Part shown: positions 1 to 64,000 of the stretch, piece by piece
How positions within the stretch are numbered: position 1 is the stretch's first letter
How the letters are laid out: each line of letters begins with the position of its first letter
From: Gleimia europaea ACS-120-V-Col10b
Lineage (GTDB): Bacteria > Actinomycetota > Actinomycetes > Actinomycetales > Actinomycetaceae
Assembly (NCBI RefSeq): GCF_000411155.1
Contig: NZ_KE150266.1
Coordinates: forward strand, 1,054,001-1,118,000
Direction: 5' to 3'
Length of the DNA stretch: 64,000 nucleotides
Translations under genes and position numbers: made by a program
Notes under the pieces: generated by a model
The model's database searches: none
What the model saw: the letters and a program-made list of their open reading frames with translations, nothing else
What the model was told of the DNA's origin: nothing

Positions 1-910
1 CCTTGGTGTAAGCCGCTCCGGCAATTGTCGCGTAAGTATCAGTATCGAAGCCAAAGTTCACCGCAGTCTGCATAGCCTCACGGTACGTATCGGCATGAAG
101 GAGAGAATAAAAGACAATTTCTAACGTATCGACCACGTAGCCAGTCGCATTGAAATCACTTGGCGTAAGCCCGATTAGCTCTGCACTCAAGATCCGCCTA
201 TGTGCCGCCAGAGCTGTTTGCCACTCTTTGTCACCCGGCAACCAGTCCTCGTAAGGAAGAACAATAGCCGCTCGATACGCCTTCTCTACATCGTCTCCGC
301 GAAGAATTGCGCGAAGAAACTCACCATAGATGATGCAGGAAAGCGGTGAAATAGCGTGACCATGAGTGACGCGGGAAGCCTTACTAATGGTCTCCCACCT
401 CTCTTCACGGCCAGCTTGCTTCGCTAACAGGTAGAGCACCACAGGGAAGATACGCATAAGCGCGCCATTGCCATTATCGCGCTCACGAGTTCCACCACAT
501 TCAAGCGCCGGCACACCATTCTCAAAGCGACCAATCGCCATAGCAACAGTGCCGCCCAGACCAAAAGGAAAGTCGAGCGCGCTATATTCTCCTTTTTCCC
601 ACCACGCCACAAACTGATTCATCAGGTCAGTAAAATCCAGTTCGCCACCAGTGCGGATAATGGATTCCATCGTAGCCACGGCCATTGAAGTATCGTCACT
701 CCAGGCTCCGGCAGGAATTTTCTGCCCCCAATGGGAGTTAACCGGAATATCATCACCAGAACCACGCATCGTGTCCAATGAATACTGCGCTATTTCATCT
801 GCCAAGAGAAACTCGAAAGGAACTCCGAAAGCATCACCAGTAGCAGCCCCCAGCAACATCGCTTTTACCCGAGCTGCAGAGAGTTCATTTCGTTTGTCTA
901 ACTCACTCAT
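1..910 (-). CDS. ADP-ribosylglycohydrolase family protein (C-terminus off window)
   Basis: Reading from ATG at 910 toward the left edge gives about 303 residues with no stop, so the C-terminus lies outside the window. The order of motifs is that of the DraG/ADP-ribosylglycohydrolase family: an N-terminal GAATGDAFGVPFE segment, WSDDTSM near residue 70 (metal-binding SDDT), GNGALMRIFP near residue 150, and FGFDTDTYATIAGAAYT at the window edge (metal-binding DTD). Members remove ADP-ribose from proteins or hydrolyse ADP-ribosyl compounds in the cytoplasm using two Mg2+ ions. A GAGGT sequence lies upstream of the start. No partner ADP-ribosyltransferase is visible in the window, so the substrate is unknown. 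The family call is firm, the physiological role is not. Confidence 0.9.
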   Translation of the reverse strand, partial: MSELDKRNELSAARVKAMLLGAATGDAFGVPFEFLLADEIAQYSLDTMRGSGDDIPVNSHWGQKIPAGAWSDDTSMAVATMESIIRTGGELDFTDLMNQFVAWWEKGEYSALDFPFGLGGTVAMAIGRFENGVPALECGGTRERDNGNGALMRIFPVVLYLLAKQAGREERWETISKASRVTHGHAISPLSCIIYGEFLRAILRGDDVEKAYRAAIVLPYEDWLPGDKEWQTALAAHRRILSAELIGLTPSDFNATGYVVDTLEIVFYSLLHADTYREAMQTAVNFGFDTDTYATIAGAAYTK

Positions 911-1027
911 GACTACCTCATCCTAGTTGTCATTAAGACCCTGCTACCGAGCTAAAAGCACGCGCTTCCAATACGGTTCGCGCTTGATAACGTCTTCCAA
1001 TTTAATTTCGTGTCGAAAACTCGACGA

Positions 1028-1201
1028 TTAAGTACCGAAAATATCGACGAGGTATAGCTCCCCTTCTTGGGCTTTGCGTAGCTCCAGCTTACGATACTCA
1101 CCCGCGAGGTTACGTAGGCCAGCGTATGAGACCCAGCGCTGCCACAACCCACGTGCATTGCCGGATGCGGAACCAATATAAGGTTTCCCGGTGTGTCGAA
1201 T
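1028..1201 (-). pseudogene. GIY-YIG nuclease domain remnant
   Basis: One reverse frame encodes about 57 residues, TGKPYIGSASG then GLWQRWVSYA, ending in VDIFGT and TAA at 1028-1030. A conserved YIGSA core followed by a LW.RW.YA helix is typical of GIY-YIG nuclease domains that occur at the C-terminus of some DNA-binding or restriction-like proteins. The frame is closed upstream by TGA at 1202-1204 and contains no usual start codon, so this is a fragment with no N-terminus. It lies between the glycohydrolase and the siderophore transporter genes and fills most of that gap. Identification rests on a short motif and could be overturned by an alignment. Confidence 0.6.
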
Positions 1202-1244
1202 TCAAGGTGCAAAAGCCAACGGGTGGAAACAAGCTGTCAACCAA

Positions 1245-2972
1245 CTAGTTTATTTGGCTCCCAAGAAGAGAAGCGTAAGTGGGGTTGTTTTTGAGCTGCT
1301 CGTGGGACCCTTCAGCAACAATGCGCCCATCCTCAAGAACAATAATGTGGTCAGCAATCCGGATAGAAGCAAGCCGGTGAGCAATAACAACCGTCGTGCG
1401 ATCAGCCCGCGCGCGGCGAATGTTCTTAGCAATAGACGCCTCGAGGAACGGATCGATATTAGCTAACGGCTCGTCAAGGATGAGCATATCCGGGTTGCGC
1501 AAGAAAGCACGCGCAATCCCAACGCGCTGGCGCTCCCCTCCAGAAAGCGTGGTTCCTCTATCACCCACCCTCGCGTCAAGCCCGCCAAGCGAAGTCACCA
1601 ACTCGCTAATGTCCGCATCGGCAAGAGCCCGCCAAATATCCTCATCAGAAGCATTAGGGTTCGCCAAAATAAGATTATCGCGCACAGTTCCAGCGAAAAT
1701 ATGACAGTCCTGAGGCACCAGGGTCAACCTGTCGCGGTAGCGGTTCGGCTCATAGCCACGCAAATTCTTCCCATCGAAACGCAGCTGCCCCGAACGCGGA
1801 TCCAAATAACGCATAGCAAGATTAGCCAAAGTAGTTTTACCCGCCCCAGACTTACCAACTATCGCCACAGAACGTTGCGGAGTAGCAGTGAGGCTCACTT
1901 TATTTACCACCGGAAGGTCAGGCTGGTAGGCAAACATGGCGTTATCAACAACAAGGTAGTTTGCCTCCCCGTCATAGGTTGTGTGGTGAGGTTCCGGGAC
2001 AGCAGGAATCGGGTCTTTCACGTGAAGAATCGTATTAATCCGGTGCGCACAGGCACCGATCTCTCCCACGCGTCCAAGCATCCCCACCAACGTGGTGGCC
2101 GGCGTGGGTACAAGCCCCGCCAAAACCACAGCAACGGGAAGTATCGCCGCCTCCAAACTGCCATCAAGCACACGTCCAGTGAGAATGACTAACAAAATGG
2201 TAGATCCGATCGTGGTAACGATCATCGCGAACGCTGACTCCCACGCTTGCCGCATAGTTTGCGCATTTTTTGTGGCCTGCACTTGACGCGTCAAGTCAAG
2301 AATAAGCTGGTTTTGTTTCTCAACCATTCCGAGGGAACGCAACTCGCGTTGACCCTGAATGGAATCCAACACCGCAACCCGCAATTCAGCTAGTTGACTA
2401 CGCATATGTGTGCCCTGCATACGCTGAATGGGCATGAGAATGAAGGGGAATACGATCATAGCGATAGTGGGAACTAGCATGATCAGCCCGAGCGGCCCCA
2501 CAAAGCTAACAAGAATACCAGTGAACACTACTGGCGAGAACACCGCGCAGATTGCGGTAGACGCAGTGTGCGCATAAAACCACTCAAGCTGTTCCGCATC
2601 ATTCATGGCCGCTGACGCCACATCGCCAGTGCGTTTCCCGTGGAGCCCGAGTGGCGCGATTCGTTCGATAGCCCCATAGATGTGCACTCGCAAAGTGTGC
2701 AAAATTCGGTAGGCAACCTCGTGCGACCACCACACTTCAAACAGGGTACTGACCGCATGAACCACCACCAAAGTGAACAGCAAAGTCACCAGCGGCGTGA
2801 GGTCATGAGCCGGGTCAAGAATGAACCGGGTTGAAACCCACACGGACGTAACCGATACGCCCACAACACTGATTTGCGCCAAAGCAGTAACGATCGTGGA
2901 AGCAACGAAAAGAGGAACGCACTCGCGTAGCCGTTTCATCAGCGCAATGAAGTCGCTAAACGTAGAAAACAT
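1245..2972 (-). CDS. ABC half-transporter, permease-ATPase fusion (siderophore type, IrtB/YbtQ-like)
   Basis: 575 residues. An N-terminal domain of about six membrane helices (residues ~15-300) is followed by an ATPase domain with Walker A GKSGAGKTT (~375), Q-loop VPQDC, signature LSGGERQR (~480), Walker B MLILDEP and the H-loop IAHR. This fused layout belongs to exporter-fold ABC proteins. It starts 6 nt after the related gene at 2979-4715 ends, and the two should form a heterodimer. Beside a FecCD-type siderophore importer and an iron box, the best comparison is IrtAB (mycobactin uptake) or YbtPQ (yersiniabactin uptake), which have exporter folds but import ferric siderophores. Export of a siderophore or CydDC-like thiol transport remain possible; context makes iron the first choice. 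Confidence 0.8.
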   Translation of the reverse strand: MFSTFSDFIALMKRLRECVPLFVASTIVTALAQISVVGVSVTSVWVSTRFILDPAHDLTPLVTLLFTLVVVHAVSTLFEVWWSHEVAYRILHTLRVHIYGAIERIAPLGLHGKRTGDVASAAMNDAEQLEWFYAHTASTAICAVFSPVVFTGILVSFVGPLGLIMLVPTIAMIVFPFILMPIQRMQGTHMRSQLAELRVAVLDSIQGQRELRSLGMVEKQNQLILDLTRQVQATKNAQTMRQAWESAFAMIVTTIGSTILLVILTGRVLDGSLEAAILPVAVVLAGLVPTPATTLVGMLGRVGEIGACAHRINTILHVKDPIPAVPEPHHTTYDGEANYLVVDNAMFAYQPDLPVVNKVSLTATPQRSVAIVGKSGAGKTTLANLAMRYLDPRSGQLRFDGKNLRGYEPNRYRDRLTLVPQDCHIFAGTVRDNLILANPNASDEDIWRALADADISELVTSLGGLDARVGDRGTTLSGGERQRVGIARAFLRNPDMLILDEPLANIDPFLEASIAKNIRRARADRTTVVIAHRLASIRIADHIIVLEDGRIVAEGSHEQLKNNPTYASLLGSQIN

Positions 2973-2978
2973 GGCGGA

Positions 2979-4715
2979 TCAGGCTCCTAACTGTGCGTCG
3001 ATAAGCTGTGACCACGCGTTGTCTTCACCAGCCAGAATCTGGGGTGCACCAGCGCAGAGCACGCGGCCATCTCCCATCACCACAACGTGATCCGTTTGCG
3101 CAGCGGCATCCGTGCGGTGGGTAACCAGAATCAGCGTGAGGTCTGGGTAGGCGCGGCGGATATTGGAAAGCACAGTGGTTTCCGTCTGAGTATCCAACGC
3201 GGACGTAGATTCGTCGAGGATCAGCAAAGGACACTGGCGAATCAGAGCGCGCGCAATCGCTAACCGCTGCTTCTGTCCCCCAGAAAGATTATGAGCGTGC
3301 TCCTCAATCACCAGGTCAAGCACACTATCGTTCCCCGCTTCACCGCTGACATCCTGGTGCAAATCGTTAGCACAGACCAAAGTTAAGGCGTTCATCATCG
3401 CCTCGTCATCCGCTTTCGGATTAGCTTCAGCCAATATGGATCTGATAGTTCCAGGGAAGATGATGGGATCTTGCGGAACCAGGGTAGCTACCTGCGCAAT
3501 GTCCAGCTGGTCTGCTGGCACGCCTCCAACTGTGATCGTTCCACTGCCGGGGCGGTCAAAACCCATCAATAGCCCCAATGCTGTGGATTTACCCGACCCG
3601 GACAGGCCGACCAAAGCAGTTGTCTTCCCTGGTAGCGCGTCGAACGTGACGTTTGAAAGCGCGGGCTCCACAGTACCCAAGTACGTGTAGCTAGTATCGA
3701 TGAAAGACACCCCAGTGCCATCATGATGACGTTCAACCGCTACGGAGGATTTGGTTTGGACACCCTCTTGATCGAATAGTTCACTCATTGCTGGCAGAGC
3801 AGAAATCCCAAAGAAGGCCTCATGCCAACATGTTGACAATGCGGTGAACGGGCGAAACAACTCAATCGATAACAAAGTGATGATGAACAGGTGGCTCATC
3901 GGCATGTCCCCCGCCCGTATCAAACTGATAGCGATGACCAAACCAAGAGCAGGGCCAAGCACTTTCATCATGCTCGATAGGCCGGTCTCTCCCAGCGAAA
4001 GGCGAAGCTGGCCCATTGTTGTTGACAACAATTGGCGTGATTGCTTGGCTAGTTTCTCACCGTGATTTTGGGCGGCCCCAAATGATTTCAGCGTTGCCAT
4101 TCCCATCATGGCGTCCACAAAGTCCGCGTTGAGATCCTCATACGCGATCCAGTGGGACTGCCCCCGATCGGAAAGGGCTTTGTCCCATAGCCGTGGGATA
4201 GCGATAATAGCGACGCCGCAGATTAATAGCGCTCCCGCAATCAACGGGCTGATTGTTCCGATAGCTATTGTCAACCCTGTAGCGGTAATAACAGTGACCG
4301 CCAGCTGGGTGAAGTATTTAACGAAGTAGGGCTCCACTGCCTCGACCCCATCAGTCACAACCGACTGGATTTGCCCAGAACGGCCAAACCCCGCCCGCAT
4401 GGGACCGCGAGCGTCGATTTGTTCAAGGAGGGCTTGTCGCAACCGGCTTTTCACCACCAGTCCGGCACGGTTTTGTAACAGCTGCCCGCCCACCTGTACT
4501 AGTGGGCGAACCAAAAGCAAGATGACGATAGCTACGATCAGGCCCATCACTGTAGGCATGTGGCGGGTAGTGAGTAGTTCGTTGAACAGGATCGCATTAC
4601 ACACCGCAGTGGCAATGAACAAGCCAGAAACGAGGACGCCCACCAAAACGGCGGGAGCCAACAGCCTCACGGACAGTCCGGCGGCACGCATCACTAAACG
4701 CTGCTTCATGAACAT
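2979..4715 (-). CDS. ABC half-transporter, permease-ATPase fusion (siderophore type, IrtA/YbtP-like)
   Basis: 578 residues, the first gene of a two-gene operon. The start at 4715 is chosen because GAAGGTGG lies six nt before ATG. Membrane helices occupy roughly residues 10-300, then an ATPase domain with Walker A GLSGSGKST, Q-loop VPQDPIIFP, signature LSGGQKQR, Walker B LLILDES and H-loop VTHR. All catalytic motifs are intact, so both half-sites of the predicted heterodimer look active. There is no N-terminal siderophore-interacting FAD domain as in mycobacterial IrtA. The operon begins just left of the DtxR/IdeR-type box at 4769-4787 and faces away from the FecCD operon, so iron repression of both directions is likely. 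Substrate is inferred from context only. Confidence 0.8.
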   Translation of the reverse strand: MFMKQRLVMRAAGLSVRLLAPAVLVGVLVSGLFIATAVCNAILFNELLTTRHMPTVMGLIVAIVILLLVRPLVQVGGQLLQNRAGLVVKSRLRQALLEQIDARGPMRAGFGRSGQIQSVVTDGVEAVEPYFVKYFTQLAVTVITATGLTIAIGTISPLIAGALLICGVAIIAIPRLWDKALSDRGQSHWIAYEDLNADFVDAMMGMATLKSFGAAQNHGEKLAKQSRQLLSTTMGQLRLSLGETGLSSMMKVLGPALGLVIAISLIRAGDMPMSHLFIITLLSIELFRPFTALSTCWHEAFFGISALPAMSELFDQEGVQTKSSVAVERHHDGTGVSFIDTSYTYLGTVEPALSNVTFDALPGKTTALVGLSGSGKSTALGLLMGFDRPGSGTITVGGVPADQLDIAQVATLVPQDPIIFPGTIRSILAEANPKADDEAMMNALTLVCANDLHQDVSGEAGNDSVLDLVIEEHAHNLSGGQKQRLAIARALIRQCPLLILDESTSALDTQTETTVLSNIRRAYPDLTLILVTHRTDAAAQTDHVVVMGDGRVLCAGAPQILAGEDNAWSQLIDAQLGA

Positions 4716-4768
4716 GGTTATCCACCTTCGCGTGTCTGAAGAAAGCAGGACTAGCCACCAAACTTAAC

Positions 4769-4787
4769 TTAGGTTAGGCTTGCCTAA
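4769..4787. promoter_or_regulatory. DtxR/IdeR-type iron box
   Basis: TTAGGTTAGGCTTGCCTAA matches the 19-bp DtxR/IdeR operator consensus (TTAGGTTAGSCTAACCTAA) at 17 of 19 positions. It lies in the divergent intergenic region between the two iron-uptake operons, 54 bp from the left start and 70 bp from the small right-hand start, where a bound Fe2+-repressor could block both promoters. This supports the siderophore assignment of the neighbouring genes. Confidence 0.88.
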
Positions 4788-4856
4788 GTGCAGTTTGGCA
4801 TGTTTCTCTCAGCATGACAAGAGCGCACAGCTTTATCACACCAGCCAGGAGGGCTT

Positions 4857-5042
4857 GTGAACCCGCAGATTTTGCAGCGCAATGAGGTATGCGCAGGCAT
4901 CGCCCAGCTTCTAGAACAGATCCGCTTATCTGAGGGAAATTTGCTCCACGTCAGTGGAGGAACTGCTCTGACCGCGCAAATCCATGGGGGTTATGTTGCG
5001 ACAGCTAGTGCAAGCATGAAAGGCATGAGCGCACCATGTTAA
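4857..5042 (+). CDS. small protein of unknown function, coupled to the FecCD permease
   Basis: 61 residues from a GTG start with a strong GGAGGG ribosome site six nt upstream. Its stop TAA at 5040-5042 overlaps the ATG of the FecCD permease gene at 5036, an arrangement typical of translational coupling. The protein has no signal peptide or membrane helix. A middle segment, LLEQIRLSEGNLLHVSGG, looks like a soluble helix-strand fold, and I do not recognise a family. It is the first ORF after the iron box, so it is probably iron-regulated. It may be a real small protein or a leader ORF that sets permease translation. The good ribosome site and the overlap are the evidence for expression. Confidence 0.5.
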   Translation: MNPQILQRNEVCAGIAQLLEQIRLSEGNLLHVSGGTALTAQIHGGYVATASASMKGMSAPC

Positions 5043-6058
5043 CTAAGCGCTACCAACGCCTTGTCCTAGCCGTCGCATTATCTGTCCTGCTGGTGTGCGC
5101 CCTTGTTGTTGCGGTAATCGTAGGAGCCACTGACATCTCCCTGTCCGCAGCGCTCGAAGGTATAAAAACCACCCTATTTCACACGCCCACCAACGACGTT
5201 GACACCCAAATCATCGGGCAAGTCCGATTCCCCCGCGCTGTTCTTGGAGCAATAGTTGGTGCCGGACTTGGCATATGCGGCCTCATAACCCAATCACTTT
5301 TGCGCAACCCACTGGGCGACCCCTACATCCTCGGCATCTCGTCGGGCGCGTCTGCCGGCGCGGCCGCCGTAATCGTCCTGGGCACCTCCAGCAGTGTACT
5401 ATCCGCACTGGGCGTCACCATCGGCGCTTTTCTTGGAGCATTAGCAGCCATCATCCTCGTCAGCCTTCTGGCCTCGGCCGGTGGAAAAATCACCCCTACG
5501 CGCATCATTTTTGCTGGTATGGCAACCACCTACCTATTTTCGGCACTGACCAGCCTGATCACGCTCATGGCAAAAAACGCTGCCGGAACCAAATCAGTCA
5601 TGTTCTGGACGCTCGGCTCTCTATCCAACGCCAGTTGGGGTGACACCGCGCTTGCTGCCACCGTGGTCATTATCGCCCTCGCCTGCTTCACAATGTGGGG
5701 CAGGCGGGTGGACATACTCAACCTTGGCGACGACACGGCAATCTCGCTCGGGACAAGCCCCCGCCTCTACCGCAACCTTCTGTTCCTCGTCGTAGCCTTA
5801 ACCGTTGCCGTCCTTGTGTCCCTCACCGGAGCAATCGGCTTCGTTGGCCTCGTAGTCCCCCACATCACCAAACAACTCGTTGGCTCCACAACCCGAGCCG
5901 CGCTACCTATTGCTGCCTTGTGTGGCGCGCTCCTGGTTGTCATAGCCGACACCTGCACTCGCATCATAATCAGGCCCGCCGAAATACCTATCGGCATCCT
6001 CACCGCGCTTGTAGGAACACCAATGCTAATGGCTCTAATCAAAAGATATTCCAAATAG
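5036..6058 (+). CDS. FecCD-family iron-siderophore ABC transporter permease
   Basis: 340 residues and about nine to ten membrane helices, the usual size for the BtuC/FhuB/FecCD family. Recognisable family segments are VRFPRAVLGAIVGAGLGICG (~62-82), LLRNPLGDPYILGISSGAS (~88-106, the conserved NPL.DP.ILG.S.GA block), and GFVGLVVPHITKQLVG (~270, the GF.GL..PH.. cytoplasmic coupling region). It ends with a family-typical PAEIPIGILTALVGTPMLM. It forms the membrane channel that would accept ferric siderophore or haem from the binding lipoprotein encoded next, driven by the ATPase at 7075. As a single permease gene it should act as a homodimer. Confidence 0.93.
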   Translation: MLTKRYQRLVLAVALSVLLVCALVVAVIVGATDISLSAALEGIKTTLFHTPTNDVDTQIIGQVRFPRAVLGAIVGAGLGICGLITQSLLRNPLGDPYILGISSGASAGAAAVIVLGTSSSVLSALGVTIGAFLGALAAIILVSLLASAGGKITPTRIIFAGMATTYLFSALTSLITLMAKNAAGTKSVMFWTLGSLSNASWGDTALAATVVIIALACFTMWGRRVDILNLGDDTAISLGTSPRLYRNLLFLVVALTVAVLVSLTGAIGFVGLVVPHITKQLVGSTTRAALPIAALCGALLVVIADTCTRIIIRPAEIPIGILTALVGTPMLMALIKRYSK

Positions 6059-6077
6059 AAAACAGAAAGGACAACCC

Positions 6078-7070
6078 GTGATGATGAAGAAACAAATCAT
6101 CGCTGGCACTCTTGGCGTTATGCTCGCCGCCGGCGCGCTAACCGCCTGCTCAGAAACTGACAAGCCCAACAACAACGCCGAAAATGGCGCTATTACCATC
6201 AACAACTGCGGGGTAGAAACCACCTTCAACACGCACCCGAAGAAAGCCGTTTCGATGGGCGTAACCGGCTTGGCCTACCTGTTCGCCGCCGGCGCACAGG
6301 ACTCCATCATCGGCCGCGCCAACGAATGGGGCGAAGAACCACCAGCGTGGATTGGCTCAAAAGCTGACAGCATCGACGTGCTCTCCAACGAGTCCATCTC
6401 AATGGAAGCTCTGCTGAAACTGGAGCCTGACTTGGCCTACGGTGGCGGGTTCAGCTCTGAAAACTCCAGCCCCGAGGCAGTCGCAGCTAAAGGCATCCCT
6501 GCCGTCGTTGACGCACCAGAATGCGCGTACTTCTACCCGGATCAACCAGAAAACGAGTCCTTCGATGCGATCTTGGCAGAAGTGACCCAACTCGGGCAGC
6601 TCATGGGCACATCCGATAAAGCCGACGCCACTGTTGCTGACCTCAAAGCCCAACTAGAGCAAGTCAGCAGCGAAAAAATTGGTCAAGGACGCAAAGTTTC
6701 CTACGCCTACTACTACGGGGAAGACCCCGAGCTGTTCAGCTACGGCAACCAAGGCGTAGTAGGAGAAATCAACAAAACCCTCAACCTAGAAACCGCAATC
6801 GACCCGAACTACCATCCCCACCAAGGCCCTATCGCGCCTGAAGCTTTCGTCAAATCAGACCCCGACGTCATCATCGTGCTCACCGGCATGGGCGGGGCAA
6901 CAAAAGAAAGCTCGCTGGAACGCCTTGCAAAGATTCCCGGTTACAACGACATGAAAGCCGTGAAGAACGGCAACATCATCTACGCCGAATCAGCCGCCGC
7001 CTACGCCTCACCTACGGCAATCCACGGTGCCCTTGAGCTAGCCGCGCAACTGAAAGAACTAGGGAAATAA
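6078..7070 (+). CDS. iron-complex ABC transporter substrate-binding lipoprotein
   Basis: 330 residues from GTG at 6078 (AGAAAGG upstream). The N-terminus has a KK basic region, a hydrophobic stretch and the lipobox LTAC, so Cys about residue 24 would be lipidated and the protein held outside the membrane. The mature part has the FecB/PeriBP class III pattern: VSMGVTGLAYLFAAGAQDSIIGR near residue 60, SMEALLKLEPDLAYGG about residue 110 and a second lobe with EAFVKSDPDVIIVLTG about residue 260. It is 19 bp downstream of the permease and 4 bp upstream of the ATPase, completing a canonical importer. The ligand is not readable from sequence; ferric siderophore is favoured by the iron box. Confidence 0.92.
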   Translation: MMMKKQIIAGTLGVMLAAGALTACSETDKPNNNAENGAITINNCGVETTFNTHPKKAVSMGVTGLAYLFAAGAQDSIIGRANEWGEEPPAWIGSKADSIDVLSNESISMEALLKLEPDLAYGGGFSSENSSPEAVAAKGIPAVVDAPECAYFYPDQPENESFDAILAEVTQLGQLMGTSDKADATVADLKAQLEQVSSEKIGQGRKVSYAYYYGEDPELFSYGNQGVVGEINKTLNLETAIDPNYHPHQGPIAPEAFVKSDPDVIIVLTGMGGATKESSLERLAKIPGYNDMKAVKNGNIIYAESAAAYASPTAIHGALELAAQLKELGK

Positions 7071-7074
7071 ACCG

Positions 7075-7866
7075 ATGACTGATTCTCCCCTCAAGATAGA
7101 AAACGCTAGCGTCCGGTTTGGGGATACCCAAGTGCTCACCAACGTCTCTTTTGAGGTACCTCGAGGACAAATCCTCGGAATCGCCGGCCCCAACGGCTCT
7201 GGGAAAACCACCCTCATGAGATCCCTGTTCGCTGCGCAAAAACTATCCGAGGGGAGAATCACCATCAATGGCCAGGCACTGAACACGCTCAGTCCGGGCC
7301 AAGTTGCTAGACGCGTCGCAGTCGTTTCACAGTTCGAACAAGACATGGACCAAACCCGCGTCATGGACATCGTGCTACTAGGACGAGCGCCCCACCGCAA
7401 AGACATCCAAGGCTACAACGCCACCGACCATGAGATCGCCCGTGAATCCCTGGCTGCCGTCGGGATGAGCTACGCCCAGAACCGATACGTTCACACCCTT
7501 TCTGGAGGAGAACGCCAGCGCGTACTCATCGCCCGCTCACTCGCTCAACAATGCAAATGCATCCTTCTTGACGAGCCCACCAACCACCTCGACGTCAAAT
7601 ATCAGCATCAAATCCTGAGCGTCATCAGAGAAGTCAGCGACACCGCCGTCATTATCCTGCACGACCTCAACCTCGTTGCACGCTACTGCGACAACGCCAT
7701 CATCCTCAAAAACGGGCACCTGCACACCAAAGGCGATCCGGCAGACATCCTGACGCCGCAACTCATCCGCGAGGTCTACGGCGTCACCGCCTCCGAAGTC
7801 AACGACGCGGGCACCAAACAGTTCAGTTTCAAGCCACTGCAGGAACCGCTGCACCTCAACCGTTGA
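7075..7866 (+). CDS. iron-siderophore ABC transporter ATP-binding protein (FecE/FepC type)
   Basis: 263 residues with all ABC ATPase motifs: Walker A GPNGSGKTT (~38), Q-loop VVSQFEQDMD (~85), signature LSGGERQR (~143), Walker B CILLDEPTNHLD (~160) and H-loop ILHDLN (~197). The sequence VMDIVLLGRAPHRKDI after the Q-loop is typical of the FecE/BtuD/FhuC subgroup. It starts 4 bp after the binding lipoprotein stop and is the last gene of the operon. The dimer would energise the FecCD permease. An ABC-only protein is distinct from the fused half-transporters encoded divergently, so the locus has two transport machines for probably one class of ligand. Confidence 0.92.
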   Translation: MTDSPLKIENASVRFGDTQVLTNVSFEVPRGQILGIAGPNGSGKTTLMRSLFAAQKLSEGRITINGQALNTLSPGQVARRVAVVSQFEQDMDQTRVMDIVLLGRAPHRKDIQGYNATDHEIARESLAAVGMSYAQNRYVHTLSGGERQRVLIARSLAQQCKCILLDEPTNHLDVKYQHQILSVIREVSDTAVIILHDLNLVARYCDNAIILKNGHLHTKGDPADILTPQLIREVYGVTASEVNDAGTKQFSFKPLQEPLHLNR

Positions 7867-7958
7867 TAACCTGCAGGCAGGCACTCACTTTCTCCTCACC
7901 GAACAGCCGGCAAGCCTCCACCTTTTGTAATCGCCGCACGGTTTAGTAAACTGAGCGT

Positions 7959-8045
7959 GATCCCTCGCGTGACGGTATCACTCGAACCTCCCCAGGACCG
8001 GAAGGCAGCAAGGATACGGTAGCTCTGCCGGGTACGTGAGGGATC
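7959..8045 (+). ncRNA. ffs: signal recognition particle RNA, small bacterial type (4.5S)
   Basis: The segment holds the invariant apical hairpin of SRP RNA: GGACCGGAAGGCAGCAA with the GGAA tetraloop (about 7995-8011), followed by AGCTCTGCCGGG that closes the asymmetric loop bound by Ffh. Terminal arms GATCCCTC (7959-7966) and GAGGGATC (8038-8045) pair perfectly, giving a single hairpin of about 87 nt. A T-rich CTTTTA follows. The RNA works with Ffh to target membrane and secreted proteins. Exact ends are estimated from the stem. Confidence 0.95.
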
Positions 8046-8148
8046 CTTTTATGCTCAAACCAGCCCGTGATCTCAAACAGACCTCGAATTCAAACCTGCC
8101 AACGAGTTCAAATCAGTCCACGAGGCGGGCGCGCTTCCGTCCGATAAC

Positions 8149-8202
8149 TATCGGGCTCAACTACGAGGGAGCCCCTGTATCGGGCTCAACTGCGAGGGAA
8201 CC
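8149..8202. repeat. 25-bp imperfect direct repeat, two copies
   Basis: Two copies (8149-8173 and 8178-8202) share TATCGGGCTCAACT, followed by a purine-rich CGAGGGAGCC or CGAGGGAACC. The second copy overlaps the 3' end of the Fic gene on the other strand. Otherwise the 140 bp between the SRP RNA and the Fic gene holds nothing I can name. Confidence 0.5.
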
Positions 8203-9484
8203 TAGGAACCTGCCTCACAGGTTTGCTTACTCGCGTATCAAACTGAGTTGATGCAGGCTGGCGCTCGCTAAGCGTTACAAGATCTAAGACCTCATTCGCA
8301 ATAAACGCCGTAGTTCCACGCGCAATCGAACGAGTAAAAAAGATACCCGCGTCAGCTAGCTGGGTTAACGCCTCCGAAGCATTCTGAACCGACAAGCCAT
8401 AAATCTGGCTTGCCGTCTTAACCGTCAAAACCGGAGTGCCCGCAAGCCGCCCCAAAATACGCGCCACGCCCGAATCTGAACGCAACGCGCGCGTGTAATT
8501 ATTAGCCGCTCGGAAAGCCTCGAGCTGCCCGCGCCACTGCTCAGCCAGTAGCAACAGCTGTGCCCGCAGATCCTCAGCCTGCGTCACAGCCTCGTCCACC
8601 GCCCTCGAAAATAGTTTTATCCACTCAGCGATCCGCCTAGCATTCTCGGGCGATTCAGGTGATCCTTCAAAACGAAGATCGTTCAAAGCGGCGACATACT
8701 GTTCTCGAAATGTTGCCAGCACGAGGCTAACTGGCAGCAGGCGACTTGAAGTGAGGCCGCGGCGAGTCAAAACCGTATGGATCAGAGCACGCCCGACACG
8801 CCCGTTGCCATCAACAAATGGGTGAATAGATTCAAACTGCGCATGAACGAGCGCGGCCTGCACAAGTGGACCGTGCGTCGCACCATTCAGATAGGACAAT
8901 AGGTCTTCCAATAAGTTGGGCACGAGGCCTGGCGCCGGCGGCACATATTCCGCGCCGATTGGAATTGGATGATAGTTCGACGTTCCCACCCAGTTTTGGA
9001 CCGTTCGGATCCCAACTGCCGGATGCTCAGCCCCCAGTAGCGCTCTTTGCAGCTGCTCTAAATCGGTGACAGTAACACTTTGCGATCGAGCAAGGCGATC
9101 CGATGCCTCTCGAACCACCGTCATGTTCCGGGCGACGAGCTTCGCCGCATCAGAGATTCCCCGAATGTCCTCTGCTTCACCGATCTCTGCCAAAGCGACC
9201 TGTTTCGCCGCAGGCGCGATTCCTTCGATTTGCGAGGATGCGATGGCTTCGGAACGCAACAAAAAACGGGACAAATCTTCAAGCTCCGTGATGCCATCTG
9301 CCTGCGCTAGGCCGAGGACGCGACGCTCAACAGCAGCGATCTCCTCGCTCAGCTGAGGACTGATCGAGACTTGAAGCGTTGTCAACCGATCAGGCAAGTA
9401 ATACCAGTACGATCCGCCGCGCCTATTAGATCGTCCAGGAAGGGTGGGGTCAGCTTCCCATTTAGCTTCAGTGAAGATACCCAT
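8186..9484 (-). CDS. Fic-domain AMP-transferase with C-terminal winged helix
   Basis: 432 residues using ATG at 9484, because AAAGGG sits five nt upstream; a GTG at 9490 is too close to that site. The Fic core motif HPFVDGNGRVGR lies near residue 215, with the catalytic His and the Asp/Arg that bind ATP phosphates all present. An upstream SSQIEG (~67) fits the (S/T)xxxE(G/N) inhibitory motif of class II Fic proteins, which places a Glu into the ATP site. Residues ~345-415 (VLTVKTASQIYGLSVQNASEALTQLADAGIF) read as a winged helix-turn-helix. The enzyme would AMPylate Ser/Thr/Tyr of a target, possibly itself. The DNA-binding tail and the operator-like repeats before its start suggest autoregulation. 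Target unknown. Confidence 0.9.
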   Translation of the reverse strand: MGIFTEAKWEADPTLPGRSNRRGGSYWYYLPDRLTTLQVSISPQLSEEIAAVERRVLGLAQADGITELEDLSRFLLRSEAIASSQIEGIAPAAKQVALAEIGEAEDIRGISDAAKLVARNMTVVREASDRLARSQSVTVTDLEQLQRALLGAEHPAVGIRTVQNWVGTSNYHPIPIGAEYVPPAPGLVPNLLEDLLSYLNGATHGPLVQAALVHAQFESIHPFVDGNGRVGRALIHTVLTRRGLTSSRLLPVSLVLATFREQYVAALNDLRFEGSPESPENARRIAEWIKLFSRAVDEAVTQAEDLRAQLLLLAEQWRGQLEAFRAANNYTRALRSDSGVARILGRLAGTPVLTVKTASQIYGLSVQNASEALTQLADAGIFFTRSIARGTTAFIANEVLDLVTLSERQPASTQFDTRVSKPVRQVPRFPRS

Positions 9485-9487
9485 GTT

Positions 9488-9626
9488 CACCCTTTCGGCT
9501 TATCCATTAACAGAGTTGCTAGGTTATCACCTTTAAGGCTTAAACATGAAGAGAAATCCCGGTTGCACATCTTTAACGATTAAACATGAACAGCGAATCC
9601 GCGTATTCACCTTTACGCACTAAAGA
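9488..9626 (-). promoter_or_regulatory. four iterated ~40-bp repeats before the Fic gene (candidate operator array)
   Basis: On the minus strand a unit resembling TTTAA-N3-TTAAAGGTG recurs with anchors (plus-strand CAC) at 9488, 9528, 9566 and 9608, spaced 40, 38 and 42 bp. The clearest copies are TTTAAGCCTTAAAGGTG and TTTAATCGTTAAAGATG. The last copy, ATAAGCCGAAAGGGTG, overlaps the Fic ribosome site. The near-helical spacing and palindromic core fit a binding array for a helix-turn-helix protein. Confidence 0.6.
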
Positions 9627-9709
9627 CACAACCAAATCCGGCTACCCGCCAAACCCGCACACGGCCAACTCCACACCAAGCCGCGGCCTCTAGCATAAAA
9701 GGAACCCGC

Positions 9710-10306
9710 CTACTCGCCCTGCTCTATCACCGGGAAGTAATCAATACTCACATAGACCCGTTCGGTGTTTTGCAGGGCCTCCTCACGCTCATCCGCATCG
9801 GCGAGACGCTTCTTATGCTCGTCATTTTGACTCATCGCACGCTCTAAAACACTACGCAACCCTGCAAAAAGCTCATTCTTCTGCTCTTCAGTTAGACGGA
9901 GTACATTCTGAAAACCAAAAACAACATCATCTCCGCCTGGAGCATTTGCCGCTGCTGCACGATAACGACTAACCACCGACGAGTTGCCAACCGAGTCATA
10001 AAGCTGCTCGATAACAGCGCCCAGATCCCGACCACCGGCTTCAGTGGAAGAATCAACTTTGATGCCTTCTCCTGCAACGCGATACCAAGTCTCACGCGCG
10101 TCACCACCCGGAGCATCAAACTTTTCAACAACTCCTGCTTTTGCCAGTTCGCGAACATGATAAGACACCGAGTTTGGCGCCTCTCCTAGCGCTTGCGCCA
10201 GATCACTGACGCGCGCGCCCTCATCATGAAATGCAAGCTGGTACAAAATATCCATTCGTTTTGAATTTGCCAGCGTTTTTAACAAAACTTCGCCGTTAGT
10301 CGCCAT
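9710..10306 (-). CDS. ArsR-family winged-helix transcriptional regulator
   Basis: 198 residues. The N-terminal ~90 residues form an ArsR-type winged helix: LLKTLANSKRMDILYQLAFHD, then VSDLAQALGEAPNSVSYHVRELAKAGVVEK with the recognition helix near SVSYHVREL. No metal-binding CxC pair is visible, so it probably senses an organic ligand or uses its ~100-residue C-terminal part. It is divergent from an MFS exporter with 71 bp between the starts, and that gap holds a perfect palindrome at 10327-10350. This is the standard layout of a local repressor controlling an efflux pump. TATTGT lies six nt before its ATG with no ribosome site, so a leaderless transcript is likely. Confidence 0.88.
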   Translation of the reverse strand: MATNGEVLLKTLANSKRMDILYQLAFHDEGARVSDLAQALGEAPNSVSYHVRELAKAGVVEKFDAPGGDARETWYRVAGEGIKVDSSTEAGGRDLGAVIEQLYDSVGNSSVVSRYRAAAANAPGGDDVVFGFQNVLRLTEEQKNELFAGLRSVLERAMSQNDEHKKRLADADEREEALQNTERVYVSIDYFPVIEQGE

Positions 10307-10326
10307 AAATAAACAATACAGAATAT

Positions 10327-10350
10327 TTTGCGCAAGTTCTCTTGCGCAAA
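10327..10350. promoter_or_regulatory. perfect palindrome, candidate operator of the ArsR/MFS pair
   Basis: Ten-bp arms TTTGCGCAAG and CTTGCGCAAA flank a TTCT spacer, perfectly symmetric. It lies 20 bp from the regulator start and 27 bp from the exporter start, within reach of both promoters. ArsR dimers usually bind such inverted repeats. Confidence 0.75.
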
Positions 10351-10377
10351 CTTATTTGCCGATCTATGGTTGTTGCC

Positions 10378-11697
10378 ATGAGCATCAACGAAGCAACCTA
10401 TACAAAAACAGCGAATACCACGGTAGCGAAACCTTTACACCGCAACGCGGACTACCTTAAATGGTTCGTTTCAGACGTCGCGGCAGACGCTGGGAATGCG
10501 ATAAGAGCTTTTGCTATGCCCCTTATCGGGCTTGCAATCACCGGATCGCTTAGCCTTGCCGGAGCTATAGGTGGCGTTTCAATGATCAGCTCCTTACTCA
10601 TGTACTTACCAGGAGGAGTAGTAGCCGACCGTGTTGATCGAAAGAAACTGCTTGTGGTTGGGCACGGGCTCGGCGTCTTCATTTGGGCAAGCGCCATAGT
10701 TGCCTACCTGACCGGCAACCTCAACACGGCCGCGTTGTTCATACTCGCAGCAGTATCCGGCCTGCGTAGCGGATTCTTTGGCGGAGTGTCGATTCCCGCG
10801 CTACGCCAACTCGTACCGGGCGAGCAACTACCTCGCGCCCTCGCCGCCAATCAAGCGCGCGATGGAGCCATCCAGATGGCCTCAGGCCCGGTGGGAGGAT
10901 TTCTCGTGGCCCTCTCGGTCTGGGCCCCATTCGTAGCACAAACCATCGGGCACGGCATTGCGTGGTTTTTCTCGCGCACTATCAAAGCCGATCTGAGGCC
11001 AGGCAGGGCACAAACCTCAAATACTCCGTCCTTATCAGAAGAAGACGTCGACGCAACCACCGAGGCACTTCGCGGGCGCGATCAGATTACGGGAGGCTTC
11101 AGATGGCTGAAATTCCACCCGACCATCACCACTTTGACCGTACTCGTTGCCATTACCGCAGCTGCACTCAACGGAACCATTCAAACGCTTATCTTGAGTC
11201 TTGCCGCAAGTGGGGCAAACGAGGCTCGAATTGGACTTGTATCCACAGCGATTGCTGTTGGAATGATCATCGGATCGCTTATAGCAGGGCGAATAACTAG
11301 CCGCGTACCCACGGGAAAACTAGCCATCGCCTCCCTAATTTTTGAGGGTGTGGCGCTCACTCCCCTGCTTGTGATCGACAGCTTCTACGTGGTTCTCATT
11401 TTTGTAGCGATCGCCGCGCTTAGTGTGCCCCTATTTAATTCCGCCGCATCGGGATGGTGCATTGCCCAAATCCCAGAAGATCAAATCGGCTCCATCGGGG
11501 CAGCAGCCGGCCTCATCAACGCCGGGCTTTTGCCTCTTGCGCCGATCATGGCTGGAGTCGGACTTGACGCATTCGGATACACCATCACATTGGCAGTGTT
11601 CATTGGCCTGAACTTGTTGGCCGGTTGCGCAACCGCGCTACTGCCCGAATTTCGTAGGGTTGGGATCCCCTCCGAGTGGGGGCTTACCGGGCGGTAA
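10378..11697 (+). CDS. MFS transporter (EntS/multidrug-efflux type)
   Basis: 439 residues with about 12 membrane helices. The start at 10378 (MSINEATYTK) is preferred over upstream TTG codons that would fall inside the palindrome. The MFS motif A appears as GGVVADRVDRKKLLVVG between helices 2 and 3 (~75-95). Other MFS-like parts are GARIGLVSTAIAVGMIIGSLIAG near residue 290 and a C-terminal helix pair. The layout resembles the DHA3 group (EntS, macrolide or multidrug exporters). The divergent ArsR gene is its likely repressor. Efflux of a drug, toxin or siderophore is inferred from class and context; no substrate signature can be read. Confidence 0.87.
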   Translation: MSINEATYTKTANTTVAKPLHRNADYLKWFVSDVAADAGNAIRAFAMPLIGLAITGSLSLAGAIGGVSMISSLLMYLPGGVVADRVDRKKLLVVGHGLGVFIWASAIVAYLTGNLNTAALFILAAVSGLRSGFFGGVSIPALRQLVPGEQLPRALAANQARDGAIQMASGPVGGFLVALSVWAPFVAQTIGHGIAWFFSRTIKADLRPGRAQTSNTPSLSEEDVDATTEALRGRDQITGGFRWLKFHPTITTLTVLVAITAAALNGTIQTLILSLAASGANEARIGLVSTAIAVGMIIGSLIAGRITSRVPTGKLAIASLIFEGVALTPLLVIDSFYVVLIFVAIAALSVPLFNSAASGWCIAQIPEDQIGSIGAAAGLINAGLLPLAPIMAGVGLDAFGYTITLAVFIGLNLLAGCATALLPEFRRVGIPSEWGLTGR

Positions 11698-11704
11698 CAC
11701 ATTG

Positions 11705-11741
11705 ATCTCGCGGCCCAGCGCGCTAGGCCGGGTCGCGAGAT
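11705..11741. terminator. inverted repeat between convergent MFS and arcA genes
   Basis: ATCTCGCGGCCC (11705-11716) pairs with GGGTCGCGAGAT (11730-11741) over 12 bp with one G-T pair. It lies just after the MFS stop and overlaps the arcA stop codon. No clear T-tract follows, so termination function is only probable. Confidence 0.45.
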
Positions 11742-12940
11742 ATTGGGCAAGACATGCAACGCGGGCCTCCTCGGCCACGGCCAAGCTCCCCACCAGGAAC
11801 CGTCAAAACCTCAACACCCTGCGCCGAGAGGAACTCGTTGGCAGCCTCGTTCCTGTCATACGCAAGCACCACTCCGGGGTGAACCGCCAGCAGGTTACAC
11901 GAATCATTCCACTGGCCCCGCTCTGCATTCGGCCCCGTCTCCGGCGTAGAAATAAACCGCAAATCCGGCTCGCCCAACGCCTTCGCAAACACGCCATGCA
12001 TATTCGCCGCATCCTCCACGCGCACATCCAAACCACCGCGCGCACCCCGGCGAATCACAACCGTATCCAACAGTCCCAAATGCTTATACACCATGAAAGT
12101 GTCCGGCAAAACCATCGTCATCACCGTATCCAAATGCATCTGAGCGCGCTCCTGCTGCATCATCACGCCCACAACCGTATGCACATCCGGATCCGCAAAC
12201 ACGGCCTGCGCCAACCCCTCCAACCCGGCCGGTGTTGTGCGCTGCGACAACCCCACAAGCAGAACGCCCCTGCCAGGCACCAACACGTCGCCGCCCTCTA
12301 CCGTGGCGTCACGAACACTCCACCGCGCCCAAAACTTGAAATTCTCGCCCACAAACCGCGGATTCCAGCCATACACCGCGTTGTAAATAATCGTTTCACG
12401 CCGGCGCGCCCTCATCTGCATCGCATTAACCGACACGCCGCCGTACATCCACATCGACGTATCGCGCGTGAAATACAAGTTCGGCAAACACGGGGCCACC
12501 AAATCATCACCTTGGAAACGGTGAAAATACGTTGATTCAACGTGGCCAAGCTCGGCTTCAAGCTCCCGCTTAGTCAGCCCATCTATCAGCAGATCCGCGA
12601 GGTCATCACTGCTCAACCCCGCCGCGTATTCACGCAACGCAATGGCCGCACTCACCCCGAAATAGTCATCCAAGAATGCCGCATCTACCACGTACTTTCT
12701 GGCCTCCTCATTACGCAACGCCTCTTTCAACAAGTCATTCAAATACAGGGTCTTCACACCCTGGCCAGCAAGCGTTTGCACAAACGCGTTGTGATCACGC
12801 CTCGCCTGCGACAACCACAACACGTCATCGAACAACAGTTGTTCAATATTCGAGGGCGTCAGCCGGTCCATCTCTTTACCCGGCCGGTACACGATCACCT
12901 CGCGCAGCTGCCCAACCTCAGAATAAACACCTAGCGACAT
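11723..12940 (-). CDS. arcA: arginine deiminase
   Basis: 405 residues, the usual length. ATG at 12940 has GAAGGAG at six-nt spacing. It hydrolyses L-arginine to citrulline and ammonia in the cytoplasm, the first step of the arginine deiminase pathway. Family motifs are present: GVYSEVGQLREVIVYRPGKE at the N-terminus, the substrate loop FTRDTSMWMYGG (~155-170), EGGDVLVPGRG about residue 215, HLDTVMTM about residue 270 and the C-terminal GGPRCMSCP with the nucleophilic Cys about residue 396. No arcB, arcC or arcD gene lies nearby, so ATP-yielding steps must be encoded elsewhere or citrulline has another fate. The gene is convergent with the MFS exporter. Confidence 0.96.
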   Translation of the reverse strand: MSLGVYSEVGQLREVIVYRPGKEMDRLTPSNIEQLLFDDVLWLSQARRDHNAFVQTLAGQGVKTLYLNDLLKEALRNEEARKYVVDAAFLDDYFGVSAAIALREYAAGLSSDDLADLLIDGLTKRELEAELGHVESTYFHRFQGDDLVAPCLPNLYFTRDTSMWMYGGVSVNAMQMRARRRETIIYNAVYGWNPRFVGENFKFWARWSVRDATVEGGDVLVPGRGVLLVGLSQRTTPAGLEGLAQAVFADPDVHTVVGVMMQQERAQMHLDTVMTMVLPDTFMVYKHLGLLDTVVIRRGARGGLDVRVEDAANMHGVFAKALGEPDLRFISTPETGPNAERGQWNDSCNLLAVHPGVVLAYDRNEAANEFLSAQGVEVLTVPGGELGRGRGGPRCMSCPISRDPA

Positions 12941-13049
12941 CACTAACTCCTTCGGCTTCCTCTATCTTTGCGCAAAAACCGCGCCCCCGCACCGCATGCA
13001 AACAAAAGAGGGGACCGGGCAGGCACCCGATCCCCTCAACAAGCGGAAG

Positions 13050-14195
13050 CTACTTAGACTTGGGCCCCAGTAGCATCGCCGCCCAACCCGAATACACGGA
13101 CTCGGCATCCGAAGGCTGGAACAAGCCCGCAACCACATCACGATAGAGGCGCGAAAGCTCCCTAGAATTGTAATAAGACGAACCACCACATGCGCGAACA
13201 GCCTGCTGCACCGAGAACAACGCGGCCTCAACCGCGCGATGCTTAACTGCCGAAAGCTGTGGCAACCACAAGAAGCCGCGATCCTCAAACGCCTCAAAAG
13301 CGTTAGAAATGTGCTCGATATGCGGGTGGATACCATCCATCTCCACTGCCGCCGTGGCGATAATGCGGCGAATATCCGGATCATCCGAATACGGCGCATC
13401 GTTCATAACCGAACGGCGCTTCTTCACCGTCTCTACCGCAACCTCAACCGCGCGATCGCCAATACCCGCGTAGGTTGCAGCCAGCAAGATCTCAAAGTTC
13501 GCGTAAATGCCGAGGAATACCGGGTCGAGCGACGGCCCCTCGTCAATGCGCGCAAGCACCGCGTCCTCATCCGCGTGAGCGCCCTCAAGCACCGTGGAGT
13601 TCGACTGCGTGGCCCGCATACCCATCGTGTCCCAGTCATCCAAAATCTGGAAGCCACCGCCCTCGCGCGACAACACTGCGAACACCGACTTTGGCACGTC
13701 CGCTGAAGCCGAATCGCGACCAAACGTCATGAGCTTCGTCCACGCCGGCGCCAGCGAAGTGAACACCTTCTTGCCATAGAACGAGTAGCCGCCCTTACCA
13801 TCGGGGCGCGCCTCCGTGAGCGAACCTAGTAGCACGCGGTCATTAGCCGGCTCGGAAATACCGAATCCGTACAGCTCGCCTGCGGCCGCACCGCGCAGAA
13901 TCTGCTCGCCCTTCATATTTCCGCGCGAAACCATGTGGCGTCCCAAGCCCACAATGATCTGGTGCATGTTGATGCCCAGCGCCGTGCCCGGAGCGGCCTT
14001 CGCTAGACGGGTCTGCTCCTTCGCAATTTCCGCGAGCGTGAGGCCGGCACCACCGTACTCTTTTGGCACGAATGCAGCGTAGTAGCCAGCCTCTTTCAAC
14101 TCTTTATAGTCTTCAAACGGAAACGCGTTCTCGCGATCGTAACGCTCTGCTCGCGAATGGATGCGTTCTAGCAAATCCTCATTGAGGAAACCCAA
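13050..14195 (-). CDS. acyl-CoA dehydrogenase-family flavoprotein
   Basis: 381 residues from TTG at 14195 with AAGGAG six nt upstream. The architecture is that of the acyl-CoA dehydrogenase fold: an N-terminal helical part (KEYGGAGLTLAEIAKEQTRLA, ~45-65), a central beta domain with GFGISEPANDRVLLGSLTEAR (~120) and TMGMRATQSNSTVLEGA (~195), and a C-terminal four-helix part with ACGGSSYYNSRELSRLYRD (~335). The catalytic Glu typical of medium-chain dehydrogenases is not at an obvious place, and the sequence is closest in feel to the DszC/SfnC-like flavin monooxygenase-dehydrogenase branch. It is a single gene with no beta-oxidation partners adjacent. The substrate is unknown and oxidation of a CoA ester is only one option. 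Confidence 0.8.
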   Translation of the reverse strand: MGFLNEDLLERIHSRAERYDRENAFPFEDYKELKEAGYYAAFVPKEYGGAGLTLAEIAKEQTRLAKAAPGTALGINMHQIIVGLGRHMVSRGNMKGEQILRGAAAGELYGFGISEPANDRVLLGSLTEARPDGKGGYSFYGKKVFTSLAPAWTKLMTFGRDSASADVPKSVFAVLSREGGGFQILDDWDTMGMRATQSNSTVLEGAHADEDAVLARIDEGPSLDPVFLGIYANFEILLAATYAGIGDRAVEVAVETVKKRRSVMNDAPYSDDPDIRRIIATAAVEMDGIHPHIEHISNAFEAFEDRGFLWLPQLSAVKHRAVEAALFSVQQAVRACGGSSYYNSRELSRLYRDVVAGLFQPSDAESVYSGWAAMLLGPKSK

Positions 14196-14335
14196 TTTGA
14201 ACTCCTTGCACTAGTTTGTTGGACGCGAATGCGCTCCCCTAAGATTTACACAGCCACCACGCGCTTCGCACTATTGGCGCGCCGCCTGGCCCAGGTTGGT
14301 GCACAATAACGCTCAAGTAGTCTAGAGTTAACAGG

Positions 14336-15034
14336 GTGAATCCCACCCCGCCACCGCCAGAAGAGCCGCGCCAAATCAGCCCTCGCCTGCAGTTTCGAGA
14401 GGCCCGTCAGCGGCGTCAAAATCTTGCGTTTTCCGTGATCGCCGCGATCATGGTCGCGCTTTCTCTACTGTCCATACTGGTGTTTACGGGCATTTTGCCC
14501 ACCCCGTTCTTTAACGACTTTTCGCAGGGTAAAGAAGAAGCAAGAGCCGGCGAGGTGCCGTGCTTCCCCGAAGGTTCCGAGCCTGCAAGCCTAGACGGCA
14601 TTCACGCTACCGTCCTCAACGCGACGGGCCGGCCCGGCCTGGCTAACTCGATTGCGGGAGCGTTAGAAGAACAGGGCGTGACGATCGACGCAACGGGCAA
14701 CTATGAAGGCCAGTTCTATGGGACCGTGAAGCTCACAGCCGGACGCTCCCAGGTGGTTGCTGCCTACACTCTGGCGCGCGCGTTCACCGATTCCACGGTT
14801 CGCTACGCACCGTCTGATCCAACAAGCGTCACCATTATTCTGGGCGAGCGCTTCACAGATTTACCCAGTAACGAGGATGTTGCGGCGTTGCTCTCCAACA
14901 CCGATCCGCTGAAACAGGCAGAAAACTGCAAGGCGATTCCCGCCGAGGACGGCACCGAGCAGCCCGGCGAAGAGGAAAGCTCGCCCGGTGAAACCGAAAC
15001 TGAGCCGGCCTCGCAAACCGAACAGAGCGAGTAG
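14336..15034 (+). CDS. LytR C-terminal domain membrane protein
   Basis: 232 residues from GTG at 14336. TAGAGT lies seven nt upstream without a separated ribosome site, so the mRNA may be leaderless. Residues 1-27 are cytoplasmic and Pro/Arg-rich, one membrane helix spans ~28-55, and the rest is outside. Residues ~85-175 form a LytR_C domain: GIHATVLNATGRPGLANSIAGAL near the start, an internal YEGQFYGTVKLTAGRSQ, and VTIILGERFTDL at the end. The tail is a Glu/Ser/Thr-rich linker. LytR_C domains occur in LCP enzymes that attach glycopolymers to peptidoglycan, but this protein has no LCP catalytic domain. A cell-wall accessory role is likely, the exact role unknown. Confidence 0.85.
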   Translation: MNPTPPPPEEPRQISPRLQFREARQRRQNLAFSVIAAIMVALSLLSILVFTGILPTPFFNDFSQGKEEARAGEVPCFPEGSEPASLDGIHATVLNATGRPGLANSIAGALEEQGVTIDATGNYEGQFYGTVKLTAGRSQVVAAYTLARAFTDSTVRYAPSDPTSVTIILGERFTDLPSNEDVAALLSNTDPLKQAENCKAIPAEDGTEQPGEEESSPGETETEPASQTEQSE

Positions 15035-15051
15035 CTGAAGAGTTTGCACAT

Positions 15052-15090
15052 AAGGTTAGCGGCCTCCCCCTATGGGAAGCCGCTAACCTT
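15052..15090. terminator. bidirectional terminator
   Basis: AAGGTTAGCGGC (15052-15063) pairs perfectly with GCCGCTAACCTT (15079-15090), followed by TTCTCG. It separates the convergent LytR_C and NCS2 permease genes. Confidence 0.8.
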
Positions 15091-15103
15091 TCTCGTCAGG
15101 CCG

Positions 15104-16489
15104 TTATTCTTGGCCCGCACCCTTATGGCGGGAGACGTAACCTTCCCACTCAAGATCAGTGCCAGCGGGAGCCGAGGCCGGCGTAGCCGCCTCTAGGTTT
15201 GTGCCGCGCACCTTCGAAATCCACCTCATCAAGTGGTAAACGCCAATCGCTGCCGCGGAACCGAGCGCAATACCGCCAAACTCCATGCCAGCCGGAACCC
15301 ACGTGAAGTTTGCAATCGCAATAATCATTGCCACTGCCGCCGTATTCAAGTTCACCGGATCAGCAAAATCAACCTGGTTTTGCACCCAAATACGCACACC
15401 CAACATACCGATCATGCCGTACAGCACCGTGGCCGCACCACCCAGCACACCGGCGGGGATCGTGGAAATAATCGCGCCAAACTTCGGAAGCAAAGACAGT
15501 GCCAACGCGAACAGTGCGGCAACCACGTAAGCGGCCGTCGAGTACACGCGGGTAGCGGCCATAACACCAATGTTCTCCGCGTAGGTAGTGGTACCCGAAC
15601 CGCCCCCAGCACCCGCTATCATCGTGGACAGGCCATCAGCAAACAGCGCGCGGCCCGTAATATCGTCAAGGTTTTGTCCCGTCATCGCGGCAACCGACTT
15701 CACGTGACCCACGTTCTCGGCAACCAACACAAACACCACCGGCACAAACAGGCCCAGCGTAGACCACGCAAACTGCGGAGAGTGGAACTGCGGCAAACCA
15801 AACCACGCGGCCTCGCCAATCGCGGAATAATCCACCTCGTTTTGAATCGCAGCGGCCGCGTAACCGATCAGTACACCCACCAGAATCGACAAGCGCCCAA
15901 TAATGCCCTTAAACAAAACCGTGGTCAGCAAGATCGCCACAATCGTGACCACCGACGTGACCGGCGCCTGCTGCACCCAGTTCCACGCAGCCGGAGCCAA
16001 GTTAAAACCAATCAGCGCAACAATCGTGCCCGTGACGATTGGCGGCATCACCACGTCAATCCAACGCGCACCCGCGAAGTGCACAATCACGCCCACCAAC
16101 GCCAGCGTTGCACCCGTTGCAATAATGCCACCTAAAGCAAAAGCCGGGCCCAAAGACTGGGACACGGCCACGATCGGAACGATCAGCGCAAACGAAGAAC
16201 CAAGATAAGACGGCAGGCGCCCGGCAGTAATCGCAAGGAAAAGGAGGGTGCCAATCGCCGTGAAGAACAACGTCGTGTTGGGCGGGAAACCCGTCAGTAG
16301 CGGCACCAGGAACGTTGCTCCAAACATCGCCACAACGTGCTGCGCGCCAATGCCGATAGTGCGAGGCCAAGTCAGACGCTCATACGGCATCACTACTTCA
16401 CCAGGAGAAATTGATTTGCCATCCCCGTGGAGGCGCCACGAAAAGAACTTTTGAAGCTGGGACCTGCGCCCCGAAGCTGATGTGCTCAT
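15104..16489 (-). CDS. NCS2-family uracil/xanthine permease
   Basis: 461 residues, the usual size, with about 14 membrane helices. Family landmarks are QHVVAMFGATFLVPLLTGFPPNTTLFFTAIGT near residue 50 (the conserved QH motif of helix 1), SSFALIVPI about residue 100, VFVLVAENVGHVKSVAAMTGQNL about residue 255 (the substrate-binding Glu in AENVG), GAGGGSGTTTYAENIGVMAATRVYS about residue 300 (second conserved block), and NLNTAAVAMI late. It is a proton- or Na+-coupled importer of a nucleobase; the AENVGH motif favours uracil. No pyrimidine genes adjoin it. It is probably transcribed alone, ending at the shared terminator. Confidence 0.92.
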   Translation of the reverse strand: MSTSASGRRSQLQKFFSWRLHGDGKSISPGEVVMPYERLTWPRTIGIGAQHVVAMFGATFLVPLLTGFPPNTTLFFTAIGTLLFLAITAGRLPSYLGSSFALIVPIVAVSQSLGPAFALGGIIATGATLALVGVIVHFAGARWIDVVMPPIVTGTIVALIGFNLAPAAWNWVQQAPVTSVVTIVAILLTTVLFKGIIGRLSILVGVLIGYAAAAIQNEVDYSAIGEAAWFGLPQFHSPQFAWSTLGLFVPVVFVLVAENVGHVKSVAAMTGQNLDDITGRALFADGLSTMIAGAGGGSGTTTYAENIGVMAATRVYSTAAYVVAALFALALSLLPKFGAIISTIPAGVLGGAATVLYGMIGMLGVRIWVQNQVDFADPVNLNTAAVAMIIAIANFTWVPAGMEFGGIALGSAAAIGVYHLMRWISKVRGTNLEAATPASAPAGTDLEWEGYVSRHKGAGQE

Positions 16490-16702
16490 GGAATTCCGAT
16501 CTGTGTTTTATCACCACGGCTAAACAAACGCTTAGCCCGACCGGAATTCCACGCTATCGCCCAGCTAAGAAACCACCAAACCCGTGTCCAACCCGTGGCC
16601 GCCCAGGGCGCGGGCGGGAGTCCTCGGAAATTAATGGACCCTCACTTAGCCGCGACATTTTGCGGTTTTGCGCGCCTACAATGGAAAATAGGGTGATCTG
16701 AA

Positions 16703-17566
16703 GTGACTAATTACACGCAACTTAGCGAAACGAGCCAGGCAAAAGTTGATGCGCTTGCGAGCATGATGCGCGGGCATGCAACCGCCATCATCGCGGGCGC
16801 AGGAATGTCCACCGACGCGGGGATTCCCGACTACCGTGGCACAGGATCCTCCGGTGGGCAAACTGTGGACTTCGACCTGTTCATGTCGGACCCGAAGTGG
16901 CAGCGCTGGGTGTGGCAGCGTAACCAAGAAACTTGGAAAACCGTTGCCGGCCTATCCCCCACTCGCGCACACCTGGCCGTGGCCGCCCTGCAAAAGGCCG
17001 GGTTCGTGAACGGCATTGCCACGCAGAACGTGGATGGGTTGGATGTGCGAGCCGGCATCGAGCGCCCCGCACTTCTGCACGGCACTTTCGACACGGCGGA
17101 CTGCGTCATGTGCGGCGCCAACTATCCGCGAAGCGAGGTTGACCAGTGGCTGCGCGAACTCAACCCCGACGTAGTGGATGATCCTGATCCGGCGCATGTA
17201 GCAATCCTCGCCAACGTGGATGAGGCTCGCGCTAACGCTTCAACCTTCAAGGTTGCACCGTGCCCAAAGTGCGGCGGGCCGCTAAAACCCTCGGTGGTAT
17301 TTTTCGGCGAGATGCTTCCTGCGGATGCCATGGACCTAGCGTTCCAATATGCGCGCGAGGCCGACGTGCTTTTGGTAGTTGGCTCCTCAATGATTGTGGG
17401 AACCGGTGTTTGGATAGCGCAAGAAGGATTGCGCAAGCCCGGCACCAAACTCGCCATAATCAACCGGGGCCCCACGCAGCTGGACGCCTACGCTGATTTG
17501 CGGATCGAGGGAGGGGCTTCTGAAATCCTCACGGCTGTTGCCGAAAAACTCGGGGTGAAAGTTTAG
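16703..17566 (+). CDS. NAD-dependent protein deacetylase (sirtuin)
   Basis: 287 residues from GTG. Sirtuin motifs are complete: GAGMSTDAGIPDYRGTG (~32-48, NAD binding), TQNVDGLD (~108-115), the catalytic His in LLHGTF (~128), zinc pairs CVMC (~135) and CPKC (~190), PSVVFFGEMLP (~200) and VVGSSMIVG (~225). The enzyme removes acetyl or longer acyl groups from lysines, using NAD+ and yielding nicotinamide. A long insert with DPDPAHVAILANVDEARANAS lies between the two zinc pairs, a size range seen in larger bacterial sirtuins. The gene stands alone, convergent with 17579-18529. Target proteins cannot be inferred. Confidence 0.95.
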   Translation: MTNYTQLSETSQAKVDALASMMRGHATAIIAGAGMSTDAGIPDYRGTGSSGGQTVDFDLFMSDPKWQRWVWQRNQETWKTVAGLSPTRAHLAVAALQKAGFVNGIATQNVDGLDVRAGIERPALLHGTFDTADCVMCGANYPRSEVDQWLRELNPDVVDDPDPAHVAILANVDEARANASTFKVAPCPKCGGPLKPSVVFFGEMLPADAMDLAFQYAREADVLLVVGSSMIVGTGVWIAQEGLRKPGTKLAIINRGPTQLDAYADLRIEGGASEILTAVAEKLGVKV

Positions 17567-17578
17567 CCGGCCGAAGAC

Positions 17579-18529
17579 CTACTGAACCCAGGGGAACTGC
17601 TCTTCAGACAAGTAGCCCTTGTCGGTTGTGGTCCAGCCCTGCCGCGAAACGGCAAAGCCCTGGCCCGTCTTCATGTTCCAGCAGGAAATGCCGTTGTATT
17701 GTGACCCGCACGCCACGTCTGCGGTCTTCCCGAACTGGCCGTAATCCACCTTGGTCGCGCCCTGCGCATTCACGCGAAGCGAACAATCGCGCTTCACGCC
17801 CTCAGCGGTTGCCACAACCGTTACAAACCCCTCTTCGCACGCGCCGCCACGCATTCCCTCTTGGGTTTGCAGCACCGTGCAGGCCACCGAGCCGTCCGCT
17901 AGCTTACAAAGAATGTTTCCCGAGGGCGCAGAAATCAGCTCCAAATCCGCAGCCTCACCAGGAGCCGGGTACTTGAGTTCAACGGCCGTAGTCACCTCTT
18001 CCGATGCCTGCGTGTCGGAGGGAATAGCGGTGGCCTCCGCCCCTGCCGAGGTGGCAGTAGAGGACGCCGATTCGGGAGCATTGGGCGTACCAACCAACAG
18101 TTTCGCAGCCACAAACACCAGCGGAATAGCAATAACAAGCAGGACGATCGCTACGATCAGGCCCTTCTTAGTCGAATGTTGCGGCGAGTCTTCCTCGCCT
18201 GCGTCCGCAATCTCCGCGACATTTTGCGCGGGAGTTTGCGAGCTCGCCCCAGACTCCGCACCGGCCGCGAGCGGCGCGGCTACCGAGGCAGAGGGGTAGA
18301 CCGGGCCAGATTCCTCACGCTGTTTGAGGGCAGCTTTCAGGGCCTCGTCATCGAATTCGCCCAGCCACTCCAACAGGCCCGGATAAGCAGACGGGTTCAG
18401 CGCGATCACGGACCGCAGTTTTGGGTATTCAAAAGCGAGCGTACGCAAGACTTCCAAATTCGTTGCCGGGTCTGCGGCAACCTGCGCTAAATCCGGTCTT
18501 TGCGATGAAGCCTTCGGATCCGTGTTCAT
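17579..18529 (-). CDS. membrane protein with N-terminal variant leucine-rich repeat
   Basis: 316 residues. Residues ~10-70 (DPATNLEVLRTLAFEYPKLRSVIALNPSAYPGLLEWLGEFDD) look like variant leucine-rich repeats, in which DP..N...L..LA units recur with alternating helices. A Ser/Ala linker is followed by one membrane helix at ~125-150 (GLIVAIVLLVIAIPLVFVAAKLL) and an extracellular domain of about 160 residues containing paired cysteines (ILCKLADGSVACTV, CEEGFV, ACGSQYNGISC), likely disulfide-bonded. AGAGGATTTCC precedes ATG. An inside sensor coupled to an outside Cys-rich domain is suggested, with no assigned function. The repeat call is moderate, the topology is clearer. Confidence 0.7.
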   Translation of the reverse strand: MNTDPKASSQRPDLAQVAADPATNLEVLRTLAFEYPKLRSVIALNPSAYPGLLEWLGEFDDEALKAALKQREESGPVYPSASVAAPLAAGAESGASSQTPAQNVAEIADAGEEDSPQHSTKKGLIVAIVLLVIAIPLVFVAAKLLVGTPNAPESASSTATSAGAEATAIPSDTQASEEVTTAVELKYPAPGEAADLELISAPSGNILCKLADGSVACTVLQTQEGMRGGACEEGFVTVVATAEGVKRDCSLRVNAQGATKVDYGQFGKTADVACGSQYNGISCWNMKTGQGFAVSRQGWTTTDKGYLSEEQFPWVQ

Positions 18530-18598
18530 GGAAATCCTCTTTTTGGGCGAAATATCTGACTTTGCTAGTATTCCACGAAACCAGCGGATTTCCAGAGT

Positions 18599-19327
18599 TT
18601 AAGCAGGGCGAACAACGAAAGACTCAAATCCAAGCGCGCCGATATCGCGCGCCAGCGCGTCGAACTGATCCTGCCATCCGGGCAAGTCCGCCTGAAAATT
18701 ATCGGGCGCCCCCTCCGCCCTTGCCTGCTGGAGCGCAAAAGATTTCACGCCGGCTTCCAAGCAACCACGCGCAACAGCAAGTTCGTCACCAGAGGAAGCG
18801 GGGAAAGCGGTTAGGCGCACTTCGTAGTCGATGCCTTGCTCTCGCGCGCGCCGAAGCAGAATTTCCAGTGACTCCCACGCTTTCTGCCCCGAGTTAGGCC
18901 GCCCCACAACGTGAGGATAGTTTTGTGCCGTGGCTTTCACATCCATACCCACCCAATCAACCAGACCGGTGCCCAGCAACTCGTCGAGCAACTTCGGATA
19001 CGGCCCGGCAGTGTGCAGGCCAACCTCGAAACCCATCTCTTTCACTTCAGCTACGGCGGGAAAGAGGGCGCGCTGGCGCGTGGCCTCACCCCCGGAGAAC
19101 ACCACGCCATCGAGCAGGCCGTGGCGGCGGCGCATCAAAGCAACCACCTCGTCCCACGCAACGACGCCAGGCACGCGCGTATCAATGATCGCGTGATTGT
19201 GGCAGTACCCGCACGCCCACGGGCACCCCTGCGTGAACACCGTAGCTACGAGTTTGCCCGGCCAATCCACGCTAGACATGGGCGCGAGACCCGCGATCTG
19301 CAGGTCCCGCGCATCCGCCTGCGACAC
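18599..19327 (-). CDS. nrdG: anaerobic ribonucleotide reductase activating protein
   Basis: 242 residues. The radical-SAM cysteines are in CPWACGYCHNHAI near residue 35 (CxxxCxxC), which hold a 4Fe-4S cluster. MSSVDWPGKLVATVFTQG precedes them, as in NrdG and related activases, and FSGGEATRQRALFPAV (~75) is the SAM-binding GGE block. It cleaves S-adenosylmethionine to create the glycyl radical on NrdD under anoxic conditions. Its GTG shares a base with the nrdD TAG stop, so the two are translationally coupled. The length is greater than the ~155 residues of enterobacterial NrdG and fits the longer group. Confidence 0.92.
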   Translation of the reverse strand: MSQADARDLQIAGLAPMSSVDWPGKLVATVFTQGCPWACGYCHNHAIIDTRVPGVVAWDEVVALMRRRHGLLDGVVFSGGEATRQRALFPAVAEVKEMGFEVGLHTAGPYPKLLDELLGTGLVDWVGMDVKATAQNYPHVVGRPNSGQKAWESLEILLRRAREQGIDYEVRLTAFPASSGDELAVARGCLEAGVKSFALQQARAEGAPDNFQADLPGWQDQFDALARDIGALGFESFVVRPA

Positions 19328-21210
19328 TATGCTTGCGCCTCCAACTGCGCCGCCTTTTGCGCAAGACGTGAGCGCAGCGGGCCGTGCTCACTTGCCGCCT
19401 GTTCGGTAAACATCTGGCGTTCCTTGTACTCCGACTGCTTGCCGGAGTTGAACGAAGTTACCGGGCGGAAGTAGCCCATAACCCTGGTCCACACCTCACA
19501 AGCCTGCTCGCGCCCACGATCCGCGCACTTGGGGCAATCAAAGTGTTCGCCCGCCAAATAGCCGTGCGTGGGGCAGATGGAGAACGTTGGGGTGATCGTA
19601 ATGTAGGGAACCTTGAATGCGGCCAGCGAGCGGCGCACCAGTTCTTTACAGGCCTTAGCGGACGAGACACGCTCACCCATGTACAGGTGTAGCACCGTTC
19701 CGCCCGTGTACTTGCCCTGCAACTCCTCCTGCATTTCGAGGGCCTCGAACGGATCATCCGTGTAACCCGCCGGTAGCTGAGAAGAGTTGGTGTAGTAGGG
19801 CGCGTCGGGCGTGCCCGCCTGAATGATGGTGGGGAAGCGTTTCTGATCCTCGCGCGCCAGGCGGTAAGTGGTGCCTTCCGCAGGCGTGGCCTCCAGGTTG
19901 TACAGGTTGCCCGTGCTCTCCTGCAGCTGAATCATGCGCTCATTCACATGATCGAGAATGCGCGCGGCCATGTCATGGCCATACTCGCTCGTAATGTCAT
20001 GTTCATCCAGCGTGAAGTTGCGAACCATCTCGTTCATACCGTTCACGCCGATCGTGGTGAAGTGGTTATCCAACGTGCCCAAATAGCGCTTCGTGTAAGG
20101 GAACAGCCCGTTATCCATGTAGTGCTGCACCACCTTGCGGCGCTTTTCCAGCGTGTCAGAGGCGATGTCGATCAGCTGATCCAAACGCTTGTACAAGCTA
20201 TCCTCGTCACCGGCAAACAGATAGCCGAGGCGGGCCATGTTGATCGTTACGACGCCAATCGAACCGGTCTGTTCAGCCGATCCGAACAGGCCATTTCCGC
20301 GCTTAAGCAGTTCGCGCAAATCCAGCTGGAGCCTGCAACACATCGAACGGATCATGCCCGGATCAAGGTCGGAGTTCAAGAAGTTCTGGAAGTAGGGCAG
20401 GCCGTACTTCGCAGTCATCTCGAACAACAGATCCGTGTTCTCGCCCTCCCAGTCAAAATCGGGCGTGATGTTGTAGGTGGGTATCGGGAATGTAAACACG
20501 CGCCCATCCGCGTCGCCGCCCGTCATGACCTCCATGAACGCGCGGTTAATCATGTCCATTTCCGCCTGCAGCTCGCCGTAGGTGAAGTCGCACAGTTCAT
20601 CGCCGATGAGGGGCGTTTCGTTCTGCAAATCCTCCGGGCAGGTCCAATCAAACGTCAGGTTCGTGAACGGGCACTGCGAACCCCAGCGTGAGGGAACGTT
20701 GAGGTTGTAGATGAGCTCTTGCATGTTCTGCAAGACGTCCTCATAGCTCATGTTGTCCAAGCGCACGAAAGGCGCCATGTAGGTATCAAACGAGGAGAAC
20801 GCCTGCGCTCCTGCCCATTCGTTTTGTAGCGTGCCCAAGAAGTTCACAATCTGGCCGCAAGCCGATGAAAAGTGCTTGGGCGGCGCGGATGCGATAGCGC
20901 CCGACACCCCGTTGAACCCCTCTTGCAGGAGTTGCTTGAGTGACCATCCGGCGCAGTAGCCCGAGAGCATGTCAAGGTCATGAATGTGGATGTCACCCTC
21001 GCGGTGCGCAGCGCCGGCCTCGGTACTGAAAACACGCGTGAGCCAGTAGTTTGCAACCATTTTTCCAGCAGTATTTAGAATGAGGCCGCCAACGGAGTAA
21101 TCCTGGTTCGCGTTCGCGTTTACGCGCCAGTCGGACTGATCCAAATACTCGTCGATGGTCGAAATTGCGTCCACGTTGTAAACCGGCACGGCGCCATTTT
21201 CTGAGTGCAT
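19327..21210 (-). CDS. nrdD: anaerobic ribonucleoside-triphosphate reductase
   Basis: 627 residues. It reduces ribonucleoside triphosphates to deoxy forms without oxygen. Family marks are DIHIHDLDMLSGYCAGWSL (~75), the redox/substrate stretch MCCRLQLDLRELLKRGNGLFG (~295), the zinc site CPTHGYLAGEHFDCPKC (~550), and the glycyl-radical region VMGYFRPVTSFNSGKQSEY (~575-595). The N-terminus begins directly with the catalytic domain, so the ATP-cone (about 90 residues in many NrdD proteins) is missing, which affects allosteric control by ATP/dATP. No separate cone gene is seen upstream. A second set of RNR genes for aerobic growth is expected elsewhere. The operon with nrdG is clear. Confidence 0.95.
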   Translation of the reverse strand: MHSENGAVPVYNVDAISTIDEYLDQSDWRVNANANQDYSVGGLILNTAGKMVANYWLTRVFSTEAGAAHREGDIHIHDLDMLSGYCAGWSLKQLLQEGFNGVSGAIASAPPKHFSSACGQIVNFLGTLQNEWAGAQAFSSFDTYMAPFVRLDNMSYEDVLQNMQELIYNLNVPSRWGSQCPFTNLTFDWTCPEDLQNETPLIGDELCDFTYGELQAEMDMINRAFMEVMTGGDADGRVFTFPIPTYNITPDFDWEGENTDLLFEMTAKYGLPYFQNFLNSDLDPGMIRSMCCRLQLDLRELLKRGNGLFGSAEQTGSIGVVTINMARLGYLFAGDEDSLYKRLDQLIDIASDTLEKRRKVVQHYMDNGLFPYTKRYLGTLDNHFTTIGVNGMNEMVRNFTLDEHDITSEYGHDMAARILDHVNERMIQLQESTGNLYNLEATPAEGTTYRLAREDQKRFPTIIQAGTPDAPYYTNSSQLPAGYTDDPFEALEMQEELQGKYTGGTVLHLYMGERVSSAKACKELVRRSLAAFKVPYITITPTFSICPTHGYLAGEHFDCPKCADRGREQACEVWTRVMGYFRPVTSFNSGKQSEYKERQMFTEQAASEHGPLRSRLAQKAAQLEAQA

Positions 21211-21292
21211 ACTCGCTCACTGCTTCCTTTTAGATTGGGTTTTCGCATCATTACGTAAGAGTTAGCGCATGAGAGTCACAGGCACATCACAA

Positions 21293-21357
21293 CCCCTACA
21301 TATTGTGTAGTTACATTGTTGCAACTACTAGATACGGGGTCAATTCGTATATTGTTT
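21293..21357. promoter_or_regulatory. candidate NrdR boxes upstream of nrdD
   Basis: Minus-strand ACACAATATGTAGGGG (21293-21308) matches 13 of 16 positions of the NrdR box consensus ACACWATATWTWGTGT. A weaker partner AAACAATATACGAATT lies at 21342-21357. NrdR uses paired boxes usually 31 or 41 bp apart, while these are about 49 bp apart, so the pair is doubtful and the first box is the better call. The 370 bp between nrdD and the pseudogene at 21580 hold nothing else I recognise. Confidence 0.4.
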
Positions 21358-21579
21358 CGGCGTGGCGCGGTTTCTAAATTGGTTATTTCGACCGGGCGAA
21401 CAATAGCTTGCCAAGTATTTAGCGCCAATCCGCCGTACCCGAAAACGCACCCGGCGCTTGGGTACGATTGAAGAGGACGCATTCGCTGTCTTTTATCGCG
21501 CCCGTGTGCGCAAAGCAACGTAAAGACGCGTAGGGAGGAAAATATGAGGACTTCCAGAATCTAAAACTACGGTGTCAAT

Positions 21580-21899
21580 ATGTACACGCCAGCCCCGGAG
21601 CGTTACGACAACGTGGAATACCGCCGTGTTGCCCAGACCGGCCTGCAGCTACCGCCCATCTCGCTGGGCTTTTGGCATAACTTCGGGGATGACAAACCCC
21701 TCCAAACCCAGCGCGACCTGGGCACGCCTCTGGCCATCCACCAGCCGTCCTACTCGATGCTGAATAGGTAGATTGAGGAGGGCGAACCGAACTTGATCGA
21801 GACGTGCCCAAGCTGGCGAAGATCGCGCAGATAGACCAGTACGCGGTTGAAGCGGGCATCGACATTTGGCGCGGCGTTATGGAGTCAACCAAGAAGTAG
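21580..21899 (+). pseudogene. aldo/keto reductase (YghZ-like) remnant with internal deletion and nonsense codon
   Basis: The start MYTPAPERYDNVEYRRVAQTG, then LPPISLGFWHNFGDDKPLQTQ, is the start of YghZ-type aldo/keto reductases. It then jumps to LGTPLAIHQPSYSMLNR, a segment normally about 150 residues further on, and an in-frame TAG follows where the family has Trp. Beyond that, IEEGEPN and, in another frame, AKIAQIDQYAVEAGIDIW with a final STKK stop resemble the C-terminus. Catalytic residues fall in the deleted part. The gene is dead, with at least one large deletion, one nonsense codon and a frame change. Confidence 0.85.
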
Positions 21900-21933
21900 C
21901 AGCTAAGCGAGGCCCGGCAAATCCCGGCCTCGT

Positions 21934-22824
21934 CTATGCGTGCTTGCGCCCGGTTTGAAGGTAGACCACCAGGTTGATGGCCAGCACAACCAGGGCGGCG
22001 AGTATCACGCACGCGCCAGCGGTGTAAATGTGGGCAAGCGCGCGCGGGCCAGCGGCAAGTGCATCTACCGGCACGCCCTGCGAGATGTGCGTGAGCGTTG
22101 CCACCAGCTGGTCACGCTTAATCACGAATGCGGTAATCAACAGAACGAGAATCAGTAGCGAGCCTACGATCGCTCCACTGTTCAGACGGTCTGAGGGCGG
22201 GCTCGGCTCCTCTTGCGGCGCGAGCGCCATCGCCCACATGAATGCCACGAGAATTCCCCCGATGACGTCAAAAGGCCTATGCCAGCCGAGAATAACTATT
22301 GAAATGACCAGGCAGGCCACAACAAATGACAGCACAAACCCGGTGATCGAGCGGATTTCTCGCGGGAGCACAACCACGAGCGCCAAAGCCAGTGACACCA
22401 ATAGCGTGGTGTGACCGGAGGGGAACGAGTTTGGCAGGTCAAAACCTATCCCCATGTAAGGCCGATCCAACAGGTAGGTTTTCAGCGCCTGCGTCATCAG
22501 GTTAGCTCCCACAATCATGACGCCGGCGCGTAGCGCGAGTGCAAACCGGCCTCGTAGCGCGGCAATCAGCATGATTACGCCCGCAGCAATCGCCACGGTG
22601 TACAGCGAAATCGAGTTGGTCAAGAAGCCGTCAACCCAGTCAAAACTGGCAGCTCGACGCATCGCCACATCAAGCACAGCCTGATCCAAAAGTTGGCCCG
22701 TCCGCGTATGCAGGCCCACAATGGCCAGTAGGAGCAGAGCTAAGAGCGCACCAAAAGTGAGGACGACGCGTAGCGTGCGCCGACTATTTGCGGTGAATAT
22801 CGGGGTTTGCCCCTGGTCACTCAC
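21934..22824 (-). CDS. PAP2-family membrane phosphatase
   Basis: 296 residues from GTG at 22824, with GGAGG upstream. About seven membrane helices are predicted. The three phosphatase motifs are present: LKTYLLDRPYMG (~110, KxxxxxxRP-like), SFPSGHTTL (~135, PSGH with the catalytic His), and GWHRPFDVIGG (~190, with the His and Asp of SRxxxxHxxxD, where Trp-His replaces part of the usual spacing). Members dephosphorylate lipids such as phosphatidic acid or undecaprenyl diphosphate at the membrane face. Two further helices at the C-terminus are an extra hydrophobic domain. Substrate is not determined. Recycling of undecaprenyl carriers is a reasonable guess. Confidence 0.85.
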   Translation of the reverse strand: MSDQGQTPIFTANSRRTLRVVLTFGALLALLLLAIVGLHTRTGQLLDQAVLDVAMRRAASFDWVDGFLTNSISLYTVAIAAGVIMLIAALRGRFALALRAGVMIVGANLMTQALKTYLLDRPYMGIGFDLPNSFPSGHTTLLVSLALALVVVLPREIRSITGFVLSFVVACLVISIVILGWHRPFDVIGGILVAFMWAMALAPQEEPSPPSDRLNSGAIVGSLLILVLLITAFVIKRDQLVATLTHISQGVPVDALAAGPRALAHIYTAGACVILAALVVLAINLVVYLQTGRKHA

Positions 22825-22964
22825 TTTTGTTTACCTCCACGTGTCACCAGTGAACAATAATGTCATTACGCCCGGTTTGATTCGATTCGACGCGCGCGAG
22901 CCATCCGCCTAACCTAATCTGTTATCAGATCAAAGAGTTTGAGCCCGATACGAGGAGAGTGCCA

Positions 22965-23444
22965 GTGACGGCGGAAATCCCCACGCTAGTAACATCAGAA
23001 CGCGTCCGACATTTCCTGTGCGAGCTTGATAACTCCGAAGAAGGATTCGACATTCACGAAAACGGGGAGCACGAACTCATGTTCGCCGCACAGACGGGCC
23101 TCATTTTTGTAAACTTCTCGTCGCCGTCGATCCTGCAGATTCGCGGGCTTTGGCGCGGCGTTTCAAAGTCTGAGGACGATTTTGGACTGCTCACTCAGCA
23201 GGTGCACGCCTGCAACGTGCAACGATCCGGCCCGAAAGCCTACTTGGTGCCCATTAAGGAGGCCGCAGAGTTCAGCGTGGGAGCTGAATCGAGCCTCGTC
23301 ATTTCGAAAGGCGCCACAAATGCGCAGCTGACAGATTTTTATGAGACGGCGCTAACCATGGTGCTCGGCTACTTCCAGGATTTAGAAAAAGCACTTCCGC
23401 ACCTCGTTGTGGCACCGCGCGATGAAGTGGAGGAAGGCCGATGA
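22965..23444 (+). CDS. YbjN-domain protein
   Basis: 159 residues from GTG at 22965, chosen over GTG 22959 because GAGGAGA would touch the latter. The fold pattern of YbjN (type III secretion chaperone-like) is suggested by ERVRHFLCELDNSEEGFDIHENGEHELMFAAQTGLIFVNFSS, a strand pair and a final long helix about a domain of 140 residues. It overlaps the next YbjN gene by four nt (ATGA) and both are followed 2 bp later by an MrfA-like helicase gene, so the three form one operon. YbjN proteins act as chaperones or stress factors in Escherichia; here the role is unknown. The tandem pair could be a heterodimer. Confidence 0.72.
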   Translation: MTAEIPTLVTSERVRHFLCELDNSEEGFDIHENGEHELMFAAQTGLIFVNFSSPSILQIRGLWRGVSKSEDDFGLLTQQVHACNVQRSGPKAYLVPIKEAAEFSVGAESSLVISKGATNAQLTDFYETALTMVLGYFQDLEKALPHLVVAPRDEVEEGR

Positions 23445-23911
23445 CTTTGCACGTGGTAACAGATGACCCGAAGGTTCCCTCGCCGGTTACATTTGAGCGC
23501 ATCGGGCAAGCGGTTGAAACGATGGGCACCTCCTTTGAAGTATTCGCGGAAGAGGGGTTTGGCCTGGCGAACTTCTCCGGCTTCCCATTCCAGTTTGCTT
23601 TCACAACCTCGGGTAAATTCTTGTCGGTGCGGATTTTGTGGAAGACGGATCTACCCATGTCGACGCAGGCGATGGCGGCGCTGTTCACGGCTGCGGACCA
23701 GTGGAACCGGGAACGCTACTTCCCCACGATTTACACGCTTGTGGATGACGGTCTGATAGATGTTTGCGCGGATTACATTTGCTCGGTAGGTGCGGGCATG
23801 AACGACGAGCAGCTGGTGGATAACATTTCTGCCGGCGTGGCCGCAGGCATGGATGGAATCAACTTCATGCAGTCAATAGCTAGGGGCGTTGCAACGCAGT
23901 TAGCGAAATAA
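23441..23911 (+). CDS. second YbjN-domain protein
   Basis: 156 residues, ATG overlapping the preceding stop. It has the same YbjN outline as its upstream neighbour: TFERIGQAVETMGTSFEVFAEEGFGLANFSGFPFQFAFTT near residues 10-60, TAADQWNRERYFPTIYTLVDDG about residue 85, and a C-terminal helix. Divergence from the first copy is large, so the duplication is old. The tandem pair plus helicase arrangement implies co-expression. In actinobacteria similar YbjN pairs are frequent and uncharacterised. The helicase starts only 2 bp after its stop. Confidence 0.7.
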   Translation: MTLHVVTDDPKVPSPVTFERIGQAVETMGTSFEVFAEEGFGLANFSGFPFQFAFTTSGKFLSVRILWKTDLPMSTQAMAALFTAADQWNRERYFPTIYTLVDDGLIDVCADYICSVGAGMNDEQLVDNISAGVAAGMDGINFMQSIARGVATQLAK

Positions 23912-23913
23912 CG

Positions 23914-26421
23914 ATGGTTGGGCAGGCCGAGTCAATGGCGCAGCGCCTGCTGGGCGCGCTGTCTTCGATTGCGGGCAGTAGCGACCGCCTGGTTTCCACC
24001 CTGACTATTCCCGGACGCGAGGAGCGTCTGGCGCAATGGCCCGAGTGGGCCCATCCGCGCGTGGTGGCCAGTTATGAGCGGATGGGAATTAAACGGCCGT
24101 GGTCGCATCAAGCGCAGGCCGCAACCGCCGCCTACGAAGGCAGGCACACCGTGATTTCGACGGGCACTGGTTCGGGCAAGTCGCTTGCCGCTTGGCTCCC
24201 CATTCTTTCCACGATTGAGGAGGGTTCTGGTACTCGCCTTTCGCAAATGCGACGCCGTCCCACGGCCTTGTATTTGGCGCCCACGAAGGCGCTGGCAGCC
24301 GACCAGCTGCAGCATTTGCAAACCGTGATCGCGGGCGGCGAGGAGCCTCTTTCATTACGCATCGGTACCGCCGACGGGGACACGCCGCGCGAAGCGAAGG
24401 ACTGGGCGCGCGGGTTTGCCGACGTGATCCTCACAAATCCGGACTATTTGCACCACGTCCTCCTGCCCGGTCATGAACGTTGGACGCGCCTGCTTTCTGG
24501 CCTGCGGTTCATAGTGATCGACGAAATGCACTATTGGCGCGGCGTCACCGGCGCACACATCGCCCTGGTTTTGCGCCGTCTGCTACGCATCTCCCGCCAC
24601 CTTGGCGCGGATCCCACCGTTATCATGCTTTCTGCCACCGTGTCCGAGGCCGAACGCACGGCGGCGAAACTGATTGGCGTTCCCGTGGGCGAGGTCGTTT
24701 CGGTAACCGCAGACGGCTCGCCCTCCGGCCCGAAAGACCTGGTGTTGTGGCAGCCAGGATTCATGGCGCCGAAAGACATTTCGATCGCGGACTTCCTTGC
24801 CGCAATAGAGGCTGAGGGGGAAGAAACCCGCGTGCTCTTAGCAGGGATGCAGCGTCGGTCCGCCACCTCGGAGGCCGCCATTTTGCTGGCCGAAATGGTG
24901 CAACGCGGCGCGAAACTGCTGACGTTTGTGCGCTCGCGAGCAGCTGCGGAGTCAGTTGCGGCGAAGGCGCGGGACGTGCTGTCAACGCGGGCGCCGCAGC
25001 TGATGTCCAAGGTTGCCTCTTACCGGGGTGGGTACTTGCCGGAGGAGCGGCGCGCCTTGGAAACCGCGCTTCGCACGGGCGCGGTGGCGGGACTGGCAAC
25101 CACTAACGCGTTGGAGCTCGGCGTTGACGTTTCTGGCTTGGACGCGACGATCACGGCCGGCTGGCCGGGCACGCGCGCATCGCTGTGGCAACAGGTGGGG
25201 CGTGCGGGCAGGGCCGGCGCGCACGGAGTTTCCGTACTGATTGCCTCGGATAACCCACTCGATTCGTTCATCATTCACAACCCCCATTTGATTTTGGAGG
25301 CCGCCGAGGCCACCACGTTTGACCCGGCAAACCCCTACGTTTTGACGCCGCACCTGTGCGCGGCCGCGAGCGAGCTACCCCTAACCGAAGCAGATTTGAA
25401 GCTGTTTGGGTTGGACTCGACTGTTGTTTTTGACGCGTTGACCAAGCAGGGTTATCTGCGCAAGCGCCCAAGCGGATGGTATTGGAATGTGGCACTACCA
25501 ATGCGCGCGCAGGATCTGACGGAGCTACGCGGTAGCGCAATGGAGGTGCAGGTGGTGGAAGAGGCCACGGGAACCGTGATTGGCACCGTGGCGTCGGATC
25601 AGGCTAACGCGCAGGTACATCCGGGCGCGATTTACGTGCATCAGGGCCGCACGTTCCAAGTCACTGAACTAACTTCCCAGCCTGCCGTTGCCGGTGGCGC
25701 CCTACGCGGCACCGGTTCGGGCGCGACCAGCGCAGCTACGGGCGGCACCCGCGTGGCCCTAGTGCGCCCGGTGGTGACGGATTTACGCACTCGCCCAACA
25801 GTGCAGTCGCACGTGCAGATCCTGAACGCTACGGACACATGGAGCGATGACGCGGTTACATGGAGTTTTGGCGAAGTGGAAGCGTCTTCCCAAGTCACCG
25901 ATTTTGACACGCTACGCCTGCCCGGCCTGCAGTTCATCTCTAACACCAAGCTGGACATGCCGGTGCAAAAGCTACTCACCATGTCCGTGTGGTGGCAGAT
26001 AGATGAGGCCGTGGCAGCCGGGCTAGGTGTGTCAGTCGCGGATTTGCCCGGCGCCCTACATGCAGCCGAGCACGCCTCTATCGCCATTTTGCCACTCCTG
26101 GCCACCTGTGACCGCTGGGATTTAGGGGGCCTATCCGCAGCCGCGCATGAGCAAACGGGCGCGCCCACCGTGTTTGTGCATGACGCCTACCCGGGGGGTG
26201 CCGGTTTTGCCGAGCACGCCTGGAAGAACGCTTACGAGTGGGTGCGCGCCACCCTCAACGTGGTTGAAAGTTGCCCCTGTGAGGACGGCTGCCCTTCCTG
26301 CGTGCAATCCCCCAAGTGCGGCAACCGCAACGAGCCCCTATCTAAAACAGGTGCCCGCACGCTCTTGCGCTACCTGATCGAGCACTGCCCCGAACGTCAA
26401 GCGACCACGCGATCCGATTAG
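23914..26421 (+). CDS. MrfA-like superfamily 2 DEAD-box helicase with DUF1998-type zinc domain
   Basis: 835 residues. N-terminal helicase motifs: Walker A TGTGSGKS (~85), PTKALAADQL (Ia, ~125), ILTNPDYLHH, motif II IDEMHYW (DEMH, ~210), motif III LSATVSEAERT, and C-terminal motifs TTNALELGVDVSG (V, ~395) and WQQVGRAGRAG (VI, ~430). The last ~90 residues have a Cys cluster, CPCEDGCPSC then CGNR, as in MrfA/DUF1998 helicases. Bacillus MrfA removes mitomycin C adducts with the nuclease MrfB, so a DNA-repair role is reasonable. In mycobacteria a related helicase gene lies at the end of the Tad locus, as here, where it faces the TadE-like genes. No MrfB partner is adjacent. Confidence 0.85.
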   Translation: MVGQAESMAQRLLGALSSIAGSSDRLVSTLTIPGREERLAQWPEWAHPRVVASYERMGIKRPWSHQAQAATAAYEGRHTVISTGTGSGKSLAAWLPILSTIEEGSGTRLSQMRRRPTALYLAPTKALAADQLQHLQTVIAGGEEPLSLRIGTADGDTPREAKDWARGFADVILTNPDYLHHVLLPGHERWTRLLSGLRFIVIDEMHYWRGVTGAHIALVLRRLLRISRHLGADPTVIMLSATVSEAERTAAKLIGVPVGEVVSVTADGSPSGPKDLVLWQPGFMAPKDISIADFLAAIEAEGEETRVLLAGMQRRSATSEAAILLAEMVQRGAKLLTFVRSRAAAESVAAKARDVLSTRAPQLMSKVASYRGGYLPEERRALETALRTGAVAGLATTNALELGVDVSGLDATITAGWPGTRASLWQQVGRAGRAGAHGVSVLIASDNPLDSFIIHNPHLILEAAEATTFDPANPYVLTPHLCAAASELPLTEADLKLFGLDSTVVFDALTKQGYLRKRPSGWYWNVALPMRAQDLTELRGSAMEVQVVEEATGTVIGTVASDQANAQVHPGAIYVHQGRTFQVTELTSQPAVAGGALRGTGSGATSAATGGTRVALVRPVVTDLRTRPTVQSHVQILNATDTWSDDAVTWSFGEVEASSQVTDFDTLRLPGLQFISNTKLDMPVQKLLTMSVWWQIDEAVAAGLGVSVADLPGALHAAEHASIAILPLLATCDRWDLGGLSAAAHEQTGAPTVFVHDAYPGGAGFAEHAWKNAYEWVRATLNVVESCPCEDGCPSCVQSPKCGNRNEPLSKTGARTLLRYLIEHCPERQATTRSD

Positions 26422-26446
26422 CGAGGGAGTTGGCACGGCGTCCTCC

Positions 26447-26899
26447 TCAATGGTCAAACTGCACTTGGCTGATAACCTGCGGGTTCTTGGGGCCCGCCCG
26501 CGAGCGCAAGTGCATCTCGTGGGAGGCCACTCGCATACTCGCTGTGGTAATCACGTCGAGCCCCGCAGCCGTGCAACTGGTCAGCGTGATCCCGTTGCGT
26601 GCACACACTTCGCTCGCTACCGCGCACGGATCAGTCCCGTAAGTGGCACCAACTGAATCGATCAGCGCGGACGCGCCGGCCAGCGTGGCTAGGTCTAGCG
26701 CCGCCTGCGCCCTGGTTTTTGCGGCCAAAACTCCCATCGCAAAGGCCGCCGTGGCCGCAATCATTACCAGGGCGATCACGATCGCAATAGCCCGAACAGT
26801 GGCGTTGCCGGCCTCGCTACGTCCGCGACGTGAGCGTGGCTGACGCGGCGCACAACTGGGTCGCTCGCGCATTTCCCGAGGGCTTGCTTCCCGCATCAT
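26447..26899 (-). CDS. TadE-like protein (Rv3654c-type)
   Basis: 150 residues. A basic N-terminus with Arg-rich cytoplasmic segment (RQPRSRRGRSEAGN, ~20-33) is followed by one membrane helix with Ala-rich sequence (AIAIVIALVMIAATAAFAMGVLA, ~38-60) and an outside domain with three Cys (DPCAVASEVCARNG, TSCTA). The Gly-Asn before the helix and Ala pattern resemble the TadE-like proteins that mark the end of actinobacterial Tad clusters beside the helicase. It is the last of three small pilin-like genes here, read away from the convergent helicase gene. A pilus or secretion subunit is likely; function is not proven. Confidence 0.75.
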   Translation of the reverse strand: MMREASPREMRERPSCAPRQPRSRRGRSEAGNATVRAIAIVIALVMIAATAAFAMGVLAAKTRAQAALDLATLAGASALIDSVGATYGTDPCAVASEVCARNGITLTSCTAAGLDVITTASMRVASHEMHLRSRAGPKNPQVISQVQFDH

Positions 26900-26941
26900 C
26901 GCCTGTTTTCCCTAGTTTTCAAAGTCGATCTTCTCCCAGCA

Positions 26942-27286
26942 TCACGGTGCGAAGCTGGATTCTTTTTGCGTGGTCACCGAACACCGAATCGGCACTAGCA
27001 GGGCGCCCGCAGACATCGCCGCGGTTACCCTGGCGTCTGCCCTCGCGTGTACAATCGACACGTTGGCTTCGCGAGAAACCGACTGGACGGCCAGGCTGGA
27101 TGCCTGCGCGTCACTCATACCAATGGAAACCGCCCGTGCAGCGGTTCGCGCCGCGTGACACGCCTGACCCTGGCTGGTTGCGGCGGACACGCCCGCAATC
27201 ATTAGCGCAAACACTGCGAGAAGCGCGGGGATGGTAACTGCGGTTTCGGCCGTCACCATCCCCGCCTCGCCCTTGAAGCTAGACAC
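26942..27286 (-). CDS. TadE-family minor pilin
   Basis: 114 residues from GTG at 27286, overlapping the end of the DUF4244 gene. The short N-terminus GEAGMVTAETAVTIPALLAVFALMIAGVSAAT (~6-38) is typical of TadE/Flp-like prepilins, where GMVTAE is the processing region (cleavage after Gly) and a helix with ALL-AVF follows. The remaining ~75 residues form the outside part with no Cys. TadE proteins are minor structural subunits of Tad pili. It sits downstream of the DUF4244 major-pilin-like gene and upstream of the TadE-like gene at 26447. Confidence 0.83.
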   Translation of the reverse strand: MSSFKGEAGMVTAETAVTIPALLAVFALMIAGVSAATSQGQACHAARTAARAVSIGMSDAQASSLAVQSVSREANVSIVHARADARVTAAMSAGALLVPIRCSVTTQKESSFAP

Positions 27287-27518
27287 TGAGCGCCGACTGA
27301 ATGATCGCCGTCAACATCGACTTGACTGCCCCGGACTTGAGCACCGCGAGCAAAACTCCAGCGAACGCGACCGCAGCCAAAATACCCACCGCGTATTCTG
27401 CGGTAACAAAACCGCCCTCATCAAGATCACGCCGCGTGCTGTCAATGTTTCCACGCATCGAACGGTCTGGCCAATAGGGCGCAAACATTCGCATCGAAAT
27501 TGGTTTTTGTGGTGACAT
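27279..27518 (-). CDS. DUF4244-family Flp-type pilin
   Basis: 79 residues with AAGGAGGAACAAT before ATG at 27518. After a 34-residue basic leader, GGFVTAEYAVGILAAVAFAGVLLAVLKS (~35-62) is the DUF4244/Flp prepilin signature: Gly before Phe (TadV peptidase site), Glu at +5, and a hydrophobic helix. It is the probable main subunit of the Tad pilus. It is the first of the pilin gene group; 183 bp of non-coding DNA to the HAD gene at 27702 should hold its promoter. In other actinobacteria this pilin gene directly follows tadC, but here a metabolic block intervenes. Confidence 0.85.
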   Translation of the reverse strand: MSPQKPISMRMFAPYWPDRSMRGNIDSTRRDLDEGGFVTAEYAVGILAAVAFAGVLLAVLKSGAVKSMLTAIIQSALSV

Positions 27519-27701
27519 ATTGTTCCTCCTTCATTGATATGTCACCGCAACTATTTCGCGCCTAAAACCCGTGTTCGAGGCCCGCCCGCGCAAGGTGTGG
27601 AAACACGGGGACGTGTAACGCCTGTGGGTAGTTTCTATCCTGCAGATACGGTAAGGTCGCCCCGGCAGGTGTGCGAGGCGGCCGCAAAAATCAAACTATG
27701 T

Positions 27702-28565
27702 TCAGCCGTGTACGTGTAGGTAGGCGTCAATGAAGTTTTCAACGCCCCCGTGGTTGTGGTGGCCAATGACGCCGCGAGCGATCGCCTTCACCTCGTCGCG
27801 CGCGTTGTCCATCGCAATGGGCCAGCCGGTTTCGGGCATCCAATGCACGTCATTGCCGCCGTCACCAAATCCGGCAACGCGCTGCAGATCCCACCCCAAC
27901 TTGTCCGCAACAATGTGTAACGCCTTCTTCTTGCCTTCACCGGGCGAAACAATCTCAAAATAGTTATTCAAAGAACGCTGCAAATCTGGGAATGCCTCGT
28001 GAAGTTCCGGGGTCAGCTGGTCAAGTACCTCGGCGTTGGGGTGGGCGTACATGATTTTCAAAATGAGATCCGGGTCGATCTGGTCGATGTCCTCGATCCG
28101 CACGGCCAGCCCCTCGTTCGCGTCTTTCAAGAAGCGGGCAGAAAAGTCGTCGCGGTCAGACACCATCGAGTCGAACAGGAAGAGTGTGATCGACAGGTCA
28201 TGCTTGCGGCCAAGATCGATGAGGCCGCGCGAAAACTGCGGATCCATCGGGTGCTGGTACAAGATTTCGTCTGTTTCGCAGTCCCCCACTACCGCCCCGT
28301 TTGACGCTACGACAATGCCCGGGCAGTGCGCCTCGTGAAGAATCTTTGCCGCAGCCGGGTACACGCGCCCGGTAATGATTACGGGTTGCACCCCCGCATT
28401 TGCGAGGCGGGCCAGCGCGCTGATTGTGCTTTTGGGAACGTACGAGCTTGCGTCTGCAAGCGTGCCGTCCACATCAAATGCCATCGCGTCCACGCGCCCC
28501 ATGGCGCGGGCCAGGCGGATTAGAGAGTCACGGTCAGATCCAACAAAAGAGGTATCAGGCTTCAT
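27702..28565 (-). CDS. HAD-superfamily Cof-type sugar phosphatase
   Basis: 287 residues starting at ATG 28565. TATACT lies exactly seven nt upstream, with no ribosome site, so a leaderless mRNA is expected. HAD motifs: MAFDVDGTLAD (~30, nucleophile Asp and acid Asp), VIITGRVYP (~60), Lys in GKKKALHIVADKLG (~205) and GFGDGGNDVHWMPETGWPIAMDNA (~230). The C-terminal cap and the order are those of Cof/YidA phosphatases acting on sugar phosphates. It is divergent from the kinase-aldolase operon, with an inverted repeat between, and so probably acts on an intermediate of the same pathway or detoxifies one. Confidence 0.88.
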   Translation of the reverse strand: MKPDTSFVGSDRDSLIRLARAMGRVDAMAFDVDGTLADASSYVPKSTISALARLANAGVQPVIITGRVYPAAAKILHEAHCPGIVVASNGAVVGDCETDEILYQHPMDPQFSRGLIDLGRKHDLSITLFLFDSMVSDRDDFSARFLKDANEGLAVRIEDIDQIDPDLILKIMYAHPNAEVLDQLTPELHEAFPDLQRSLNNYFEIVSPGEGKKKALHIVADKLGWDLQRVAGFGDGGNDVHWMPETGWPIAMDNARDEVKAIARGVIGHHNHGGVENFIDAYLHVHG

Positions 28566-28598
28566 AGGGCCGAGTATAGGCGAAGTTTGACATCGAAC

Positions 28599-28623
28599 TG
28601 ACAAAATAAGTAACTTTTTGTCA
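28599..28623. promoter_or_regulatory. inverted repeat in the HAD/kinase divergent region
   Basis: TGACAAA (28599-28605) and TTTGTCA (28617-28623) form perfect 7-bp arms around 11 bp. Another TTTGACA lies just left at 28586. It is between the two divergent promoters, 34 bp from the HAD start, and is a candidate site for the DeoR-type regulator encoded at the end of the operon. Confidence 0.5.
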
Positions 28624-28720
28624 CAAATAGTATCGCATCTATCATTTTCTTGATAACTTAGTGGCGTTGAATGCAATAAGCGGTCAACAATGGCTGGCAA
28701 GGTCAAAGGAGATTAAAGCC

Positions 28721-30199
28721 ATGGCAGATCTAGTTATAGGCATTGATATCGGCACGGGTTCCACGAAAGGCGTGCTATCAGACACAAAAGGCAACGTGCT
28801 CTACTCTGAAGTAGTTAGGCACGAAACCGCATTCCCTAAGCCCGGCTGGGCGGAACACGATGCGGACGCGGTGTGGTGGTCCGACGTTGTAAAGATTTGC
28901 CGCGAACTCGCAACCCGCGCGAAGGGCGACGTAGCAGGTCTTTGCATCTCGGGCATCGGCCCCGTATTCCTCGCCGCTGACGAACGCGGCACGCCGCTTC
29001 GCAACGCGATTCTCTACGGCGTTGACACCCGTTCTTCCAAGGAAATCGACGAACTCACCGAACGGTACGGCGAAGAGACCGTGCTAAAGAAGTGCGGCAA
29101 CGGCATGACGTCCCAGTCCGTGGGCCCAAAGATCGAATGGGTTAAACGCAACGAGCCCGAGGTTTGGGCCAAGACCCGCCGCTTCCTGATGGCACACACC
29201 TACTGCGTGTTCCACTTGACGGGAGAATACGTACTAGATCACCTGGCCGCATCCATGTGTGAGCCTCTCTACTCGCCATTTACCAACGACTGGGTAGATG
29301 AGTGGGTGGAGGATATTTGTGGCGATCTTCCAATGCCACGCCTGATGTGGTCCAACGAGGTTGCTGGACACATCACCGATAACGCTGCTCGCATCACCGG
29401 CCTGCGCCCCGGAACGCCCGTAGCCGTCGGCTCGGTAGACGCGTTCGTCGAAGCGCTCTCAGTTGGCGTGCGCCAGCCGGGTCAAGTGATGCTCATGTAC
29501 GGCTCCACCATGGTGGCAGTGCAGATCTCAGACCGCGCTCTCGAAGGCCCATCCCTCTGGTCTTGCGCGGGCCTGTTAGAAGGCACCTCGAACCTATCGG
29601 GTGGCATGTCAACCACCGGTTCGTTAACCACGTGGATCAGCGAGCTGACCGGCCTCGGATATGACGAGCTCTCAGAGTTGGCCGCGCAGTCCAAACCGGG
29701 ATCGAACGGCCTCATCATGTTGCCGTACTTCTCGGGCGAACGCACCCCCATTGCAGACCCGGATGCGCGCGGCCTGCTGGCCGGCCTGAACCTTACGCAC
29801 AAGCAAGGCGACATTTACCGTTCCGCGCTTGAAGCTACCGGTTTTGGTTCTCGCCACCTACTGGAAACCATTCGTAAGTGCGGCGGCCAAGCAACCGAAT
29901 ACTGGGCTGTTGGCGGCGGAACCACCGGCGGGCTCTGGCCCCAAATCATGTCCGACATCATCGGCATCAAGCAGTACATCCCCGAAGTAACCATCGGCGC
30001 CTCCTACGGTGACGCACTACTAGCCGCAATGGCTGCCGGATGCGTAGATGAAACCACCGTTTGGAACCGAGCTGAGCGTGAAATCGTACCCAATGAGGAC
30101 AACCTCGAGCTCTACTCAGAAATGTTCCAAACCTACCTCGACCTGTACCCGGCAACGGCTCCGATGAGCCACAAGCTTGCCGACATTCAGCGTCGATAA
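28721..30199 (+). CDS. FGGY-family carbohydrate kinase
   Basis: 492 residues; ATG at 28721 with AAGGAG nine nt upstream is preferred to further upstream codons. The N-terminal phosphate-1 motif is VIGIDIGTGSTKGVL (~5-20), then GWAEHDADAVWW (~45), LCISGIGPVFLAADERG (~80) and DTRS for sugar binding (~110). The second lobe has PVAVGSVDAFVEALSVG (~250) and WAVGGGTTGGLWPQIMSDI (~400) of the adenosine motif. It transfers phosphate from ATP to a sugar or sugar alcohol, in the class of xylulokinase, ribulokinase and erythritol kinase. First gene of a five-gene operon with two oxidoreductases and an aldolase; which sugar is not readable. Confidence 0.88.
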   Translation: MADLVIGIDIGTGSTKGVLSDTKGNVLYSEVVRHETAFPKPGWAEHDADAVWWSDVVKICRELATRAKGDVAGLCISGIGPVFLAADERGTPLRNAILYGVDTRSSKEIDELTERYGEETVLKKCGNGMTSQSVGPKIEWVKRNEPEVWAKTRRFLMAHTYCVFHLTGEYVLDHLAASMCEPLYSPFTNDWVDEWVEDICGDLPMPRLMWSNEVAGHITDNAARITGLRPGTPVAVGSVDAFVEALSVGVRQPGQVMLMYGSTMVAVQISDRALEGPSLWSCAGLLEGTSNLSGGMSTTGSLTTWISELTGLGYDELSELAAQSKPGSNGLIMLPYFSGERTPIADPDARGLLAGLNLTHKQGDIYRSALEATGFGSRHLLETIRKCGGQATEYWAVGGGTTGGLWPQIMSDIIGIKQYIPEVTIGASYGDALLAAMAAGCVDETTVWNRAEREIVPNEDNLELYSEMFQTYLDLYPATAPMSHKLADIQRR

Positions 30200-30212
30200 G
30201 GAGAAAACACGT

Positions 30213-31007
30213 ATGAAAATTCCAGCCGTTGCGTATGGCACATGGAAGCTAGATGACGCACACGCGGCCACTTGCGTATCACGTGCAATTGGCGACGGCT
30301 ACCGCATGGTCGACACCGCGCAGCGCTACCACAACGAATACGGAGTAGGGCAAGGCGTCCGCAACTCTGGCGTGGAGCGAGAAGAGGTACTTGTTGCCTC
30401 GAAACTGCGCGGTGGCGACCAAGGGTTAGAGCAGGCTAGACGCGCATTTTTTGCCACACTAAGAAACCTTGGGTTGGACTACATCGACCTGTACCACATT
30501 CACTGGCCCCTACCGCGCCTAGGGCTCTACCTAGAGTCTTACGAAGCGCTCATGCAGCTACGTGAAGAAGGTTTCATCAAGAACATTGGCGTGTGCAACT
30601 TCCCCATCGCGCACCTACAAAAAATCCGCGAGGAGTTCGGCGAATACCCGGCAGTGAACCAGTTCGAGGTACACCCTGGGTTTGCGCAAATCGACCTCGT
30701 GAATTTCTGCCTTGAAAATGACATTGCACCGCAAGGTTGGGGAGTTATTGGACGCGGCAAGGGTCTTCTTGAACACCCAGAGGTCAAGAAGATTGCGGCT
30801 GAGCACTCTTGCTCGCCCGCAGCGGTGTGCATCGCATGGGCCTGTGCGCGCGGAATTTCATCAGTAGCTAAGTCCGCAAACCCAGACAGATGGAAAGACA
30901 ATCTTTCGGCTCCGCGTATCAAACTAAGCGAAAACAACATGCGCGCACTCGATCAGATCGACGTTGGCCGACTCGGGAAAGACCCCGAAGTAGACGAAGA
31001 ATATTAG
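30213..31007 (+). CDS. aldo/keto reductase (2,5-diketo-D-gluconate reductase-like)
   Basis: 264 residues from ATG at 30213 (GATAAGGAG upstream). The AKR catalytic tetrad is visible: Asp in RMVDTAQRY (~32), Tyr in RYHNEYGVG (~37), Lys in EEVLVASKL (~66) and His in LYHIHWPLP (~97). AVNQFEVHP (~150) and SSVAKSANPDRWKDNLSA (~220) bind NADPH. These enzymes reduce aldehydes or keto sugars to alcohols. It lies between the kinase and the aldolase, 13 and 8 bp from them, and could interconvert a keto sugar and a polyol before phosphorylation, or reduce the aldehyde released by the aldolase. Confidence 0.9.
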   Translation: MKIPAVAYGTWKLDDAHAATCVSRAIGDGYRMVDTAQRYHNEYGVGQGVRNSGVEREEVLVASKLRGGDQGLEQARRAFFATLRNLGLDYIDLYHIHWPLPRLGLYLESYEALMQLREEGFIKNIGVCNFPIAHLQKIREEFGEYPAVNQFEVHPGFAQIDLVNFCLENDIAPQGWGVIGRGKGLLEHPEVKKIAAEHSCSPAAVCIAWACARGISSVAKSANPDRWKDNLSAPRIKLSENNMRALDQIDVGRLGKDPEVDEEY

Positions 31008-31015
31008 GAGAAAAA

Positions 31016-31807
31016 ATGACCGGCAAGAACATTCGACTATCACGAATATTTGACAGCAAGACCAACAGGTCATTCATTGTGGCATTCGACCACGGCCAGT
31101 CTCTGCCAATACCCGACGGGCTGGGCAATCCCGTAGATTTGCTTGAAAGAATCGTTGCGGGCAACCCCGAGGGCATCCTCCTAAACCGTGGAATGCTTGA
31201 GCAGGGCGCACACCTCTTTGGCCGCCGCGGCGGACCCGAACCGATTCTGCGCGTGGACTGGACCACCCTGGATCCGAACATGAAGAAAGAGATGGGAGAG
31301 GCCTACCGGGTTCTCACTACTCCTCAAGAAGCCCTGGAACTTGGCGCCACCGCCGTATGCATGTACCTGATCGGACGCCCCGCTGCTGACGGCATGTTCT
31401 ACGACAACGTGCAGGAAGTTGCTCATTTCATTGCGGAAGCTCACCAGATTGGCCTGCCCGTGATTGTTGAGGCAACCCTGTGGGGTATGCGAAACGAAGA
31501 CCAAAAGGACCCCAAGCTCCTGCGCCAGATGTGCCGCATTGCCGCAGAGATCGGTGCAGACGCTATCAAGACCGAATACGTGGGCGATGTTGAAGCTGAA
31601 CGCACCTTGATTGAAGAGGTCGGTAACATTCCAGTTCTGACCCTGGGTGGCTCCGCAGCTGACCGTAGCGAAGTTAGCCGCCTAGCTGGCGAGGCCATCG
31701 AGTCGGGCGCTCGCGGCCTGATCTACGGTCGCAACGTCTGGCAGGTAGAAGACATGGCTGGCGTTATGAAGGAGCTCTCTGCGATTGTGCACGGTGATGC
31801 CAAGTGA
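31016..31807 (+). CDS. class I DhnA/LsrF-type aldolase
   Basis: 263 residues, ATG at 31016 with AGGAG at six nt. The family is the DeoC/FbaB group: FIVAFDHGQSLPIPDGLGNP (~22-41), VCMYLIGRP (~118), and the Schiff-base Lys in GADAIKTEYVGD (~182), followed by PVLTLGGSAADRSEVSRLAGEAIESGARGLIYGRNVWQ (~205-240) that makes the phosphate-binding loops. Members cleave ketose phosphates (fructose bisphosphate type) or act like LsrF on phospho-AI-2. The reaction here is likely cleavage of the phosphorylated ketose made by the kinase, giving a triose phosphate. LsrF-like thiolase activity is the alternative, but no lsr transporter is present. Confidence 0.85.
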   Translation: MTGKNIRLSRIFDSKTNRSFIVAFDHGQSLPIPDGLGNPVDLLERIVAGNPEGILLNRGMLEQGAHLFGRRGGPEPILRVDWTTLDPNMKKEMGEAYRVLTTPQEALELGATAVCMYLIGRPAADGMFYDNVQEVAHFIAEAHQIGLPVIVEATLWGMRNEDQKDPKLLRQMCRIAAEIGADAIKTEYVGDVEAERTLIEEVGNIPVLTLGGSAADRSEVSRLAGEAIESGARGLIYGRNVWQVEDMAGVMKELSAIVHGDAK

Positions 31808-32850
31808 AAGCCGCAGTTTTTGCAGGACCTGGACAGCTTGAACTAAGAGAAGTTGAAACCCCTAGCGCAGGTACCGACGGCCTCGTTCTCCGCGTGGGTG
31901 CGAACACCGTGTGTGGCACGGATGGGCGTATCCTTCGCGGCGAAAAGACTGCGGGCATCGACCTGGGGATCGTCCTGGGACATGAAATCTCCGGGTACGT
32001 TGAAGAAGTTGGCTCCGAAGTTGAGGGATTCGAAGTTGGGGACTTGGTAGGCGTCCTCCCAACTGTGCCGTGCGGGCAGTGCTACTACTGCCGCCGCGGG
32101 ATGGAGCACTTGTGCATCGACTCCAAAATCTTCGGATACGGAATCGACGGCGGCCTGGCCGAGTACATTCGCATCCCCGCCGAGGCGTTGCGAAGGGGTG
32201 GCGTGTTCAAAGCCCCCTCGCATCTAAGCCCCGTTGAGGTTGCTTTGGCCGAGCCACTTGGCTGCGTGATTAATGGCGCGCACAACTACCAGCCCGGCAT
32301 TGGCGACACTGTCCTCATTGCGGGTGCGGGGCCGATCGGTTTGCTACACACCCAGGTGTGTCGCCTGGCGGGGGCCAGCAATATCATCGTTTCTGACCCG
32401 TCAGAGTCGAGGCGTGAGTTCGCCAAGAAGATGGGTGCCACGCACACGGTAGACCCCACACAGACCGACATTGCCGAGTTTTGCAAAAACTTGACCGAAG
32501 GGGAGGGCGCAGACATTGGCGTGATCTGTATTGGCAGGCCCGAACTTGTTGAGGACGTGCTTTTGTGCATGCGCAAGGGTGGTCACGTAAACGCTTTCGC
32601 GGGCTTTTCTAAGGTTGCAAAAGCGCAGATTGATCCGAACCTCATTCACTATCGTGAGCTCGTTATCACCGGCGCGTCTAACGCGGGCCGGGCAGCACAC
32701 AAGAAGGCGCTACGCCTTATCGGTGAGGGTAAAATAGACGTGAAGTCTTTGCACACTCACACGTTTGAGCTTGCAGACGTTCACGAAGCTATTACCGTGG
32801 CGGCTAATGGCACCGGAATCAAGGTGGCGGTAGTCCCACACAAGAAGTAA
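31804..32850 (+). CDS. zinc-dependent medium-chain alcohol dehydrogenase (sorbitol/threonine dehydrogenase-like)
   Basis: 348 residues from GTG at 31804, overlapping the aldolase stop TGA (AAGTGAAAG). Catalytic zinc ligands: Cys in NTVCGTDG (~38) and His-Glu in LGHEISG (~62). Structural zinc: CGQCYYC then CIDS (~93-108). The NAD-binding Rossmann motif is GAGPIGLLHTQVC (~175). It would oxidise a secondary alcohol of a polyol to a ketone, or the reverse. Its place after the aldolase makes it the likely entry or exit oxidoreductase of the pathway, in a pair with the AKR. No PTS or ABC sugar transporter is encoded near, so entry of the substrate is open. Confidence 0.9.
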   Translation: MKAAVFAGPGQLELREVETPSAGTDGLVLRVGANTVCGTDGRILRGEKTAGIDLGIVLGHEISGYVEEVGSEVEGFEVGDLVGVLPTVPCGQCYYCRRGMEHLCIDSKIFGYGIDGGLAEYIRIPAEALRRGGVFKAPSHLSPVEVALAEPLGCVINGAHNYQPGIGDTVLIAGAGPIGLLHTQVCRLAGASNIIVSDPSESRREFAKKMGATHTVDPTQTDIAEFCKNLTEGEGADIGVICIGRPELVEDVLLCMRKGGHVNAFAGFSKVAKAQIDPNLIHYRELVITGASNAGRAAHKKALRLIGEGKIDVKSLHTHTFELADVHEAITVAANGTGIKVAVVPHKK

Positions 32851-32860
32851 TGAGGACTGT

Positions 32861-33676
32861 TTGAAAAAGCTAAGTGCACAAGAGCGCCGGAAAGCTCGGC
32901 TTGTAGGCGCCGTGCTCGAAGCTGGCGGCCTAGACGTCGAGGAGCTTGCAGAGCTCCTCGACGTCTCCGTTGTCACCGTCTACCGTGATGTTTCCCAGCT
33001 GGTCAGCGAGGGGCTGGTTAGTCTGGGCCGCGGGTACGTGGAGCCGGCGGAGTCAACGGTTGTGGACCTGTCTTCCACTCTGCGATCCGGCATTTTGACC
33101 GAGATTAAGGAGTCTTTCGCCCCGGTGGTTAGCGAACTGATTCCGCGCGCATCCTCCCTGCTGGTTGATGATTCCTCCTCGTGTCTGCCTGCGCTTCGCG
33201 AACTAACGGGCCGATCTCCGCTCACAATCATTACAAACTCGCTGGCCGTAGTGCAGGCAGTGGGGCGCGCCCCCATGGTGGAACTACATTGCTTGGGCGG
33301 ACGCTATTCGCCGTGGTCTAACTCTTTCTATGGGGCGCGCACCGTTGCCGAGGCGGAGAGGTTCCGCGCCGACTTTTGCCTTATGTCCGACACGGCTATC
33401 ACCGACGGAGTGGTTTGCAACCCGTACGACTACGTGACGGAAACGAAGCAGGCGATGCTCCGGGCGGCGCAGGTACGGATTTTGGTTGCCGATCACACGA
33501 AGTTCACTCGCCGTGCACTGTGCAAAACCGCTGAACTAGGCGACTTTGAATACCTCATCACCGACGTTGAACCACCGAGTTCCGTGTTGGAAATCTGCCG
33601 GGAATCTAAAACCGAGTTGATCGTTGTCCCCCAGGACACTAACCAAAACGATGAGGCCGAGCCGGCCGACGCGTAG
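32861..33676 (+). CDS. DeoR/GlpR-family transcriptional regulator
   Basis: 271 residues from TTG at 32861 (GAGGA upstream). The N-terminal winged helix is RRKARLVGAVLEAGGLDVEELAELLDVSVVTVYRDVSQLVSEGLV (~8-52); the TVYRDV helix is the DeoR recognition helix. The sensor domain resembles DeoRC with LLVDDSSSCLPALRELTG (~105), TIITNSLAVVQAV (~125), the LGGRY motif (~146) and FCLMSDTAITDGV (~170). Effectors of the family are phosphorylated sugars. It ends the operon and most likely represses it through the inverted repeat at 28599-28623, releasing it when the kinase product accumulates. It stops 11 bp before the convergent TadBC gene. Confidence 0.9.
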   Translation: MKKLSAQERRKARLVGAVLEAGGLDVEELAELLDVSVVTVYRDVSQLVSEGLVSLGRGYVEPAESTVVDLSSTLRSGILTEIKESFAPVVSELIPRASSLLVDDSSSCLPALRELTGRSPLTIITNSLAVVQAVGRAPMVELHCLGGRYSPWSNSFYGARTVAEAERFRADFCLMSDTAITDGVVCNPYDYVTETKQAMLRAAQVRILVADHTKFTRRALCKTAELGDFEYLITDVEPPSSVLEICRESKTELIVVPQDTNQNDEAEPADA

Positions 33677-33687
33677 GGGGAGCCACC

Positions 33688-34734
33688 CTAAAACCCGGGC
33701 AGCGAGATTGACGCTACTATTGGCACCACGCTGATTGCGACGAAAGCGGGAAGCAGGCACAGGCCCAAGGGCAGAACCAGGCGCACAGCTAGCCTCTGCG
33801 CCTCACCGCGCGCCTTGGCCGCCCTCGTTGCCCGAATCCGCCTGCCAAGTAGCCGCAACATTGGGATCGGGGAGGCCCCCAAAGTCCACGCCGGGCGCAA
33901 CGCCGCAATCATGGGCAACGCGTCTGCACTAACCTGCTCCTCCAGCGCGTCAAAAGGTGCGCCCATACGAAGCAAAGCTGCGCAACGCTCAAACTCAGGC
34001 TCTCCGCAAGCCACCCCAAGCGCATCCAACGAATGCGGAATAGAGGCTCCCGACCCCAAACTGGCAACCAGCAGATCCACCAGCACCACCGGATCAATGC
34101 GCTCCCCTTCCTGCGATGCCGCCGCAATCAGCCGCTTCGCCCACACCACTCCCACCACCCAAAACAGGGCCCCCACAGCCAGGCCAACCGTTGCCGCGCC
34201 GCCTGCAAACCAAAGCCCCACCACGTCCACACCCACCGCAAACCCTGCCACCACACCCAAAAGTGGTAGCACAGTGAGGAGCTTCGCCGTAGTTTCCGGG
34301 CCGGCCCGCGCCACCTCGCGATCCCGTTTTGCCGCATCGACCTCATCAATCGTCTCTAATATCGACTCCAGGATCTGCGCCATTGGTGCCCCAATCTGGT
34401 GCGTGAGCCGGCACGCGGCCTCCACTGACGAGGCTGAGCCGCGCAACTGCTTTGGCAGCTGCGGAACCCCCCGGCTATCCATCCCTCCCCACGGCAAACC
34501 CGCATCGGTTATCGCACCGCGCCAAGCCGCCTCCACGCTCGCTCCCGAGCGCAAACGCGCCACCACATCCGCAATCAACATCGCGGCCGACGCCTGCGTC
34601 GCAGGCTTGCGTTCCACTACACTCGCGCCCTTCCACGCGGCGAACGCCCGCCGCTGCCTGCACCTGCGAACCAGTGCAAACGAGGAGAAAAACACGAACA
34701 AGAGTGTCCACGCCAACGCGGCTAGCGAGCCCAT
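33688..34734 (-). CDS. fused TadB-TadC type II secretion F-like protein
   Basis: 348 residues, starting right after the TadA stop (TAG ATG). Two T2SSF-like halves are visible. Half one (~45-190): LIADVVARLRSGASVEAAWRGAI, ...AACRLTHQIGAPMAQILESI, and the helix pair TAKLLTVLPLLGVVAGFAVGVDVVGLWF. Half two (~220-348): DPVVLVDLLVASLGSGASIPHSLDALG, ...CAALLRMGAPFDALE, and the closing helices VRLVLPLGLCLLPAFVAISVVPIV. In most actinobacteria these are separate tadB and tadC genes; here they appear as one protein with a degenerate first half. TadB and TadC form the inner-membrane platform for pilus assembly. Confidence 0.78.
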   Translation of the reverse strand: MGSLAALAWTLLFVFFSSFALVRRCRQRRAFAAWKGASVVERKPATQASAAMLIADVVARLRSGASVEAAWRGAITDAGLPWGGMDSRGVPQLPKQLRGSASSVEAACRLTHQIGAPMAQILESILETIDEVDAAKRDREVARAGPETTAKLLTVLPLLGVVAGFAVGVDVVGLWFAGGAATVGLAVGALFWVVGVVWAKRLIAAASQEGERIDPVVLVDLLVASLGSGASIPHSLDALGVACGEPEFERCAALLRMGAPFDALEEQVSADALPMIAALRPAWTLGASPIPMLRLLGRRIRATRAAKARGEAQRLAVRLVLPLGLCLLPAFVAISVVPIVASISLPGF

Positions 34735-35910
34735 CTAAACGACCTCCGCCGGGCTTTGCACTACGACCTCCGCGGTAGGAGGCTCCCCTGGTAAGGCTAA
34801 TCGCCCTCCCCCGGCGTGAACGCGCGCCTGCAAGGCCGCGAACCCCGGCCCCCTGCCTGCAACTGTCAAAGCGGGAAGAACCCGCAGCGGCACACCAGAC
34901 TCAACCACCGCGATTTGAGTGACCTCACGCCTGCCATCGGCGCGCCGTTCCACGTGGATAATCGCATCCAATGCGGCCGCCGCCTGGGCGTGCACGGTGG
35001 AATCAGCCATCCCCGCGAGCGCCCCGAGCGCCACCAAACGTGCCGGCACGTCCGCAGGCGTGTTCGCGTGGATCGTTGCCCACCCGCCCTCATGGCCCGT
35101 ATTGAAAGCAGTGAGGACGTCGCGCACCTCCGCCCCGCGACATTCGCCAAGCACCAACCGGTCTGGCCTCATCCGCATCGCGGCACGCACCAGATCCGCT
35201 AGGCTCACCTCGCCTTCACCCTGCACATTCGCCCCGCGCTGGCACATCGTTACTGCGTGCGGGTGCGTGGGAGAAAGCTCGGGCACCTCCTCAATGCAAA
35301 TGATGCGCTGGCCCGCATCCACCTTGGACAAGATCGCAGACAGTAGCGTTGTTTTACCCGTGCCCGTCGCACCGGACAGTAATACGTTTGCGCGCGCCTC
35401 AACCAACCCCACAATCGCGTCAAACATTGGTCCTGCACACGTGCCGTTCTTGCGCAACTCCTCCAAAGTGAAGGATCTGCGTCGTTTGGTGCGCAAAGAA
35501 ATCAGTGGCCCACCAACCGCCGGCGGAGACAGGACCGCGTGCAAGCGCGTGCCGTCAGGTAGGGTGCCGTCTGCAATCGGCATGGCCTCATCCAAACGCG
35601 TGCCCGCAGTTGCCGCCATTCGCACTGCCAACTCACGCACCTGCGCCGGGGAAGAAAACTCCACCTGTGCCCGCTCCATACGCCCGCGCCGATCCACCCA
35701 AACTGACGTTCCATTTACGAGGACGTCGCTAACCCCCTCTTGCGAGATCAACTCCATTAGGGCGGGCCCGGGCCCCGCGATGGTTGCGTCCAAGCTCCAC
35801 GCCGAGCTAACCAATGCGTTTGCTCCCGCCAGCGGGGAGGCCGTCTGCCCCACCGCTTTGGCCGGCATTTCTCCACGCGCAATCCGGTGCTGTAGCTCCC
35901 TAGCGTGCAC
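34735..35910 (-). CDS. TadA-type pilus-assembly ATPase (VirB11-like)
   Basis: 391 residues from GTG at 35910, inside the last 11 nt of the Ssd gene. The ATPase has Walker A LLSGATGTGKTTLL (~180), the Asp box IICIEEVPEL (~205), Walker B/Glu in RPDLV-like MRPDRLVLGECRGAEV (~255), and His box TGHEGGWATIHANTPADVPARL (~275). An N-terminal domain precedes (ALMELISQEGVSDVLVNG, ~55, the CpaF ISEIMVNG-like block). It powers extension of the Flp/Tad pilus. It is followed directly by the TadBC gene and preceded by the Ssd-like gene. The C-terminal ~60 residues after the core are Ala/Gly-rich. Confidence 0.92.
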   Translation of the reverse strand: MHARELQHRIARGEMPAKAVGQTASPLAGANALVSSAWSLDATIAGPGPALMELISQEGVSDVLVNGTSVWVDRRGRMERAQVEFSSPAQVRELAVRMAATAGTRLDEAMPIADGTLPDGTRLHAVLSPPAVGGPLISLRTKRRRSFTLEELRKNGTCAGPMFDAIVGLVEARANVLLSGATGTGKTTLLSAILSKVDAGQRIICIEEVPELSPTHPHAVTMCQRGANVQGEGEVSLADLVRAAMRMRPDRLVLGECRGAEVRDVLTAFNTGHEGGWATIHANTPADVPARLVALGALAGMADSTVHAQAAAALDAIIHVERRADGRREVTQIAVVESGVPLRVLPALTVAGRGPGFAALQARVHAGGGRLALPGEPPTAEVVVQSPAEVV

Positions 35911-36703
35911 AGGCCGCCTCCAAATCTTTCAACTTCGCTCTCTTGGGAAGCCAAACAGCGCTTTCCGCAAGGCCGAAATCGACTAGCCGCTGCCGCGCCG
36001 CCTCCACCTGGAACCGCGTGGCCGAAGCCTTCCCGAGCAACACCGGGCGGGCGTCCTCGCCCGCACAAAACTGGGCGGCCTGGCGGCTCCATTTGCCCGC
36101 ATCAATCAGAACCGGGCCCACGCGGCGAAGGCTGCGCACAAGCGGCGCCACATCCGCGATCTGGGGAGGGGCGCACGCCTTAGCACCCACCACCGCGAGA
36201 ATCCCCTTTGGCAAGCGCGATACCACCACGTCCTCGCAAATACTCACCTCACCCCAAGTAAGCGAGGTTGCGCGCGTATCTGCTAACGCGATGCGCAACG
36301 TTGGATCATCGCTCAAGTCCAGCACAAAAACGGACTCGTAATCCAGCTCTTTTGCCGCGCGCGCCACAGATGCCGTTGTTCCCACCCCGCCGCGCACCCC
36401 CGCAAAAACGGCCACCGCAAACCGGCCACTCGCAAACCCGGCGTCAATGATCCTCATCAGCTGGGTTTCGCCTCCGGGTAGCACCACGTCCACACCCAAA
36501 CGCACCACTTTCACACCGGGCCCTACCCTCGCTGCCCCCAATTGACCCTCAACAATCAATAAGTCACCCGGCTTCGGAGTGCTTTCACCAAACCACTCGA
36601 ACGTGCGCCCCATCAACTGCAGGATGCGAACAACCTGGCCGGCTTGCTCTTCCACTTTCAAAAACACGCGCATACAGCCATCAAAATGCGAGCGCGAGAA
36701 CAC
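35900..36703 (-). CDS. Ssd/CpaE-like septum-site or Tad localisation ATPase
   Basis: 267 residues from GTG at 36703. The P-loop-like GVRGGVGTTASVARAA (~107) is a CpaE/MinD-like deviant loop but lacks the usual second Lys (GGVGTT without GK), as in other Ssd proteins. LVLDLSDDPTLRIA at ~135 is a Walker B-like segment, and DVVVSRLPKGILAVVGAKACAPPQ (~165) follows. In mycobacteria Ssd (Rv3660c) lies upstream of tadA and affects septum formation; CpaE in Caulobacter positions the Tad pilus. The gene is 58 bp from the next gene to the right and overlaps tadA. Expected role is to place the pilus machine. Confidence 0.8.
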   Translation of the reverse strand: MFSRSHFDGCMRVFLKVEEQAGQVVRILQLMGRTFEWFGESTPKPGDLLIVEGQLGAARVGPGVKVVRLGVDVVLPGGETQLMRIIDAGFASGRFAVAVFAGVRGGVGTTASVARAAKELDYESVFVLDLSDDPTLRIALADTRATSLTWGEVSICEDVVVSRLPKGILAVVGAKACAPPQIADVAPLVRSLRRVGPVLIDAGKWSRQAAQFCAGEDARPVLLGKASATRFQVEAARQRLVDFGLAESAVWLPKRAKLKDLEAACAR

Positions 36704-36760
36704 TTCGCACCCCAGCGCACCGGGCTGTGGGCCAGGCGGACTACACCGAACCTGTGGAAA

Positions 36761-37552
36761 CTACTGCGGAAGTCTTCCGGCCTGCACGCCCCGAATCATG
36801 TCCAGCGTGGGGTCAACTGCCCCGGCCATGGCCTCGCAAAATATGTACAACCAAGGTTCCGGATCCTCATTCTTGAGGGCGAGGCTGGCCTGTGCATCCC
36901 CCACCAGCTGGCGCGAAATCAGCAGCGTGCCGCTGGGCTCAAACCCGCTTACAACCAGGTGATGCCGGGCGAGGACGCGGCCGAGTTGCTCCGAATGAGT
37001 GGCAAACAGCGGCCGGTTCGCAAACGACCAAATGAGTAGCCCTGCGCGCATAGGAGCTGGCAACTTCGCCTCCAACACGGCTCGCGCGGCCGCGAGCGCT
37101 CGCGGATCCTTTGGGATAGCTACGTCAGCCTCAGCAATCACACCCGCACTAGACAGACGCGCGGTTAAAGCCTTATGAGTCTCAGCGAGCACCTGCGGCA
37201 ACGGGCGGCCCACATTCTTCACCGGATGCCGCGAGTTCAGCGGCGGCCAATCCTGCTCGGCCAAACGATGCGCTTTCCAAACGTCAAGCGCGGCAAGCAT
37301 CGCCGGATCGTCCAACTGCTCGCACCCCATCGTGGCGAGGCGCAACTGCGCTAAATCCGTGCGTGCCCCCACCAGGGCCGCCTCGTAGTGGGCCAGTTGC
37401 ACGCCAGCCTCCGCCCGCGCGCTCTCCCACCCTCGGCGAAGCCCCTCGGAAAAACGGATGCGTACAACGCCCTCATCAATTTGGCGCAACACCTCCCGCA
37501 TTTGCGCGGACGCCGCCAGCGACGCGAACTTTGACACACCAGGTTCAGACAC
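36761..37552 (-). CDS. conserved actinobacterial protein upstream of ssd, unknown function
   Basis: 263 residues from GTG at 37552. TAAGCT is six nt upstream, no ribosome site, so probably leaderless. The sequence is helix-rich and Ala/Arg-rich: LAHYEAALVGARTDLAQL (~50), WKAHRLAEQDWPPL (~90), GRPLPQVLAETHKALTA (~110), RAGLLIWSFANRPLFATHSEQLGRVLARHHLVVSG (~170-205). A gene of this kind often precedes ssd in actinobacterial Tad loci, sometimes labelled oxidoreductase, but I see no cofactor motif. The end part (NRPLF, RVLARHHLV) resembles helices around Fic-like folds without the catalytic HPF motif. No function assigned. Divergent to 37583 with only 30 bp between starts. Confidence 0.55.
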   Translation of the reverse strand: MSEPGVSKFASLAASAQMREVLRQIDEGVVRIRFSEGLRRGWESARAEAGVQLAHYEAALVGARTDLAQLRLATMGCEQLDDPAMLAALDVWKAHRLAEQDWPPLNSRHPVKNVGRPLPQVLAETHKALTARLSSAGVIAEADVAIPKDPRALAAARAVLEAKLPAPMRAGLLIWSFANRPLFATHSEQLGRVLARHHLVVSGFEPSGTLLISRQLVGDAQASLALKNEDPEPWLYIFCEAMAGAVDPTLDMIRGVQAGRLPQ

Positions 37553-37582
37553 GGTCTTAGCTTAGCTGGGTAAAGTGTAGGC
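37553..37582. promoter_or_regulatory. 30-bp divergent promoter core shared by two leaderless starts
   Basis: On the minus strand TAAGCT (37559-37564) is six nt from GTG 37552; on the plus strand TAAAGT (37571-37576) is six nt from ATG 37583. The two -10 elements lie only 6 bp apart, so the -35 regions fall inside the opposite gene and polymerase can probably occupy only one direction at a time. Confidence 0.6.
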
Positions 37583-38479
37583 ATGAGTTTAACTGCCGAA
37601 AACGTTCGTGCTCACACCCCGCTGGTACAACGCGAAGATCTGCTGGGCCGGGGCACAATCGCAGTATTCTCATTCGTTGTTTCCCCCATCATTTTGACCC
37701 TGCTTTTTAACTCCACGGCACTACTGCAAGAGGGGAGCATTACGGGTATTCCTCTCGGCTCGCCCACCGGCCAGCTGGGCATCCTGGTGGTTGCCATTTT
37801 GATTATCATCCTGGCCTACCTCACGAGCTGGTCCACCATCGGCATTGTCATTGCCACCATCTGGGCCGGAGCATTTGCGGCCCTATTCATTGGAAACTCA
37901 ATCATTTCGCCCGCGCCAACCAGCTCTATCCAAGCGCTCCTCATGTGGCAACAACTTCCGCTACAAACATTCGTCATCTTTTTCACGACCCTCATGGTCA
38001 CGTTAGCCAAAAGACGCCAAAGTACACGAGGCAACCCAAAACCCGTCAAGGAACCCGGGCCGGCAGCCCTTTCTGGCTACTTAATCGTTACGTTGCTTTC
38101 CGCGCTCGCCCTCATCTTCATCGTGCTCGCCAGTTCTCCAAACACGATCACGCCAACGATTTTGAACATGCCTTTACTAATGCCAAAACTGTCCGGCAGC
38201 GACTGGTTCTTAGTGCTATTGATTTCCCTGACACTCGTTGCGTTCACCGCAATGGCGTACAAGTCGGTTCTTGCAGTCCAGCTGGTGGCGTGGTTCCTGC
38301 TCCTCATCCCCGCACTGTTTTTGGGCCCATTGTTTTCGATTCTGACTAACAAGCTGGTCACGCCCCAAGACCCAATCATGATCTCAGTCGGCTATGCGAT
38401 GCCCGTGCTCGGCGTTTTTGGCCTCATCGTCGCAACGTGTACGTATTCGATCAGCATCTCGGTAAATCCTGACGCGTAA
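37583..38479 (+). CDS. polytopic membrane protein of unknown function
   Basis: 298 residues with about seven hydrophobic helices: ~25-50, 65-85, 88-108, 125-145, 165-185, 205-225, 232-255 and 270-290. No soluble domain larger than ~30 residues exists; the loop around residue 150 is basic (KRRQSTRGNPKPVKEPG) and cytoplasmic. No transport motif is visible. It may be leaderless (TAAAGT at 37571). It starts 30 bp from the divergent ssd-upstream gene, and a proline/glutamate-rich membrane protein follows at 38635. No family recognised. Confidence 0.6.
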   Translation: MSLTAENVRAHTPLVQREDLLGRGTIAVFSFVVSPIILTLLFNSTALLQEGSITGIPLGSPTGQLGILVVAILIIILAYLTSWSTIGIVIATIWAGAFAALFIGNSIISPAPTSSIQALLMWQQLPLQTFVIFFTTLMVTLAKRRQSTRGNPKPVKEPGPAALSGYLIVTLLSALALIFIVLASSPNTITPTILNMPLLMPKLSGSDWFLVLLISLTLVAFTAMAYKSVLAVQLVAWFLLLIPALFLGPLFSILTNKLVTPQDPIMISVGYAMPVLGVFGLIVATCTYSISISVNPDA

Positions 38480-38634
38480 ACGCCCGCCCTCCATTAGCTG
38501 AATCATTATCTGGCGCTGTCTTTTCAACACGCCGGCCCAGCCTCAGCCTGGCAAATCACCGCGTGTAATCATGGTGTTATGGCTTATTGTGTGCCGCCGC
38601 GCGCACATGTAGCGATAGATTTTTGGAGGATTTC

Positions 38635-40377
38635 ATGGCTGATCGCAAATTTGACGACCCGAACGACGCCGATGAGGAGCAGCGCCCCACGTGGGATCTT
38701 GGTGGCCAGGTAGAGGAAGACGCGGAGCACCCCGACCTCATTGATCCGGTATCAGAACCTGCCCCCGCCGATCCGCTTGAGGCGGATAGCACACTGGATG
38801 CGGGTGCCGAAGAGCTGACGATCGACGAGGGCGCCGCCGTGTTTGGCGACGATCAGCCAGAAGACATCATTGGTTCAGCAGATGACGAAGTCCTTGAAGA
38901 TGTGGAACCAAAAACCACGGTTGCACCCTTTGCTTCCAGAGACGAAGGCGCTACGGGTGAGGTAGCCGCGTCTTCTGCACAATCAGCCGCCGAGGAAAAC
39001 CAACCCGCCCCGGCGCCGGAAGCCACACCGGAACCCGAGACTGTTGTCGAATCAGTGCCGACACCAGCTCCAGAACCCTTCGTAGAACCAGAATCGGAGC
39101 CGGCACCTGCTCCCGAACCAGAATCCAAAACAAAACCGGCCCCAGAGCCTGTTTTCGAGCCAGAACCAGCGCCCGCTCCCGAGCCCGAGCCGGTTGAGGA
39201 ATCAGTGCCGACACCCGCTCCAGAACCTGTTATCGAACCGGAACCGGCCCCAGAACCCGAATCCGTTATCAAGCCTGAACCCGAGTTAGAGCCAGCACAG
39301 GCTCCCGAACCCGTGGCCGAGCCAGAGCCGGCACCGGAATCCGCAAGCCCCGCAGCACCTGCGTGGGAAGCGCACACCGAAACTTCGTTCCCCAAGGCCA
39401 CGGACACCACGAGCACGATCCCGCATGTAGCGGCGAGCGGCAACGACATTCCGCGCGACGTGCTTGAGCGCCGTCAAAGCCCCGGCGACGAATACGAGCG
39501 CATGCGGGAAGTTCCCGCTATCCCCGAAGTTACGCCCGAGGCCGCCGCAGATTCCGTGGTCGAGCCGGTGACTGAACCCGGGGAGGAGCCTGCACCCGAA
39601 GCAACCGCGCCCCCCGCTCAGCCCGATTCTGCCTTGGCAACCGCAGTAGCAGGCGCTGGCGCTGGAGCAGCCGTGGCTGCGGCCAGTGCGGACGCTGAGG
39701 ATGACATCGAAGCCACGAAGGTGCGCCGCAAATCACTCCTGCGCCCCGAAGTGGCGGAAACGGAAGAGCCCGAATCTAGCTCCTCTTGGATTCCCCGCGA
39801 ACCCGTAGAGCTAAGTGACACGCAGTCGATCTTCGAAGAAGCCACGGTGGTGCCCGAGGTTCCCTCGCGCGTTGGTGCCCGCGTATGGTCCTTCTTCCTC
39901 ACGCTTATCGGCGTTCCCACCGCCTGGTACCTACTTACCGACGCGGCCGCGCGCCTCACGCTGGCGCAGGGCAACCCGGTTGCAACCGGCATGATCAACC
40001 CCGCTGCACTCATTGAACTTGGCGTCGGCGTGATCGTTGCAATCATCGTAATCATGTTGACCATCAGGTCTTCGCTCGGCGCCCTCATTTTCGGCGTCCT
40101 CGCAATGGTTGGCGGCATCTTCTTCCTCGCGGCGCCCGCAGGGACCGCAGACTTCATGGAACCCACCTACAACTGGCTCACCGCATTCAACACGTTTGGC
40201 GGTAACGTTGCCCACCACATTCAGTGGACGGGGTACACGGGCGTCATGGCCGCCTCCGGCCTCATCCTGTTCATCATCGGCCTAACGTCCATCTTCGCGC
40301 GCCGCGACGGACGCAGGGAGCAAGAGATCCGCACCCAGATCGAACATCTTGCCCCCGGAACCTTGAAGAAGAAGTAA
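38635..40377 (+). CDS. Pro/Glu-rich membrane protein with long acidic repeat region
   Basis: 580 residues; ATG at 38635 with GGAGG eight nt upstream is preferred over earlier codons. Residues ~1-410 are acidic and disordered-looking. Within them, ~135-250 is a PE-type low-complexity stretch built of repeats like PAPEPEPE with Val or Ser inserts. The last ~150 residues have four membrane helices (~430-450, 465-490, 495-515, 545-570) with short loops, resembling a compact four-helix domain. The layout would expose a long flexible acidic arm on the cytoplasmic side or outside; no signal peptide is present, so cytoplasmic is likelier. It shares a strand with 37583. Function unknown. Confidence 0.65.
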
Positions 40378-40432
40378 ACCGAGCAGGCTAACCGGCCTCG
40401 AAAATGAGGACGATTTTAGCTAACTTGGAGCC

Positions 40433-41362
40433 ATGAGCTCTAACTTTTTAGACCGGCCATCCACGTCGAACACGGATGGCCGGTCGCTATTGCTTCCCGA
40501 GGGCGATTGGCAACACATCACCGTGAACGCGGGAGGCGCGAACTTTCACCTGGCGCAAATGGGGCCGGCTGACGGCGAACCGGTGATGCTACTGCACGGT
40601 TTTCCCCGCACCTGGTATTCGATGCGTCACCTTTTGGTAGCCCTGGCCGCCGAGGGATACCGCGTGTGGGCCATGGATTTGCGCGGATTCGGCTCTTCCG
40701 ACCTGCAGCCGCACGGTCAAGATCCGGTGCGTATGGCGGCGGACGTCACCGCAGTGCTCGGAAGTTTGAACGTGGCGAAAGCACACATCATTGGCGCGGG
40801 CATGGGCGGTACCTTCGGCTGGATTCTCGCGGCCACCAACCCGCGCGTGGTGGCCTCCCTCATGCCTATTGCGCAGCCACACCCTCTCAACCTGGAGCGT
40901 TCCACGCCCTCCCCGTTCAGCGCGGCCGGCCGCACCGCAATGAAAATACGCGCCCCGTGGTTCAACGTGCGCAGCTTGCGTTCAGGCAAGATTGTTGCAC
41001 AGGCAGCTAACTCTTGGGCGGCGCCCCAAAACCGCCTCAAGTTGCAAGCCGATGAGCGCGTTTACCGCTACGCGTTCTCTCGTCCCTTCGCTACAGAAAC
41101 CGCTCTCGAGGCCGTCATCCGCGCGAACTCACTGACCCGGCGCACCCGCGCTCGCATCGACACGGTTGTGGACATGCCCGTATCGCGCGTGATCTGTCTG
41201 CAAGACGAGCTGCGTCCGCCACAAACATTCCTGCGCGACCAGCAGTGGGTAAAACAGCCGATCACCACGTTCCAGCTGGACTGCGGTCACTTCCCCACCG
41301 AGGAAGCCCCCGAACAGTTGAACGAGGCCGCCCTTCGCCACCTTAAAGCCTGCGCCAGCTAA
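40433..41362 (+). CDS. alpha/beta-hydrolase (epoxide-hydrolase-like) lacking the nucleophile
   Basis: 309 residues. The oxyanion HGFPRTWYS (~52-60) and RVWAMDLRGFGSSD (~75-90) are standard for epoxide hydrolases. The nucleophile elbow reads IIGAGMGGTF (~120-130), where the family has GHDWGG, so the Asp nucleophile is a Gly. The final His is kept in DCGHFPTEEAPE (~285). The neighbourhood matches EphE (Rv3670) of mycobacteria beside nth, crp, whiB4, ponA2. The protein is either inactive in hydrolysis, a binding or scaffolding relic, or uses another residue. Its start has TAACTT six nt upstream overlapping a GGAG, so leaderless expression is possible. Confidence 0.8.
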   Translation: MSSNFLDRPSTSNTDGRSLLLPEGDWQHITVNAGGANFHLAQMGPADGEPVMLLHGFPRTWYSMRHLLVALAAEGYRVWAMDLRGFGSSDLQPHGQDPVRMAADVTAVLGSLNVAKAHIIGAGMGGTFGWILAATNPRVVASLMPIAQPHPLNLERSTPSPFSAAGRTAMKIRAPWFNVRSLRSGKIVAQAANSWAAPQNRLKLQADERVYRYAFSRPFATETALEAVIRANSLTRRTRARIDTVVDMPVSRVICLQDELRPPQTFLRDQQWVKQPITTFQLDCGHFPTEEAPEQLNEAALRHLKACAS

Positions 41363-41414
41363 CACTTCCAGCTGGCTTCACGAGCCGCTCTGCCGCCTCT
41401 TTAATCAACCTGTT

Positions 41415-42077
41415 CTAATCGACTTGTGCGGATGGGCAAAGGGGCGCGAGGGCGCAGCTGCCGCACTGCGGGGACCGCGCGTGACACACGCGCCGCCCAT
41501 GCTCGATAAGCCGATGGCAAAGCACGGTCCAGTCCTGCCCCGGCAGAGCTTTCGCAATGTCCCGCTCGATCGCAAGAGGCGTCTTAGCCGCAGACCAGCC
41601 GAGCCGCTTCGCTAGCCTGCCCACGTGCGTGTCCACGGTAATTGCCGGGATCCCAAACGCGTTACCCATGATGACGTGCGCAGTCTTGCGCCCTACTCCG
41701 GGTAGGGATTCAAGCTCAGACCGCGAACTGGGCACCTGCCCAGCAAACTTTTCATCCAACGCCTGCGCCATCTGCCGCAACTGGGTTGAGCGCCGATTTT
41801 GAAAACCCAGAGGCCGCACTATCTGAGCAATGTCAGCTTCGTTTGCATGTGCCATGTCGCGCGGCGTTGGATAAGCCGCAAACAGCGCGGGCGTCACGGT
41901 ATTCACCCGCTCGTCAGTGGTTTGGGCAGACAAGATAGTTGCCACCAGCAACTCAAAAGCATTTTCATGCGCCAGGGCGCACGCCGCGTCCGGATATAGG
42001 CGCGCCAGTGTCTGCGCCACCTCTTCTGGCTGGCTCGTAACCTCGTCTGGCTGGCTTTTGATTTGTTGCGCGTTCAT
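41415..42077 (-). CDS. nth: endonuclease III
   Basis: 220 residues from ATG at 42077, where TATGCT lies six nt upstream and no ribosome site occurs, so a leaderless mRNA is likely. The helix-hairpin-helix is LESLPGVGRKTAHVIMGNAFG (~122-142), with catalytic Lys in GVGRKTA and Asp in TVDTHVGRLAKRLG (~150). The 4Fe-4S cluster Cys are CHARSPQCGSCALAPLC (CX7CX2CX5C-type spacing). It removes oxidised pyrimidines and nicks the abasic site, in base excision repair. The FeS helix ends the protein, as in other Nth. The gene is divergent from the crp gene, as in mycobacteria. Confidence 0.95.
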   Translation of the reverse strand: MNAQQIKSQPDEVTSQPEEVAQTLARLYPDAACALAHENAFELLVATILSAQTTDERVNTVTPALFAAYPTPRDMAHANEADIAQIVRPLGFQNRRSTQLRQMAQALDEKFAGQVPSSRSELESLPGVGRKTAHVIMGNAFGIPAITVDTHVGRLAKRLGWSAAKTPLAIERDIAKALPGQDWTVLCHRLIEHGRRVCHARSPQCGSCALAPLCPSAQVD

Positions 42078-42275
42078 AACTAGAGCATACAAACCGTGCA
42101 GTTCCGCGCCTGGCAAACGTGCGCAACACCCGCCAAATCGTGAAGGAGTGTGCTGTTCTCCTCATAAAACGCACCAGAAGCAGTTAAACTGGTAAATAGG
42201 TGCGCGCATCCACGTTACGGGGGCGTACATACGCTTATAACCACATAGCCGCTTTGGCGGAGAATGAAGGTGACC

Positions 42276-42953
42276 GTGGAAAGAAACTACATCAGCCAAG
42301 TCCCTCTGTTTGAAGGGCTAGATGAAGCGCAGCAAAATTCGTTGCGCTCCAAAATGGGACAGACCACCCTGCGTCGCGGGGAGGTTCTATTCGAAGAGGG
42401 CGAACCTGGCAACCGTCTTTACATCATCACTGAAGGCAAGGTAAAGCTTGGCCACACCTCTACGGATGGGCGCGAGAACTTGCTTGCAGTGCTTGGCCCC
42501 GGCGAGATCATTGGTGAGCTGACCCTGTTTGATCCGGGCCCACGCTCCACCACTGCTACCGCAGTTTCACCGGTCACGTTGCTACACCTGGATCATGCTG
42601 ATCTAAGCACGATCTTGGATACGAACCCAACGATGGCTAAGCACATGCTACGCGCGTTGGCTCGCCGTCTGCGCCGCACCAACGAAAGCCTGGCGGACCT
42701 CGTCTTTTCTGACGTTCCCGGCCGCGTAGCTAAGGCCCTGCTTGACCTGGCAGATCGTTTTGGCACCCCGGCTGAAGATGGCGTTCACGTGCCGCACGAC
42801 CTCACGCAAGAAGAGCTCGCCCAGCTGGTTGGCGCTTCGCGTGAAACCGTTAACAAGTCGCTTGCCGATTTCGTTTCCCGTGGTTGGATCCACCTGGAGG
42901 GCCGTGCCGTCACACTCCTCGACCTTGATCGTCTGGCTCGCCGCGCGCGCTAG
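42276..42953 (+). CDS. Crp/Fnr-family regulator (Crp/GlxR-type)
   Basis: 225 residues from GTG 42276 (GAAGGTGA before it); ATG at 42264 is an alternative adding four residues. The cyclic-nucleotide domain has GEVLFEEGEPGNRLYIITEGKVKLG (~30-55) and GELTLFDPGPRSTTATA (~80-97), where GEL..FD.GPRS.TA matches the cAMP pocket of GlxR/Crp (Arg and Thr-Thr). The C-terminal HTH is TQEELAQLVGASRETVNKSLADFVSRGWI (~175-205). Strong likeness to actinobacterial Crp (LARRLRRTNESLADLVFSDVPGRVAK). It is a global cAMP-responsive regulator recognising TGTGA-N6-TCACA sites; two candidate sites lie in this window. Confidence 0.92.
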   Translation: MERNYISQVPLFEGLDEAQQNSLRSKMGQTTLRRGEVLFEEGEPGNRLYIITEGKVKLGHTSTDGRENLLAVLGPGEIIGELTLFDPGPRSTTATAVSPVTLLHLDHADLSTILDTNPTMAKHMLRALARRLRRTNESLADLVFSDVPGRVAKALLDLADRFGTPAEDGVHVPHDLTQEELAQLVGASRETVNKSLADFVSRGWIHLEGRAVTLLDLDRLARRAR

Positions 42954-42986
42954 TTAGATTTGTGAGGCCGTAGTTAGCCAAACAAT

Positions 42987-43022
42987 AAAAATGAGGGAAG
43001 GTGAAAACCTTCCCTCATTTTT
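42987..43022. terminator. strong intrinsic terminator after crp
   Basis: AAAATGAGGGAAGG pairs perfectly with CCTTCCCTCATTTT around a TGAAAA loop, followed by T residues. A-tract and T-tract flank both sides, so it can serve crp and the convergent 52-aa protein gene. Confidence 0.9.
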
Positions 43023-43048
43023 AAACGCTTGTGGGCGCTACGCGCGGC

Positions 43049-43207
43049 CTACGCTTTGGGCCTCTTCATGTACGCCACGAGGTTGTCCGGATTATTAGGT
43101 GCAGGCACCACCTGGACTAGCTCCCAACCGTCCTCGCCCCACTGGTCAAGGATTGCCTTCGTAGCGTGAATGATTAGGGGTACGGTTGCGTATTCCCATT
43201 TAGTCAT
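43049..43207 (-). CDS. 52-residue conserved protein between crp and whiB (DUF4177-like)
   Basis: Too short for many gene lists, but clear: ATG at 43207 with AGGAGTGACCT upstream, 52 residues, stop TAG at 43049. The sequence begins TKWEYATVPLIIHATKAILDQ and has WGEDGWELVQVVPAPNNPD and VAYMKRPK. The WEY..V and GWELV pattern is that of DUF4177-type small beta proteins, and it resembles the small protein found between crp and whiB4 in mycobacteria. It is co-oriented with whiB, 27 bp downstream of it. A regulatory or ligand-binding function is likely, not known. Confidence 0.85.
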   Translation of the reverse strand: MTKWEYATVPLIIHATKAILDQWGEDGWELVQVVPAPNNPDNLVAYMKRPKA

Positions 43208-43234
43208 AGGTCACTCCTATAAGAGGTATGCGCT

Positions 43235-43576
43235 CTAGCGACGAACGCGAGCGAGGACGCGCGGGATCTGCGGCGAGCGCAGTTCTTCTGCCAGCGGGTC
43301 GTCAGACTCCATGATCCACGTGCGCCAGTCAGTTACGTGAGTGTAGTAGCGTAGCATCGCGCGGCGTTCACGTTCTGTAAGACCGCCCCAAACACCGAAG
43401 TTAGCTTCGGACTGCAACGCGTCCGCTAGGCACTCAAGACGAACTGGGCATGCAATGCAACGGGAACGAACCTGGCGTTGCGCTGCCCCCTGTACAAATA
43501 ACGCGTCCGGAGTCTCAGTTGCGCAAAGCGCCTTTGCCGCCCAACTTTGATCCTTATCGGAATGTGCGTAGCTCAT
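43235..43576 (-). CDS. WhiB-family Fe-S transcription regulator (WhiB4-like by context)
   Basis: 113 residues from ATG at 43576, with GGGGTGAAG just upstream. The four cluster cysteines are in ALCATE, SRCIACPVRLECLADAL (CxxC plus C) about residues 20-55, and the glycine turn GVWGG with LTERERRAML (~62-78) follows. The C-terminal tail has basic residues (IPRVLARVRR) for DNA binding. WhiB proteins sense oxygen or nitric oxide through a 4Fe-4S cluster. Its location between the 52-aa protein and the class A PBP matches whiB4 (Rv3681c) next to ponA2. A candidate Crp site and a palindrome sit upstream. Confidence 0.93.
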   Translation of the reverse strand: MSYAHSDKDQSWAAKALCATETPDALFVQGAAQRQVRSRCIACPVRLECLADALQSEANFGVWGGLTERERRAMLRYYTHVTDWRTWIMESDDPLAEELRSPQIPRVLARVRR

Positions 43577-43618
43577 CTTCACCCCATTGTCCGCATGTGC
43601 TTTAAGCACTGAACCTGA

Positions 43619-43663
43619 TGTGACCATACACACAATTCGGGTTTCAGATCAAGTTGAAACCCG
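43619..43663. promoter_or_regulatory. candidate Crp site and 9-bp inverted repeat upstream of whiB
   Basis: TGTGACCATACACACA (43619-43634) fits TGTGA-N6-TCACA at 9 of 10 core bases. Next to it CGGGTTTCA (43638-43646) and TGAAACCCG (43655-43663) form a perfect inverted repeat with 8-bp spacing. Both are 43-88 bp from the whiB start, a reasonable place for control. Confidence 0.5.
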
Positions 43664-43825
43664 CTCAGACACCCTCCTAAACCAAACATTTGTGCAAATC
43701 ATCGTTACCTACCAGAATTATTTTCAAAATCTCTAGGCACAAAGTCCGGTTACAAAAGTTCTTCTAATTCGCGGCGTTTAGCGCCCGGTCGTTACAAAAA
43801 AGCGTTTTCAAAGTAGGCTTGAACC

Positions 43826-45961
43826 ATGTCGAATTCAGGTTCTCGTCACGTCGGAAAACGGCAGTTCGCCACGTTGCTTACCACGTTCTTGGCGTCTTCC
43901 GCGCTTTTTGGCGTGCTCTTAGCGGGGCTCGTTGTTCCCGCTGCGGGAGGGGCGGGCCTCGTAGCTAAAGCCGGCCCGCAGGTGTTTGACGCGCTACCCG
44001 CCGAGTTTGAAATCCTTCCCCCGTCCGAACAATCCACACTGCTTTCTGCCGACGGCAGCGTGCTAGCAACGTTCTACGCCGAGAACCGAATCATCGTTCC
44101 CCTCGAAGAAATTTCGCCCCACCTCCAAGACGCGATCATTGCCATCGAAGATAGACGCTTTTACGAACACAAGGGAATCGACCCCAACGGCATGGCACGC
44201 GCCGCGATCAACAACGTTTCAGATCAAAGCACGCAGGGCGCATCCACTATCACCCAGCAGTACGTGAAAAACACCCTCCTCGAAGCTGGATTGCAAGAGG
44301 GCGACCAAGACAAGATCGACGCGGCAACCGAGCAGACCATTAGCCGTAAGCTTCGCGAGGCCCGCTACGCCCTCGCTCTTGAACAAAAGATGTCGAAAGA
44401 TGACATTCTGACCGGTTACTTGAATATCGCCCCGTTTGGTACGAATGTTTACGGGGCGGAGGCGTCCGCGCGAAGGTACTTCTCTAAGTCCGCGAAAGAC
44501 CTGACGATTCCCGAGGCCGCAATGATGGCCGGGATGGTTAAATCACCCATCCAGTACGATCCGCTTAACGATCCGGAAGCCGCGCAGAACAGGCGTGACA
44601 CGGTGCTTGCCGCGATGCTTGCCGAAGAAAAGATCACGCAGGAAGAGTACGACCAGGCAACCGCGATCCCAATCGCTGACATGCTGAAACCAAACTTCCG
44701 CTCGCAGGGCTGCGCTGGCGCGGGTAACGCCGCATACTTCTGTGAATACGCGCGCCAGTACCTGCTGGCATCCGACCAGTTTGGCTCCAACGAGGCCGAG
44801 CGTAAACAAAAGCTACTTCGCGGTGGCCTCACCATCAAGACGACCCTGAACTCAAACATGCAGCAGGCCGCGTTCGAGGAAATCACGGGCCTGATTGGTG
44901 TGAATGACGCGTCTGGAGCCAACACGGCGCTGGTCACGCGCGAGGTATCCACCGGACGTATTCTTGCTATGGCGCAAAACACGAACTTTGGTGTTCCCAC
45001 CGAAAGTGACCCCCAGGCCACGCAGTCGAACTTCAACGTAGATAAGGCCGAGGGCGGCGGCGACGGCTTTTCTGCAGGATCAACGCTGAAGCCCTTCACG
45101 ATGCTGCAGTGGTTCCGCGAGGGACACGGAGCGTGGGAACGACTGGGCGGACATTCACCGCGCTTCGCGGCCTCAGAGTTCAACATCCCATGCGGTCCCG
45201 GATACGCATCAGACTGGACGGTTAGCGACCTTGCGGGTAAGGGCGGCACATTCAACGTGATCGACGCGACCTCGCTGTCAATCAACCGCGTATTCGCGGA
45301 AATGTCAACCAAACTGAACATGTGCGAAATTTTTGACGGCATGGCTGCACTTGGCATCGCGGAGGCGGACGGTTCGCCGCACAAACCATACCCGCCGCAG
45401 ATAATCGGCGCTCCCGCAACCCCACTGGCCCTCGCTGGCGCATACGCCGCGCTTGCGAACGATGGCGTGCTCTGCCAGCCGCTACCGGTTGATGAAGTAC
45501 TTGGCCGTGACGGTGGACAGATCGTGGCATACGAGCCATCCTGCGAGCAGGCGGTTCCCGCTAAGGAAGCGAACATGGTTTCAACCGTGCTGCAAAAGGT
45601 GGGCCGCTCCGGCTCTTACGCGAATATCGCTATTGGCCACCCCTTCATCGCTAAGACCGGTACTTCTGACGACAACGCTAACCTGTGGGTAGCTGGCGCA
45701 ACCAAGCAGATTTCAACGGTTGTGTGGGCCGGGCATGCTCGGGCATCCTCGCAGTCAATGAACGGCATCTACGCCAACGGCGTCCAGTGGGGCTACGTGT
45801 ATGGCGGCACGTTCACCGGGCCTGTATGGCGCGCATACATGAATCGAGCTACCGAGGGGATGGACTATGTAGACCTCCCGCAGGCCGATCTTGGCGCCGC
45901 ACCGCCGCCTCCAGCGCCACCCACGCAGCCGTCGCAAAACCGGGACGATAACAAAGACTAG
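43826..45961 (+). CDS. class A penicillin-binding protein (PonA-like)
   Basis: 711 residues. One N-terminal membrane helix (~20-45). The glycosyltransferase domain carries EDRRFYEHKGIDPNGMARAA (~112), GASTITQQYVKN (~140) and RKLREARYALALEQKMSKDDIL (~172). The transpeptidase has SAGSTLKPF (SxxK, ~415), a following SIN (~485) and KTGTSDDN (KTG, ~610). A C-terminal Pro-rich tail ends the protein, with no PASTA domain. It polymerises and cross-links peptidoglycan outside the membrane. TAGGCT lies six nt before ATG, so leaderless expression is likely. The gene order with whiB and the phosphoesterase equals ponA2 in mycobacteria. Confidence 0.94.
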   Translation: MSNSGSRHVGKRQFATLLTTFLASSALFGVLLAGLVVPAAGGAGLVAKAGPQVFDALPAEFEILPPSEQSTLLSADGSVLATFYAENRIIVPLEEISPHLQDAIIAIEDRRFYEHKGIDPNGMARAAINNVSDQSTQGASTITQQYVKNTLLEAGLQEGDQDKIDAATEQTISRKLREARYALALEQKMSKDDILTGYLNIAPFGTNVYGAEASARRYFSKSAKDLTIPEAAMMAGMVKSPIQYDPLNDPEAAQNRRDTVLAAMLAEEKITQEEYDQATAIPIADMLKPNFRSQGCAGAGNAAYFCEYARQYLLASDQFGSNEAERKQKLLRGGLTIKTTLNSNMQQAAFEEITGLIGVNDASGANTALVTREVSTGRILAMAQNTNFGVPTESDPQATQSNFNVDKAEGGGDGFSAGSTLKPFTMLQWFREGHGAWERLGGHSPRFAASEFNIPCGPGYASDWTVSDLAGKGGTFNVIDATSLSINRVFAEMSTKLNMCEIFDGMAALGIAEADGSPHKPYPPQIIGAPATPLALAGAYAALANDGVLCQPLPVDEVLGRDGGQIVAYEPSCEQAVPAKEANMVSTVLQKVGRSGSYANIAIGHPFIAKTGTSDDNANLWVAGATKQISTVVWAGHARASSQSMNGIYANGVQWGYVYGGTFTGPVWRAYMNRATEGMDYVDLPQADLGAAPPPPAPPTQPSQNRDDNKD

Positions 45962-45964
45962 AAG

Positions 45965-46981
45965 ATGGCTAAAGCTGGTGAATCCACGCGTGAAGCGGGC
46001 TCGCGAACATGGAGGAACATGAGCGCGAGGAAGTTGCTTAGTTCAACTGCGGTAGTTGCTACCGCGGCTGGCGTAAGCGTGGCCGCATGGACGCAGATTG
46101 AGCGGCGCATGCCGACGTTGCGCCGCTACGTGGTAGAACTTCCCGAGGGCCTCGAAACCCCAACGCTGCGCATACTGCAAATCGCGGACCCTCACCTGTA
46201 CCCTGGCCAGGACTTCCTCGTGGACTTCATTCGGGGACTCGCAGATGAAAATTTCGACTTCGTGGTTGCAACGGGCGACAACTTTGGATCGATTGCAGGT
46301 GCGGACATGGTTAGGCGTGCTTTCGAGCCGCTAATGGACCGGCCTGGAGCATTCGTTTTTGGCTCAAACGACTACTATTCGCCACGTAAGAAGCGCTGGT
46401 CCACTTACCTGACCGGTCCGTCAAAACACAGCAAGAAGCGAAACGTGCCGGACCTACCGTGGGAAGATCTCGCCAGTTTCTTTGAATCTGCTGGTTGGGT
46501 GAATCTGACTAATCAGGCGGAAGTCATTGACGTGCCTGTAAAGGGATCTATTTTTGAGGGCGACGCTGGACAAACTGGCCTGGTGCGAGTTGGCTTGATT
46601 GGTGTTGATGACCCGCACATCAAACGCGACCGCATCCCGGAGCTGCCGGACGGCTGGTACGCGGCTGACACGATTCGACTAGGCATAACGCACGCCCCCT
46701 ACCAGCGGGTTTTGAACGAGTACACCTCGGACGATGCGCACCTGATTCTTGCCGGACACACACACGGAGGGCAACTGTGCGTGCCCGGGTATGGCGCCCT
46801 GGTTACAAACTGCGACCTGCCGCGCGAGCTTGCCTCTGGCCTGACCATTTGGAGCTTTGCCGGCAAAGAGTCGCCACTACATGTGAGTGCCGGCTTGGGC
46901 ACCTCACCTTACGCGCCGGTTCGCTTCGCGTGCCGGCCAGAAGCCTCCATTATCGAAATGCGGCCGGCGGTCCGCACCTAA
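45965..46981 (+). CDS. membrane-anchored metallophosphoesterase (Rv3683-like)
   Basis: 338 residues, 3 bp after the PBP gene. An N-terminal helix (~20-38) anchors it. The metallophosphoesterase motifs are present with actinobacterial variants: QIADPHLYPGQDF (~72, DxH), VVATGDNFG (~95, GDN), VFGSNDYYSP (~122, in place of GNHD), and AGHTHGGQLCVPGYG (~258, GHTHGG). The insert with SKHSKKRNVPDLPWEDL is basic. It would hydrolyse a phosphoester in the periplasm-like wall space. In Mtb the orthologous gene follows ponA2, and a link to cell wall has been assumed from that. No substrate can be named. Confidence 0.88.
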   Translation: MAKAGESTREAGSRTWRNMSARKLLSSTAVVATAAGVSVAAWTQIERRMPTLRRYVVELPEGLETPTLRILQIADPHLYPGQDFLVDFIRGLADENFDFVVATGDNFGSIAGADMVRRAFEPLMDRPGAFVFGSNDYYSPRKKRWSTYLTGPSKHSKKRNVPDLPWEDLASFFESAGWVNLTNQAEVIDVPVKGSIFEGDAGQTGLVRVGLIGVDDPHIKRDRIPELPDGWYAADTIRLGITHAPYQRVLNEYTSDDAHLILAGHTHGGQLCVPGYGALVTNCDLPRELASGLTIWSFAGKESPLHVSAGLGTSPYAPVRFACRPEASIIEMRPAVRT

Positions 46982-47017
46982 CCGTTGGAATGTGAGGTAA
47001 ACGCATTCCTTTCAATT

Positions 47018-47045
47018 TTGGGGTTTGGCCCCCGCTGGTTATACT
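47018..47045 (+). promoter_or_regulatory. promoter of tRNA-Pro
   Basis: TTGGGG (47018-47023) and TATACT (47040-47045) are 16 bp apart and 19 bp before the tRNA. The -10 is close to consensus; the -35 is weaker. Confidence 0.55.
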
Positions 47046-47063
47046 TGTTGAGTCCAAGAGACA

Positions 47064-47143
<80 letters not shown>

Positions 47144-47145
47144 GC

Positions 47146-47188
47146 AAACCGCGGAAACTCAAACCAAAATGAGTGTCCGTGGTTTTTC
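47146..47188 (+). terminator. terminator following tRNA-Pro, inside the island
   Basis: AAACCGCGGAAACTCA (47146-47161) pairs with TGAGTGTCCGTGGTTT (47170-47185) in 15 of 16 positions including one G-T pair, with TTC after it. It would end tRNA transcription at the left end of the inserted island, replacing the original terminator now at 49116. Confidence 0.75.
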
Positions 47189-47222
47189 TAATTTCGGCTT
47201 ATAGGTCATTTCGGGCAACTGA

Positions 47223-48094
47223 TTCTTTAACGGGGATATTTCTTTGGTCATCGAATACCCGAAGGACCAGCCTTCGCGAGATTGCATTAGATACGCTTCT
47301 TGCCGCTTTCCCGGTGGACTTCTTGGTGAACTTTTACCGCAAGCATTTTGGCTGGCGCCCGGGCTGGAGGCTTGGTCGGTGGTGGAACATCCTTGCTTAC
47401 GCAGAAGATCTCCAACAAGCCTATCGACTGGAAGGAGGTAGGAATTGCTGCGACTGTTGGAGCAGTCACCGGCTTTGTTTCTATGGGTGTTTCGAACCTA
47501 ATTGGCGCCAAGATGGCCCAGGCGTCCCCAGCAGCTCAAAAAGCCCTGCTCACGCATGGGAATGTAGACAAGGTGCGTTCGGCTGGGACAGGGCTCTGGT
47601 CCCGGATGAATGGAACGTCAGCAATCCAGCAGGCAGTGAAGTACGAGGCTAAAAATAGCCTCAATATGGCCACAGATAACTTCACAAGGAAACTGCTAGG
47701 CGATATGGCTGGTGAAGTTGTGAGCTCCAATGCAGGATACGCAACAGAAACACTAATAGACGCGAACAAGATTTTCACTGTTGAAGGGTTGGCAACAAGT
47801 AACGCAAAGGGCCTAGTCAATGCGGCTACAAAAGCGCATGCAAGTGCTCTCACGTTTGGCGTCAATCCTATGCCTCTAGATGCGGATACAGCCTCCTTGG
47901 GTGAGAAGTGGGGTCGAGGCATATTCAAGGGTGCTGTTGACACCACGCAACGATCGTTTGTTGATTTTGTTGGTCACAACATTAAGAATGCTACTGAAAA
48001 AGATAGCGTGGATGGGGTCACTATGGGCGTTGACCATTCTGTCAATTTGGCTCAAGGGATCGCGTCAGGCATTAAAGACGGACTTGGAAAATAG
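47223..48094 (+). pseudogene. frameshifted toxin-like protein fragment, C-terminal part intact
   Basis: The open frame from TTG 47348 gives 248 residues: GARAGGLVGGGTSLLTQK, WKEVGIAATVGAVTGFVSMG, and a helix-rich C-terminus. The N-terminal side continues in other frames: LREIALDTLLAAFP in one and GGLLGELLPQAF in another. Joining them by one missing C near 47315 and one missing T in the T-run 47346-47349 gives a smooth glycine-zipper sequence, so at least two frameshifts are inferred. No start with ribosome site exists. Gly-rich zipper segments before a variable C-terminus are common in polymorphic toxins. It begins close behind the tRNA, so the N-terminus is lost. Lower GC than the neighbours. 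Confidence 0.6.
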
Positions 48095-48133
48095 AAGGAA
48101 TTATTCAATGAAAATAGGAGGAATTATTCAATG
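48095..48133 (+). repeat. duplicated ribosome-site/start segment
   Basis: GGAATTATTCAATG occurs twice in tandem, at 48097-48110 and 48120-48133, each with its own purine-rich site. The first ATG (48108) opens a 12-codon ORF ending at TGA across the second ATG; the second starts the PH-like protein gene at 48131. Confidence 0.65.
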
Positions 48134-48835
48134 GTTGAGCCGATGAAGTTTGGGCCGGAACAGAATATATGGTCCCCATACAATAAGAACTTGCCGCTCT
48201 TGTTGCGGAAGATGAGCAAGTACCCCGAAGAAACACGAGTATTTAACCAGGCACCAATTCTACTGGGTGTGGGAATACCCGGAGCACTCCTAATGACCCT
48301 AACAGCACTAATCATGACACCCGCTTACTTCCGCGGTACCAATGATGACCTCGCCTCGGTTATCGCACCAATACTAATGGCACTCTTTATGTACACCCTG
48401 ACGGCTATCGGACTGTTCCGCCGCTACGGTGTAGACCAAGACAAAGTCTGGTCAAAATTCGGCAAGATTTACTATAAGGAAGTCCGCTTCGACGAAATCA
48501 CTGACATCAAACTCAGTGTTACCAACCAGCGCTACAAGTTCTACAAAGGTGACAAGAAAATCAACCTGGACTACACGCGCTTCGACTACACCCTGGCTTT
48601 CATCCGCCTACTAGAAGAACTCCAACACCGCCGCTTCACACTCTACGGAGTATCACCAGATGACCCCAGCTGGGAAGACGAAGCCCAAATGGCCCGAAAT
48701 GACGTAGCCTGGAAGGCCTATGACAACCACCGCAAATACTACAACTCCCACCCCGAAGAACTCGCCAAACTAAACGCGCTAGTCCAACCACCGACAACTG
48801 CTAATACTGCAGCAGAGTCAGAACAGCCAACCTAG
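48131..48835 (+). CDS. membrane protein with PH-like domain, possible immunity protein
   Basis: 234 residues. Two close membrane helices (~45-68 and 76-97) are followed by a PH-like domain: DQDKVWSKFGKIYYKEVRFDEITDIKLSVTNQRYKFYKGDKKINLDYTRFD (~105-155), a strand series, and the helix TLAFIRLLEELQHRRF. The C-terminal ~60 residues are hydrophilic. Such membrane PH-like proteins are found as accessory or immunity-type genes after toxin genes. It follows the toxin-like fragment by 36 bp in the same direction. Immunity is an inference from the pairing only; other functions of bPH proteins are possible. It is in the island with low GC. Confidence 0.55.
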   Translation: MVEPMKFGPEQNIWSPYNKNLPLLLRKMSKYPEETRVFNQAPILLGVGIPGALLMTLTALIMTPAYFRGTNDDLASVIAPILMALFMYTLTAIGLFRRYGVDQDKVWSKFGKIYYKEVRFDEITDIKLSVTNQRYKFYKGDKKINLDYTRFDYTLAFIRLLEELQHRRFTLYGVSPDDPSWEDEAQMARNDVAWKAYDNHRKYYNSHPEELAKLNALVQPPTTANTAAESEQPT

Positions 48836-49067
48836 ACCCGCACCGAACAGCTACTGCCTCACCAGACTCAGAAGAAATCACCCAAACGGGATGCTCACAC
48901 TCACCAACCGACCGATAATTGTGCGTTCGGATGGATGACCCTAACTCTAAATTCTTTCGCTCTCCAGACACTTCCATGTCACCCGACTTCGCGCATCTGA
49001 TTAACTTTGATAAGCTCACGCGGTCCTGAACACTTGGAAGCAAGCGGTTTGGAAACTAGCGAAATCA

Positions 49068-49115
49068 TTCGGGACGAAGAGGTCGTGGGTTCAAATCCCG
49101 CCACCCCGACACACT
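49068..49115. repeat. right attachment-like repeat (attR)
   Basis: Identical over 48 bp to 47096-47143, the tRNA-Pro 3' end from the anticodon loop onward. Here it has no acceptor 5' half and cannot make a tRNA. With the left copy it marks a 1,972-bp insertion. Between 48836 and here I see no other gene. No integrase gene is present. Confidence 0.85.
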
Positions 49116-49146
49116 AGCTAGGAGTTTGAACCTCCTAGCTTTTTTG
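49116..49146 (+). terminator. original terminator of tRNA-Pro, displaced by the island
   Basis: AGCTAGGAG pairs with CTCCTAGCT around TTTGAAC and is followed by six T residues. It abuts the right attachment repeat, exactly where the terminator of an uninterrupted tRNA-Pro gene would be. Confidence 0.85.
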
Positions 49147-49272
49147 TTTCCCACAAAAACTCCGACGAGGTGAGGTAACTATGTCTGCACGCCTCACCTG
49201 CGACCTCGAAACTAAACATCTAACCACCTTTCTATTGAGGCGAGGGGCAGGCCGCGTCCTAGTAACAAAAAG

Positions 49273-49298
49273 TTGGAGGGCGCCGTAGCGCCCTCCAA
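49273..49298 (-). terminator. terminator of the DUF5692 operon
   Basis: TTGGAGGGCGC and GCGCCCTCCAA form perfect 11-bp arms around CGTA. On the minus strand it is followed by CTTTTTG, right after the gene that ends at 49323. Confidence 0.85.
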
Positions 49299-49322
49299 CC
49301 AAATATCAGCTCTTTTCAGCCA

Positions 49323-50354
49323 CTACCGGCTAAAACCAGCCTCTTGAACCGTCTTGCCAATGCGGTTTGCAATACGCTGCTTGACCTCATCGGTAGCCGT
49401 ATCACTAATGAGGTTCGGGTTGCCAAAGGCATCCGGGTAAAGCTCAACCTTTAGCGGATTACGCTTCGTCTTCACGATCCACCAGATGTGGTAGACAAAC
49501 AGACCCGCGTTGAACACGAGCGCCAAGAAAGCGATGGTGAACATTGCCGTCGGGTTTTGGCTGTGCTCGTGCGCGAACTGCGTCTCATAGGTAAACCGTG
49601 GGAACGTGAGCACAAACGCAGACCAGAACGTGAGGGTGTAAGCCCGGTACTGGATCCAAGCACCTCGACCCGTCTTCATAAACGCCGGAATGGTACATGC
49701 CGCAAGCAGAGCGACACCCGAATACCACGCGCGATCAGACAGGCAGTTGTACACGTACGCAAAGTTCCACAGGTCGTAGCCAATGATCCACCAAATCGTA
49801 AGGTCAGCCCAAATAATGTGCTTGTCCTTCTTCGAAACGTAGATCCCAACCCAGCCCGCAATCATGATCATGTTCAAAATGCCTGCGATGGCATTCATGA
49901 TGTTCCACGGGCCACCCATAGTCCAGATACCGCTAACCGGATCTGCACCATGAATTCCATAACACTGGAAGTCACGAATCACGGCCTCAAGAATGTTGAC
50001 CGCCAGAATGAACGGCGGAATCAGCAAATAGTAATTGTTACGCCGCAACTTCGGGAAGTACTGCAGCGCCACAAGAGACAGCGAACCGAGGAGGGCGGAG
50101 TATTGCTTAACAATCGCGAACCAGCCTGCACTCTGAGTTCCCTGCGTTGAGTAGGGCCACCAGAAAATGGTTAGCAGTACGGGGATGACAATAAACAAAG
50201 CGATTGCCGCCCACTTGCTACGCACCGCTATCCAAGCCAGGAACGCCAAAGCGGCGATCACAACGGCCAGCATCGCGTAATCCCACCACTCTCCTACTTC
50301 AAAAAAGAAGAGATTGGCTTGCAAAGGTAACACGGTTAGTTTTCCTTTCCCCAT
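49323..50354 (-). CDS. DUF5692-like polytopic membrane protein
   Basis: 343 residues, about nine hydrophobic helices. Trp-rich loops are frequent (EVGEWWDYAML, IWTMGGPWNIMNAIAGILN ~140-160, IIWADLTIWWIIGYDLWNFAYVYN ~180). An extracytoplasmic loop has Cys in RDFQCYGIHGADP. The segment ACTIPAFMKTGRGAWIQYRAYTLTFWSAF (~220-248) is nearly the same in the paralogue at 51622, ACTIPAFTWAKGQWIWFRCFTLVFWISF. The gene overlaps the SRPBCC gene by 19 nt. I recall DUF5692 for such proteins in anaerobic actinobacteria, but have not confirmed it. Function unknown; neither transport nor redox motif can be assigned. Confidence 0.7.
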   Translation of the reverse strand: MGKGKLTVLPLQANLFFFEVGEWWDYAMLAVVIAALAFLAWIAVRSKWAAIALFIVIPVLLTIFWWPYSTQGTQSAGWFAIVKQYSALLGSLSLVALQYFPKLRRNNYYLLIPPFILAVNILEAVIRDFQCYGIHGADPVSGIWTMGGPWNIMNAIAGILNMIMIAGWVGIYVSKKDKHIIWADLTIWWIIGYDLWNFAYVYNCLSDRAWYSGVALLAACTIPAFMKTGRGAWIQYRAYTLTFWSAFVLTFPRFTYETQFAHEHSQNPTAMFTIAFLALVFNAGLFVYHIWWIVKTKRNPLKVELYPDAFGNPNLISDTATDEVKQRIANRIGKTVQEAGFSR

Positions 50355-51379
50355 CCGGGAAGGTACGTCTTCTCCATCTTCTGGCGAATCTGCTCGTCCC
50401 AGCTGAAATCCGGCTCGGACCAGCCGTCGAAGTATTCCTTATCAACGCGGTCCGCCCACGGCGAATCCGGGCCCGTTGGAGGCCAATCCGGATTGTCGGT
50501 AACCGGGGGCCTGATCTCCGCAACCGCGGGGGCCTGCCTGCCGTAACGGAACCACTGGGTTTGCGTGTCCTCAAACAGCGGGGTGCCAGACCAGCGGCTT
50601 GCGGGAGTTCCTGACTTGAAGAACTCGCCTCCCAAAACGCCGCGCATGAACTTCGAGTGCCACTGTTCCTTCTTACGGAACTCAGCAACGCGCTTCACGT
50701 AAATATTCTGCATGTGCGCCATCACGCCGCCGATCAGCTCAATGTTGATCCAGTTGATCGCGTTGTTCCACAGGTTGTCGTCCTCAAAACCAATGCGCCA
50801 GTGGTTGATGAGGCGGGTGCGCTCGCCCTCCAGTGGAACCACATAGAAGCACCAAGCCGCCGCATAATGTTTCATGCCCGGGTAGCGGAACGCGTACGAG
50901 CCGGGAGCAGCTGGCGGATTCTTAGTGTCAACCCACTGCACCAGGTACTTGCCCGGAACCACGTCTGCCCACTCCATTGACATGCCGTGGTAGTCAAACG
51001 CCGCAATATCGCCTGGAGCAATAGCGTCAGCGTTTTGGAACTCTTCCTGAATCTCGTACTGGTTGAAGAACGGTAGCCGCGCAAACGCTCTTTCTAGGAA
51101 CTCTGAAGAGTACGAGCCTGCCTTCTGTGCGCCAATCTGCTTGAAAATGCGGTACACGGCGTAGGCCGGCGCATCAATGTCGATCGCATAAGTCGACGAG
51201 CGCCCGTTGGTGTAGTTCGCATCGATAATGTCATCAGCGGGATACACCCACTCTTGTTCCGCTTTTGTCGCCTTACCGCTGAACTGGGAGAAGTAAACCA
51301 TTCCTCCCAATGTTGCGGCGCCGGCAACGCCGGCAGCTTTTAATAACTTCTTCGTCCTTGAAGAGGCCAAATTAATCAC
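50336..51379 (-). CDS. membrane-anchored SRPBCC/START-like protein
   Basis: 347 residues. An N-terminal helix (LLKAAGVAGAATLGGMVYFS, ~12-31) acts as an anchor or uncleaved signal. Residues ~50-240 look like a START/SRPBCC fold, a helix-grip sheet around a hydrophobic pocket: YAIDIDAPAYAVYRIFKQIG (~60), AWCFYVVPLEGERTRLINHWRIGF (~170-195), followed by a long helix NNAINWINIELIGGVMAHMQ. The rest (~250-347) is a Trp/Pro-rich tail (DNPDWPPTGPDSPWADR). This implies binding of a hydrophobic ligand at the outer face. It is first of an operon with the DUF5692-like membrane protein. A Crp-like site lies 70 bp upstream. Ligand unknown. Confidence 0.68.
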   Translation of the reverse strand: MINLASSRTKKLLKAAGVAGAATLGGMVYFSQFSGKATKAEQEWVYPADDIIDANYTNGRSSTYAIDIDAPAYAVYRIFKQIGAQKAGSYSSEFLERAFARLPFFNQYEIQEEFQNADAIAPGDIAAFDYHGMSMEWADVVPGKYLVQWVDTKNPPAAPGSYAFRYPGMKHYAAAWCFYVVPLEGERTRLINHWRIGFEDDNLWNNAINWINIELIGGVMAHMQNIYVKRVAEFRKKEQWHSKFMRGVLGGEFFKSGTPASRWSGTPLFEDTQTQWFRYGRQAPAVAEIRPPVTDNPDWPPTGPDSPWADRVDKEYFDGWSEPDFSWDEQIRQKMEKTYLPGWGKEN

Positions 51380-51448
51380 CTGCTATTTACTGTGTAAACT
51401 TCGACAAAATTTGTGCCAAAGATTTGATGGGTCGTATTACAAATTAAC

Positions 51449-51464
51449 ATTGAGCTAAGTCACA
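51449..51464 (-). promoter_or_regulatory. candidate Crp/GlxR site upstream of the SRPBCC-DUF5692 operon
   Basis: Minus strand TGTGACTTAGCTCAAT fits the GlxR consensus TGTGANNTANNTCACA at 10 of 12 defined positions. It is 70 bp from the SRPBCC start at 51379. The Crp-type regulator encoded at 42276 could act here. Confidence 0.5.
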
Positions 51465-51509
51465 AAACCTCAATACCAACTGCAATTTTGTCCAGCTTCA
51501 CGCGGCTCT

Positions 51510-51532
51510 ATTGAACAAATTTTGAGTTCAAT
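51510..51532. promoter_or_regulatory. inverted repeat in the DUF5692 divergent region
   Basis: ATTGAAC and GTTCAAT, perfect 7-bp arms, with AAATTTTGA between them. Located midway between the divergent starts (51379 and 51622). Confidence 0.45.
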
Positions 51533-51577
51533 ATTTACGACTGTCTCAGCGATAAACTTTGAGTGGATTTTACTTAT

Positions 51578-51591
51578 GTGATCCAAATCAT
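51578..51591 (+). promoter_or_regulatory. FNR-like palindrome before the second DUF5692 gene
   Basis: GTGATCCAAATCAT has a perfect TGAT-N4-ATCA core, 8 of 10 bases of the FNR box TTGAT-N4-ATCAA. It lies 31-44 bp before the start at 51622. Confidence 0.4.
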
Positions 51592-51621
51592 CCCAACACA
51601 GTTATTAAGAAAGTCAGAAAG

Positions 51622-52986
51622 ATGGATTCCCTATTCTTATGGGAGGTCGGACCTCTTCGCGTCTGGATCATCTGGATAGTAGTTTTTGTCGCGCAAATCG
51701 CCATTGCCGAAATAAACAGGCGATGGAACTGGACAATTTTTGCGCTGTGGACAGTAGGGGGCGTCCTTATGATGCCCTACGCCGCAATCGTTGGTGAACC
51801 CGTTTTTGGCTGGTTCCCATTTGGCAAATACGTCCTCATGGTCCTCACCGCAACCATGACAGGCACGCTGCTGGTCATAGGCAAACGAAACCCTGAACTA
51901 GCACGCAGATACGCCATTTGGTTTGGTGTGGCCCTGTGGATCGGCCTTGTTTTCAACATCATGGAAGCAAACATCCGCGACGTCGTGATCTACTTCCAAG
52001 CAGACACCTACTACCAGTGCGCAGCGGACTGGCAATGTTTGAAGGGTATTAACGACACCCACGCGGCAGACATGCTGGCCGGGCTACCCGAGGCGCGCGG
52101 AGTCACCGAACCCCTCCACTCGGACGCCTGGTACCAGGCTCTTGCCGCTAACTTCGCAACCGGCCACGTAGGCATCGACCCCGCAACCGGCTTCCGCACC
52201 ATCGGTGGATACTGGAACCTGATGAGCGCCGCCGCCGGCCTCCTTAACTGCATCACCGTAACCGGCCTGGGCAAGATCATCGTCTCTTCCAGGGGTAAAC
52301 AGAAGGTTCAAGGCCTGCTCTGGGTTGATCAGGTGTGGCCCTGGATCATCGCCTACGACCTGTGGAACCACGCCTTCTTGTACAACGCCCTGGCAGACTA
52401 CACGTGGTACTGCACGCTAGCGCTACTGTTGGCCTGTACGATCCCGGCATTCACATGGGCTAAGGGGCAATGGATCTGGTTCCGATGCTTCACGCTGGTG
52501 TTCTGGATCAGCTTCTACAACTGGTTCCCCTACTTATCAACGCCACCAGGAGCGATGCACAACTTCGCAACCATGGATCCGAATGCGAACATTTTCAGCT
52601 CCGGCTTGGCACTCGCTTTCAACATTGGCGTATTCATCTACTGGCTCTACAAGGTGGTCAAGCACCGTCGCAACCCGATCACCAACGCACTGTTCTTTGA
52701 GATGGGTGCTTTCCGGAACCTCGTTAAGGAACACTGCGACGACAAGGACAAGTACTTCCTGACCGACATGATCCCCGAAACCCCGCGTGAACTTGGATTT
52801 GAACCCGAATCCGACACGCCTCCGGTTGACGGCTACGTAAGCTACATGCCGTGGTGGAACAAGGTAGACAAGCGTTGGCCGAAGCTACGCACACCGCTTT
52901 CCGCTGACCCGAAGCTTGTTGAAAAGGGCATCAAGTCCGACCCCCAGTGGGACGTAAAGCCAAGCGACAAACAAGCTGACCAGTAA
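51622..52986 (+). CDS. second DUF5692-like polytopic membrane protein
   Basis: 454 residues from ATG 51622 (AGTCAGAAAG before it); a TTG at 51559 would extend the protein but lacks a site. About nine helices follow the pattern of the paralogue at 49323, with the shared block WPWIIAYDLWNHAFLYNALADYTWYCTLALLLACTIPAF (~255-295). It differs by a long extracytoplasmic insert (~125-190: a CAADWQCLKG Cys pair, then NDTHAADMLAGLPEARG) and a 100-residue cytoplasmic Pro-rich tail. Divergent from the SRPBCC-DUF5692 operon, sharing a 242-bp control region. Together they make a probable three-gene system; no enzyme is encoded. Function unknown. Confidence 0.68.
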   Translation: MDSLFLWEVGPLRVWIIWIVVFVAQIAIAEINRRWNWTIFALWTVGGVLMMPYAAIVGEPVFGWFPFGKYVLMVLTATMTGTLLVIGKRNPELARRYAIWFGVALWIGLVFNIMEANIRDVVIYFQADTYYQCAADWQCLKGINDTHAADMLAGLPEARGVTEPLHSDAWYQALAANFATGHVGIDPATGFRTIGGYWNLMSAAAGLLNCITVTGLGKIIVSSRGKQKVQGLLWVDQVWPWIIAYDLWNHAFLYNALADYTWYCTLALLLACTIPAFTWAKGQWIWFRCFTLVFWISFYNWFPYLSTPPGAMHNFATMDPNANIFSSGLALAFNIGVFIYWLYKVVKHRRNPITNALFFEMGAFRNLVKEHCDDKDKYFLTDMIPETPRELGFEPESDTPPVDGYVSYMPWWNKVDKRWPKLRTPLSADPKLVEKGIKSDPQWDVKPSDKQADQ

Positions 52987-53020
52987 CCTTACATATCCAA
53001 CTAAATGGGTTTCATACCCT

Positions 53021-53054
53021 AAGCGGGGCGCACGTGTTGTGTGCCCCGCTTTTC
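53021..53054 (+). terminator. terminator after the second DUF5692-like gene
   Basis: AAGCGGGGC pairs with GCCCCGCTT, with further GCAC/GTGT pairing toward the loop, followed by TTTC. Stands 35 bp after the stop. Confidence 0.85.
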
Positions 53055-53171
53055 TGACATCCTGTCTGGGCACAACCACACCGCCAGATTTGGGCGACAT
53101 TTTGCCGATTAGTCGCTTATGCGAGGCGTCTGCGCAGTTTACTTACACCAGTGCTCGAGTTTAATTGGGGC

Positions 53172-53981
53172 ATGGGTAGCGTTAGTTCATCAAGAAAAAA
53201 GAGGTCACCCCTCGTAATGAATGGCTGGATTCCAGACCAGCACGGGGCGTGGCCCATGGCGCTAATGCCGCTAACCGCCGGCCTCATTATTACTACCCCC
53301 AAGACTCCCGCGCTCACGTTCCTAACCCTGGCCTGGGTCAGCGGCTTCCTGCTATTTAGCGTGAGTGAAAAGTACATTAAGTCTCGTTTCCGGCCTCGCT
53401 ACCGGCCCGCGACTATCACCTACGCTATTTTGGCCGCAGCTTTCACCGCATTGACACTGCTTACCGCTCCGAACTTGTTTTGGTGGGCGCTGTTGTACGT
53501 TCCGCTGATTGGCTACTGGGCATTTAGTGTGTGGCGAAGAAAAGAACGTGATCTTGCGCCTCGTTTTTCCACCATAATTGCAGCGGCGCTGGTTATCCCA
53601 GTTGCAGTTAATACCTCAAGCGGGGCGCCTTGGTTCGCGCATTTCGAAAAGAGAGCGTGGCTTATGGCCGGCCTGCTGGGAGCATACTTTGCTTTAACCG
53701 TGCCGTACGTGAAGACGCTAATCCGGGAACGCAACAATCCTACTTGGCTACACGGCTCGATTGTTGGGCACGTGATCGCAACCGTTATTGTGTGGGTTTT
53801 CTTCGCACTTGATCTGGTTCCAATTTGGCATGCGCTGGCGTGGGTTTTAGTTTGTGCTCGAGCTATCATGATGCCGCTAATTGCTACGCACCGTGGTAAG
53901 CCCTGGCGCCCGGCCGTAGTGGGCACGGTAGAGACCGTTCTTTCGCTATTAGTGTTTGCCGCATTGCCGTGGGCCGTGTAG
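53172..53981 (+). CDS. YwiC-like membrane protein
   Basis: 269 residues from ATG 53172 (TGGGG just upstream; GTG codons nearby are alternatives). The family signature WIPDQHGAWPMALMPLTAGLI lies near residue 18-38, followed by about eight helices: LTLAWVSGFLLFS, ILAAAFTALTLL, LLYVPLIGYWAF, and so on. YwiC of Bacillus lies between fnr and narG, so the family is linked by context to anaerobic metabolism. The PDQHGAW motif is conserved and could bind a cofactor, but no activity is known. The gene stands alone between a terminator and a holin-like gene. Confidence 0.85.
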   Translation: MGSVSSSRKKRSPLVMNGWIPDQHGAWPMALMPLTAGLIITTPKTPALTFLTLAWVSGFLLFSVSEKYIKSRFRPRYRPATITYAILAAAFTALTLLTAPNLFWWALLYVPLIGYWAFSVWRRKERDLAPRFSTIIAAALVIPVAVNTSSGAPWFAHFEKRAWLMAGLLGAYFALTVPYVKTLIRERNNPTWLHGSIVGHVIATVIVWVFFALDLVPIWHALAWVLVCARAIMMPLIATHRGKPWRPAVVGTVETVLSLLVFAALPWAV

Positions 53982-54030
53982 CCTCGGTCGCTAACGCGCG
54001 CACCCGGCATTGCAGACATACACTAGAATC

Positions 54031-54420
54031 ATGGACTTCTCACTTTTACTTATTGCAAACATGGTGGGTATTTGGTTTGCCAGCCTCATAATTCCGGGCA
54101 TCGTGCTCCCTTCTGCGGACGGAGCCGGGCAAGCTATTTTGATTCTGGCTGTTATCGCCCTCGTATTCACCGGACTCAACCTGGTTGTGCGCCCGTTGTT
54201 GAAGGTACTGACTTTCCCCATATACCTCCTTACCTTTGGCCTCTTCTCCCTTGTGGTCAACGCCCTCATCTTCATGCTGACCGGCTGGGTAACCACCCAA
54301 ATCGGCTACGGCATGGAAGTCACCGGATTCTGGGCCGCCCTGTTTGGCGCCATCGTGACAGCAATTTTCTCGTCCATCGCCGGCGCGATTTTGGCCTCCA
54401 CGGTGGGCGCAAAGAAGTAA
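54031..54420 (+). CDS. phage-holin-4-like small membrane protein
   Basis: 129 residues with four membrane helices: LLLIANMVGIWFASLIIPGIVL, ILILAVIALVFTGLNLVVRPLL, IYLLTFGLFSLVVNALIFMLTGW and FWAALFGAIVTAIFSSIAGAIL. The pattern NLVVRPLLKVLTFPIYLLTFGLFSLVVNA is that of the Phage_holin_4_2 family, chromosomal proteins not shown to lyse cells. TACACT is six nt before ATG 54031 and there is no ribosome site, so the mRNA is likely leaderless. No endolysin gene adjoins it, so a phage origin is not supported. Confidence 0.85.
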   Translation: MDFSLLLIANMVGIWFASLIIPGIVLPSADGAGQAILILAVIALVFTGLNLVVRPLLKVLTFPIYLLTFGLFSLVVNALIFMLTGWVTTQIGYGMEVTGFWAALFGAIVTAIFSSIAGAILASTVGAKK

Positions 54421-54443
54421 CCACCCCCCTCAACCGGCCAGCG

Positions 54444-56018
54444 CTACCGTCTTGTAAACGCGTAGCGCTGGCCGGTAGTTTCACTACCCGCACTCAGCCC
54501 AAGAGCGCGCTCGCGCCTCTCGTTCCACGCCTGCAGGTCTTTGTTCCCCATGCTCTCCGCAGCCTTCGCATCCAGCGCGTACTGGGTTAAAGAGTGTGCC
54601 TCTGCTGCCCTCCCCGAAGAATAAACCGCAATGTTAGAGGGCGAAGTCTGCTGCCTTGCCCCATCCAGGGCTGCCACAAAATCGTCGGCATTCTCATACG
54701 AAAGCACCAGTGTTGAGCTTGGAATCGGCATGGTTGAAATTGGGGATCCAGCTGCCACCACGCTGGCCACCTGAAAGCGACTATTGAACACCGGGTTTGC
54801 CGCCATCGCGCCAGCCACCATACCACCCTGCGAGTGGCCGGCAAGCTCCACCACGTCGCCGGGCTGCGCCCCCTCCAACTCTAACGCCGCCATGATCGCG
54901 GACTGCTCATCTGCCGGAACGGCGGCCAGAAGTTGCAAATTCGCCTGCAGATCTTTCGGGTTAGGTGTACCCGGCAGCCACTGCTGCGTGCCACGCACAA
55001 TCACCGACCACGACGGTCTCGCACCCCCATTGTCGTGACGCAATATCTCAAACTCGCCGTGTGAAGAGTCATCTCCCTTTGCACCCGCAGCGGTTGGATT
55101 CATCCGCATTTCCCGCACCCGCTCCACCAAATCGCTAGCTCGATGCGGCGTTGCCACACTGGAGCGCGGCGCCTGCACACTAGCGCCACCGAGTACCCCT
55201 ACCGGCAATACCGTTGCGGTTAATGGAGGATCTAACAGCGGCTGCACGTTGGCAGAAAGCTTTGCGTCCCGGCGCAAACTAAACCCCTCGAGACCGACTT
55301 TGTATGATTCGCGGCTCCACACGAGCGCCGGATCGGGAGAGTCCGATCTATGCATCACCAGATCACCTTTGTGCGTTCCCGTCAGCTTCTCTACTGCGGG
55401 GTACACCTGCGTTAATATTGCCGCTGAGCGCTCCAGCGGCGTATCCGCACCTCGCTCCAATCTCCACCGCTTTGCCGCGAGCGCGGCGAACTGCGTGGCT
55501 ACACTTACCCGATAATTCGATCTGTCAGAAAACCCCCGCACAGCGGCAGTCAAGGCTCGCACGGACCAGTCTGCTTGCGAAATGAGGGGGCTCAGATACT
55601 CGCCCAACATTGTCATTCCCGCCTGCGCGCGATCAGCGAAGCCCAAGTTGGCGTGCTGCGTGCCGATCACCTGCGCAAAATTCAGGCTTGCGGTGGCTTC
55701 GGCTCCCTCATACACGTTGGCGCCCAGGTTCAAGCTTGCCGCAAGCGAACTCATATTTTCCCGCGCCACCTCCAGCAATCCAGCCACATCCGCCAGTCGG
55801 GAACTTGCGTGCAAGTAGCCGGCACCTCCCATCTCAAGTGCGCCGGAGAACCCCGTGGAAAACAGCGGTTCAAACTGGAGTGCTCCCGCGCTTGCCACCA
55901 CCCTCGCGCGGGCCGAATCTAACGCGCCTACCGAAAGGCTCACCAAGTGCGCCCCGTCTCGAACACTACTCACATTCACACGTACCGGCCCCGAATCAAT
56001 AAACACCGCGCTACTCAT
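54444..56018 (-). CDS. GHSQGG alpha/beta-hydrolase with helical N-terminal domain
   Basis: 524 residues. Residues ~1-200 are Ala-rich and helical with no motif (LGALDSARARVVASAGALQF, FAALAAKRWRLERGA). The C-terminal half is an alpha/beta hydrolase: WSVIVRGTQQWLPGTPNPKDLQ (~340), nucleophile elbow ELAGHSQGGMVAGAMAA (Ser ~396) and VVAAGSPI (~420). No signal peptide is present. ATG 56018 overlaps the TGA of the 80-residue helical gene at 56015 (ATGA), a coupled pair. A helical N-terminus linked to a lipase core and a small helical partner resembles WXG100/LXG-type secretion substrates, but no WXG motif or T7SS gene is seen. Esterase or lipase activity is likely. Confidence 0.72.
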   Translation of the reverse strand: MSSAVFIDSGPVRVNVSSVRDGAHLVSLSVGALDSARARVVASAGALQFEPLFSTGFSGALEMGGAGYLHASSRLADVAGLLEVARENMSSLAASLNLGANVYEGAEATASLNFAQVIGTQHANLGFADRAQAGMTMLGEYLSPLISQADWSVRALTAAVRGFSDRSNYRVSVATQFAALAAKRWRLERGADTPLERSAAILTQVYPAVEKLTGTHKGDLVMHRSDSPDPALVWSRESYKVGLEGFSLRRDAKLSANVQPLLDPPLTATVLPVGVLGGASVQAPRSSVATPHRASDLVERVREMRMNPTAAGAKGDDSSHGEFEILRHDNGGARPSWSVIVRGTQQWLPGTPNPKDLQANLQLLAAVPADEQSAIMAALELEGAQPGDVVELAGHSQGGMVAGAMAANPVFNSRFQVASVVAAGSPISTMPIPSSTLVLSYENADDFVAALDGARQQTSPSNIAVYSSGRAAEAHSLTQYALDAKAAESMGNKDLQAWNERRERALGLSAGSETTGQRYAFTRR

Positions 56019-56257
56019 AGCACCCCCAAACACGCGGCACTCATCTGCGCGTAGTAGTCCATGCGCGCAGCAATCGCGGCCTGCCTGGCATCAAACAAGC
56101 GGTGGCGCAACTCCACCAGTTGCCCGATGTGGGCGCTCAGCTGCGCGTTCGCCGCGCGCGCTGCCTCACCATCCCAATCCATGCGCACGCCCGCCGCGTA
56201 CGAGATCGCTAAATCTAAAGCCTGCAGGCCAGCTTCGGCCTCGAAAATCGCATCCAT
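56015..56257 (-). CDS. 80-residue helical partner protein (WXG100-like by size)
   Basis: 80 residues from ATG at 56257; the longer upstream frame lacks support. Helical throughout: AIFEAEAGLQALDLAIS, MDWDGEAARAANAQLSAHIGQLVELRHRL, DARQAAIAARMDYYAQM. The length, the W-x-G-x-A (DWDGEA) turn between two helices and pairing with a larger gene recall WXG100 proteins. WDG replaces WXG's exact neighbours here and no ESX cluster is visible, so the comparison is tentative. Gene order with the hydrolase by ATGA overlap argues for a working pair. Confidence 0.6.
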   Translation of the reverse strand: MDAIFEAEAGLQALDLAISYAAGVRMDWDGEAARAANAQLSAHIGQLVELRHRLFDARQAAIAARMDYYAQMSAACLGVL

Positions 56258-56403
56258 AGCCCCAAACCTAAAGGCCGCTCCAAACGCACATCGCAATCGA
56301 TTTTTGAGATCGTGGATACACGCGCTCGCGCAAAGGTTGTGGACAGGTAGCCAAAAGTCGGACCGGTGCCCAAAAGCCGCCCGTTTTGTGTCACGATGAA
56401 GGC

Positions 56404-57846
56404 ATGGCGTACGCAAACGAAACACTGCAAGACATGGCGCAAATGCAGCCTCCTATCGCACTTGGCGCACTGGACGGACGCTACCGAGCTGCGGTGGCAC
56501 CACTTGCCAACTACTTCTCCGAAGCCGGCCTGAACCGCGCGCGCGTGTATGTGGAAGTGGAATGGCTCGTCTACCTTCTGGACAACAACGTCCTGCCTGG
56601 GGCGCCCCGCCTTACCGACCCGGAGCGCGAATACCTGCGCGCACTCACCCGCGACTTCAACTCTGACACCATCGCTGAACTTGCCAAAACCGAGGCCGTC
56701 ACGCGGCACGACGTCAAAGCCGTTGAGTACTACATCAAAAACCGGCTCGAAGCCGCTCCCGCCGCGCTGGGGGAAACAAACCTGCCCGGCCTGCACGAGG
56801 TAGTGCACATCTTCTGCACGTCCGAAGACATCAACAACCTGGCCTACGCGCTCGTCATCCAAGCCGGCATCCAAAACGTTTGGCTACCCGCCGCGCGCGC
56901 CCTTAAAGAGGATCTGCTGACCCGCGCCCGCCAGAGTGCGGACGTGCCGATGCTTTCACGCACGCACGGGCAGCCGGCCACGCCCTCGACAATCGGGAAA
57001 GAACTCGCGGTATTCGCCTACCGCCTGGGAAGGCAGATCAAACGCGTAGAAAATACCGAATACCTGGGCAAAATTAACGGTGCCACCGGCACATTTGGCG
57101 CTCACGTCATCGCAGTTCCAAGTGCAGATTGGTTTGAAATCTCACGCGGATTTGTAGAGCACCTGGGGCTCACTTGGAACCCCGTCACCACGCAGATTGA
57201 GAGCCACGACTGGCAGGGGGAACTGTACGCCGACATTGCACGCTACAACCGCATCGCCCACAACTTCGCAACCGACGCGTGGACCTACATTTCACTGGAC
57301 TACTTCCACCAAAACCTCGCGGCACAAGGATCTACCGGATCTTCCACAATGCCGCACAAGGTGAACCCCATCCGCTTCGAAAACGCCGAGGCGAACCTGG
57401 AGATATCTAGCGCGCTCCTCGACACGCTCGGCGCCACGTTAGTGACCTCGCGGATGCAACGCGACCTCACCGACTCCACCACGCAGCGCAACATCGGCGT
57501 TGCCATCGGGCACTCACTGCTTGCCCTCGACAACCTGCAACGCGGCCTGGCTGGCATTGACATCAACGCTGAAAAGATGGCTGCCGACCTCGACGGCAAC
57601 TGGGAGGTGCTGGGTGAAGCCGTCCAGCAAGCCATGCGCGCTGCCGCCATCGCGGGAGCCAGCGGCATGGAAGACCCGTACGAGCGCCTCAAGGAACTCA
57701 CTCGGGGCAACCGGGTAACCGGCGTCCAAATGCGCGAGTTTATCAAGGGGCTCAACATGCCGAGCGACGTGGAAGAGCGCCTGCTTGCGCTCACGCCCGC
57801 AACCTACGTTGGGTTGGCCGCGAAAGTCATCGACTACGTGGACTAA
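56404..57846 (+). CDS. purB: adenylosuccinate lyase
   Basis: 480 residues from ATG 56404 (GATGAAGG before; GTG 56386 is an alternative). It catalyses two fumarate-eliminating steps in purine synthesis. The fumarase/ASL signature is GSSTMPHKVNPIRFENAEANL about residues 315-335, with catalytic Ser in GSSTMP. The N-terminus is IALGALDGRYRAAVAPL; the catalytic His is in SRTHGQPATPSTIGKE (~190). Length 480 and the VEWLVYLL segment fit the longer group of PurB. Stands alone in the opposite direction to both hydrolase pairs. A GC-rich hairpin lies 18 bp after the stop. Confidence 0.96.
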   Translation: MAYANETLQDMAQMQPPIALGALDGRYRAAVAPLANYFSEAGLNRARVYVEVEWLVYLLDNNVLPGAPRLTDPEREYLRALTRDFNSDTIAELAKTEAVTRHDVKAVEYYIKNRLEAAPAALGETNLPGLHEVVHIFCTSEDINNLAYALVIQAGIQNVWLPAARALKEDLLTRARQSADVPMLSRTHGQPATPSTIGKELAVFAYRLGRQIKRVENTEYLGKINGATGTFGAHVIAVPSADWFEISRGFVEHLGLTWNPVTTQIESHDWQGELYADIARYNRIAHNFATDAWTYISLDYFHQNLAAQGSTGSSTMPHKVNPIRFENAEANLEISSALLDTLGATLVTSRMQRDLTDSTTQRNIGVAIGHSLLALDNLQRGLAGIDINAEKMAADLDGNWEVLGEAVQQAMRAAAIAGASGMEDPYERLKELTRGNRVTGVQMREFIKGLNMPSDVEERLLALTPATYVGLAAKVIDYVD

Positions 57847-57863
57847 CTGGCTGGATATACACA

Positions 57864-57894
57864 GAGGGCGCGGATCCTGAGGGGCCGCGCCCTC
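57864..57894. terminator. GC-rich hairpin after purB
   Basis: GAGGGCGCGG pairs with CCGCGCCCTC around ATCCTGAGGGG. No T-tract follows, so this may be a weak or Rho-assisted terminator between purB and the convergent gene at 57949. Confidence 0.6.
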
Positions 57895-57948
57895 CTCCGT
57901 ACCTACGCGCCGGCGCCTATCTGGGGCGCGTTTACGGCCTCCAAAATT

Positions 57949-58509
57949 TCACGGCTTCCAGGTAGGATCCGAGGCTGGCGCCCCAAACCTCTCGTACAGC
58001 TCGTGGGGGCGTGCAACCTCATCTGGGAAATCCAGGTCTTTCAAAGTCCACTGCTCGCCCGGGCTCGACAACCTCACCTGCAATGCCACCGGACTCTTCG
58101 GCGCCCCATCCCACACGTAGCGTGCCACGCGCTCCAACAAATCCGTGGGCGAAACCGGCATCTGCAAAAGCTCCACCGACGTGCGCACAAGCAGCGGTTT
58201 ACCGAACGACTGCTTCGTCTCCACCCCAACATCTGCCAGTCCCGGCACGCGCTCCAACTTAGCTTGCAACAATTTCAACAGTTGCTGATCCTGCCTCGAC
58301 GCTGCCATCGGCTTCAAATACTTCACCGCTGCTCCCGCGCCCACCGCTGCCACCCCAAGGCCGCCAATCAGCAACGGGTTACTAATGGTTGGCATTTTGC
58401 GAGAGCGGGGTGCGCCCGACTCAAACTTATTCACCGGCAAGGTTTCACCCATGCTGCGCACAATCCGGCGCCACCTATCAGCTCCCGGCAACGGCCACGG
58501 ATCACTCAT
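57949..58509 (-). CDS. single-helix membrane protein paired with a GHSQGG hydrolase
   Basis: 186 residues, ATG overlapping the hydrolase stop (ATGA at 58506-58509). Residues ~1-40 are basic and cytoplasmic, a Gly/Ala-rich helix spans ~44-65 (LLIGGLGVAAVGAGAAVKYL), and the ~120-residue C-terminus is a mixed domain: LLQAKLERVPGLADVGVETKQSFGKPLLVRTSVELLQMPVSPTDLLERV, then LQVRLSSPGEQWTLKDLDFPDEVARP. No family known. The overlap with the hydrolase gene suggests co-translation and perhaps complex formation. A role in presenting or restraining the hydrolase is only a guess. Confidence 0.6.
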   Translation of the reverse strand: MSDPWPLPGADRWRRIVRSMGETLPVNKFESGAPRSRKMPTISNPLLIGGLGVAAVGAGAAVKYLKPMAASRQDQQLLKLLQAKLERVPGLADVGVETKQSFGKPLLVRTSVELLQMPVSPTDLLERVARYVWDGAPKSPVALQVRLSSPGEQWTLKDLDFPDEVARPHELYERFGAPASDPTWKP

Positions 58510-60062
58510 CGCGCCTCCCCTTTACCCATCCTGCGGTCCTTCCATTGTGCCAGCGCCGGCCGCACCAGCGTGGTAACCCGGCGGTCGCTAACCTCGCTGC
58601 CAATTAGCGAGGGTGGGTAGGCGCCCTCCGGCATTGCCGCAAACACCTCGATCGCGCCCTCCAAATCACGGGTTGAACCGCTCAGCAACTCTTGCACAAT
58701 CTCGTACACGTACACGCGCGAAGCCTCACCCTCGCGCGGCAAATACGGCTCAATTCGCGACACCGTGCGGCCAATGCGTGACTGCGGTGACACTTTCGCG
58801 CGACGCTCCATCAAATGCACCGTCTCCGTGTAGGTAGACGATGCGTGCGCATAAAAGAGGGCGCCCGTGCGGGGGCGAATCAAATGTCGGCCCACCACCA
58901 CGCGATCATCCACCCGGCGGCGCGGACGGCCATCGAGGGAGGGAACCACGTCCTGGTCATGTTCCAACGTCAAAGCCGCAACATCGCGCGACACGCGCAA
59001 ACGCCGGCCCGGTGTGCCCAAAGTAATCACCCCGCGCACATTCACCTTGCGCGGATGTCGATCCGCCAACGACAGCGCCACCATGCCGCCTTGTGAGTGG
59101 CCCATAATGACCACCGGCTCGCGCACCATGTCACGCTCACTCACGCCCTCCAGCGCCATCGCGTGACGAAGCGCCGCCACCACACCCGACTGCATCGCAG
59201 AGGTGAGGCCCAAAACCTCACGCGTATTCGTCTCCGTATCCGCAGGATTCAGCGTCGATTCTGGGCTCAAGTGGTCCGTACCGGGAAGCGAAATCAACCA
59301 GCGCCGACGCTGGCCCTCACCTACGCTCGTTATCTTCACCGGCTGGCCCAAAGCTTCCACCCAGTACATGTCGTCAATATCAGCCGCCATGTCCATCAAG
59401 GTTCGCGGAGCCTCCAACCTGCGCGGGCGCACGTTAGGCGTGCCCGTGGGCAAATCCAAAAACTCGCCGTCCTGATACCACAAGTTTGCGGTTACCGTTC
59501 CCCCACGGAACCATCCCACCGCCGTACCAATCGTCAAATAGCTGACCATCAGCGCCTCAAAATCGCGCCTTGGCACCAGCGGGAGCATCCTTGCCGCCCG
59601 ACCATCCTTATCTAAACCAAGTGCGATCTTCGCGCGCAGATAACCCCGGCCTGCCGCCACCGGAACGCGCCAAGCGCGGGCGAAGGCCTGCACCACCAGC
59701 GTGTCCAAACCCGGATTGTCAAAAAAACGGCGTTGCGCGTCCTCCAACAACTGCTCCCCCTGGCGGGCAGAAAACTCGCGCATCGCGGCCTGCGCCGAAG
59801 GGGGAAGCGGCGCGGACTGCGCGATCATCGAAAACGCGAAGTGCGCCCCCACCTGAACAACGAGCGGGCCCAACACATCTATGGCGTCGCCCAGCCACAT
59901 CGTCTCTGGCACTCTGCGCGCCCCGTAATACCTGGGTGTTTGCCGGTGCCTGCGCGGAGTCACGTCAGCGTCTTCCGCTACCGGCGAACGCCGCCAAAAG
60001 CGTCCAGAAATTAGTGCTTCCTGGCGCGCAAGAAGACGAGAAATCCGCGACCTGTCGGCCAT
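58506..60062 (-). CDS. GHSQGG alpha/beta-hydrolase, second of its kind
   Basis: 518 residues from ATG 60062, where AGGAGGGG at seven-nt spacing supports this over upstream ATG at 60089. Residues ~1-200 are basic and helical without motif. The hydrolase core has ISLPGTDHLSPESTLNP (~275), nucleophile elbow VIMGHSQGGMVALSLADRHP (Ser ~323), VITLGTPGRRL (~345) and acid/His candidates DQDVVPSLDG (~370) and a late His (FYAHASSTYTETVH, ~410). It is a distant paralogue of the protein at 54444-56018 and each has a coupled small partner of another family. No signal peptide. Lipid or acyl ester substrate is probable. Confidence 0.75.
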   Translation of the reverse strand: MADRSRISRLLARQEALISGRFWRRSPVAEDADVTPRRHRQTPRYYGARRVPETMWLGDAIDVLGPLVVQVGAHFAFSMIAQSAPLPPSAQAAMREFSARQGEQLLEDAQRRFFDNPGLDTLVVQAFARAWRVPVAAGRGYLRAKIALGLDKDGRAARMLPLVPRRDFEALMVSYLTIGTAVGWFRGGTVTANLWYQDGEFLDLPTGTPNVRPRRLEAPRTLMDMAADIDDMYWVEALGQPVKITSVGEGQRRRWLISLPGTDHLSPESTLNPADTETNTREVLGLTSAMQSGVVAALRHAMALEGVSERDMVREPVVIMGHSQGGMVALSLADRHPRKVNVRGVITLGTPGRRLRVSRDVAALTLEHDQDVVPSLDGRPRRRVDDRVVVGRHLIRPRTGALFYAHASSTYTETVHLMERRAKVSPQSRIGRTVSRIEPYLPREGEASRVYVYEIVQELLSGSTRDLEGAIEVFAAMPEGAYPPSLIGSEVSDRRVTTLVRPALAQWKDRRMGKGEAR

Positions 60063-60168
60063 AACACCACCCCTCCTGGACGTAAGCACCTGCCTCTCAA
60101 CACCACTTTAGCGCCCCACCCCATCTATCGACACTGCAAATTTTGCGGGCTATCCTAGAATGCGAAAC

Positions 60169-60207
60169 ATGAGTTTTGCGCGAATATTCGCGCAAAAGCA
60201 CACTTAG
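60169..60207 (+). CDS. 12-codon leaderless ORF before copZ
   Basis: ATG AGT TTT GCG CGA ATA TTC GCG CAA AAG CAC ACT TAG encodes MSFARIFAQKHT. TAGAAT (60156-60161) is seven nt upstream with no ribosome site, and the stop overlaps the AGGAG that serves copZ. Translation of it would therefore reach the copZ ribosome site. It may be a leader peptide or chance; the palindrome covers its middle. Confidence 0.4.
   Translation: MSFARIFAQKHT
60174..60197. promoter_or_regulatory. 24-bp perfect palindrome at the cop operon promoter
   Basis: Arms TTTTGCGCGAAT and ATTCGCGCAAAA meet without spacer, symmetric at all 24 positions. It begins about five nt after the expected transcription start (TAGAAT at 60156). 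It is a candidate operator for a copper-responsive repressor and in RNA could form a hairpin within the 12-codon ORF. It differs from known CsoR or CopY boxes. Confidence 0.7.
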
Positions 60208-60216
60208 GAGAAGCAA

Positions 60217-60447
60217 ATGGCGAACATTGATCTCGATGTTAAAGGCATGACCTGCGGACACTGCGTCATGTCCGTAACCGAGGAGCTATCTGAAATCGGA
60301 ACCGTCGAGTCCGTCAACGTCGACCTTTCCGGTAACGCCGACGTGGCGTCTAAAGTGCACGTGAGTACCACCGGCGATGTCAGCGATGACGAACTTCGCG
60401 ACGCCATTGTCGAAGCCGGATTCGAACTGGCAGGCATCAACCGATGA
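60217..60447 (+). CDS. copZ: copper chaperone (HMA domain)
   Basis: 76 residues with AGGAG seven nt upstream. It has the HMA motif GMTCGHCVMSVTEEL (~10-24) with the two metal-binding Cys, and the beta-alpha-beta-beta-alpha-beta pattern to the end (VNVDLSGNADVASKVHVS, DDELRDAIVEAGFELAGI). It binds Cu(I) in the cytoplasm and passes it to the ATPase encoded next, with which it overlaps (ATGA). Standard CopZ size. Confidence 0.93.
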   Translation: MANIDLDVKGMTCGHCVMSVTEELSEIGTVESVNVDLSGNADVASKVHVSTTGDVSDDELRDAIVEAGFELAGINR

Positions 60448-62813
60448 CCCCAAGCCCACCGCCAGCCAAGACCCCGCAAGTAGGTGAGGCAACCCGCGAA
60501 CGCGCCGAAGACCTGAAGAAAAGGCTAATCGTAGCCGCAGTGTTTGCGACTCCCGTAATGGTCCTTTCAATGGTTCCCGCGCTCCAATTTCCCGGCTGGC
60601 AGTGGGCGGTAGCCGCCCTGTCCGTACCCGTCGTGGTGTGGGCAGCGTGGCCCTTCCACGTCGCCGCTGCAAAAGCGGCAAGACACGGCTCTTCCACCAT
60701 GGACACGCTGGTATCCATGGGCGTGATCGCCTCTACCCTGTGGTCACTTTGGGCCCTATTCTTTGGCGGTGCCGGCCACATCGGCATGACCATGAACATG
60801 AGTTTCATGCCTCGCCACGCCTCCACCAACCACGCTGAAATCTATTTTGAGGCCGCCACAATGGTGGTCACTTTCCTACTGGCCGGACGCTACGCGGAAG
60901 CTCGCTCCCGCTACCGCGCCGGTGACGCCTTGCGCTCCCTGCTGGAACTCGGCGCGAAATCCGCGAACCGTGTGAAACCGGAGGGTGGCATTGAGGTTGT
61001 GCCCGTCGACACCCTGCGAGTTGGCGACAAGATCGTGGTTAAACCCGGGCAGAAGATTCCCGTTGACGGCACTATCGACACCGGCCACGCTACCCTCGAC
61101 ACGTCTTTACTTACCGGCGAATCCATTCCCGTGCATGTTGGCCCCGGTGATGTGGTAACCGGCGCCACGATCAACACCGACGGGCAGCTAACCATCACGG
61201 CAACGCGCGTTGGAGCCGAAACCACTCTTGCCCGCATTGGCCAGATGGTGACTGCCGCGCAGGCCGGCAAGGCCCCCGTGCAACGCCTAGCTGACCGCGT
61301 TAGCGCAGTATTCGTACCCGTCGTTATCGCTGTTGCCGTCCTGACGCTGATCGGCTGGCTGATCTTCGGCCCCGGTGTGCAGCCCGCATTTACTGCGGCC
61401 GTGGCAGTGCTGGTGATTGCGTGCCCGTGCGCCCTCGGGCTGGCAACGCCCACCGCACTGCTGGTTGGATCCGGCCGTGCCGCCCAGCTCGGCATCGTCA
61501 TCAAAGGCCCGGAAATCCTCGAATCTACGCGTGAAATCGACACGATGGTGCTGGATAAGACGGGAACCGTGACCAAAGCGAAAATGCACGTCACCTCCCA
61601 CTTTGGGCCCGATGAAGTACTGCGCCTGGCCGCGAGCGTGGAGGCTGGTTCTTCCCATCCCGTTGCCACCGCGATCACAAAGGCGTTCGCGACTGACGTG
61701 CAGGCTGAAGGGTTTGTAAACCACGCCGGCTCCGGCGTTTCCGCAACGGTTGGTGGCAAGCGGGTGTTTGTGGGCAGCCCAGCGTGGATCCAAAAAGTTG
61801 GCTTCTCGTTGGAAAAAGTCCAGGAAGCTATTACCGCCGCCCAGCAAAGTGGCACCACAGTCTCGGTAGTTGCCACCACCGACCTTGACAACGTTATTTT
61901 GGGCGAAGAACACGAGGTTGCACTGACGGACACGGAAGATTCTGCGGCCGGCAAATGGGCCGTGGATCTTAGCGTTGGGGGGATGACGTGCGCGTCATGC
62001 GTGAACCGGGTGGAGCGCAAACTCGGCAAAATTCCCGGTGTTAGCGCGCAAGTGAACCTGGCCACTGAGGCCGCGCACGTGGTACTTGACGATGCGGCAA
62101 TCACCAATGAGCAACTGATTGAAACTATTGAAAAAGCCGGGTACACGGCCTCTTTGACCGGACGGACGCAAATTCCAGGAGGCGGCGTAGGGCACGCGCT
62201 GGTCACTACTACTGGCTGGCAGGAAGCCCGCGTTAGTGGAGGATTTGGAGCCGCTGTCATTGCCGTTGCGGACGAAGTGAAAGAAACATCTGCCGAGGCT
62301 ATCTCGCAGCTACGAGACCTGGACATCGAACCCGTGCTGCTCACCGGCGACAACGAGAACGCGGCCAACCAGGTTGCCCAAGAAGTGGGGATAACGCGGG
62401 TTTACGCGAACGTGCTACCAGACGAAAAGCGCGACATCGTAGCTCGCCTACAGGCAGAAGGGCACAACGTGGCGATGGTTGGCGACGGCGTGAACGACGC
62501 GGCCGCTCTTGCCCAAGCTGGCGTTCAGGGACTGGGTATGGCCATGGGCTCGGGCACCGAAGTAGCAATCGAGGCCGCCGACATCACGCTGGTTGGCTCC
62601 GACTTGCGCTCCGCAGCAACCGCGATCAAGATCTCTCGCCAGACCCTGCGCATCATTAAGCAGAACCTGTTCTGGGCGTTTGCCTACAACGTTGCGGCCA
62701 TTCCCCTGGCCATTGCCGGCCTCCTCAATCCCATGATCGCAGGAGCCGCCATGGCGGCCTCATCCGTTATCGTAGTGTCCAACTCGCTGAGACTGCGGAG
62801 CGCGGAAAAATAG
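60444..62813 (+). CDS. copA: copper P1B-type ATPase with HMA domain inside the ATP-binding domain
   Basis: 789 residues. The N-terminal ~40 residues have no HMA domain and go directly into the first helices. CPC metal motif ACPCALGLATPTALLVGSG (~330), DKTGT (~371), HP in GSSHPVAT (~407), GDGVNDAAAL (~680), and the last helices with NPMIAGAAMAASS. A heavy-metal domain with GGMTCASC at ~513 and the HMA outline to ~575 lies between the nucleotide part (GTTVSVV) and the resumed P-domain (ISQLRDLDIEPVLLTGDN). In most CopA proteins HMA domains are N-terminal. It pumps Cu(I) out of the cell. Predicted to receive Cu from CopZ. The 12 His/Met-rich loop GHIGMTMNMSFMPRH (~110) may bind metal outside. 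Confidence 0.9.
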   Translation: MTPSPPPAKTPQVGEATRERAEDLKKRLIVAAVFATPVMVLSMVPALQFPGWQWAVAALSVPVVVWAAWPFHVAAAKAARHGSSTMDTLVSMGVIASTLWSLWALFFGGAGHIGMTMNMSFMPRHASTNHAEIYFEAATMVVTFLLAGRYAEARSRYRAGDALRSLLELGAKSANRVKPEGGIEVVPVDTLRVGDKIVVKPGQKIPVDGTIDTGHATLDTSLLTGESIPVHVGPGDVVTGATINTDGQLTITATRVGAETTLARIGQMVTAAQAGKAPVQRLADRVSAVFVPVVIAVAVLTLIGWLIFGPGVQPAFTAAVAVLVIACPCALGLATPTALLVGSGRAAQLGIVIKGPEILESTREIDTMVLDKTGTVTKAKMHVTSHFGPDEVLRLAASVEAGSSHPVATAITKAFATDVQAEGFVNHAGSGVSATVGGKRVFVGSPAWIQKVGFSLEKVQEAITAAQQSGTTVSVVATTDLDNVILGEEHEVALTDTEDSAAGKWAVDLSVGGMTCASCVNRVERKLGKIPGVSAQVNLATEAAHVVLDDAAITNEQLIETIEKAGYTASLTGRTQIPGGGVGHALVTTTGWQEARVSGGFGAAVIAVADEVKETSAEAISQLRDLDIEPVLLTGDNENAANQVAQEVGITRVYANVLPDEKRDIVARLQAEGHNVAMVGDGVNDAAALAQAGVQGLGMAMGSGTEVAIEAADITLVGSDLRSAATAIKISRQTLRIIKQNLFWAFAYNVAAIPLAIAGLLNPMIAGAAMAASSVIVVSNSLRLRSAEK

Positions 62814-62826
62814 GCTTGCAACAAGG

Positions 62827-62895
62827 CTAGCCGGAGGTTTGCAGACGTTCTAACCGGAGATTTGCAGGCGGTCTAGCCGGAGGTTTGCAGAATTT
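62827..62895. repeat. three tandem 23-bp repeats
   Basis: Units at 62827, 62850 and 62873 share CTARCCGGARRTTTGCAG plus a five-base variable tail. They fill the gap between copA and the convergent partial gene, 14 bp after the copA stop. Confidence 0.85.
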
Positions 62896-62897
62896 AA

Positions 62898-64000
62898 CTA
62901 CCTGCAGGCAGTTATCTCATACAGCGTTGCCCCATCAACACGCTTCACAACCTCGAAACCGTGCGAGGTATCAACCCCGTAAAAGCCCGGGCGAACCTTC
63001 GAGCGCATCGTCCGATAGTACGGCCTGTCTGCGCCCTCGTAGAAATGGGTTACGCCAATCCGATTTAGCGTCTCACACACGGCTGGCTCCGTATGAATGT
63101 GGTTGAAGTTCCACGGCAAAGCGCGCACATCCTCATCCACGTCAGAGTGCGACAATCCAGGTAGCACTACGCGCACGCCTCCAAGCGACTGGAAATACAC
63201 CGTTCCCACGGACGGGTCACCCAGTACCAGAGCGTCGGGAGGGAGCATCGCCGCAGCCTCGCGGAACAGATCCAGTTGCTCACTAGACGCCATACCGGCC
63301 GGCCCCAGATGCTGCGGGTCATACACCGCGCGCACAGCCAACGACCTCGAATCAATCGCACCAACGCCACTCAACACAACGATCAGCAGTACCGGAAGAG
63401 CCTGGTGCATGGGCCTCTTTTGCCGTAACCGCGTCGAAAAACGGAGCGCGCCAAGCGTGAATAAAAGCACCAGCACAACCTGCATCGCGCCCATCAGGCG
63501 GCGCGGATCTGAATACCACGGGCCCGTCAGAATCTGCAGACCAAAGTTAGGGGCATACGCCAAGAACACCAGAACCGCGAACACCATCCACGTGCCAATC
63601 AGCCACCGTGACTTCGCCAATGCCCGCGCCCGCATCAAACCGAGCACCAGCAACCCGGCGAACACCACCATCGCAAGCACAAAACCCAGTGCCATCGGAA
63701 ACGGAGGCACCGGCATCAACGGGCGCACCACGGCGTCTAGCAAGGAACGACCCCGCTCAAAACTGGCCGTAGCGAGCGTGCGCGGATTAAACATTGCAAC
63801 CCCCACCACCACGACCGTCAAAACCATTGCCGTACCCAAAAATGCGACGAGGCCGCGGCGGCCAGCCTTACGCGCGCCCCGCATCAGACGAACCATCGCA
63901 GCCGTAAAGGGCACCAGCACAAACGCGAACGCGTTGAAGAACGAAATCGGGTGGATCGCAACCGTGCCCAGCGCGCCGAGCAAGAACAGGGCCGTCCAAA
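62898..64000 (-). CDS. large polytopic membrane protein, C-terminal part (N-terminus off window)
   Basis: The frame is open from the stop at 62898 to the right edge, including WTALFLLGALGTVAIHP at the edge, so the start lies beyond. Visible helices: near residues 1-30 (of the visible part), ~60-80, 110-135, 140-165 and 170-190. The last ~180 residues form an outside domain with LFREAAAMLPPDALVLGDPSVGTVYFQSLGGVRVVLPGLSHSDVDEDVRALPWNFNHIHTEP, ending with ITHFYEGAD-like and FEVVKRVDGATLYEI parts. The pattern is of DUF6541-type actinobacterial membrane proteins, related to polyprenol-linked glycosyltransferases. Glycosyl transfer in the envelope is the likely class. No active-site Asp is visible here because the N-terminal loop is missing. 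Confidence 0.65.
   Translation of the reverse strand, partial: WTALFLLGALGTVAIHPISFFNAFAFVLVPFTAAMVRLMRGARKAGRRGLVAFLGTAMVLTVVVVGVAMFNPRTLATASFERGRSLLDAVVRPLMPVPPFPMALGFVLAMVVFAGLLVLGLMRARALAKSRWLIGTWMVFAVLVFLAYAPNFGLQILTGPWYSDPRRLMGAMQVVLVLLFTLGALRFSTRLRQKRPMHQALPVLLIVVLSGVGAIDSRSLAVRAVYDPQHLGPAGMASSEQLDLFREAAAMLPPDALVLGDPSVGTVYFQSLGGVRVVLPGLSHSDVDEDVRALPWNFNHIHTEPAVCETLNRIGVTHFYEGADRPYYRTMRSKVRPGFYGVDTSHGFEVVKRVDGATLYEITACR

Follow-up and report, generated by a model that had tools for sequence, protein, structure and literature searches.

Within the window, a 64,000-nucleotide stretch of contig NZ_KE150266.1 of Gleimia europaea ACS-120-V-Col10b, three contiguous genes at positions 49323–52986 encode two related DUF5692 proteins, here called A and B, and an SRPBCC (START-like) protein, S. 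Gene A (49323–50354, minus strand) encodes a polytopic membrane protein of 343 amino acids and shares 19 bp with the 3′ end of S, which runs in the same direction. Gene S (50336–51379, minus strand; 347 amino acids) begins with a GTG codon at 51379, with an alternative TTG start three codons further in. Gene B (51622–52986, plus strand) encodes 454 amino acids from an ATG at 51622; the mechanically delimited open reading frame begins earlier, at 51559. S and B are divergent and separated by a spacer of 242 bp (51380–51621). All three are real genes, and their coordinates and strands agree with the divergent arrangement around 242 bp given in a preliminary description of this DNA.

Families and folds of the three proteins

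Both A and B match the Pfam family PF18948 (DUF5692), with 378.6 bits (E = 2.7e-113) and 184.9 bits (E = 2.5e-54), respectively, above the curated cut-off of 27 bits. The AlphaFold model of A (pLDDT 87.9) contains about eight membrane-length helices, which establishes A as a helix bundle, and no Foldseek match to it was found at E ≤ 0.001. These results agree with the earlier proposal of two paralogous membrane proteins. B is the divergent paralogue, forming a long branch in a tree of 27 sequences. Alignments also delimit an insertion specific to B (about residues 121–180; 51982–52161, plus strand), which carries two cysteines, C133 and C139, that are invariant in all 11 aligned B sequences and may form a disulfide on the outer face. 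A, B and 12 diverse ordinary DUF5692 proteins have 39 invariant columns in common, several of which are polar and lie inside predicted helices. The DUF5692 alignment comprised 34 of the 240 listed proteins together with the window. The family is widespread, with the PF18948 profile matched by 3616 of the 7998 scored candidates.

The predicted structure of S consists of an N-terminal hydrophobic helix (residues 8–33; 51281–51358, minus strand) followed by a helix-grip domain (about residues 58–235; 50675–51208, minus strand). This domain matches SRPBCC proteins of known structure in both Foldseek and VIA searches, establishing the fold of S in agreement with the START-like assignment first made from the sequence. 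S has the helix-grip fold in common with the SRPBCC superfamily (PYR/PYL, the ZhuI aromatase/cyclase, CoxG-like proteins and Bet v 1), but differs in its N-terminal hydrophobic helix and in ending with a conserved tail of roughly 110 residues, and it matches no Pfam family at E ≤ 1. Searches of NCBIfam and of PDB sequences likewise gave no match to S at E ≤ 1. For one distant homologue (P0331), Polyketide_cyc2 gave a sub-threshold match (E = 0.006), and one source labels S relatives 'SRPBCC family protein'. In the model, the N-terminal helix probably anchors S in the membrane and, because positive residues precede this helix, we infer that the domain lies on the outer side. The predicted fold also suggests that the ligand is hydrophobic. 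Our S alignment included 29 of 89 S homologues together with the window, L009 and L010; P0082, P0085 and P0089 were left out.

The spacer between S and B

The 242-bp spacer had been proposed to hold a shared Crp/FNR control region, made up of a Crp-like site, an inverted repeat and an FNR-like palindrome. Its best match to TGTGA-N6-TCACA (8/10) was reached in 12% of 300 same-base shuffles, and its best matches to TTGAT-N4-ATCAA (8/10) and TTGA-N6-TCAA (7/8) in 28% and 21%, respectively. The close strain L001 lacks an intact TTGAAC...GTTCAA repeat. Of 13 spacers compared, those of the window and L001–L003 alone retain TGTGATCCAAATCAT, with one base changed in L001 and L002. The proposed sites are no better than shuffled sequence and are lost beyond close relatives, so that the shared control region is not supported; across the shuffles and the 13 spacers, no conserved palindromic site better than chance was found.

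A, S and B form one unit

S was found in 44 of the 151 genomes sampled from the family of Mobiluncus curtisii (G003), which we took to be the Actinomycetaceae. Among the matches listed, B occurs in the same 44 genomes and neither gene occurs alone; the co-occurrence anticipated in the preliminary description thus holds for every genome with a strong S match. In all, 62 genomes had an S match at E ≤ 0.001; in 18 of these every match was weak or distant (E 1.4e-35 to 1.9e-5), and these genomes were excluded from the S count. DUF5692 was present in at least 63 genomes among the matches listed, with a fragment in G104 left out and short N-terminal pieces of B given no separate count. B lies upstream of S in all 51 loci and is divergent in 50 of them, and A lies no more than 12 kb from S in 50 of the 51. 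A and B were both present at each of the 12 S loci found in genome contigs (L003, L005 and L011 being shorter than the other nine, and B of L003 being cut by the contig end). Besides A/B and S, no gene family was common to more than four of these 12 loci. Because S and B occur in the same 44 genomes in a nearly constant layout, and the outer genes differ, the A–S–B set is one unit, and both the gene set and its linkage are directly established. The unit belongs to the Actinomycetaceae and some other Actinomycetes: the full set also occurs in Austwickia, and S in several Actinomycetes, including Corynebacterium.

Neighbours of ordinary DUF5692 genes

For comparison with these triad loci, 47 regions around ordinary DUF5692 genes were picked by hand, not at random; some of them nearly duplicate each other (L033/L034), and certain genomes contribute two. 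Neighbours (TetR, IsrA-like and others) were counted as tblastn matches at E ≤ 1e-4. A TetR gene was present in 36 of the 47 chosen regions, compared with none of the 12 triad loci. Genes for an IsrA-like oxidoreductase and HypA occur together in 5/47 regions, and on a Subdoligranulum plasmid (n = 1) HypB-type, IsrA-like, HypA and DUF5692 genes form one run. HypA was absent from genome G001 and elsewhere present in 7 of the 12 genomes searched. One genome (G078, n = 1) has an oleate hydratase gene beside those for TetR and DUF5692. Exported-type FAD_binding_2/FMN_bind genes adjoin DUF5692 in five of the 47 regions, four of them with cytochrome c. 

In the literature searched, DUF5692 was named in one paper, PMC10134865, as a neighbour of isoprene-reductase homologues. 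Across 988 IsrA homologues, that paper lists DUF5692 with a co-occurrence of 0.4. Next to the homologues of A. woodii and A. fimetarium it describes an oleate hydratase gene flanked by those for TetR and a hypothetical protein, the latter presumably DUF5692. Taken together, the neighbours of DUF5692 appear to have a common theme, the C=C bonds of hydrophobic substrates. The triad resembles the neighbourhood of IsrA homologues in that A and B belong to DUF5692, some ordinary members of which stand beside IsrA-like and Hyp genes. It differs in combining a pair of divergent paralogues with an SRPBCC protein, and in that tblastn detected no TetR, HypA or IsrA-like gene at the 12 triad loci.

A possible role in handling free fatty acids

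At one locus (L074, n = 1), an S homologue lies directly upstream, on the same strand, of a protein that matches PDB 2b9w–2bac with an E value of 2.8e-141 over 422 residues. We take these entries to be the polyunsaturated fatty acid isomerase PAI of Propionibacterium acnes. The L074 S homologue is full-length, with two profile segments spanning positions 13–344, and is 32% identical to S over 273 columns (BLAST 5e-34). The suggestion that S binds a hydrophobic ligand thereby gains some support from this one locus. The direct neighbour of this S homologue is thus a close homologue of PAI. PAI itself is an amine-oxidase-type flavoprotein, described as soluble in PMC12254105, whereas A and B sit in the membrane and have no flavin domain that could be recognised.

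These related gene clusters suggest that the triad may handle unsaturated fatty acids at the cell membrane. We tentatively propose, with a probability of about 0.42, that A, S and B form one module whose substrates are free unsaturated fatty acids, or hydrophobic alkenes like them, and which works at the outer face of the cytoplasmic membrane. Tethered there by its N-terminal helix, S would take up a free fatty acid in the cavity of its SRPBCC domain and pass it on to A and B; this membrane pair would isomerise or translocate the fatty acid and so remove a membrane-damaging compound.

The module might instead export or take up another hydrophobic compound, such as a terpenoid, drug, bile-type compound or plant phenolic, with S as the outer binding protein and A/B as a two-subunit transporter. 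A is polytopic, and inducible efflux would account just as well for the TetR genes near ordinary DUF5692 genes; three of the encoded TetR proteins fall below every NCBIfam cut-off. However, the profile search revealed no energy-coupling domain in A, B or S, the fold of A had no Foldseek match at the threshold used, and those neighbours with a known substrate act on fatty-acid or diene C=C bonds; we regard transport of this kind as possible but rather doubtful. It is improbable that DUF5692 is a redox or assembly partner of reductases (for example, a quinone- or flavin-linked membrane subunit) and that the triad works with an unlinked reductase. The exported-type flavin genes and IsrA-like enzymes beside DUF5692 are consistent with such a partnership, but with the queries used no close reductase relative was present in 37 of the 47 ordinary regions or at any of the 12 triad loci, apart from two distant FAD matches in L047; other flavoproteins do occur, such as one in L045. 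There is a slim chance that the module helps to build the envelope of these Actinomycetes, for instance one of its lipids or polyprenoids. Ligand-binding proteins and aromatases/cyclases are among the SRPBCC members of known structure, and S reaches several Actinomycetes, including Corynebacterium, but its spread within the family is patchy and no neighbour family recurs at more than four of the 12 loci. Linkage through shared inheritance within one family, without joint function, is highly improbable: most loci come from one bacterial family and the 15 strong S genomes of the order sample were all already in the family sample, but flanking genes differ between loci, 13 of the 51 have A inverted or displaced with B still upstream of S, and the set extends to Austwickia and S to Corynebacterium.

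DUF5692 as a candidate linoleate isomerase

For the fatty-acid module that we favour, a specific chemistry can be formulated, although we consider it unlikely. The membrane-bound linoleate delta12-cis,delta11-trans isomerase would belong to DUF5692, whose members would produce conjugated dienoic fatty acids within the membrane; where an operon also encodes an IsrA-like enzyme, that enzyme would then hydrogenate them. In the triad this scheme would be extended: the enzyme would consist of two paralogues and would receive free polyunsaturated fatty acid from an SRPBCC protein facing outward. We know of no identified gene for the membrane-bound linoleate isomerase of Butyrivibrio. PMC12254105 describes linoleate isomerase (EC 5.2.1.5) as membrane-bound in Butyrivibrio and names P. 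freudenreichii and P. acidipropionici as producers of c9,t11-CLA. Judged by protein names, both of these species carry DUF5692. According to PMC11812354, loss of a bifidobacterial gene, bbi, ended CLA formation (from 92.25% to 0%), and bbi gave L. plantarum ST-III 78.64% conversion.

Should unsaturated fatty acids prove to be the substrates of DUF5692, the family could provide the gene behind a biohydrogenation step that enzymologists described in the 1960s (cited in PMC12254105). On the same condition, its position beside IsrA-type oxidoreductases could be explained, and the way in which Actinomycetes of the gut, of dairy products and of the urogenital tract handle linoleate could be tested directly.

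Phosphoketolase was present in 8 of 12 genomes, including all seven that had been picked as possible bifidobacteria. Two of these seven, G679 and G716, were covered by a comparison of the enzyme with PDB entries. G679, which carries DUF5692 and has no TetR match, encodes a phosphoketolase near-identical to PDB 8io6/3ai7 (1924.9 bits), presumably from B. longum; that of G716 is less close to the PDB entries, at 1549.6 bits.

A conserved three-gene unit

The triad spans 49323–52986 of the window and comprises three genes. A (49323–50354, minus strand, 343 aa) and B (51622–52986, plus strand, 454 aa) encode DUF5692 membrane proteins (PF18948; E = 2.7e-113 and 2.5e-54, respectively), and S (50336–51379, minus strand, 347 aa) encodes a putative anchored SRPBCC protein, for which no Pfam or NCBIfam family was matched at E <= 1. 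The last 19 bp of S also belong to A, and a 242-bp spacer separates the divergent S and B. S copies in the records of Gleimia europaea and ‘Actinomyces urinae’ are both 99% identical to that of the window, placing its sequence close to these two. The DUF5692 family is already known; in the open-licence papers searched, we met neither the conserved three-gene unit nor its links to unsaturated fatty-acid enzymes.

The preliminary description had proposed a membrane system with a shared control region in the spacer. We drop the claim of shared control, because the Crp-, FNR- and palindrome-like sites are no better than shuffles (equal scores in 12–28% of 300 shuffled spacers) and their conservation ends with the closest strains. 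The proposed association of the genes recurs elsewhere: a strong S match was found in 44 of 151 genomes sampled from the family of Mobiluncus curtisii and, among the matches listed, the identical 44 hold B-type DUF5692, with no genome carrying S without B or B without S. Both A and B were present at all 12 S loci found in genome contigs, where no other gene family recurred at more than 4 (ORFs of at least 90 aa, simple calling). B lay upstream of S at 51 of 51 loci, divergently at 50, and A lay 3′ of S on the same strand within 400 bp at 37 and was turned or moved at 13. The last locus (L077), a decayed-looking second triad copy with A fragments and no full A match, a stop in S and a shortened B, shares its genome with a copy matched over its length. 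Mobiluncus mulieris (G006) has an extra A/B pair without adjoining S, its B shortened at the end. Among 347 genomes sampled from the order, 15 had a strong S match, all present in the family sample, and one a distant match. S homologues bear the names Corynebacterium, Trueperella, Arcanobacterium, Schaalia and Boudabousia, and one triad locus comes from Austwickia.

A 27-sequence tree sets off both A and the long-branched B, each with support of 100. Within an insertion in B, all 11 aligned B sequences share two invariant cysteines. Alignment of 14 family members, including A and B, gave 39 invariant columns, several of them polar; the Glu of the NExxRR motif is absent from A and the Cys of the YNC motif from B.

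A possible role in handling unsaturated fatty acids

At a single locus (L074), an S homologue with 32% identity and the tail motif lies immediately upstream of a protein matching PDB 2b9w–2bac (E = 2.8e-141, 422 residues), named ‘putative aminooxidase’ by its depositors and which we take to be the Propionibacterium acnes polyunsaturated fatty acid isomerase (PAI). PAI occurred in 1 of the 151 family genomes; a class sample of 374 genomes held three distant PAI-like proteins, with no S homologue nearby.

Further links come from 47 regions of our own choosing around ordinary DUF5692 genes (those outside the triad), taken from phylum, order and family. A TetR gene was present in 36, mostly adjoining DUF5692; the same queries found none at the 12 triad loci. 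In one genome (G078), TetR and DUF5692 adjoin an oleate hydratase (549 bits to PF06100 and 630.8 bits to an NCBIfam equivalog), an enzyme above cut-off in 8 of 39 genomes searched and adjoining DUF5692 in this one only. FAD_binding_2 and FMN_bind genes directly adjoin DUF5692 in five regions (L052:3694–7949, L046, L048, L050 and L051), four of which also have cytochrome c.

Presence of DUF5692 in producers of conjugated linoleate (CLA) is only suggestive of a link to CLA formation, because producers were what was surveyed and because, among the matches listed, the family also occurs in Microbacterium, Nocardioides and Cellulomonas, genera in which we know of no CLA producer. Propionibacterium freudenreichii and Acidipropionibacterium acidipropionici, which hold DUF5692 by protein name among the matches listed, are listed among the producers of c9,t11-CLA by PMC12254105. 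Latilactobacillus curvatus has a plasmid-borne DUF5692, and another strain is listed with conjugated linolenate formation, ascribed to ‘LAI’, in PMC13365329.

Five of the 47 regions contain a ~930-aa oxidoreductase (Pyr_redox_2, Fer4_20) together with HypA, an arrangement that PMC10134865 describes for isoprene-reductase (IsrA) homologues; across 988 of these, that paper reports a co-occurrence of 0.4 for DUF5692. We call such proteins IsrA-like on size, domains and context. On the Subdoligranulum variabile plasmid OY725877.1, typed as mobilizable, genes for a HypB-type GTPase (PF02492), an IsrA-like protein (68% to that of region L044), HypA and DUF5692 run consecutively on one strand (L111:4121–9032), possibly a diene-reduction operon able to move.

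The triad loci have none of the linked genes that point to this role for ordinary DUF5692, so the case for function reaches them solely via homologues of A, B and S; for that reason we give a probability of only about 0.4 to the reading that the triad is a module handling free unsaturated fatty acids. For the steps from ligand to product, we infer that S would capture the free fatty acid outside and that A and B would convert or move it, with detoxification the likely benefit. If the bifidobacterial linoleate isomerase BBI proves to be a DUF5692 protein, a catalytic role for ordinary members would already have been published.

A probable tRNA-borne island near the triad

The 3′ end of tRNA-Pro (47064–47138) recurs at 49065–49115 as a 51-bp direct repeat, 98% identical. 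The ~2 kb bounded by the repeats (47093–49115), whose two larger tested ORFs had no convincing Pfam match, is probably a small tRNA-borne genomic island. Within it, two adjoining 23-bp copies (48087–48132, 96% identical) reach the start of the ORF at 48131.
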